Source: a virus
DNA length: 23,797 nucleotides
Reading direction: 5' to 3' (one strand)
IMG/VR virus record: IMGVR_UViG_3300030098_005824
Span: 1 to 23,797 of that record
Shown: positions 1 to 23,797 of the stretch, piece after piece
How the letters are laid out: each line of letters starts with the position of its first letter
Numbering within the stretch: position 1 is the first letter of the stretch
Position numbers and translations under genes: made by a program
The notes under the pieces: generated by a model
Databases searched by the model: none
What the model was told of the DNA's origin: nothing
Seen by the model: only the letters and a program-made list of their open reading frames with translations

Positions 1-918
1 TTTCCACGTACTGAGGAACATGCGTTTAGAGACGAAACAAAAAATAGTATATTTAACTTAGTAAAAATATACGAACAAATAGATTACAACGAAGAACTAA
101 GTAGTAGCTTAGGCATAACACAAGGAAATTTTCAGTGGGTAAATGGTATAAAAGATACACAAGTTATATTTTATCCAGATCCAAAAGGTAGATTTAAAGT
201 TAGTTGGGTTCCACCTCAACAACTACAAAACAGAGTGGTACTTAAAAATGGTATTAAATATCCTGGTAATGAACATATGGGTGCTTTTGGATGTGACTCA
301 TACGATATATCCGGGACCGTAGATGGTGAAGGTTCTAAAGGAGCGCTTCACGGACTTACTAAATTCAGTATGGAGGACGCTCCTGCTAACAGCTTCTTTT
401 TAGAATACTTATCAAGACCACCTACGGCTGAGATATTTTTTGAAGACGTTTTGATGGCTTTAGTTTTTTATAGTATGCCTTTATTAGCAGAGAATAATAA
501 ACCTAGATTATTATACTATTTAAGGCGTAGAGGTTACAGGGGTTTTAGTATGAATAGACCTGACAAAGTTTGGAATAAATTATCTGTTGCCGAAAAAGAA
601 ATAGGTGGTATACCAAACTCTAGTGAAGACATAAAACAAGCTCATGCAGCTGCTATTGAAATGTACATACAAGATCACGTAGGTATGAAACAAGATGGTA
701 CTTTTGGTGATTTGTATTTTAATAGTTTATTAAACGATTGGGCTAAATTTGATATAAATAAAAGAACTAAATTTGACGCTACAATAAGTAGTGGTTTAGC
801 GATAATGGCAAATAATAAACATTTATACACGCCTAATGCTAAAATAGAAAAACAAAAGTTAAATATAAATATTGCTAGATATAGAAACACTGGTAATAAT
901 TCACAAATAATAAAATAA
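1..918 (+). CDS. terL: Terminase large subunit, C-terminal part (5' end outside window)
   Basis: This is the DNA-packaging motor subunit that cuts and translocates phage DNA into the prohead. The frame is open from base 1, so the start lies upstream; the GTG at 235 is internal. The 305 visible residues begin with a PRTEEHAF block, which follows the ATPase domain in related terminases, and then hold the RNase H-like nuclease domain. Its likely metal-binding acids are visible: Asp99 in GCDSYDIS (bases 295-297), Glu164 in LLAENNK (490-492) and Asp259 in RTKFDAT (775-777). The block GTVDGEGSKGALHGLTKF resembles crAss-like terminases. The stop is followed two bases later by the portal ATG, so the two are probably co-translated. 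The ATPase Walker motifs are outside the window and cannot be checked. Confidence 0.9.
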   Translation, partial: FPRTEEHAFRDETKNSIFNLVKIYEQIDYNEELSSSLGITQGNFQWVNGIKDTQVIFYPDPKGRFKVSWVPPQQLQNRVVLKNGIKYPGNEHMGAFGCDSYDISGTVDGEGSKGALHGLTKFSMEDAPANSFFLEYLSRPPTAEIFFEDVLMALVFYSMPLLAENNKPRLLYYLRRRGYRGFSMNRPDKVWNKLSVAEKEIGGIPNSSEDIKQAHAAAIEMYIQDHVGMKQDGTFGDLYFNSLLNDWAKFDINKRTKFDATISSGLAIMANNKHLYTPNAKIEKQKLNINIARYRNTGNNSQIIK

Positions 919-920
919 AT

Positions 921-3341
921 ATGGCATATTCTAGTAGTTATTTTCCTAACCAAACAGTAAGTGATGCTGAAAAGTTAAGTTATGATTATGGTTTAAAAGT
1001 AGCAAAAGCTATAGAAGCAGAGTGGTTTTCTAATGATGCTAGTAGAACTTATAACAGTAGATACAGAAATAATTATAATGATTTTCACTCATTAAGACTT
1101 TATGCTAGAGGTGAGCAAGGTATACAAAAATACAAAGACGAGTTGTCTATAAATGGTGATTTATCTTATTTAAATTTAGACTGGACACCAGTACCTATTA
1201 TACCTAAGTTTGTAGATATACTAGTAAACGGTATGACACAAAGAATGTATGATGTAAAGGCTTATTCTCAGTCACCTAACGGTGTTGAAAAGAGAACTAA
1301 TTATATGGAGTCTTTGTTGTCTGATATGGAGCTAAAAGATTTTGATGAAGATATGGCCGCTACATTTGGTATTAATACTAGAGAAACAGATGGTGAAATA
1401 CCAGAGACTACAGAAGAGCTACAAGTTCATATGCAGCTCACCTATAAACAAGCAGTAGAACTAGCGGAAGAACAAGCTATAAAAACTTTGTTTGAAGGTA
1501 ACAACTATGATTTAATACAAAAAAGATTTTATTATGATTTAGCTGTTTTAGGTATTGGTGCAGTTAAAACTGATTTTAATACATCAGAAGGTGTTACTAT
1601 AAAATACGTTGATCCTGCTGATTTAGTTTACTCTCATACAGACTCGCCATACTTTGACGATATATATTATGTTGGTGAAGTTAAAGATATACCTATAAAT
1701 GAACTAGCTAAACAGTTTCCTTTTTTAGATGAAAATGATTTAGAAGATATAGTTAAAAACAAATCTTATCATAAAACATCAGGAAGAGATAAATATAGTT
1801 ACGATAAAAAAGATAACAATACAATACAAGTTTTATATTTTAACTATAAAACTTATATGAACGAGGTTTATAAAATAAAAGAAACAGGTAGTGGTGCAGA
1901 AAAAATAATACCAAAAGACGATCAGTTTAATCCGCCAGAAAGTATGGAAGGTGGTTTTGGTAAACTATTAAAATCTATAGAAGTTTTGTATGAAGGAGCT
2001 TTAATATTAGGTACAGAAAAATTACTTAAATGGGAGATGGCTAAAAATATGATGAGACCAAAAAGTAATTTTACAAAAGTAAAAATGAATTATGCTATTG
2101 TAGCACCTCGTATGTATAATGGTCGTATTGATTCAATAGTAAAACGTGTAACTGGTTTTGCGGATATGATACAACTAACACACTTAAAGTTACAGCAAGT
2201 AATGTCACGTATGATACCTGATGGTGTTTATATGGACGCTGATGGTTTAGCTGAAATAGATTTAGGCAACGGTACAAACTATAATCCACAAGAAGCTTTA
2301 AATATGTTTTTTCAAACTGGATCTGTAATTGGTAGATCGTTTACAAGTGAAGGTGATATGAATCCTGGCAAAGTACCAATACAAGAGATAACTAGCGGTA
2401 GTGGTGGTAATAAAATGCAAGCGTTAATAGGTAATTACAATTATTATTTGCAAATGATTAGAGATACTACTGGGCTTAACGAAGCTAGAGATGGTAGCAT
2501 GCCAGATAAAAATGCTTTAGTAGGTGTACAAAAAATTGCCGCAGCAAACAGCAACACAGCTACAAGACATATATTGCAAAGTGGTTTGTTTTTAACAGCT
2601 GAAATAGCAGAGCTATTATCACTTAGAATATCTGATATTATAGAATATTCACCAACAAAAGAAGCTTTTATAGAAATGTTAGGTAGTCACAATGTAGCTA
2701 CGTTAGAAGAAATGTCTAGCTTACACTTATATGACTTTGGTATATTTATAGAATTACAACCAGATGAAGAAGAAAAAGCAAAGCTTGAAAACAATATACA
2801 AATGGCTATACAACAAAAAAGTATAGATCTTGAAGATGCTATTGATATACGTGAAATTAGAAATTTAAAACTAGCTAATCAAGTTTTAAAAATACGTAGA
2901 AGAAAAAAACAAGAGCGTGATAGACAAATGCAGTTAGAAAATATACAAGCACAAACACAGTCTAATACACAAGCAGCACAAGCAGCAGCTCAAGTTGATA
3001 TGCAAAAAGAACAAGCTATAACACAATCAAAAATACAACTAGAACAAGTTAAAGCTCAAATAGAAGCGCAAAAAATGCAACAAGAAGTTGCAGCTAAAAA
3101 AGAATTAATGCAAATAGAGTTTCAATACAACATGGCTATTAAAGGCGCTGAAGCAAATAACTTAAAACAAAGAGAAAAAGAAAAAGAAGATCGTAAAGAC
3201 GAAAGAACAAAAATACAAGCTACACAACAAAGTGAAATGATAGAGCAAAGAAAAACAGGTAAACCACCTAAAAACTTTGAGTCTTCAGGTAATGATATAC
3301 TAAGTGGTAGCTTTGATTTAGGAGCTTTTAATCCTAGATAA
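921..3341 (+). CDS. Portal protein, crAss-like
   Basis: The portal is the dodecameric ring at one capsid vertex through which DNA enters and leaves and on which the tail is built. At 806 residues it has the usual length for crAss-like portals. Conserved-looking blocks are LNLDWTPVPIIPKFVDILVNG (about residues 83-103), the LAVLGIGAVKTDFN region, and TGLNEARDGS followed by NALVGVQKIAAANSNTATRH (about 517-550). The C-terminal 150 residues or so are rich in Gln, Ala, Glu and Lys and should form a long helical coiled coil or barrel inside the capsid, ending in a short Gly/Ser/Phe tail. The ATG at 921 is two bases after the terminase stop and has no Shine-Dalgarno sequence, only an A/T leader. Assignment rests on remembered family motifs plus its place between terminase and scaffold. 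Confidence 0.9.
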   Translation: MAYSSSYFPNQTVSDAEKLSYDYGLKVAKAIEAEWFSNDASRTYNSRYRNNYNDFHSLRLYARGEQGIQKYKDELSINGDLSYLNLDWTPVPIIPKFVDILVNGMTQRMYDVKAYSQSPNGVEKRTNYMESLLSDMELKDFDEDMAATFGINTRETDGEIPETTEELQVHMQLTYKQAVELAEEQAIKTLFEGNNYDLIQKRFYYDLAVLGIGAVKTDFNTSEGVTIKYVDPADLVYSHTDSPYFDDIYYVGEVKDIPINELAKQFPFLDENDLEDIVKNKSYHKTSGRDKYSYDKKDNNTIQVLYFNYKTYMNEVYKIKETGSGAEKIIPKDDQFNPPESMEGGFGKLLKSIEVLYEGALILGTEKLLKWEMAKNMMRPKSNFTKVKMNYAIVAPRMYNGRIDSIVKRVTGFADMIQLTHLKLQQVMSRMIPDGVYMDADGLAEIDLGNGTNYNPQEALNMFFQTGSVIGRSFTSEGDMNPGKVPIQEITSGSGGNKMQALIGNYNYYLQMIRDTTGLNEARDGSMPDKNALVGVQKIAAANSNTATRHILQSGLFLTAEIAELLSLRISDIIEYSPTKEAFIEMLGSHNVATLEEMSSLHLYDFGIFIELQPDEEEKAKLENNIQMAIQQKSIDLEDAIDIREIRNLKLANQVLKIRRRKKQERDRQMQLENIQAQTQSNTQAAQAAAQVDMQKEQAITQSKIQLEQVKAQIEAQKMQQEVAAKKELMQIEFQYNMAIKGAEANNLKQREKEKEDRKDERTKIQATQQSEMIEQRKTGKPPKNFESSGNDILSGSFDLGAFNPR

Positions 3342-3342
3342 G

Positions 3343-3371
3343 TTTATTAATTATTATTATATTATATTATG
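3343..3371 (+). promoter_or_regulatory. A/T-only leader of the scaffold gene
   Basis: The short gap before the scaffold ATG contains only A and T after its first base. It holds TTTATTAATT and, ending at the start codon, ATTATATTATGG. The same two blocks occur with almost the same spacing before the gene at 6129. There is no purine-rich ribosome binding site. It probably acts as an unstructured translation leader of the Bacteroidota type; a promoter role is possible, but no TTTG or TAnnTTTG element is visible. Confidence 0.45.
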
Positions 3372-4562
3372 GAAGAAAAAAATGAAAACGTAGTTGAAGA
3401 AACTACACAAGAAAACGTTACTAAAGTTAAGGTTGAAGAGCCAAAGCAAGAAGATAACATTATAAAAGTAAATTTAGATAAACCTGTAAAAAAAGAAGAA
3501 GATGCCACTGAGAAGCAAAGCACAGATGAGATACCTGTTCGCGACAGATCCGAAGCTAGCGAAAAAGTTCGTGAAGAAAACGAAAAAAAGCCTGAAGAGT
3601 CTACCGAACAAAGTGAAGAGAAAAAAGAAGAAGTAATACTAGAAGAAATAACTGAAGATTCAACTGAAGAAGAAGTTGCTGAAGTAGAAGAAAAAGTTGA
3701 AGAAGCTATTGCTGAATCAGAAGCTACAGGTAAACCATTACCAGAAAACATACAAAAGTTAATAGACTTTATGGAAGATACTGGTGGTGATATAAACGAT
3801 TACGTAAAACTTAATCAAGACTATAGTAAGTTAAATGACAACGATGTTGTATTTGAGTATTATAGGCAAACAAAGCCTCATTTAACTAATGATGAAATAA
3901 ATTTCTTAATGGAAGATACTTTTAAAGTAGACGAAGAAGAAGATACTGATAGAGAAATACGAAGAAAAAAACTAGCGTTTAAAGAGCAAGTTGCCAGCGC
4001 TAGAAGCCACCTGGACGGGCAAAAGTCCAAGTACTATAAAGAAATCAAAGCTGGTTCAAAGCTTACGCCTGAACAACAAAAAGCTGTAGATTTTTTTAAT
4101 AGATATAACAAGCAATCAGAAGAAAATAAAAAGATTGTAGATACTAACACTAAAATATTTTCTCAAAAAACAAACTCTTTATTTAATGATAAATTCAAAG
4201 GTTTTGAATATAATGTTGGTGATAAAAAGTTTAGATTTAATGTTAAAGATATTAATAGTGTAAAGCAAAAACAAAGTAATATAAATAATTTTATGGCAAA
4301 GTTTGTTGATAAAAATTCTACTTTAACAGATGCTAAAGGGTATCACAAAGCTTTATACACAGCTATGAACGCTGATGCTGTTGCAAAACATTTTTACGAA
4401 CAAGGCAAAGCTGATGCTATGAAAGCAAGCGTTGCTAAAGCTAAAAATATTGACATGAATCCAAGACAAGCTCATGGAGAAGTTAATGTTGGAGGCACGA
4501 AAGTAAGAGTATTAGGTGATAATTCTTCTGATTTTAAGTTTAAAATTAAAAACAATAAATAA
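3369..4562 (+). CDS. Putative capsid scaffolding protein
   Basis: This gene sits between portal and major capsid protein, the usual place for a scaffold, which guides capsid assembly and is then lost. Residues 1-120 are extremely rich in Glu and Lys with almost no hydrophobic core, so probably disordered. The remainder is ordered and helical: FMEDTGGDINDYVKLNQDYS (134-153), EYYRQTKPHL (163-172), a long basic/acidic helix (about 195-228), a GFEYNVGDKKFRF strand pair (278-290) and AKHFYEQGKADA (339-350). The C-terminus, GGTKVRVLGD then a basic FKFKIKNNK tail, is a plausible capsid-binding end. I see no protease catalytic motif, and no separate maturation protease lies between portal and capsid. 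Role is inferred from position, composition and a remembered family pattern in marine phages. Confidence 0.75.
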   Translation: MEEKNENVVEETTQENVTKVKVEEPKQEDNIIKVNLDKPVKKEEDATEKQSTDEIPVRDRSEASEKVREENEKKPEESTEQSEEKKEEVILEEITEDSTEEEVAEVEEKVEEAIAESEATGKPLPENIQKLIDFMEDTGGDINDYVKLNQDYSKLNDNDVVFEYYRQTKPHLTNDEINFLMEDTFKVDEEEDTDREIRRKKLAFKEQVASARSHLDGQKSKYYKEIKAGSKLTPEQQKAVDFFNRYNKQSEENKKIVDTNTKIFSQKTNSLFNDKFKGFEYNVGDKKFRFNVKDINSVKQKQSNINNFMAKFVDKNSTLTDAKGYHKALYTAMNADAVAKHFYEQGKADAMKASVAKAKNIDMNPRQAHGEVNVGGTKVRVLGDNSSDFKFKIKNNK

Positions 4563-4581
4563 CAATTTAAAATAAAAAATT

Positions 4582-6060
4582 ATGGCAATTACTCCAGGTA
4601 ATAATTTGAATAGCGTGCCTGCTCCAATAAAGCAAACGTTATCTACAAATTATCTAGACCTTTCGTCTGCTTCAAATGCAGGTTGGGGTCAACAATACGT
4701 TCCAGATTTAATGGAAAAAGAGGCTGAAGTTTTCGGTCCAAGAACAATTTCAGGTTTTTTAGCACAGGTTAGTGCTGAAGAAGCTATGACTGCTGATCAA
4801 GTTGTTTGGTCAGAGCAAGGTAGATTACATCTATCATACAAAGGTACAGTTGTTACAGCTGGTTCTACAAACGGTACTTTTGAAGTAACAGCTGATATAG
4901 ATGGTAATTCTATTTCAGGTGGTACTGCAAACCACGGTGTTAGAACTAATGATATAGTACTTATTGCAAGCGCTGGTATAGTTACACCTTGTTTAGCTGT
5001 TGATACTGATACAGCTACAATTCAAGTTGAACCATTTGATAAAGCTGATTTAACCGGTCACGCTACAGGAACTGGTGTTTCTACTTTATTAGTTGTTGGT
5101 TCTGAATATGCAAAAGGAACTGCTTACAATGATGGTAACTTTGCTGCAGCTACTTCGCGTACTCCAGCTAACGAGCCTGTTTTCCAAACTTTTACTAATA
5201 AGCCAATTATTATGAAAGATTACTACGAAGTATCAGGTTCTGATGCGTCTAGAATTGGTTGGGTAGAAGTTTCTGCTGAAAATGGTCAATCAGGTTACTT
5301 ATGGTATTTAAAAGCTGAAGCTGACACAAGAGCTAGATTTACTGATTATATTGAAATGGCAATGTTAGAAAGCGTTAGAGGTTCGAACTCTACTGTTGTT
5401 GATACTAGTTTAGGAGCTGATTCTGATGCTGGTGTTGGTACGCAAGGTTTATTTGACGCTATAACTGATAGAGGTAATGTTACTTCTGGTGTTACTGGTG
5501 TTAATGCTGCTACTGATTTAGCTGAGTTCGATGCAATACTTGCTGAGTTTGATAAGCAAGGCGCTATTGAAGAGTATATGATGTTTGTTAACAGAGCTAC
5601 TAGCTTAGCTATTGATGACATGCTAGCTTCAATGAACTCTTACGGGGCTGGTGGTACTTCTTACGGAGTGTTTAACAACTCTGAAGATATGGCATTAAAT
5701 TTAGGTTTTACTGGTTTCAGAAGAGGTTCTTATGACTTCTACAAGTCTGACTTTAGATACTTAAATGATTTAGCGACTAGAGGTGGTATTAACGCTGCTG
5801 CTACTTCTGCTGCTATTAGAGGTGTTTTAATTCCTGCTGGTACTTCTTCAGTTTATGATCAAACTGTTGGCGCAAGCATGAAGAGACCTTTCTTACATGT
5901 AAGATATAGAGCTTCACAAACTGATGACCGAAGAATGAAAACTTGGGTTACTGGTTCTGTTGGTGCTGCTACATCTTCATTAGATGCAATGCAATTACAC
6001 TTCTTAACAGAAAGATGTTTAATCACTCAAGGTGCTAACAACTTTATGTTAATGCAGTAA
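4582..6060 (+). CDS. Major capsid protein (HK97 fold expected)
   Basis: This 492-residue protein forms the capsid shell. Length and position after the scaffold fit crAss-like capsid proteins, as does the block NKPIIMKDYYEVSGSDASRIG (residues 206-226). Residues about 85-175 are Gly/Thr/Val-rich and beta-like (GTVVTAGSTNGTFEV, RTNDIVLIASAGIV) and probably form a surface insertion or extended loop. The C-terminal third holds aromatic-rich blocks (GSYDFYKSDFRYLND, RPFLHVRYRASQTDDRRMKTW). Codon use differs from its neighbours: Tyr is TAC in 10 of 17 cases and Phe is TTC in 7 of 20, against TAC in 1 of 9 Tyr in the next gene, as expected for the most highly expressed protein. A strong terminator follows the stop. 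The HK97 fold is inferred from the family, not seen directly. Confidence 0.88.
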   Translation: MAITPGNNLNSVPAPIKQTLSTNYLDLSSASNAGWGQQYVPDLMEKEAEVFGPRTISGFLAQVSAEEAMTADQVVWSEQGRLHLSYKGTVVTAGSTNGTFEVTADIDGNSISGGTANHGVRTNDIVLIASAGIVTPCLAVDTDTATIQVEPFDKADLTGHATGTGVSTLLVVGSEYAKGTAYNDGNFAAATSRTPANEPVFQTFTNKPIIMKDYYEVSGSDASRIGWVEVSAENGQSGYLWYLKAEADTRARFTDYIEMAMLESVRGSNSTVVDTSLGADSDAGVGTQGLFDAITDRGNVTSGVTGVNAATDLAEFDAILAEFDKQGAIEEYMMFVNRATSLAIDDMLASMNSYGAGGTSYGVFNNSEDMALNLGFTGFRRGSYDFYKSDFRYLNDLATRGGINAAATSAAIRGVLIPAGTSSVYDQTVGASMKRPFLHVRYRASQTDDRRMKTWVTGSVGAATSSLDAMQLHFLTERCLITQGANNFMLMQ

Positions 6061-6069
6061 ACTATTTTT

Positions 6070-6105
6070 AAAAGACCGGGGCTTAGGCCTCGGCCTTTTA
6101 TTTTA
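6070..6105 (+). terminator. Rho-independent terminator after the capsid gene
   Basis: Ten bases after the capsid stop, gaccggggc (6074-6082) and gcctcggcc (6087-6095) form a 9-position stem with one mismatch and one G-T pair around the 4-base loop ttag. It is flanked by AAAA on the left and TTTTATTTT on the right, so the stem can extend by A-T pairs and is followed by a U-tract in the RNA. In such AT-rich DNA this GC-rich palindrome stands out. The tail genes continue on the same strand, so it probably allows partial read-through. Confidence 0.85.
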
Positions 6106-6131
6106 TTAATTTTATTATATATTATATTATG
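6102..6131 (+). promoter_or_regulatory. A/T-only leader of the gene after the capsid
   Basis: After the terminator, the leader carries TTTATTAATT and then ATTATATTATGG at the start codon, matching the scaffold leader at 3343-3371 with spacing one base different. It overlaps the terminator U-tract. Since it follows a terminator it could also hold a promoter, but I cannot identify one by motif. Confidence 0.4.
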
Positions 6132-6956
6132 GCAAAAAAAGAAAAAACTAAAGAGGTAGAAGTACCTGTTGTTGAAACACCAGTTGTTGAAACAAAAAAA
6201 ACTAAAAGAGTTGAACCTAAAAATAAAAACGTTGATAATTGGGAAATAAAAGATAGAGTTTATTATTTAAAAGGCGCTAAAAAACCTTTATCAAAAATGA
6301 TAAGATCTGCTAATATATATTGGTTTGATGAAGGAAAAGGTTACGAAAGAGAACTAAAGTATTGTGAAAACCAAATAACTTCTTTTGTAGACGAAATGAA
6401 AGGAGACCAAAGATTATCTCATATTGTTTTTAGAAATGGAGCTTTGCTTGTTCCAAAAGAAAAAACAGTTTTACAAAAACTTTTATCTTTATATCATCCA
6501 GAAAAAGATATAACTTATGAAGAGTGGAAACCAGAAGTTAAAGCTGCGGATGAAATAGAAATATTAGAGTTAGAAGCAGACGCAATAGTTTTAGCTAGAG
6601 AAATAGATATTGATTTAGCAGAAGCTATTATGCGTGTAGAAAAAGGTTCTGAAGTATCTAGGATGAGTTCTAAAGAGCTTAAAAGAGATTTGTTAGTATT
6701 TGCTCGTAGTAATCCTGCTTTGTTCTTAGAGTTAGCTGCTGATGATAATGTTCAACTTAGAAACTTTGGTATTAAAGCTACCGAGCTTGGTATTATTAAG
6801 TTGTCTAACGATCAAAGAAACTTTTTATGGGGTTCTAATAATAGAGTTATAATGACTGTACCATTTGATGAGCATCCATATACCGCTTTAGCACATTGGT
6901 TTAAAACTGATGAAGGTATGGAAATATATCAAAATATAGAAAAAAGATTAAACTAA
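6129..6956 (+). CDS. Conserved phage protein of unknown role, after the capsid gene
   Basis: I do not recognise a named family, though the two-part pattern recalls uncharacterised virion-region proteins of marine phages. The 275 residues start with a Lys/Glu/Val/Pro-rich disordered tail containing a duplicated PVVET (residues 18-22 and a copy just before). Residues about 37-125 form one domain with aromatic-rich strands (DRVYYLKG, ANIYWFDEGKGYERE, SHIVFRNGALLVP) ending at LLSLYHPEKD. Residues about 140-245 are helical, with AREIDIDLAEAIMRVEKG and ARSNPALFLELAADD followed by LRNFGIKATELGIIKL. No signal peptide, membrane segment or catalytic motif is visible. It lies between two hairpins, so its mRNA may be a separately processed unit. 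A head-completion or decoration role is possible from position only. Confidence 0.6.
   Translation: MAKKEKTKEVEVPVVETPVVETKKTKRVEPKNKNVDNWEIKDRVYYLKGAKKPLSKMIRSANIYWFDEGKGYERELKYCENQITSFVDEMKGDQRLSHIVFRNGALLVPKEKTVLQKLLSLYHPEKDITYEEWKPEVKAADEIEILELEADAIVLAREIDIDLAEAIMRVEKGSEVSRMSSKELKRDLLVFARSNPALFLELAADDNVQLRNFGIKATELGIIKLSNDQRNFLWGSNNRVIMTVPFDEHPYTALAHWFKTDEGMEIYQNIEKRLN
6165..6194 (+). repeat. Tandem 15-base duplication in the N-terminal tail
   Basis: CCTGTTGTTGAAACA at 6165-6179 is directly followed by CCAGTTGTTGAAACA at 6180-6194, differing at one third-codon base. It encodes two PVVET units in the disordered N-terminal tail of the 275-residue protein. It looks like a recent in-frame duplication. 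Confidence 0.8.
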
Positions 6957-6963
6957 TCAAACT

Positions 6964-6998
6964 GTAGAGCGGTCGCTCTTCAGGGCGATCGCAACTAC
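6964..6998 (+). other. GC-rich intergenic hairpin without U-tract
   Basis: Gcggtcgctc (6969-6978) pairs over ten positions with gggcgatcgc (6983-6992) around loop ttca, allowing G-T pairs, and gtag/ctac extend it after a small internal bulge. It is followed by eight A residues rather than a T-run, so it does not look like a + strand intrinsic terminator. On the other strand the T-run would precede the hairpin, so it is not a minus-strand terminator either. It may be an RNA processing or 3'-end stabilising element, or an intrinsic terminator of unusual type. It lies eight bases after the stop of one gene and 12 bases before the next ATG. Confidence 0.7.
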
Positions 6999-7010
6999 AA
7001 AAAAAATATT

Positions 7011-7727
7011 ATGATAAACGTAAACGAAGTGTATGAAACTGTTTTAGCAATATGTAATAAAGAAAATAGAGGCTATATAACACCTCAAGAATTTAATTTA
7101 TTTGCTAATCAAGCACAAAATTCAATATTTTATAGTTATTTTTATGATTTAGATACTGCTAAAAAAAGGTCGTTTAGCAGTGATTATGTTAGTAAGGTTA
7201 ACTTACTTGAAGATAAACTGCATCCTTTCAAGTTTGATACTACTATTACAGACGGAGATTCAATAAGTAGTCTTGATGCTTTTTATAGATTAGCAAACGT
7301 TTATTATAAAGCACCTAATGCTGGTGATCAAGAAGGTATTATTGTTGAAGAAATAAGTTCTTTTGATCGAATAAGAATACAACAATCTCCATTAACAAGA
7401 GCAACTATAGATAGACCCATGTATTATATAAGTGGAGATTTATTTTTGACTATACATCCTGGAGAACAAGATCCTGCGCTTGGCACGTATTATGCTCAAT
7501 ATTATTTTCATCCAGGAAGAGTTAACTGGACTTACGTTGTTGTAAATGATAAACCTTTATATAATGGTTTTAGTCCTAATCATAAAAACTTTGATCTTGT
7601 TGAGTCTGAAAAACCTAAAGTAATAAACAAAATATTGCAATACGCAGGTGTATTGTTAAAAGATAATAATTTAATTCAATCATCAACAGCTGAAGAAATA
7701 AAAAGTATTCAAACTGAAAAACAATAA
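7011..7727 (+). CDS. Ring/neck (head-to-tail connector) protein, crAss-like
   Basis: The N-terminal block INVNEVYETVLAICNKENRG then YITPQEFNLFANQAQNSIF (residues 2-40) closely resembles a conserved protein of crAss-like phages encoded beside the tail connector genes. The 238-residue product is probably one of the rings stacked below the portal. The middle (about 95-190) is beta-rich with Tyr-rich strands (YYISGDLFLTIHPG, TYYAQYYFHPG). The C-terminus, VINKILQYAGVLLKDNNLIQ, is helical and resembles the C-terminal helix of small connector proteins. The ATG follows an A-rich, SD-less leader, and the next gene starts three bases after its stop, so the pair is likely translated together. The exact ring position cannot be told from sequence alone. 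Confidence 0.75.
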   Translation: MINVNEVYETVLAICNKENRGYITPQEFNLFANQAQNSIFYSYFYDLDTAKKRSFSSDYVSKVNLLEDKLHPFKFDTTITDGDSISSLDAFYRLANVYYKAPNAGDQEGIIVEEISSFDRIRIQQSPLTRATIDRPMYYISGDLFLTIHPGEQDPALGTYYAQYYFHPGRVNWTYVVVNDKPLYNGFSPNHKNFDLVESEKPKVINKILQYAGVLLKDNNLIQSSTAEEIKSIQTEKQ

Positions 7728-7730
7728 TAA

Positions 7731-9287
7731 ATGGGATTATTAAACGAAACACAAAAAAATTATTATAGAGGCGCTAACCATGGTAACTATCAGTTTACAT
7801 CTTTAAACGATATAATAAATCAATTTTTAGTTGTTTACGTTGGTGAAGGAAAAGCAATATCAAAAGCTAGTAGATTAGATGTAGCTTTTCACGCGCAAAG
7901 AGCTATGCAAGAACTATCGTTTGATACTTTTAAATCTGTAAAAACTCAAGAAATAGAATTACCACCTAGCTTAAAAATGATGCTTCCACAAGACTATGTT
8001 AATTATGTTAAACTAACATTTAGTGATAGCTCAGGTATTGAACACATAATATATCCTACTAGCAAAACTTCTAATCCTTTTAAAGTGCCTCAAAACGCAG
8101 ATGGTAGTTATAATTTCGCTGCTACTTTAAACGGTACTATTCCAAATGCAAATTTTGATGATCCTCTTCTAGGTACAACTGGTAATCCAGACGATGGTTG
8201 GTTACACTCAGAAATTACTTCTACAGCTTTGTCTAACGTAGATATAATAGATACAAATAACAGTGAATTAAGATTTGTTCATGGATCTGAAAACCATATA
8301 GGAGTTGGTGCTGGTATAGCTAGTAATGTATATTGCGTTTGGCAAAGAATAAACGTCACGGGTATGGACTTAATACATGTTTCAGCTGACGGTTTTTCTA
8401 GTAGCGCTTCTGTAGGTAATAAAGACGCTGGTATAATAAGATTTGGTATTTCACTTAGAGAGCCATCTAGTACAACTTCAATATCTACTTTTGATATAAC
8501 AAACACAAATCCTAATAGTCCTTTTAATCAAACTGCTGATCCATATCAAGTGTATACAGCTCAAATTTCAACAGGAGAATCTGCTTTTGCAGAGTTTAAT
8601 GATGGAAACGAAACTTTTTCAACAAAAAGTATAAATAATATAAATGTTGCTGATGCTCTTGAAGATCCAACTACAGGAGAAAAATATGTTTGGTTTGTAA
8701 TTACTAGTTTTGTACCTAACTATACTACTTTATATACCGCTGCTAGTCCAAATGAAAGTGTAAATCGTCTTGATAATATAACTTTTAGTTTTTTAGGTGA
8801 AATAGATAATTTAATACCAGAAGGTGATTCTACTACTTGGACAAACTTTAAATCACACAAGCCTTCTGAAAACAATATAAACGATTATCAAGATTATCAA
8901 AACCATATATACTGGCCTAACGAAGGAGAAAGATATGGTTTAGATCCTCAACACGCTCAAGTTAATGGTAGTTTTTATATAGACGAAAGAAAAGGTATGA
9001 TACATTTTTCATCAATATTATCAGGTAAAACTATTATTTTAGAATACATTAGCGACGGTTTAGGTACAGACCAAGAGATGAAGGTGCATAAATTTGCTGA
9101 AGAAGCTATGTACAAAAGTATAGCTCACGCAATAATTTCTGCTTCTTCATATGGACAGAACTTAGTTCGTAGATATAAAAAAGAAAAATTTGCTGCTATT
9201 AGACAAGCAAAATTAAGATTATCTAATATTAAATTAGAAGAAATAACTCAAATATTTAGAGGTAAATCTAAACAAATAAAACATTAA
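7731..9287 (+). CDS. Tail connector protein with inserted beta-rich domain, crAss-like
   Basis: The ends of this 518-residue protein carry a strongly conserved crAss-like pattern. At the N-terminus are NYQFTSLNDIINQFLVVYVG (19-38), HAQRAMQELSFDTFKSVKTQ (54-73) and LPQDYVNYVKL (85-95). At the C-terminus are QVNGSFYIDERKGMIHFSS (410-428), LEYISDGLG (437-445), KVHKFAEEAMYKSIAHAI (451-468) and RLSNIKLEEITQIFRGKSKQ (496-515). It is probably a ring or tail-tube connector, the role of P22 gp4 or T7 gp11 type adaptors. Between the halves, residues about 130-358 form an extra beta-rich domain that starts NGTIPNANFDD...DDGWLHSEI and ends NRLDNITFSF, the look of a CBM4/9-type jelly-roll. It starts three bases after the preceding stop. 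Confidence 0.78.
   Translation: MGLLNETQKNYYRGANHGNYQFTSLNDIINQFLVVYVGEGKAISKASRLDVAFHAQRAMQELSFDTFKSVKTQEIELPPSLKMMLPQDYVNYVKLTFSDSSGIEHIIYPTSKTSNPFKVPQNADGSYNFAATLNGTIPNANFDDPLLGTTGNPDDGWLHSEITSTALSNVDIIDTNNSELRFVHGSENHIGVGAGIASNVYCVWQRINVTGMDLIHVSADGFSSSASVGNKDAGIIRFGISLREPSSTTSISTFDITNTNPNSPFNQTADPYQVYTAQISTGESAFAEFNDGNETFSTKSINNINVADALEDPTTGEKYVWFVITSFVPNYTTLYTAASPNESVNRLDNITFSFLGEIDNLIPEGDSTTWTNFKSHKPSENNINDYQDYQNHIYWPNEGERYGLDPQHAQVNGSFYIDERKGMIHFSSILSGKTIILEYISDGLGTDQEMKVHKFAEEAMYKSIAHAIISASSYGQNLVRRYKKEKFAAIRQAKLRLSNIKLEEITQIFRGKSKQIKH
8127..8805 (+). other. Inserted carbohydrate-binding-like (jelly-roll) domain in the connector
   Basis: Codons about 133-358 of the connector interrupt the conserved N- and C-terminal blocks. 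The segment is rich in Ser, Thr, Asn and short beta strands, opens with an N-x-N-F...W pattern and closes with RLDNITFSFLG, the usual ending of CBM4/9-like modules. A similar RIDNITLRE ending occurs in the giant tail protein at residue 3163. The domain call is inference from pattern; no ligand residues can be assigned. Confidence 0.5.
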
Positions 9288-9291
9288 TTAA

Positions 9292-12200
9292 ATGCCAGAA
9301 ATTAAGAATACTTTTTTAAAAGGTCGAATGAACAAAGACCTTGACGAAAGGTTAGTGCCTAATGGAGAATATAGAGATGCACTTAATATTAATGTGTCTA
9401 CTTCAGAAGATTCTGATATTGGTACAGCCCAAACAATACTTGGTAATATAAGAATAGAAGATATTGTTGATATAGATTTTATTTGCATAGGTAGTATAGC
9501 TAATGAAAAAACAAATAAGCTATATTGGTTTCTAAAAAACGATAATGAAGGTACTGACGCTATATTAGAATATGATGGTAATATTGATGAGGTTTTTCAT
9601 ATATTTACAGATATAAAATCTAATACAGATGAGCCTGTACTTAGGTTTCCTAATAGAACAATAACAGGTATAAACATAATAGATAATTTACTTTTTTGGA
9701 CTGACGGCGAAGGTGAGCCTAAAAAAATAAATATAGATGACTGTAAAGATGGAACTATAGATTTATATCAACATACTCAACTAGTAGTTTTAGGTGATGA
9801 GCTAGGCGATATTAGAGAAGAAGATATTACAGTAATAAAAAAGAAGCCTACATTAGCACCAGTTGCCATACCTAATTTTATACAGTCTACAATACAAGAT
9901 AACACCTATAATCAAAAAACCTCTCTTTTTGAAAAAGTATTTTCAAGATTTGCTTTTAGATATAAATATAAAGACAATGAATACTCAGCTTTTGGCCCTT
10001 TCTCAAACGTAGTTTTTAATCCTCAATACGTAACAAATCCTCATAAAAAAAATAATGCTGCTAGTTTTGAACAATATAACAACGAAACTAGTTTTAGTAT
10101 AAACGAGCCTTTTAACGCTACTATGGTAAATAAAATAGATACCATAGATATATATAATTTTGTTTTACCAGACATGCCTAGAGGTGTAGTTGAAATAGAA
10201 ATACTTTACAAACAAGAAGATTCACCTGTTATTTATTCTATAGCTAAACTAAATAAAAAAGATACAGAAGGTTACTGGGATTTTAGTGGTTTTAATGAAG
10301 GCGCAAATCTTGCTACTGGTTCTTCAATACAAGGAAAATACACTATAACTACTGAAAATATATATGCTGCTCTACCAGAAAATCAATTTATTAGAGTTTT
10401 TGATACTGTTCCTAAAAAAGCTTTAGGTCAAGAAATAACTGGCAATAGGTTAGTTTACGCTAACTATACGCAAGGCTATAACATGGATGTTGATACTATT
10501 GGCAATGAACTATACTCTATACAAATAACAGCTGATTACGAAAAAAGAATAAATGATGCTAGTTTAAACTTTGATATAACACCTTTAAGATCATTAAAAT
10601 CTTTAAGAAACTATCAAGTAGGTATTGTTTTTGGTGATGAATATGGTAGAGAAACTCCTGTTTTTACATCTGCAGATGGCGCTGTTTCTGTTCCTTGGGC
10701 TGATAGCAGTAACGAAGGTAATGCTAGTTCTAGTTTAAGTTTAAAAGCTCAAATAAATTCTAATTACCCTAATTGGGCTAGTTATTTTAAGTTTTATATT
10801 AAAGAAACATCTACGGAATATTATAATTTAATAATGGATAAAGCATACGTTCCGTCTTCTCAAGATGAAAAAGATAGAAATGTATCTCCAAATCATATAT
10901 GGATATCTTTCTTTTCTTCTGATAGAAATAAAATTGATATAGAAGATCATATAATACTTAAAACAGTAATTAACGATGAAACAGAAGGTCAATATCCTTA
11001 TAACAATAAATTTAAAATAATTGATATTCAAAACGAAGCTCCAGATTCTATTTCTTACGAGTTTCATAACATAGCTAGTATAAGCAACGAAATATCTGTT
11101 GGTTCTACTGAAGGTAATTTAAGTAAAGTTTTAACAAATTTAAACCATAGTATTATATCTGTAGATACTGATACGTTAGAGTTTGACGTAGGCAATTTTC
11201 ATGATTTAGCTATTGGCGCTGGTGGTACATTTGGTCCTAGAACAGGCTATGAAGACGTTAAAGCCGCTAACAATCAAGATTATTTTATTTCTTGGTATAA
11301 ATTAGGTTCAGATGGAACAAGAGTATATTCTCAAGACTATAGAGTTAGATCTGTGCTTGGTAAAGATGGTACTTATAGAGTAAAATTACAAAAACGTATA
11401 GTTGCAAGTGACACTAATTTAGCTCAAAATGCTAGTGGTGATTTACATGAAAATGTTTTTTTAAATGTTTTTAGAAAACAAAGAAAAGAACCAGATCAAT
11501 TTTCTGGTAGGTTTTTTGTTAAAGTTTTGTTTGATTATGTTGTTAATGACATAAGAAATATTGCAGAGGTTTTTGACTTTACGGTTGTTGCCTCTGCTAA
11601 AATGAAATATTGGCTAGACAAATATGATGATCCTAATGGAACTTTAAATTATGATGAAGTAAATAAAATAGTAAACGTAGATTCTACTATAAATGATTAT
11701 GATACTTCAGCTGATGCTACTATTGGTACTGTAATTTTAGGTAATACTCACTCTGGTAGTAATATAGTAAACAAAGAAGAAAGTGATTGGAGTGTTTTAT
11801 ATAATCATTGTCATGACGGAAGTATATCTAACGCTTTCTTTATTGATAATATGTATTTTGCAGCTGGTCAATCAAATAAAGATTTAAAATACGCTAAATA
11901 CGCAACTGATGTTCTATCTGGTCAATCTGTTGGATCGACAGGTTCTCAATATACTTTTGCGACTTGGGAAAATAGACATCTTAGAGGTATACCACCTACA
12001 GCAGGTGCTACTTCTTTATTAAAACTTAAACCTAATTCATCTACACCTATGTATGATGCAGGTAATTATTTTGATTATTTAGTTCACCAACACGTTTCTT
12101 ACACAGGTAGTACTTCTAGCGTTGGTGTAGTTAATCCTCAAGATGATTTTGATGATGGAGAAGATTTTATAACAGCTGTAACAGCTGTAAATCCAGGAAG

Positions 12201-15200
12201 CTTTGTGTCTGGAAATTTTGTACCACCTATTACTCAAAGCAATTGGACAAGCAATACTTTAGCGTCTACGCCTTCTACTAACACAGGGTTTAATTATCAA
12301 GCTCCAAATGCAGTTTGGGCAGATTATAGATGGTACCCTTTCGCTAAAGATAGTAGCGTTGGTTATTATTTTAAACAATTTGGTACAGGTGCTGGAAATG
12401 TTGGTAGTGCTGGAGGTGCTGGAGCTGCTCTTGCAAACACAATGGTTGGTTTAAATGTAAATCATCCTTGGGTTACAGCTGATTTAGGTACTACTGTTGA
12501 TTGGAGTGCTTGGGATAATTATATAAAACCTATATATTCACAATCAATTACTAGTAGTGTTGATTTTGCTCCAGAAGCAATTACAAATAGCATGCAAGGT
12601 ATTTTTACTAGCACAACTCAACACACTATAGGTCCAAGTACGTCTGCTGCTTATCTTGCAGGAAATTTAGACGCTGGTTCTAAATCTTGGTTAAGTTACA
12701 AAAATAGTGACAATCAACTTCGTCATGATAATATTTACGGTCAAGATGATGGTAAAATTTTTATGCATTTATCGTTTTTAGGTCCTGGTAGAGATTTAGT
12801 GCCTGATAATTTAGATCTTACAAACGCAGATATAAAAGGTCCTAATTGTATAGGTGCTTATTTACAAGGTATACATGGTGGTGGTGTGTTTACAAAATCT
12901 GTAAAAGATGGTTTAGATAATGGTTGGGAGTTTAAAAGTACGCCTGAATGGAATTCACCACAAGTAATAGAATGTGAAGGCACGTCATACGATACTTATA
13001 AAAATCTTTATTCGCAACAACTTAATATTGGTAAAAACCCTAATTACCAAGATTTACATTATGATCAGTGGAGTCCTACAAAATGTATAAACGGTGATTC
13101 AAATAATGAAATAACTGATTTTTTACAAAACTTATTTTTTCCACAATCAAGGTTTAGATTTTCAGGAGATCCAAATGGTGCTATATACACTATAAAAAGT
13201 ATAAAAGAAAAATATTTATATAATCACACTCCTTGGAAAAGAAGATATGTTAAAAAATCTAGCTACACAAGTAGTTCTACTTTTCAAGAAATCGGAGATT
13301 TTAGAAATGAAATTAATATACAACCAGGTGGTGATAGTGTTGAAGAAGCTGCTGTTGCTTGGGCTAAAGCTAAAGAAGATAACGATTTTTTATTAGCATC
13401 AAAAACAAACGCATTAGAACAAAAAATAATAGATTTTGGTAAAGCAAATAATCGTCGTGTCGTATATATATTAGAATTAGTAGATGAAAATGGTAATCCT
13501 TTAGACCCTAGAATTGCATCATCAGGATTTAACCCAGTAGATGCTGATTCAGATGGTTCTGGTATAGTTGCGGCTAACGGTGATAGTAGAATGGAGTTTT
13601 TAAATTATTTACCTGGTATAGTTAGTGGTAATATTTCTAATAATCCCGCTATATGGGAAACAGAGCCAAGAGAAAATAAAGATTTAGAGGTTTATTACGA
13701 GGCAAGCAATGCTTTACCTACAAAGTTAAATGTTGATACATCGGAGCTTTACGCTCCTGTGGGTTGTAGAGTAGAAGCTTTAAATAGACCAGGCTCTTTA
13801 AATGGTCAAATTACACTTTCAGAATGCAATATAACTGGTTATAGTGAACACACAGATGGTAGACTTATTTTAGAAACAACTGGTTTTAATGCTATCGATG
13901 CAGCTGGTAATGTTATAACTTATGCAGATCCAAATCCTGGATTTGGTTTAGCAGCAACTACTTGTATATTAAAATGTATTAGAAACGATGGTAGCTATAC
14001 TATTTTTAGAGCAGTTGACTCTACTATAGATCAACCATTTAGTACCTTAGGTAACATTACAAGTAATTTTGTTGTAATATATCAAGTAGGTTTTGATTTT
14101 GGACTAAGCTGGTATAATTCTTTTAGTTTAGGCAATGGTATTGAATCTAATAGAATTAGAGACGAGTTTAATAAAATGCAAATTACTAACGGGGCTAGGG
14201 CTTCAGCTGTTTTAGACGAACCATATGCAGAAGAAAATAGAAAAAATGGTTTAATATATTCTGGTATATATAACTCTACTTCTAGCGTTAATAACTTAAA
14301 TCAGTTTATAATTGGTGAAAAAATTACAAAAGATTTAAATCCAACATACGGTAGTATACAAAAATTATTTCAAAGAAGAGTTAGTTTAATAGCTTTTTGT
14401 GAAGATAGAGTTGTTAGTATAGTTTCAAATAAAGATTCTTTGTTTAATGCTGATGGCAAGCCTCAGCTTATATCTTCCACAAACGTTTTAGGTGATGCAA
14501 ATCCTTTTATTGGTAATTATGGTATATCTAAAAATCCAGAGTCATTTGCTAGTGAGTCTTATAGAGCTTATTTTACAGACAAAGCAAGAGGTGCTGTACT
14601 AAGATTATCAAAAGATGGTTTAACACCTATATCTGATGCTGGTATGAAAGATTGGTTTAGAGATAATTTATCTAATTATGATGTTATACTTGGTAGTTAT
14701 GATAGTTATAACGATGATTATAATATCAGTTTAATTACAGAAGTTGAATTAGGTTACAATTTTATTAAAAACTCATTTTTAGATTATGGTGATATTAGTG
14801 TTACTCAAAGTTCTAATCCTGAATTAATACAAAATAATAATTTTAATAATAGTACAAATACAAATTGGCCTTCTGTTGTAAGCAACATATTAAACAATGA
14901 ACCTGATCAAACAAAAAATCCAGATTTAATTGTTAAGGTTGATATTACAGAGTACATGCAAATACCTGAAAATTATTTTCTTCAACCTACAACTGGTACT
15001 CCATCTGTTCCAGCTGTGTTAGGTCAACCTCCTGTATATGATACTTCAGCAGGACCAACAACATCTGGGCTTTTTGGTAATGCGGAAGCTCAGGTTTCAA
15101 TATATAGAATGTCTACACCTAGTCCAAACGAAAATGATAGTTATAAATATAATATATTTAAAACTCCTGATAACAACGATGGAAGTAAAAGTAGTTTTGG

Positions 15201-18200
15201 ACCACCTAATCTTACCGCTGATAGACCAGGTGCTCAAGGTTTAATGTTATTAAAACGAGAACTTAGAGGTTTTAGTCCTCTTAGAGACACAACAGATGCC
15301 GGTAATTATGTTAATAGACCTAGTGATGACAGAGGTGTAGCATCACAAGCAGGTTCAACACTATATGATCCTACTTACTGGCAACACGCTTGGGGTAATA
15401 TATATTATAATTGGTTTTATGGACTAAGTAATATTAATAATACTAATAATAATAGATATAATCAATATAATTTTCTTGATTATATTAAGCAAGGAACAAG
15501 CAAATCAATAAACCCTAGTGATCAAAGAGATGTTATAACGTTTGATTATAATTATCAAATTTACTACGAAGTAAGAAGTGGTATTTATAATAATACTTAT
15601 TATGGTAAACAACATGATCAATTGCAAATAGTTACTGATGTTGATGCTGGTAACTATACAACCACTACAGTTCCTCCAAATAATCCTTTTCAATTTATAT
15701 ATCAAGCTCTTTTAAAAAACAATTTAACTAGTGTAAACAACAATACTCCTAATGACGCTACTATTTATGCAGGAGAATCAATAACAATAGATATTGGTTA
15801 TATTGTTGAATTAGGACCTCAGTATTTATATGATTATTTTCCTCCGCAAAATTTAAGCGGACCAAACGGTGGTGGACCGACTTATGGTTTTGGAGATCCT
15901 AATCAAGGTTCTTTTGGAGTTCAGCCACAAAGTTTATGGAAAGGTTATAAAGGTGGAGAAACACAAAGTAATGCTAATGGAACCAATGGTTCTAGTATTA
16001 AAGATAATAGTGGGTTAGGTTTTAGCGTTAGCAAATCTAATCCTTTACCTAATTTAGGTAATAATAACAACTCTCATAATACTGTTTGGCCTTATTTCCA
16101 GCTTAGTGACAGCGGTGGAAATTTGTCATTAAACGGTAATTTTAGAAACCCTTGGAATCAACCTTTTGCTCACGAAATAATTGTAGAATTAACAGATGGT
16201 TCAAATATTATAAACAACGATCTTTTAGTAGATTCTACATTAGATCTTAATGATTTAGATGGATCAGGAAATTTAGTAGATAATGAATATAGATGGGAAA
16301 ATTCTAGTGGTAATCAAGGTGCATGGGTAAATACTTATCAAAAACCAGACGGATCTGGTAATTTAATAGATAATACACATTATACTACATATTCACTTGC
16401 TAGTACAAAAACTTTTGCTCCAGATATATTTAAAGTTTATGGTAATAATAATCAATTTGGTGTTGTTAAAATGAGGATTAAATATAAATTTAAAGACTGG
16501 ATTGATGAAGTTGATCCTAATTTTAATCCTACTACAGCAACTCAAGAAGAGTTAAAAAGAGCAAGTATGGTTGTTGTTGAAAAACTAAATGTAGGGCTAA
16601 GGTTTAGATGCCACGATTACGACGGTGTTGATACTAGAAATAGAATACATTTGTTTGAGCTTAGTGTTCAAAAAAATGATCATGCGACCGTGCCTCCAAC
16701 GTTTGGTACTCCAGCTGTACCAGGTGTACCTGGACAACCAGGTGTTCCAAGTTATACTGTACCTGGTATTGCGGCTGTTAATTATATATATTCTAACAAC
16801 GCTCAATCTCAACAAGATATACTTTACGGTAACATACAACCTAGTAATTTAAATTTATTTCCAGTAACAAAATCAACTTTAGCAGATGATCCTATAAATT
16901 TACAAGATTTAATAATGCAGTCTGTAGTTGGTCATGACGGCCTTACTTATACTTGGACTGAGATTGATCCCTCAGCAGTTGGTACTAATTTTTATGGTCA
17001 AGGTGTTTATCAAATTGGTAACGTGTCAACTCTTACTCAGTATGATACACATAACAATACGATAACATCAAATCCTGGAGTACCATTAGAAATAAACGAT
17101 GAAATTAGTATTTCACCTAGTGGTGTACTTACATCAACGTATTTAAAGTTTTTTACTGAAAGTTTTATATCTGATAACTATTATTTAATAGATATTGTAG
17201 ATGACCCAAACACTTCTAACGATACTATTTTTGTAGATGGTTTTTTTGATCAAAACAACTTGCCTGCAAATACTTTAAATCCAGGAGATAATGGTTATCC
17301 TTCAGGTCATTTTGGTGAAACTAATATTTTTGGGTTGCCTGCTGACGGTATTAAATTTAAAAGAGTTAATAGAGTAACGCTTCAAAATCATTTTGATTAT
17401 GACTTAGATGGTGTGTTTAATTATGTACCATCAGGTGAAGAACCTACAGCTTTAAGAGCTATAGTAAAAGCTCATGCTGGTTCTAGCGTAATAACATCTC
17501 AAAATGGTTTTAGTATTTCTGAATTACATTTAAGGGTAAATGAATATAGCGGTACTATTAAAAAAATAGTAATAAAAAATCTTGGAAATTATGCGCTAAT
17601 GCCAACATATCCAACTAGCACGCCTATAAATTTACCTGATTTTGGTTCTGTTGTAAACTGGCACGGTAGTTTTTCATCTGATTTAGCTCCTGTGTATCAC
17701 GCCATGAGTGTACCAATTCAATATGTAAGAAATAATGAAATACACATTAATTCTTTTCCGCAATTTGTATCTGCAAGTGAAAACACTTTGTGGACACAAT
17801 CTGGTAATCAAAATAGGTATATAGGTGGTAAACATACTAATGCTTCTATGCAATACGTAGGAACTAATTCCAATGAAGCACCACAACCTTCAAACGACGG
17901 TTACGAAATAATTTTTGAAGTTGGTAATGAACACTATAGTAATCAAATGACTCGTTTTAGATTTTTATATAGAAGTTATGACAACGCAACAACAGAAAGA
18001 AAAGGTTTTGCTGTAGCAGATATAGATACTCCTGGTACATATAGAGCTATAGCTAACTTTGATGGTAATACAACTTTACCTAATGGTAATCCTTGGAGCT
18101 TAGAGTTAGATACTGGTAGTGGTTTTACTGATATAAGTAATACTAGTTCTAACGCTGCTTTAATTGTAGATAACGGTACAACAGGTAGTGGAACTAATTG

Positions 18201-19536
18201 GCAGAATTGGTATGGTAGTTATTATTTTCTTCCATATAATAATTCTACTTCTTTTATTGCTAGCATAAAAAGTTTAAGCGCAAGAAGCATGACTAGTGTT
18301 TTAACTTTTACTTCAGTAAACGCTGCGGATGATTGGGTATTTAGTGGTTTTGATGCTACATTTTTTGAAGAAAACATATTATGGGATAACGGTAGTATAC
18401 TTATAAATAGCACAAATCAACCAACTTTAAATTGGACTGGACAGCATCAATATGTTTATGCTGCGCAACAACTTAGAAACCCTATAACAAACGCTCTAGC
18501 TCGTTTAGAAGCAAACAAAAAATATGTATTAAAGTTTGATATTACTCGTATATCTGGAACTGGTAATTTAGAAATGTTTTACATTAACGGTGCGACAGAT
18601 AAAGGTTTTCAAATAATAGAATCATATACTGATCATGCAATAGGTCAAACTGATACTGTTGAAAAATTAGTTGAAATACTTGATTTTACATCTTCAAATT
18701 ATGTTATTTATGATTATCATGATATAAAAGATTATTTTGTTATAATACCTACATCTGATTCAATTGTTTCTCATTATAGAATAGATAATATTACTTTACG
18801 CGAGACTCCTGAAAATTATGATTTACAAAGTTATACTTTAAGTTATAGTGAAGATGTTAGAGGTTGGACTAGTTTTAAATCTTTTATACCAGAAAGTGGT
18901 GTTAGTTTATCAAAAAAATATTATACTTTTAAAGAAGCAGCTTTGTACCAACACAATTTAGGTGATATATATAATAATTTTTATGGCATACAGTATGATT
19001 CTAGTATAACAGCAGTTCTTAATGCAGAACCTTCAGTTATAAAATCATTTAAAACATTAGGCTATGAAGGAACTCAAGCTAGAGTAAAAAAATATCAATA
19101 TTATACTGATGGTAGCTTAAGCTTTCAAGATTTACGTAATAATTTTACGCAAGGTGAAATATATGGATCACACTATAATTTAAAAGATAAAAACGGTTGG
19201 TATGTGCATGACATAACAACAAACAAACAACAAGGTGTTGTAAAAGAGTTTTTAGAAAAAGAAGGTAAATGGTTTAATTACATAAAAGGAAAAGAAGATT
19301 TAACAACAGAATATATTTCTAAACACATTGCTGACTTTAGTTTTAGAGGTATAGGTGTAATAAACGGCGCTGTAATAGTTCCTGATCCAATAATTTCTAG
19401 CGGTGGAACTACTAGTGGTACGACCACTGGCAATACTACTAGTACTACTACTGGTAATACTACTGGTACTACTACCGGAGGTGGCGGTACAACTACTGGT
19501 GGCGGCGGCGGTACAACTACTGGTGGAGGATATTAA
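9292..19536 (+). CDS. Giant muzzle-like tail protein (3414 residues)
   Basis: This single frame spans 10.2 kb. Its N-terminus, FLKGRMNKDLDERLVPNGEY (residues 8-27), and propeller-like strands resemble the tail-tip or muzzle proteins of crAss-like phages, functionally like P22 gp10 or T7 gp12. Conserved-looking blocks run FSRFAFRYKYKD (about 217), NYQVGIVFGDEYGRETPVF (about 440), WISFFSSDRNKIDIED (about 537), FSGRFFVKVLFD (about 735), then GNGIESNRIRDEFNKM...LNPTYGSIQKL...YGISKNPESF...GMKDWFRDNL (about 1612-1790), and VRGWTSFKSFIPESGVSL...KEGKWFNYIKG near the C-terminus (about 3190-3333). Between them lie long variable regions, about 760-1340 and 1820-3180, with Pro/Val/Gly linkers, Asn-rich patches and jelly-roll-like modules. 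It ends in a Thr/Gly tail. No signal peptide, lyase or protease motif was seen. It is far larger than I recall for the family, suggesting that receptor-binding domains were inserted. Confidence 0.8.
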   Translation: MPEIKNTFLKGRMNKDLDERLVPNGEYRDALNINVSTSEDSDIGTAQTILGNIRIEDIVDIDFICIGSIANEKTNKLYWFLKNDNEGTDAILEYDGNIDEVFHIFTDIKSNTDEPVLRFPNRTITGINIIDNLLFWTDGEGEPKKINIDDCKDGTIDLYQHTQLVVLGDELGDIREEDITVIKKKPTLAPVAIPNFIQSTIQDNTYNQKTSLFEKVFSRFAFRYKYKDNEYSAFGPFSNVVFNPQYVTNPHKKNNAASFEQYNNETSFSINEPFNATMVNKIDTIDIYNFVLPDMPRGVVEIEILYKQEDSPVIYSIAKLNKKDTEGYWDFSGFNEGANLATGSSIQGKYTITTENIYAALPENQFIRVFDTVPKKALGQEITGNRLVYANYTQGYNMDVDTIGNELYSIQITADYEKRINDASLNFDITPLRSLKSLRNYQVGIVFGDEYGRETPVFTSADGAVSVPWADSSNEGNASSSLSLKAQINSNYPNWASYFKFYIKETSTEYYNLIMDKAYVPSSQDEKDRNVSPNHIWISFFSSDRNKIDIEDHIILKTVINDETEGQYPYNNKFKIIDIQNEAPDSISYEFHNIASISNEISVGSTEGNLSKVLTNLNHSIISVDTDTLEFDVGNFHDLAIGAGGTFGPRTGYEDVKAANNQDYFISWYKLGSDGTRVYSQDYRVRSVLGKDGTYRVKLQKRIVASDTNLAQNASGDLHENVFLNVFRKQRKEPDQFSGRFFVKVLFDYVVNDIRNIAEVFDFTVVASAKMKYWLDKYDDPNGTLNYDEVNKIVNVDSTINDYDTSADATIGTVILGNTHSGSNIVNKEESDWSVLYNHCHDGSISNAFFIDNMYFAAGQSNKDLKYAKYATDVLSGQSVGSTGSQYTFATWENRHLRGIPPTAGATSLLKLKPNSSTPMYDAGNYFDYLVHQHVSYTGSTSSVGVVNPQDDFDDGEDFITAVTAVNPGSFVSGNFVPPITQSNWTSNTLASTPSTNTGFNYQAPNAVWADYRWYPFAKDSSVGYYFKQFGTGAGNVGSAGGAGAALANTMVGLNVNHPWVTADLGTTVDWSAWDNYIKPIYSQSITSSVDFAPEAITNSMQGIFTSTTQHTIGPSTSAAYLAGNLDAGSKSWLSYKNSDNQLRHDNIYGQDDGKIFMHLSFLGPGRDLVPDNLDLTNADIKGPNCIGAYLQGIHGGGVFTKSVKDGLDNGWEFKSTPEWNSPQVIECEGTSYDTYKNLYSQQLNIGKNPNYQDLHYDQWSPTKCINGDSNNEITDFLQNLFFPQSRFRFSGDPNGAIYTIKSIKEKYLYNHTPWKRRYVKKSSYTSSSTFQEIGDFRNEINIQPGGDSVEEAAVAWAKAKEDNDFLLASKTNALEQKIIDFGKANNRRVVYILELVDENGNPLDPRIASSGFNPVDADSDGSGIVAANGDSRMEFLNYLPGIVSGNISNNPAIWETEPRENKDLEVYYEASNALPTKLNVDTSELYAPVGCRVEALNRPGSLNGQITLSECNITGYSEHTDGRLILETTGFNAIDAAGNVITYADPNPGFGLAATTCILKCIRNDGSYTIFRAVDSTIDQPFSTLGNITSNFVVIYQVGFDFGLSWYNSFSLGNGIESNRIRDEFNKMQITNGARASAVLDEPYAEENRKNGLIYSGIYNSTSSVNNLNQFIIGEKITKDLNPTYGSIQKLFQRRVSLIAFCEDRVVSIVSNKDSLFNADGKPQLISSTNVLGDANPFIGNYGISKNPESFASESYRAYFTDKARGAVLRLSKDGLTPISDAGMKDWFRDNLSNYDVILGSYDSYNDDYNISLITEVELGYNFIKNSFLDYGDISVTQSSNPELIQNNNFNNSTNTNWPSVVSNILNNEPDQTKNPDLIVKVDITEYMQIPENYFLQPTTGTPSVPAVLGQPPVYDTSAGPTTSGLFGNAEAQVSIYRMSTPSPNENDSYKYNIFKTPDNNDGSKSSFGPPNLTADRPGAQGLMLLKRELRGFSPLRDTTDAGNYVNRPSDDRGVASQAGSTLYDPTYWQHAWGNIYYNWFYGLSNINNTNNNRYNQYNFLDYIKQGTSKSINPSDQRDVITFDYNYQIYYEVRSGIYNNTYYGKQHDQLQIVTDVDAGNYTTTTVPPNNPFQFIYQALLKNNLTSVNNNTPNDATIYAGESITIDIGYIVELGPQYLYDYFPPQNLSGPNGGGPTYGFGDPNQGSFGVQPQSLWKGYKGGETQSNANGTNGSSIKDNSGLGFSVSKSNPLPNLGNNNNSHNTVWPYFQLSDSGGNLSLNGNFRNPWNQPFAHEIIVELTDGSNIINNDLLVDSTLDLNDLDGSGNLVDNEYRWENSSGNQGAWVNTYQKPDGSGNLIDNTHYTTYSLASTKTFAPDIFKVYGNNNQFGVVKMRIKYKFKDWIDEVDPNFNPTTATQEELKRASMVVVEKLNVGLRFRCHDYDGVDTRNRIHLFELSVQKNDHATVPPTFGTPAVPGVPGQPGVPSYTVPGIAAVNYIYSNNAQSQQDILYGNIQPSNLNLFPVTKSTLADDPINLQDLIMQSVVGHDGLTYTWTEIDPSAVGTNFYGQGVYQIGNVSTLTQYDTHNNTITSNPGVPLEINDEISISPSGVLTSTYLKFFTESFISDNYYLIDIVDDPNTSNDTIFVDGFFDQNNLPANTLNPGDNGYPSGHFGETNIFGLPADGIKFKRVNRVTLQNHFDYDLDGVFNYVPSGEEPTALRAIVKAHAGSSVITSQNGFSISELHLRVNEYSGTIKKIVIKNLGNYALMPTYPTSTPINLPDFGSVVNWHGSFSSDLAPVYHAMSVPIQYVRNNEIHINSFPQFVSASENTLWTQSGNQNRYIGGKHTNASMQYVGTNSNEAPQPSNDGYEIIFEVGNEHYSNQMTRFRFLYRSYDNATTERKGFAVADIDTPGTYRAIANFDGNTTLPNGNPWSLELDTGSGFTDISNTSSNAALIVDNGTTGSGTNWQNWYGSYYFLPYNNSTSFIASIKSLSARSMTSVLTFTSVNAADDWVFSGFDATFFEENILWDNGSILINSTNQPTLNWTGQHQYVYAAQQLRNPITNALARLEANKKYVLKFDITRISGTGNLEMFYINGATDKGFQIIESYTDHAIGQTDTVEKLVEILDFTSSNYVIYDYHDIKDYFVIIPTSDSIVSHYRIDNITLRETPENYDLQSYTLSYSEDVRGWTSFKSFIPESGVSLSKKYYTFKEAALYQHNLGDIYNNFYGIQYDSSITAVLNAEPSVIKSFKTLGYEGTQARVKKYQYYTDGSLSFQDLRNNFTQGEIYGSHYNLKDKNGWYVHDITTNKQQGVVKEFLEKEGKWFNYIKGKEDLTTEYISKHIADFSFRGIGVINGAVIVPDPIISSGGTTSGTTTGNTTSTTTGNTTGTTTGGGGTTTGGGGGTTTGGGY
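14995..15063 (+). repeat. Pro/Val-rich linker, copy 1, in the giant tail protein
   Basis: Codons about 1902-1924 read GTPSVPAVLGQPPVYDTSAG. The pattern G-T-P-x-V-P-x-V-x-G-Q-P recurs 570 residues later at 16705, and the DNA is also alike (ggtactcca.ctgt.ccag). It is probably a flexible spacer between folded modules or an exposed loop. Confidence 0.6.
16705..16770 (+). repeat. Pro/Val/Gly-rich linker, copy 2, with collagen-like triplets
   Basis: Codons about 2472-2493 read GTPAVPGVPGQPGVPSYTVP. They include three Gly-X-Pro triplets in a row (GVP GQP GVP) and match copy 1 at 14995. Three triplets are too few for a stable collagen helix, so a linker is more likely. Confidence 0.65.
18490..18815 (+). 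other. CBM4/9-like module near the C-terminus of the giant tail protein
   Basis: Codons about 3067-3174 hold ANKKYVLKFDITRISGTGNL (about 3074-3093), then EMFYINGATDKGF, and close with RIDNITLRE at 3163-3171. The order of a K-Y-x-L-x-F-D-I strand, a G-T-G-x-L-x-x-x strand and a final D-N-I-T strand is typical of jelly-roll carbohydrate-binding modules. The conserved C-terminal block VRGWTSFKSF follows directly. Sugar binding is inferred. Confidence 0.5.
19402..19536 (+). repeat. Thr/Gly low-complexity C-terminal tail
   Basis: The last 44 codons of the giant protein encode almost only Gly and Thr with a few Asn and Ser and a final Tyr. The DNA contains direct repeats; ggcggtacaactactggt is present at 19483-19500 and exactly again at 19507-19524, and act-act-act runs precede it. 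This is slippage-prone and probably varies in length between relatives. The protein tail would be flexible and exposed. Confidence 0.85.
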
Positions 19537-19546
19537 AAAATAAAAT

Positions 19547-21127
19547 ATGAGTTATCATTATACAAATCAAAATAGAGTAACAACTTCAACACAAACAACG
19601 ACACAAAGAGTGACGAGCGCACAGCTATCAACACAACCAGCGCAAAATATTTTAACTTATATTAGCGGAGTACCTCTATTTAGAACTATACAACAAGCTT
19701 TAGCTTATGGTCAACAAGTAGGTTTACGTGGTTATCACACGCATAACTTTCAAGGTGTTGTTGGTTATATGGCTGGGTTTGATCACACAGAAGCATCTAG
19801 AATTACTGCTACAAATGTTGAAACACAAAAAACTATAAAAAATTTTGTTATAAAAGACACAGATTTAACTGTTAATGCAGAAACAAGAAATTTTACTATA
19901 AACGGAGATATAGGATCTAAATTTATTATGCAAGTTATAGAAAAACCTGCTTCGTCTAGCGCTATGGAAAAGTATTATAATTTTAAAACAAAAACTTTTG
20001 AAACAACTACAGCAGGAGTTAATGTAAATCATTTTTTAAAACGAGAGCTTGTAAATAACAATTATACAGATAGAATACTTTTTCCTGCTAGTACTAGTAA
20101 TGGTTATAAAATACTTTTAATGGCAGATCCAGATTCACCTACTATTTTATCGCAAAGCTTAAGTTCATCAAACGTTTTTAGTAAAGATATAAACGATGTA
20201 GCAAATACTACGATTACTTTTGTTTTTAAAACAGCTAATACTAGTACTTATGCTAGTAATCCACCTTCACCTAACTTAACAATATCTGCTCCTCCAGGTA
20301 GACAACAATTAGCCAACACTTTAGATATTGCTAAAACATTAACAAATACTAATTCTGATGCTAATGGTTTTGGTTTAAGAATTACTAGTGCTTTTGATAT
20401 TGAAACTGGTATTTTTTGTGAAAAAACACATACTATAAACGGTGCTGTTAGTAGTTCAAAAACTATAGTTTTAGACAGCGTAGATGGTATAGATGCTAGA
20501 GATACAATAACTAGTGTTAGTGGTGGTGGAGATAGTCTTAGCGGTACTCCTACTGTAAGTACTGTAGATACAGAAACTAACACAATAACACTAACAGGTA
20601 ATAATCAAAGTTTTTCCGACGGAAGTACTTTAACTTTTAAAATAACTGGTAGATCACGTATACAAAGTGCTTTTGGTATTGATTTTAATATTATAAATTT
20701 AGCTATTTTAACTAAAGATATTAAAAAAGCAACAGATTCTTCTATTGATAATAACGTTTTGATCGGAAATCCATTAACAGTTAGTAAAACCGTTAGAGGT
20801 AATATAAGTAGTGGAGCTGGTTTAAGTGGTGGTCTTAACTTAAATGGTACATATGGATTATCTGGAGGAAATGTAGTTTCTATACTTGGTAATGGTATTA
20901 TAGATGATTGTTTATTAAGCGAGATTACAGCTAGTGCTAGTGCAGGTTCAATATCTACATCTACTACTCACGACGATTTACAATCAGGTCAAAAACTTAC
21001 TTTTGTAGGATCAGCTCAAACAATAAGTCTTACAAACTGTACTTTTACACCAAAAGTTTTTCCTAATTCTAATTTAACTATTAATTTAGATTTAGATACT
21101 TTTATAACACCTGGAACAGCAACATAA
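19547..21127 (+). CDS. Probable virion (tail appendage) protein
   Basis: I do not recognise a named family. The 526-residue product begins with a Thr/Gln-rich segment (1-32), then RGYHTHNFQGVVGYMAGFDH (61-80), a His motif of a type I recall in phage tail and fibre proteins; His64, His66 and His80 could bind a metal or form a turn. After it come beta-rich segments (NFVIKDTDLTVNAETRNFTI), a Ser/Thr/Gly-rich middle (about 250-370) with short strand repeats, and a C-terminal part with TITL, LTFK and SISTSTTHDD elements. No catalytic triad, coiled coil or membrane segment is seen. It follows the giant tail protein by ten bases, so an appendage or fibre role is likely. Leader ATAAAATATG, no Shine-Dalgarno; the GGAGGA 16 bases upstream is Gly codons. 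Confidence 0.6.
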   Translation: MSYHYTNQNRVTTSTQTTTQRVTSAQLSTQPAQNILTYISGVPLFRTIQQALAYGQQVGLRGYHTHNFQGVVGYMAGFDHTEASRITATNVETQKTIKNFVIKDTDLTVNAETRNFTINGDIGSKFIMQVIEKPASSSAMEKYYNFKTKTFETTTAGVNVNHFLKRELVNNNYTDRILFPASTSNGYKILLMADPDSPTILSQSLSSSNVFSKDINDVANTTITFVFKTANTSTYASNPPSPNLTISAPPGRQQLANTLDIAKTLTNTNSDANGFGLRITSAFDIETGIFCEKTHTINGAVSSSKTIVLDSVDGIDARDTITSVSGGGDSLSGTPTVSTVDTETNTITLTGNNQSFSDGSTLTFKITGRSRIQSAFGIDFNIINLAILTKDIKKATDSSIDNNVLIGNPLTVSKTVRGNISSGAGLSGGLNLNGTYGLSGGNVVSILGNGIIDDCLLSEITASASAGSISTSTTHDDLQSGQKLTFVGSAQTISLTNCTFTPKVFPNSNLTINLDLDTFITPGTAT

Positions 21128-21141
21128 ATAAAATAATATGG
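21125..21141 (+). promoter_or_regulatory. Repeated A/T start-site leader, copy 1
   Basis: TAAATAAAATAATATGG starts in the stop codon of the preceding gene and ends in the start codon of the 122-residue gene. The identical 17 bases occur before the gene at 21552. It replaces a Shine-Dalgarno site and fits Bacteroidota translation initiation. Confidence 0.55.
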
Positions 21142-21506
21142 CTATAATACAAATACAAATATCAGGCGCTTCATCAAGCGATTATGACGTGAAAACAAAA
21201 CATGTTAGTTTACAAGCTGGTGATTCTGCTTTTTATCAAGAAATAAATAATGACGAACCTATTGCTACTGCTGACAATCCTATATATATAGGTCAGATTA
21301 CTGATGTAGGAGATGATTATATAAAAGTAGAGTCAAGTTTAGATCCTACGTCTATAACAGGTTTTTTAATGTTTTCTAAAAATAAATTAATAAATAATAG
21401 TAGTTTAAACGGTTATTATGCAGATGTTACTTTTAGAAACAATGATTCGCATAATAAAGCAGAGATTTTTGCAATAAACTCAGAGGTATCACAAAGTAGT
21501 AAATAA
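21138..21506 (+). CDS. Small conserved phage protein, probably virion-associated
   Basis: The 122-residue product is beta-rich and has a C-terminal block LNGYYADVTFRNNDSHNKAEIFAINSEVSQSSK (about 90-122) whose pattern (GYYA-V-F-N...E-F...SEVS-SSK) I recall from small proteins in structural regions of marine phages. The N-terminus is IQIQISGASSSDYDVKTKHV with no signal peptide. It lies between two probable virion genes and shares an identical 17-base start leader with the next one. A small tail or tube component is plausible, but the function is not shown by the sequence. Confidence 0.6.
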   Translation: MAIIQIQISGASSSDYDVKTKHVSLQAGDSAFYQEINNDEPIATADNPIYIGQITDVGDDYIKVESSLDPTSITGFLMFSKNKLINNSSLNGYYADVTFRNNDSHNKAEIFAINSEVSQSSK

Positions 21507-21538
21507 ATAGTAAAAACTGTAACTATATAACAAACAAG

Positions 21539-21555
21539 TAAATAAAATAATATGG
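21539..21555 (+). promoter_or_regulatory. Repeated A/T start-site leader, copy 2
   Basis: Identical to the copy at 21125-21141 (TAAATAAAATAATATGG). Here it stands in a real 45-base gap rather than overlapping a stop codon, which argues that the sequence is kept for initiation and not just for compactness. Confidence 0.55.
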
Positions 21556-22460
21556 CAATAGATCCAATTACAGCAATTAAAATAGGAACAACTATCATGA
21601 GTTTTTTTGGCGCACAAAGCGCTAGAAGAGATGCTAAACGTCTTCAAAAAGAACAAATGCGTATTATGGAAGAAAAACTAGAGATTCAAAGAGAAGAACA
21701 AGCTAAACTAGACGCTCAAAGACAAGAGTTTAAAGACATGGAGTTTGTAAATCCTTACGCTGGTTTTGCTGATTTATTTGCACAACAAGAAAATGTTTTT
21801 GAAGATTTAACAGTTGATCAACAAGCGGCTGAATTACAAAGAAGAAACTTAGATCAACAATCAGCAAACGTATTACAACAACTACAAGGCTCAGCTGGCG
21901 CTAGCGGTATTGGCGCTTTAGCTCAACAATTAGTTAATCAACAAGCTATTGCTACTTCTAAAATATCAGCTGATATAGCTAAACAAGAAAGACAAAATCA
22001 AATGTTAGCTGCAAAAGGTGAGCAACAATTACAACAACAAAAATTAAAAGGTGAAATACTAGAAGCACAAGGTGAGGGTATGGTACAACAAGCAGAAATG
22101 TCTAGACAAGCGACTTTGCTTGGTATGCAATTAGCTTCTACAGCTGGTGCTAATGAAGCTGCTAAACAAGCAGAGCTTAATATGTTGTACGGGCAAAACA
22201 TGGGTAATCAAATGCAGTCTAGCGCTTTAGGTGCGTTTAGCGATGTGCTTGGTATGTTACCAGAAGGTAGTTTAGATTTTTTAAGTAAACGTCCTGAAAT
22301 TGGTCCTTTAAGTACTATTGGTGGTGGCGGTGGTGGACTTTTTGGTACAATACTTGGTGATGCTGAGCCAGCTTTAGATGTTTTTCCAGGTTTTCAACCG
22401 GTATCTCCTTCAAACCCAGGCTTGGAAGGGCCTTTAACTGAAATAACTATAACAGGTTAA
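21552..22460 (+). CDS. Internal virion / DNA-ejection-type protein
   Basis: This 302-residue protein has a short hydrophobic N-terminal helix (ITAIKIGTTIMSFFGA, residues 5-20), a charged coiled coil (about 24-62), then NPYAGFADLFAQQENVFEDL (67-86) and a long Gln/Ala-rich helical region with QGSAGASGIGALAQQLVNQQ (about 111-130) and ISADIAKQERQNQMLAAKG. This pattern recalls internal virion proteins of marine phages and, in architecture, T7 gp14-like ejection proteins that enter the host envelope. A Gly run (about 257-263) and an acidic Pro-rich tail end it. The position after the tail genes, next to another large virion gene, fits cargo or ejection proteins. Role inferred from composition and context. 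Confidence 0.65.
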   Translation: MAIDPITAIKIGTTIMSFFGAQSARRDAKRLQKEQMRIMEEKLEIQREEQAKLDAQRQEFKDMEFVNPYAGFADLFAQQENVFEDLTVDQQAAELQRRNLDQQSANVLQQLQGSAGASGIGALAQQLVNQQAIATSKISADIAKQERQNQMLAAKGEQQLQQQKLKGEILEAQGEGMVQQAEMSRQATLLGMQLASTAGANEAAKQAELNMLYGQNMGNQMQSSALGAFSDVLGMLPEGSLDFLSKRPEIGPLSTIGGGGGGLFGTILGDAEPALDVFPGFQPVSPSNPGLEGPLTEITITG

Positions 22461-22474
22461 TAAAAATATAAAAT

Positions 22475-23797
22475 ATGGTAAAAAGTTTAATAGGTAAAGC
22501 AGACGGAACGTTAGTAAATGCGGCTTTTGCAGAGGCAAAAAGTCAAGTACCAGCAGATATGTCTGGTATTATGGCTACTATGACTGCAACTCAAAAACAG
22601 TTAGACAAGCAGTTTGTAGACATGACAACTGAATTATTTGGTAATATTAATTCTGCTAACGAAGAAATGCAAGAGTTAGTAGATCCAATATATAAATCTT
22701 TACAAAGCGGTACTTTTACAGACGCAGATGTATTATCGTTTAAACCTGTTGTTGATGGATTTAAAGATGAGTGGAAACTAATACCTAAAGGTAAAGAAGG
22801 TGATGAAGCTAGACTTTTGTGGAAAAACAAAGTTAATAAATTTAAAAATACAATAGCTTCTTTTGATCAAAAACTTTTAGAGCTAACAACAAACGTTGCT
22901 GGAGAAAACTATTTACCTGCTGGTTTACAAGGTATTGGTGGTAGAGACGCTGATAAAAATTTAAAATTTCTTAGTAGTATATATAGATTAAAAAGCGGTA
23001 AAGAAGGTAATAAAGCTACGATGACTGTTGACGAAAAAGGTGAAGTATTTTTTAGTGCTAATATTGATGGTGAAGAAATTAAAATGAGTATGCAACAAAT
23101 AGAAGATCTTATGCCAACAAAAGACATGAATCTTGTAAAAAATGTAGATGCTTTATTAATGAATTATAAAAAATCAGGAGCTACTAAAGGTAGTATTTAC
23201 GATGCTGCTGGTTTATCTGATAAAGTTTTTAATTTATTAAATACTGCAAAGGTACCTAAAAACGCTTTTCAAACACTAGCTCACTACGATTATGGTCGTG
23301 GCAGTTTTTTTCAAGATTTATATTCACCTAGTGGTCCTATGGGTAAAACTATATCAGAAGCTATAAAAGGTGTACAATACTCGGCAGACGTAAAAGATAA
23401 ATTTGATACTGACGGTGTACCTGGTATTTCTGCTGGAGATTTTACAAATGAAAATAGAAAAGCAATTGCTGATTATATAATGTCTAACGATAAAATAGGT
23501 CGTAGAGTGTTATCAAATTGGTTTGCTGCTACAGAAGGTCAAAGCGCTTTTAACGATGGTAGAAACTTAATACCAAAAGGCACTGATACTGATAAAAGCA
23601 GTTCAAGTACTTTTTTAAATTATCTTTATTATCAAATACCTGGAAGTGATCAAAAAAGAAGTGGTTCCGCTGTTATGAACTTAAGAAATCAAGTTAAAAA
23701 TATTGTATTAAACAAAACGCCAAACAATTCATTTACAGGTTATTTCGGTGATTATATATATCAAAGAGGACAAGGAAAAAATGTAGGTAAATTTTTA
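22475..23797 (+). CDS. Probable internal virion protein, 3' end outside window
   Basis: From the ATG at 22475 the frame stays open for 441 codons to the window end, so the gene is partial. It begins MVKSLIGKADGTLVNAAFAEAKSQVPADMSGIMA and is mainly helical in the first 150 residues (TATQKQLDKQFVDMTTELFG, LLWKNKVNKFKNTIASFDQKL). A mixed region follows with TMTVDEKGEVFFSANIDG (about 189-206) and a later helical part with VPKNAFQTLAHYDYGRGSFF and DYIMSNDKIGRRVLSNWFAA. No peptidase or lysozyme motif is visible. I do not recognise a named family; place and helical make-up suggest a large internal or ejection protein paired with the preceding gene. Start supported by the ATAAAATATG leader shared with the gene at 19547. 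Confidence 0.65.
   Translation, partial: MVKSLIGKADGTLVNAAFAEAKSQVPADMSGIMATMTATQKQLDKQFVDMTTELFGNINSANEEMQELVDPIYKSLQSGTFTDADVLSFKPVVDGFKDEWKLIPKGKEGDEARLLWKNKVNKFKNTIASFDQKLLELTTNVAGENYLPAGLQGIGGRDADKNLKFLSSIYRLKSGKEGNKATMTVDEKGEVFFSANIDGEEIKMSMQQIEDLMPTKDMNLVKNVDALLMNYKKSGATKGSIYDAAGLSDKVFNLLNTAKVPKNAFQTLAHYDYGRGSFFQDLYSPSGPMGKTISEAIKGVQYSADVKDKFDTDGVPGISAGDFTNENRKAIADYIMSNDKIGRRVLSNWFAATEGQSAFNDGRNLIPKGTDTDKSSSSTFLNYLYYQIPGSDQKRSGSAVMNLRNQVKNIVLNKTPNNSFTGYFGDYIYQRGQGKNVGKFL

Follow-up and report, generated by a model that had tools for sequence, protein, structure and literature searches.

Carbohydrate-binding modules (CBMs) on a phage neck are known from lactococcal phages, in one of which a neck CBM binds the host when tested as a GFP fusion (PMC6669499). 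In crAss001, the ring proteins form dodecameric rings of the barrel, and the passages describing these rings assign a fibre-docking collar to R1 and R2 (PMC10172136). The window analysed here, the entire 23,797-base virus record IMGVR_UViG_3300030098_005824 of IMG/VR, encodes the end of TerL, a portal protein, an unassigned protein, an MCP-type protein, a second unassigned protein, a 238-aa protein, a 518-aa protein and a muzzle protein, in this order. Cellulophaga phage phi38:1 has the same gene order, with gp96 (283 aa) as the orthologue of the 518-aa protein. The initial annotation had called the relatives of this virus crAss-like, which stands in the broad sense only, as the phi38:1 record is filed under Pervagoviridae. 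The 518-aa open reading frame (7731–9287, plus strand) belongs to phrog_13977, a virion structural protein family (PHROG profile, E 6.7e-39), and the 273-position profile covers both halves of the protein in two separate stretches. In a phage collection, 85 records match the protein, from phages of Flavobacterium, Cellulophaga and Maribacter, and none covers 80% of its length. A search of NCBIfam with the 518-aa protein found nothing, and neither the whole protein nor a profile of its short form gave a match in sequence searches of a solved-structure library.

The initial annotation described the 518-aa protein as a head-tail connector. We infer a place in the neck or tail barrel from synteny, between a ring-protein homologue and the muzzle gene, and from the predicted alpha-beta-alpha order of the protein. 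By profile comparison, the upstream 238-aa protein (7011–7727, plus strand; phrog_14543), which has no insert in the window, is a homologue of the ring proteins: 180 columns can be aligned with the crAss001 gp34 profile (probability 93, E 3.5e-7). In the solved-structure library, its own profile gave chance-level matches only. Against the crAss001 ring profiles gp34, gp35, gp40 and gp43, the 518-aa protein scored a probability below 1 in hhalign for all four, and these ring profiles are themselves mutually blind except for gp34 and gp35. Single-sequence hhalign comparisons with the same four proteins gave no match. The muzzle homologue (3414 aa; 9292–19536, plus strand) is recognized by Pfam crAss_MUZ_C above the cut-off and starts 5 bases past the 518-aa gene, and in crAss001 gp43 precedes gp44. 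This place before the muzzle gene, like that of the R1 protein gp43, suggests that the 518-aa protein may be the R1 counterpart and thus a ring member.

Since gp97, the phi38:1 counterpart of the muzzle homologue, has 1324 aa, the 3414-aa protein must contain large insertions. By eye, a stretch at about residues 3000–3179, which precedes the crAss_MUZ_C match, resembles CBM4/9 modules; Pfam finds there only F5_F8_type_C at E 0.079. Kinship of this C-terminal segment with the insert of the 518-aa protein was considered and is not supported, as the profile comparison between the two failed. Past the muzzle gene, a 526-aa protein (19547–21127) has weak matches only, to a PHROG major head protein (E 0.051) and to Pfam Plug (E 0.028).

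The two halves of the 518-aa protein are interrupted, as first proposed. The N-terminal part (residues 1–125) and the C-terminal part (361–518) are conserved at ~53–87% identity in all 80 listed IMG/VR relatives, the best 80 of 596 in order of their similarity to the 518-aa protein, and within these best 80 the middle of the protein matches only three (L001–L003, 27–34% identity). The best boundaries of the insert are residues 130–364 (8118–8822, plus strand; ~235 residues), and the ~225-residue segment first delimited at 8127–8805 sits just within them. Alignment to the relatives leaves a conserved N-terminal core of residues 1–129 (7731–8117, plus strand) and a conserved C-terminal core of residues 365–518 with the stop codon (8823–9287, plus strand). 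With the loci found by an insert query added, the set comprises 91 distinct proteins, of which 90, the window included, are measurable; L082 was excluded because the slot anchors are absent. Measured between TSNP-like and RYGL-like motifs, the slot is 52–72 aa long in 47 of the 90 and 142–290 aa long in the other 43, with none in between, although sampling through insert-bearing queries means that these frequencies are not population estimates. Such all-or-none lengths, with a gap from 72 to 142 aa, exclude ordinary length drift. All inserts share a single insertion site, between DGxYxF-like and SxTWxxYK-like motifs, and insert-free relatives such as phi38:1 gp96 are ~290 aa long. Since 47 of the 90 sampled homologues lack the segment, it is no fixed part of the connector, and the idea that it is constitutive to the connector fold was rejected. 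An artefact of frame or annotation was also rejected, because the frame is open and the insert is in frame in every relative bearing it.

The insert-only model, folded with 17 homologues, is a ten-strand jelly-roll (pTM 0.78, mean pLDDT 72). Most core strands have a pLDDT above 80, and one loop, residues 247–271, has a pLDDT below 50. It contains no helix of four or more residues, in agreement with the beta-rich character noticed at first, and structure prediction thus yields a CBM-like beta-sandwich. In VIA-align, the top rows include a segment of the arabinanase EndoMA1 (chain residues 333–480, Z 12.8), a porphyran CBM (12.2), CBM16 (12.0), a hyaluronan-binding module (11.9), CBM61 (11.8), an alginate CBM (11.6) and CBM4 (11.2), with superpositions of 2.3–3.6 Å across 129–164 residues. 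Foldseek matches the insert model to the CBM4 structure 1gui at E 2.9e-5. Residues 128–360 of the full-length model give the same match class, in a model that is weak overall (pLDDT 61, pTM 0.38). According to these models, the window insert is predicted to belong to the CBM4/16/61-like jelly-roll fold class. The initial annotation as a CBM4/9 module therefore holds as a fold class (Z 11.2–12.2 to CBM4, CBM16 and CBM61) but not as family membership: Pfam CBM_4_9 (PF02018) has no match to the window insert at E up to 1, so the insert is not filed as a member. A sequence search of the solved-structure library with the insert profile returned nothing. Jelly-rolls that do not bind sugar, including ephrin receptor domains, cyclases and Cry-toxin domains, also score high, not far below the CBMs, so the fold alone is no proof of function. 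Matches in a viral fold library were not counted as evidence; they have low TM-scores and fall mostly on proteins of the tail-fibre, tailspike and capsid type.

The insert may bind sugar, and it may be positioned outward on the virion. Alternatively, it might work inside the barrel or in assembly only, for instance by touching DNA or cargo proteins, with the CBM fold being incidental. The full-length model is too weak to orient the insert, and the barrels of crAss001 store cargo (PMC10172136), but about 12 domains of 235 residues would crowd the lumen and the fast turnover seen in dN/dS would be unlike a channel lining. We regard a role inside the barrel as unlikely.

The slot does not always hold the same domain. 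Clustering with phmmer divides the 43 inserts into CBMw, the window type (18), GMV (16), GMVb (5), CBMx (2) and two singletons, and by this grouping the slot is filled by at least three unrelated insert families. The GMV inserts carry a GMxVxGxxIPxGTxV-like motif, and GMVb is a small type with no clear link to GMV in profile comparison. The two CBMx inserts, of L005 and L008, are CBM4/9-like; the one of L005 matches Pfam CBM_4_9 at E 3.6e-5 with 24.6 bits, 1.3 bits short of the cut-off of 25.9. One singleton, in L048 (5361–5930), is Cys-bearing, matches nothing in Pfam up to an E of 1 and has no kin among the other inserts. As about half of the occupants (GMV, GMVb and the L048 insert) are not CBM-like, the slot need not serve sugar binding. 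Searching viral contigs with the window insert gave 18 loci, every one in the same gene, and a repeat with a larger alignment gave 16, virtually none of them in a new contig. The insert profile found no CBMw copy in other genes of the loci covered by that search. In some relatives, the upstream gene and large genes further downstream contain GMV-type matches as well; the match of L006 is by construction because the GMV1 profile included it. The insert alone had no match in the phage collection, and of the 17 stretches in genome contigs that fit the pattern of its profile none was confirmed as a relative, so no bacterial source was found. Its GC content of 0.33 resembles that of the surrounding halves (0.31 and 0.30).

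Inserts change faster than the protein that carries them. L032, which has no insert, and L042, which has one of ~90 aa, are 96.6% identical in their cores; judged from this alignment, they represent a recent gain or loss, and an insert can appear or vanish while the core hardly changes. A tree built from the conserved halves requires 18 changes of the slot state, compared with a minimum of 6 and a mean of 37.5 after shuffling, which means that the state is inherited, yet often changed. This quick tree of 86 rows (L051, L071, L093 and L100, whose C part is incomplete, are omitted) has SH-aLRT support only, and gains and losses are indistinguishable on it. Among pairs of CBMw proteins, insert identity is below core identity in 119 of 120. 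The exception, L095 and L096, has an insert dS of 0.195 against a core dS of 1.119, and the reverse pattern is found for L095 and L099 (insert 0.605, core 0.220). These opposite contrasts indicate that recombination transfers the module.

In all 15 pairs compared, dN/dS is higher for the insert than for the core. In 13 of them, none involving the window, the insert value is 0.15–0.59; the two pairs that include the window give 0.94 and 1.04, at a dS close to saturation. The inserts are mostly under purifying selection, as the close pairs show. The inserts might instead be neutral or selfish filler that is tolerated and then decays. A patchy distribution and the values near 1 in both window comparisons are what such filler would leave, but the frame is open throughout, W34, Y78, Q82, R114 and G116 (internal numbering) are invariant in 18 distinct CBMw members, and the low ratios of the 13 non-window pairs, the close ones above all, already disfavour it. 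We consider filler highly improbable.

A structural decoration that does not bind sugar deserves more weight. The insert would then enlarge the collar, stabilize the neck or dock fibres, and any compact beta domain would suffice. Such a role accords with the occurrence of unrelated families in the same slot and with the 47 of 90 relatives that are insert-free, and in crAss001 the MCP and the muzzle also have beta insertions with structural roles (PMC10172136). Against it, the raised dN/dS in all 15 pairs together with module exchange is more like a host-facing part, and two separate occupants are CBM-like, the window type by fold and the L005/L008 type by sequence. On balance, purely structural decoration appears doubtful.

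The finding is wider than the initial annotation: the slot has several occupants, and in relatives inserts are also present in the upstream gene. Among 187 genomes having both genes complete, 34 have an insert in the upstream protein, near residue 160 or near residue 80; these genomes were drawn from insert-bearing queries, and the relative lists are each the best 80 of 594–597. The upstream ring homologues of L056 (3792–4997), L066 (3825–4997), L067 (3801–4997) and L077 (3777–4997) have inserts of ~150–165 residues near residue 80 that look CBM4/9-like by eye. Profile comparison relates the residue-80 inserts to the downstream CBMx inserts (probability 74.6, E 2.6e-5), and a CBM_4_9 scan of two of them gave a match in one, L067, at E 0.021, below the cut-off. 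Inserts in both genes occur in 1 of the 187 genomes versus ~8.5 expected (Fisher p 3.6e-4). The one genome, L226, has 113 aa inserted upstream and 166 aa downstream, and strict exclusivity was dropped on its account. Of 73 genomes whose upstream state was not selected for (from the best 80 of 596), 13 and 28 carry the one or the other insert, and not a single one carries both. A tree-based paired test is not significant, with too few independent pairs, so exclusivity is a lead only. The two adjacent neck genes might form a modular collar system with three alternative sites, in which interchangeable CBM-like and other beta domains are drawn from a shared, horizontally moving pool and normally no more than one neck protein is decorated per phage. 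We put this forward tentatively, as a possibility a little short of an even chance. If true, the neck would be, besides the tail tip, a rapidly evolving surface for glycan recognition. In contigs found with crAss001 gp43, L276 (512–1648) and L273 (1–933) encode gp34-type ring proteins with insertions of more than 100 residues at the equivalent of residue 160, not CBM-like in sequence by eye. Decorated rings may therefore exist in Crassvirales proper as well.

The explanation that we favour, and hold to be somewhat probable, is that an autonomous CBM-like jelly-roll sits in a loop of a neck/tail-barrel protein, that this loop is an exchangeable decoration slot, and that the domains form an outward collar binding polysaccharide. 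In phages of this lineage the loop would be either empty or filled by one of several unrelated domains. By analogy with the crAss001 rings, ~12 copies would assemble in a ring with the insert facing outward, and the ~12 CBM-like heads would make a lectin-like collar. Such a collar would bind host capsule or free polysaccharide weakly but multivalently, and would keep the virion in place at the cell surface ahead of engagement by the muzzle. The fast, modular turnover of the insert is as expected of a part that tracks variable surface glycans. We think weak multivalent polysaccharide binding at the collar to be the most likely mechanism. How Bacteroidota phages pass polysaccharide capsules and gels is an open question, and few phages are as abundant as the crAss-like ones. 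Domains from the slot can be expressed and assayed directly to learn whether decorations of the neck determine adsorption or host range, and insert-free relatives with 97% core identity are available as natural controls. In addition, neck genes, usually regarded as conserved, prove to carry fast-moving modules.

Several known systems share parts of this arrangement. In the lactococcal phages too, CBM domains decorate parts of the virion remote from the tail tip, on neck and tail, and vary between close phages; there, the neck CBM of the siphophage ends a separate collar-fibre protein (PMC6669499), whereas the CBM-like domain here lies within a short neck/barrel protein of a Bacteroidota podophage, in a slot that takes several unrelated families. 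A phage mosaicism survey likewise describes ongoing swapping of neck-passage domains on a conserved base of neck proteins, but there C-terminal domains are exchanged rather than an internal loop insert, and crAss-like neck proteins do not appear in its account of this exchange (PMC10684548). In the marine Roseophage R4C, the Dit and megatron proteins of the tail machine also have inserted carbohydrate-binding-like domains, which are placed at the distal tail of a siphophage and not at the neck or barrel of a podophage (PMC10276861). PhicrAss001 R1–R5 resemble this locus in the gp34-type upstream neighbour and in the position of the gene just ahead of the muzzle, as for R1 gp43; the ring proteins (PMC10172136) have 225–238 aa without such an insert, and no profile links them to the 518-aa protein. 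Solved CBMs of families 4, 16 and 61 and the porphyran, alginate and hyaluronan modules (PDB 1gui, 2zey, 2xom, 8xmz, 8zqf and 4d0q) have the beta jelly-roll predicted for the insert (Z 11.2–12.2) at ~12% identity (8–17%), but they are appended to secreted proteins or enzymes, and the insert lies in a virion neck protein. In titles and abstract starts of the open-licence PMC literature, we found no description, for crAss-like phages, of ring or neck proteins that bear CBM-like inserts. Neck CBMs in lactococcal phages, exchange of neck-passage domains and carbohydrate-binding tail insertions are thus known already; new are the place of the insert, the slot shared by several families and the host group.

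Follow-up and report, generated by a model that had tools for sequence, protein, structure and literature searches.

How does the muzzle, a tail-tip protein, of a crAss-like podophage come to be about 2.5 times its usual length? The question is raised by a gene that takes up 43% of a 23,797-base IMG/VR record, the whole of which was analysed and is called the window here. We suggest that the muzzle reaches this length because an array of domains, predicted to be of the sugar-binding type, occupies one loop of its propeller-shaped core. The muzzles of crAss-like phages were already noted to vary in length, a variation that was not dissected.

Identity of the giant muzzle

The gene at 9292-19536 of the plus strand is a single reading frame, uninterrupted over 3414 codons, as the preliminary description had it. 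The related locus L004 carries a 3405-aa gene that aligns with it end to end, with 54% identity across window residues 1-3364, and the length is therefore no assembly fusion or accident. The protein matches phrog_14478 in three stretches (E 2e-121), phrog_18548 close to the C-terminus and the Pfam domain crAss_MUZ_C (PF25729) with 37.6 bits against the curated cut-off of 27. The main crAss_MUZ domain (PF25731) has no match in the window protein and is matched in 4 of 16 relatives.

Searches of the PDB sequences by phmmer with the whole protein and by hmmsearch with the alignment of the marine family gave no match, so that the link to gp44 of PhiCrAss001, the structure of which is solved (PDB 7qok), required profile-profile comparison. 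Residues 1-322 of gp44 correspond to the N-terminal core of the marine family (hhalign A5 vs A1, Prob 99.2, E 3e-19) and residues 1050-1281 align to its C-terminal blocks (Prob 99.5, E 8e-23). The marine family HMM in turn matches the N-terminal core and the late propeller of the window muzzle, linking both to gp44. By profile, gp44 thus belongs to the same family, through the N-terminal core, the end of the propeller and the MUZ_C domain. The order of genes, from terminase through portal, head proteins and ring proteins to the muzzle, is that of isolates. Judged by its sequence, the 3414-aa protein is a crAss-type muzzle protein of a virus of bacteria, in line with the muzzle-type tail protein of the preliminary description.

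The isolates nearest to the window phage are Pervagoviridae and unassigned flavophages. The closest isolate kin of the muzzle core are gp97 of phi38:1 and its relatives (Pervagoviridae, Cellulophaga phages), with 31% identity; their genes run from terminase through portal to muzzle in the order found in the window.

With a profile built from short relatives, strong matches appear at residues 1-402, 427-589 and 1605-1815 of the window muzzle, and block profiles add 3182-3264, 3296-3340 and the weaker 1448-1512. These limits correct those of the three sets of conserved blocks described initially. Of the two gaps between them, described as about 580 and 1360 residues long, the first measures 1015 residues and the second, at 1366, stands. 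The features are collected in Table 1.

Table 1. Features of the window muzzle gene and its neighbours, with the basis of each assignment.
Feature	Position	Strand	Basis
N-terminal core, residues 1-589 (start of propeller/IG1 and first part of IG2)	9292..11058	+	Profile alignment to gp44 1-322; HMM domains 1-402 and 427-589
Enlarged IG2/crass-domain region, residues 590-1604	11059..14103	+	Interval lengths in relatives
C1, conserved C-terminal propeller block, residues 1605-1815	14104..14736	+	HMM E 2.6e-62; family vs gp44 ~1050-1196
Insert 2, residues 1816-3181, probably between two strands of one propeller blade	14737..18834	+	Empty in L079/L076
Two serial putative CBM-type first-strand motifs, YNFIKNSFLDYG and PELIQNNNFNNS	14755..14859	+	Motif enrichment and mapping
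Linker and module a, residues ~1898-2515	14983..16836	+	Homologous to the hypervariable, exchanged zone of relatives; 35-39% identity to L004 (core 82%)
Module b, residues ~2534-2786	16891..17649	+	Alignment to L085 model residues 540-706
Module c, residues ~2804-3001, predicted jelly-roll type	17701..18294	+	hhalign homology to d; homologous L085 stretch well predicted
Module d, residues ~3005-3176, predicted CBM-like jelly roll	18304..18819	+	Family alignment; CBM matches of the L085 homologue
C2/C3 blocks, muzzle C-terminal domain, residues 3182-3340	18835..19311	+	PF25729 at 3226-3332; block HMMs
Thr/Gly-rich repetitive C-terminal tail of the muzzle	19402..19533	+	Tandem repeats
Ring protein with its own insert (~residues 143-372)	7731..9287	+	phrog_13977 in two stretches
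Small gene D, in other lineages joined to the C-terminal block of the muzzle	21138..21506	+	phrog_18548 positions 165-239; family survey

The first gap is an enlarged resident domain

Both gaps had been described as insertions into the muzzle core. No relative lacks the interval of the first (N4-C1), which measures 202-438 aa in phi38:1, Gundel_1 and elemoA, all isolates, and about 600-1160 aa in the majority of giant relatives, and mapping to gp44 places it within the IG2/crass region. Since the short relatives also possess this interval, we regard residues 590-1604 as an enlarged resident crass/IG2 domain, neither an extra insertion nor novel.

A true insertion, apparently at one late blade

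Insert 2, which lies between C1 and C2, is the part of that claim that holds. Same-clade relatives exist without it (10 aa at the site in L079 and 18 aa in L076), and on this comparison it is classed as a true insertion. The muzzle of phi38:1 (gp97, 1324 aa), with 6 residues at the site, likewise holds no counterpart, and gp44 (1371 aa) has only a short turn where the window protein carries the large insert. In the profile alignment the site falls in gp44 between 'NNDVYFT' and 'CLCYSE', that is, apparently in the turn (hairpin) between two strands of one late propeller blade.

The fetched loci contain 83 complete genes, a few of them fetched a second time from one contig. Of the 83, 29 hold more than 300 residues at this site (366-1436 aa); the others mostly have 3-50 aa. 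For the history of the site a tree of 135 loci was built from the core blocks only, and duplicates were removed, leaving 118 loci for the counts of states: 26 are filled (>300 aa), 61 empty and 6 intermediate, and in 25 the gene is broken. As the loci were fetched by peptide patterns and form a non-random sample, these frequencies are no population estimates. The filled state requires at least five changes on the tree, all forced by well-supported branches. The clade that holds the window comprises 32 rows, among which L079 and L076 are the two empties. Because they sit in a filled clade and have clean junctions, loss of the whole insert is likely in both, gain and loss not being separable by the tree alone. 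Outside this clade, L109/L110 and L120 carry inserts with no detectable similarity to the others. Insert 2 alone, used as a query in the scan, found no relatives; its pattern peptides fall in fast-diverging sequence.

The gene of the 25 split loci stops at the insert-2 site or beyond it, and C2 opens a new ORF, mostly with a start codon three residues ahead of C2. One large split lineage retains about 270-500 extra residues past C1 in the first ORF. At least four changes to or from the split state are forced by supported branches of the tree. A second giant lineage (L016-L035, L103-L154) has a nearly empty insert-2 site and inserts near residues 90-200 instead. The C-terminal extensions of its muzzles reach 1194 aa, and many carry cysteine repeats of the form GCTDPxAxNYxxxAxxDDGSC. 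A negative correlation of insert 2 with the other insert sites was discarded, being confounded by clade. Among relatives the loop is variously empty, filled, divided between two genes or provided with another inner domain, and this variety suggests an adhesion module that can change.

Exchange of the inner module between near-identical phages

The preliminary description held that the insertions may be a cassette site at which closely related phages differ. Relatives of the window phage bear this out inside their homologue of insert 2. The cores of L008, L009 and L011 are 98% identical to that of L010, and residues ~1711-2065 of L008 are replaced in L010, with sharp DNA breakpoints and flanks of about 89% identity. 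By module, the L008/L010 identity is 39% in a, 86% in b, 90% in c and 86% in d. The window and L004 show a like gradient, with 82% in the core, 77% in d, 64% in c, 40% in b and 39% in a; no relative of the window closer than 82% core identity was found among the fetched loci. The pair L007/L015 differs locally in the crass region.

The near-identical contigs also have in common a short direct duplication 3' of the muzzle (L008 21086-21156, L010 21170-21240).

Predicted fold of the insert

Structure prediction, proposed together with a fold search in the preliminary description, gave a model of the window's own insert 2 that is too poor for use (pLDDT 38). For the shorter homologous insert of L085, an AF2 model that includes the blade strands has a mean pLDDT of 56, with modules at about 70-88. 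This model matches solved structures of CBM16, CBM4, CBM61, CBM29 and CBM22 with Z of about 10-12 (maximum 11.9) and rmsd of about 3 over 125-148 residues (VIA-align). The L085 insert is hence predicted to contain CBM-type jelly rolls, and insert 2 of the window is best read, by homology to this model, as a set of carbohydrate-binding-type jelly rolls. The prediction fits the receptor-binding content expected initially. No Pfam CBM family is matched by sequence in the insert, so that 'CBM-like' is a statement on the fold and files nothing in a CBM family.

Most of the CBM matches span the L085 model from residue 65-72, right after the propeller strand, to about 1016, at its opposite limit in the insert, and the match to 6yp6 spans 89-866, these ranges giving the first and last aligned residues only. 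With matches running from the start of the insert to its end, a nested topology is the simplest reading: the opening residues of the insert would supply the first strand of module d, and those that follow directly the first strand of module c, the rest being nested inside. The N-terminal strand lies in a stretch of the L085 model near pLDDT 50, and for this reason we infer the nesting only. Over 29 inserts, the initial 120 residues hold 52 motifs resembling such first strands, compared with 8.7 in shuffled sequences (at most 19 in 1000 shuffles); the remainder of the inserts has few. The independent inserts of L109/L110 have three start motifs in a row and three end motifs later, as read by eye. 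By hhalign, module c is homologous to module d (Prob 95, E 2.5e-8); profile comparison of modules a and b and of the ring-protein insert with c/d gave no significant link.

Two other candidates were rejected. The idea of mid-sized inserts (113-180 aa) as single bare CBMs finds no support in their sequences, and a leukocidin match in one relative is weak, below the cut-off, and was taken as chance.

Neighbouring genes and other variable joints

The ring protein upstream of the muzzle is likewise enlarged, with 518 aa against 269-307 aa in isolates and an insert of about 215 aa, which is found in most of the giant clade and is missing in L104, L127, L148, L153 and the isolates. Downstream of the muzzle, a segment of the 526-aa tail protein (19547-21127) recurs in the ring protein of L088 and L134 and in the muzzle C-terminal extension of L153, which suggests module traffic between tail genes. 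Gene D stands alone in the window. In L028 and L130 it is joined to the C-terminus of the muzzle, and in the split lineage its partner is the detached C2/C3 block (phrog_18548) (loci with moving gene boundaries: L028, L130, L133, L036-L066).

Additional split points of the muzzle (L119, L030, L133, L139, L154, L071) lie near residue 398, between 1510 and 1601, and inside C1 (phage Panino); they coincide with other variable joints. The muzzle ORF of L151 (5378-14464) has a C-terminal extension whose last part is a Hint (self-processing) domain bearing a VHN motif close to its end, and the split muzzle ORF of L065 (10001-14932) finishes with a fused Fib_succ_major domain (E 8e-39). The Thr/Gly-rich tail of the window muzzle is encoded by 12- and 24-base tandem repeats; glycine-rich muzzle ends occur also in L004, L080 and L100, and L007 and L008 have none. 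The annotated muzzle gene of L160 (cr60_1) has 21 stops in table 11, and stop recoding is thus likely there.

Proposed function and its alternatives

Probably insert 2 is an array for glycan adhesion that the muzzle bears and whose inner domain can be exchanged. The jelly-roll fold of such an array is predicted in L085; its nesting, glycan binding, host-facing position and effect on host specificity we infer. In the proposed mechanism the conserved propeller chassis would carry the 1366-residue insert in the turn of one late blade, and the muzzle hexamer would hold six copies of the array, with many weak glycan-binding sites, at the tail tip. Multivalent weak binding could then capture the capsule or surface polysaccharide of the host, so that adsorption or orientation of the tail precedes the opening of the muzzle gate, and the capture would bring the gate to the outer membrane. 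Swapping of module a would retune the glycan specificity and leave the gate undisturbed. In a propeller, the loops that join strands 2 and 3 of a blade share a face with the connections between blades. It is possible, and we propose it tentatively, that the blade hairpin hosts jelly rolls nested first-in-last-out, the innermost being the most exposed and exchangeable while the outer ones and the gate stay fixed, and that the same hairpin is independently a point of gene fission in other lineages.

Jelly rolls have purely structural roles too, which is a point against glycan adhesion. The insert might be a structural dock that anchors separate tail fibres or stabilises the tail, as the propeller loops of the SU10 nozzle do, with no glycan binding of its own. 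We consider this unlikely, given that the fold matches are mostly to glycan-binding modules, that the insert can be wholly missing and that the fastest divergence and the exchange between near-identical phages both fall on the inner module, as is typical of a receptor-facing part. The linker-rich stretches and the parts with low model confidence would also suit a mere spacer, with long inserts extending or bulking up the tail tip and drifting neutrally in sequence. Such a spacer is quite improbable, as modules c and d are conserved (64-77% between the window protein, P0001, and L004) and predicted to be folded, and the exchange is localised, not uniform.

An envelope-degrading module was suggested in the preliminary description, and glycosidases or esterases with jelly-roll domains are among the structural neighbours. 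The fold matches nevertheless fall on binding domains of about 125-150 residues, and no enzyme family of Pfam or PHROGs was found for any piece of the insert; an envelope- or capsule-degrading enzyme in it is therefore very improbable. A diversity-generating retroelement might have diversified the variable zone in place of module exchange, such elements being reported for tail genes of some crAss-like phages (PMC10136315). Eight related contigs, which are fragments, contain no reverse transcriptase and so give no sign of such an element, and the L008/L010 change, of about 380 residues with indels and sharp edges, is unlike point diversification, which makes this explanation extremely improbable.

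Comparison with known systems

The gp44 hexamer is composed of a ring-joining domain, a seven-bladed propeller and two Ig-like domains, IG2 being interrupted by the 'crass' domain, and insertions in the crass and IG2 regions make crassvirus muzzles differ in length (PMC10172136); the hairpin of the propeller blade is not named there as an insertion site. The nozzle of SU10/T7 type is likewise a seven-bladed propeller with inserted extra domains and hexameric at the tail tip. Unlike in the window, its inserts are Ig-like and lie between blades 2 and 3, and the likeness noted is one of architecture (PMC9509320).

In lactococcal phages, CBM-type insertions in Dit were shown to help adsorption to hosts that bear exopolysaccharide (PMC10688798), and host binding was found for CBMs of phage virions (PMC6669499). 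There, in evolved distal tail proteins (evoDit) and other CBM-decorated tail proteins, domains of the carbohydrate-binding type are also inserted in a structural tail protein and are present or absent among relatives (PMC10688798, PMC6669499). The tail protein, the phage type and the hosts are different, however, and the inserts of the window family have about 1000-1400 residues, with several modules, apparently nested, and with presumed binding.

Muzzle insertions and CBM insertions in tail proteins are hence known kinds. No paper on giant muzzles or on an insert in the propeller blade was found in the literature searched, and to our knowledge what is new is the propeller-blade site of the insert, its size and apparent nesting, the swapping of its inner module, and the fact that insertion and gene fission share one site. 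A 'variable tail protein' becomes a testable module once its insertion point is defined, a candidate for the adhesion fold is at hand and alleles are seen to be exchanged in nature between phages that are otherwise near-identical. If the proposed reading is true, the glycan specificity of environmental crAss-like phages would be readable from one segment, and the nested layout would explain how the outside of a gated tail tip can change without breaking the inside.
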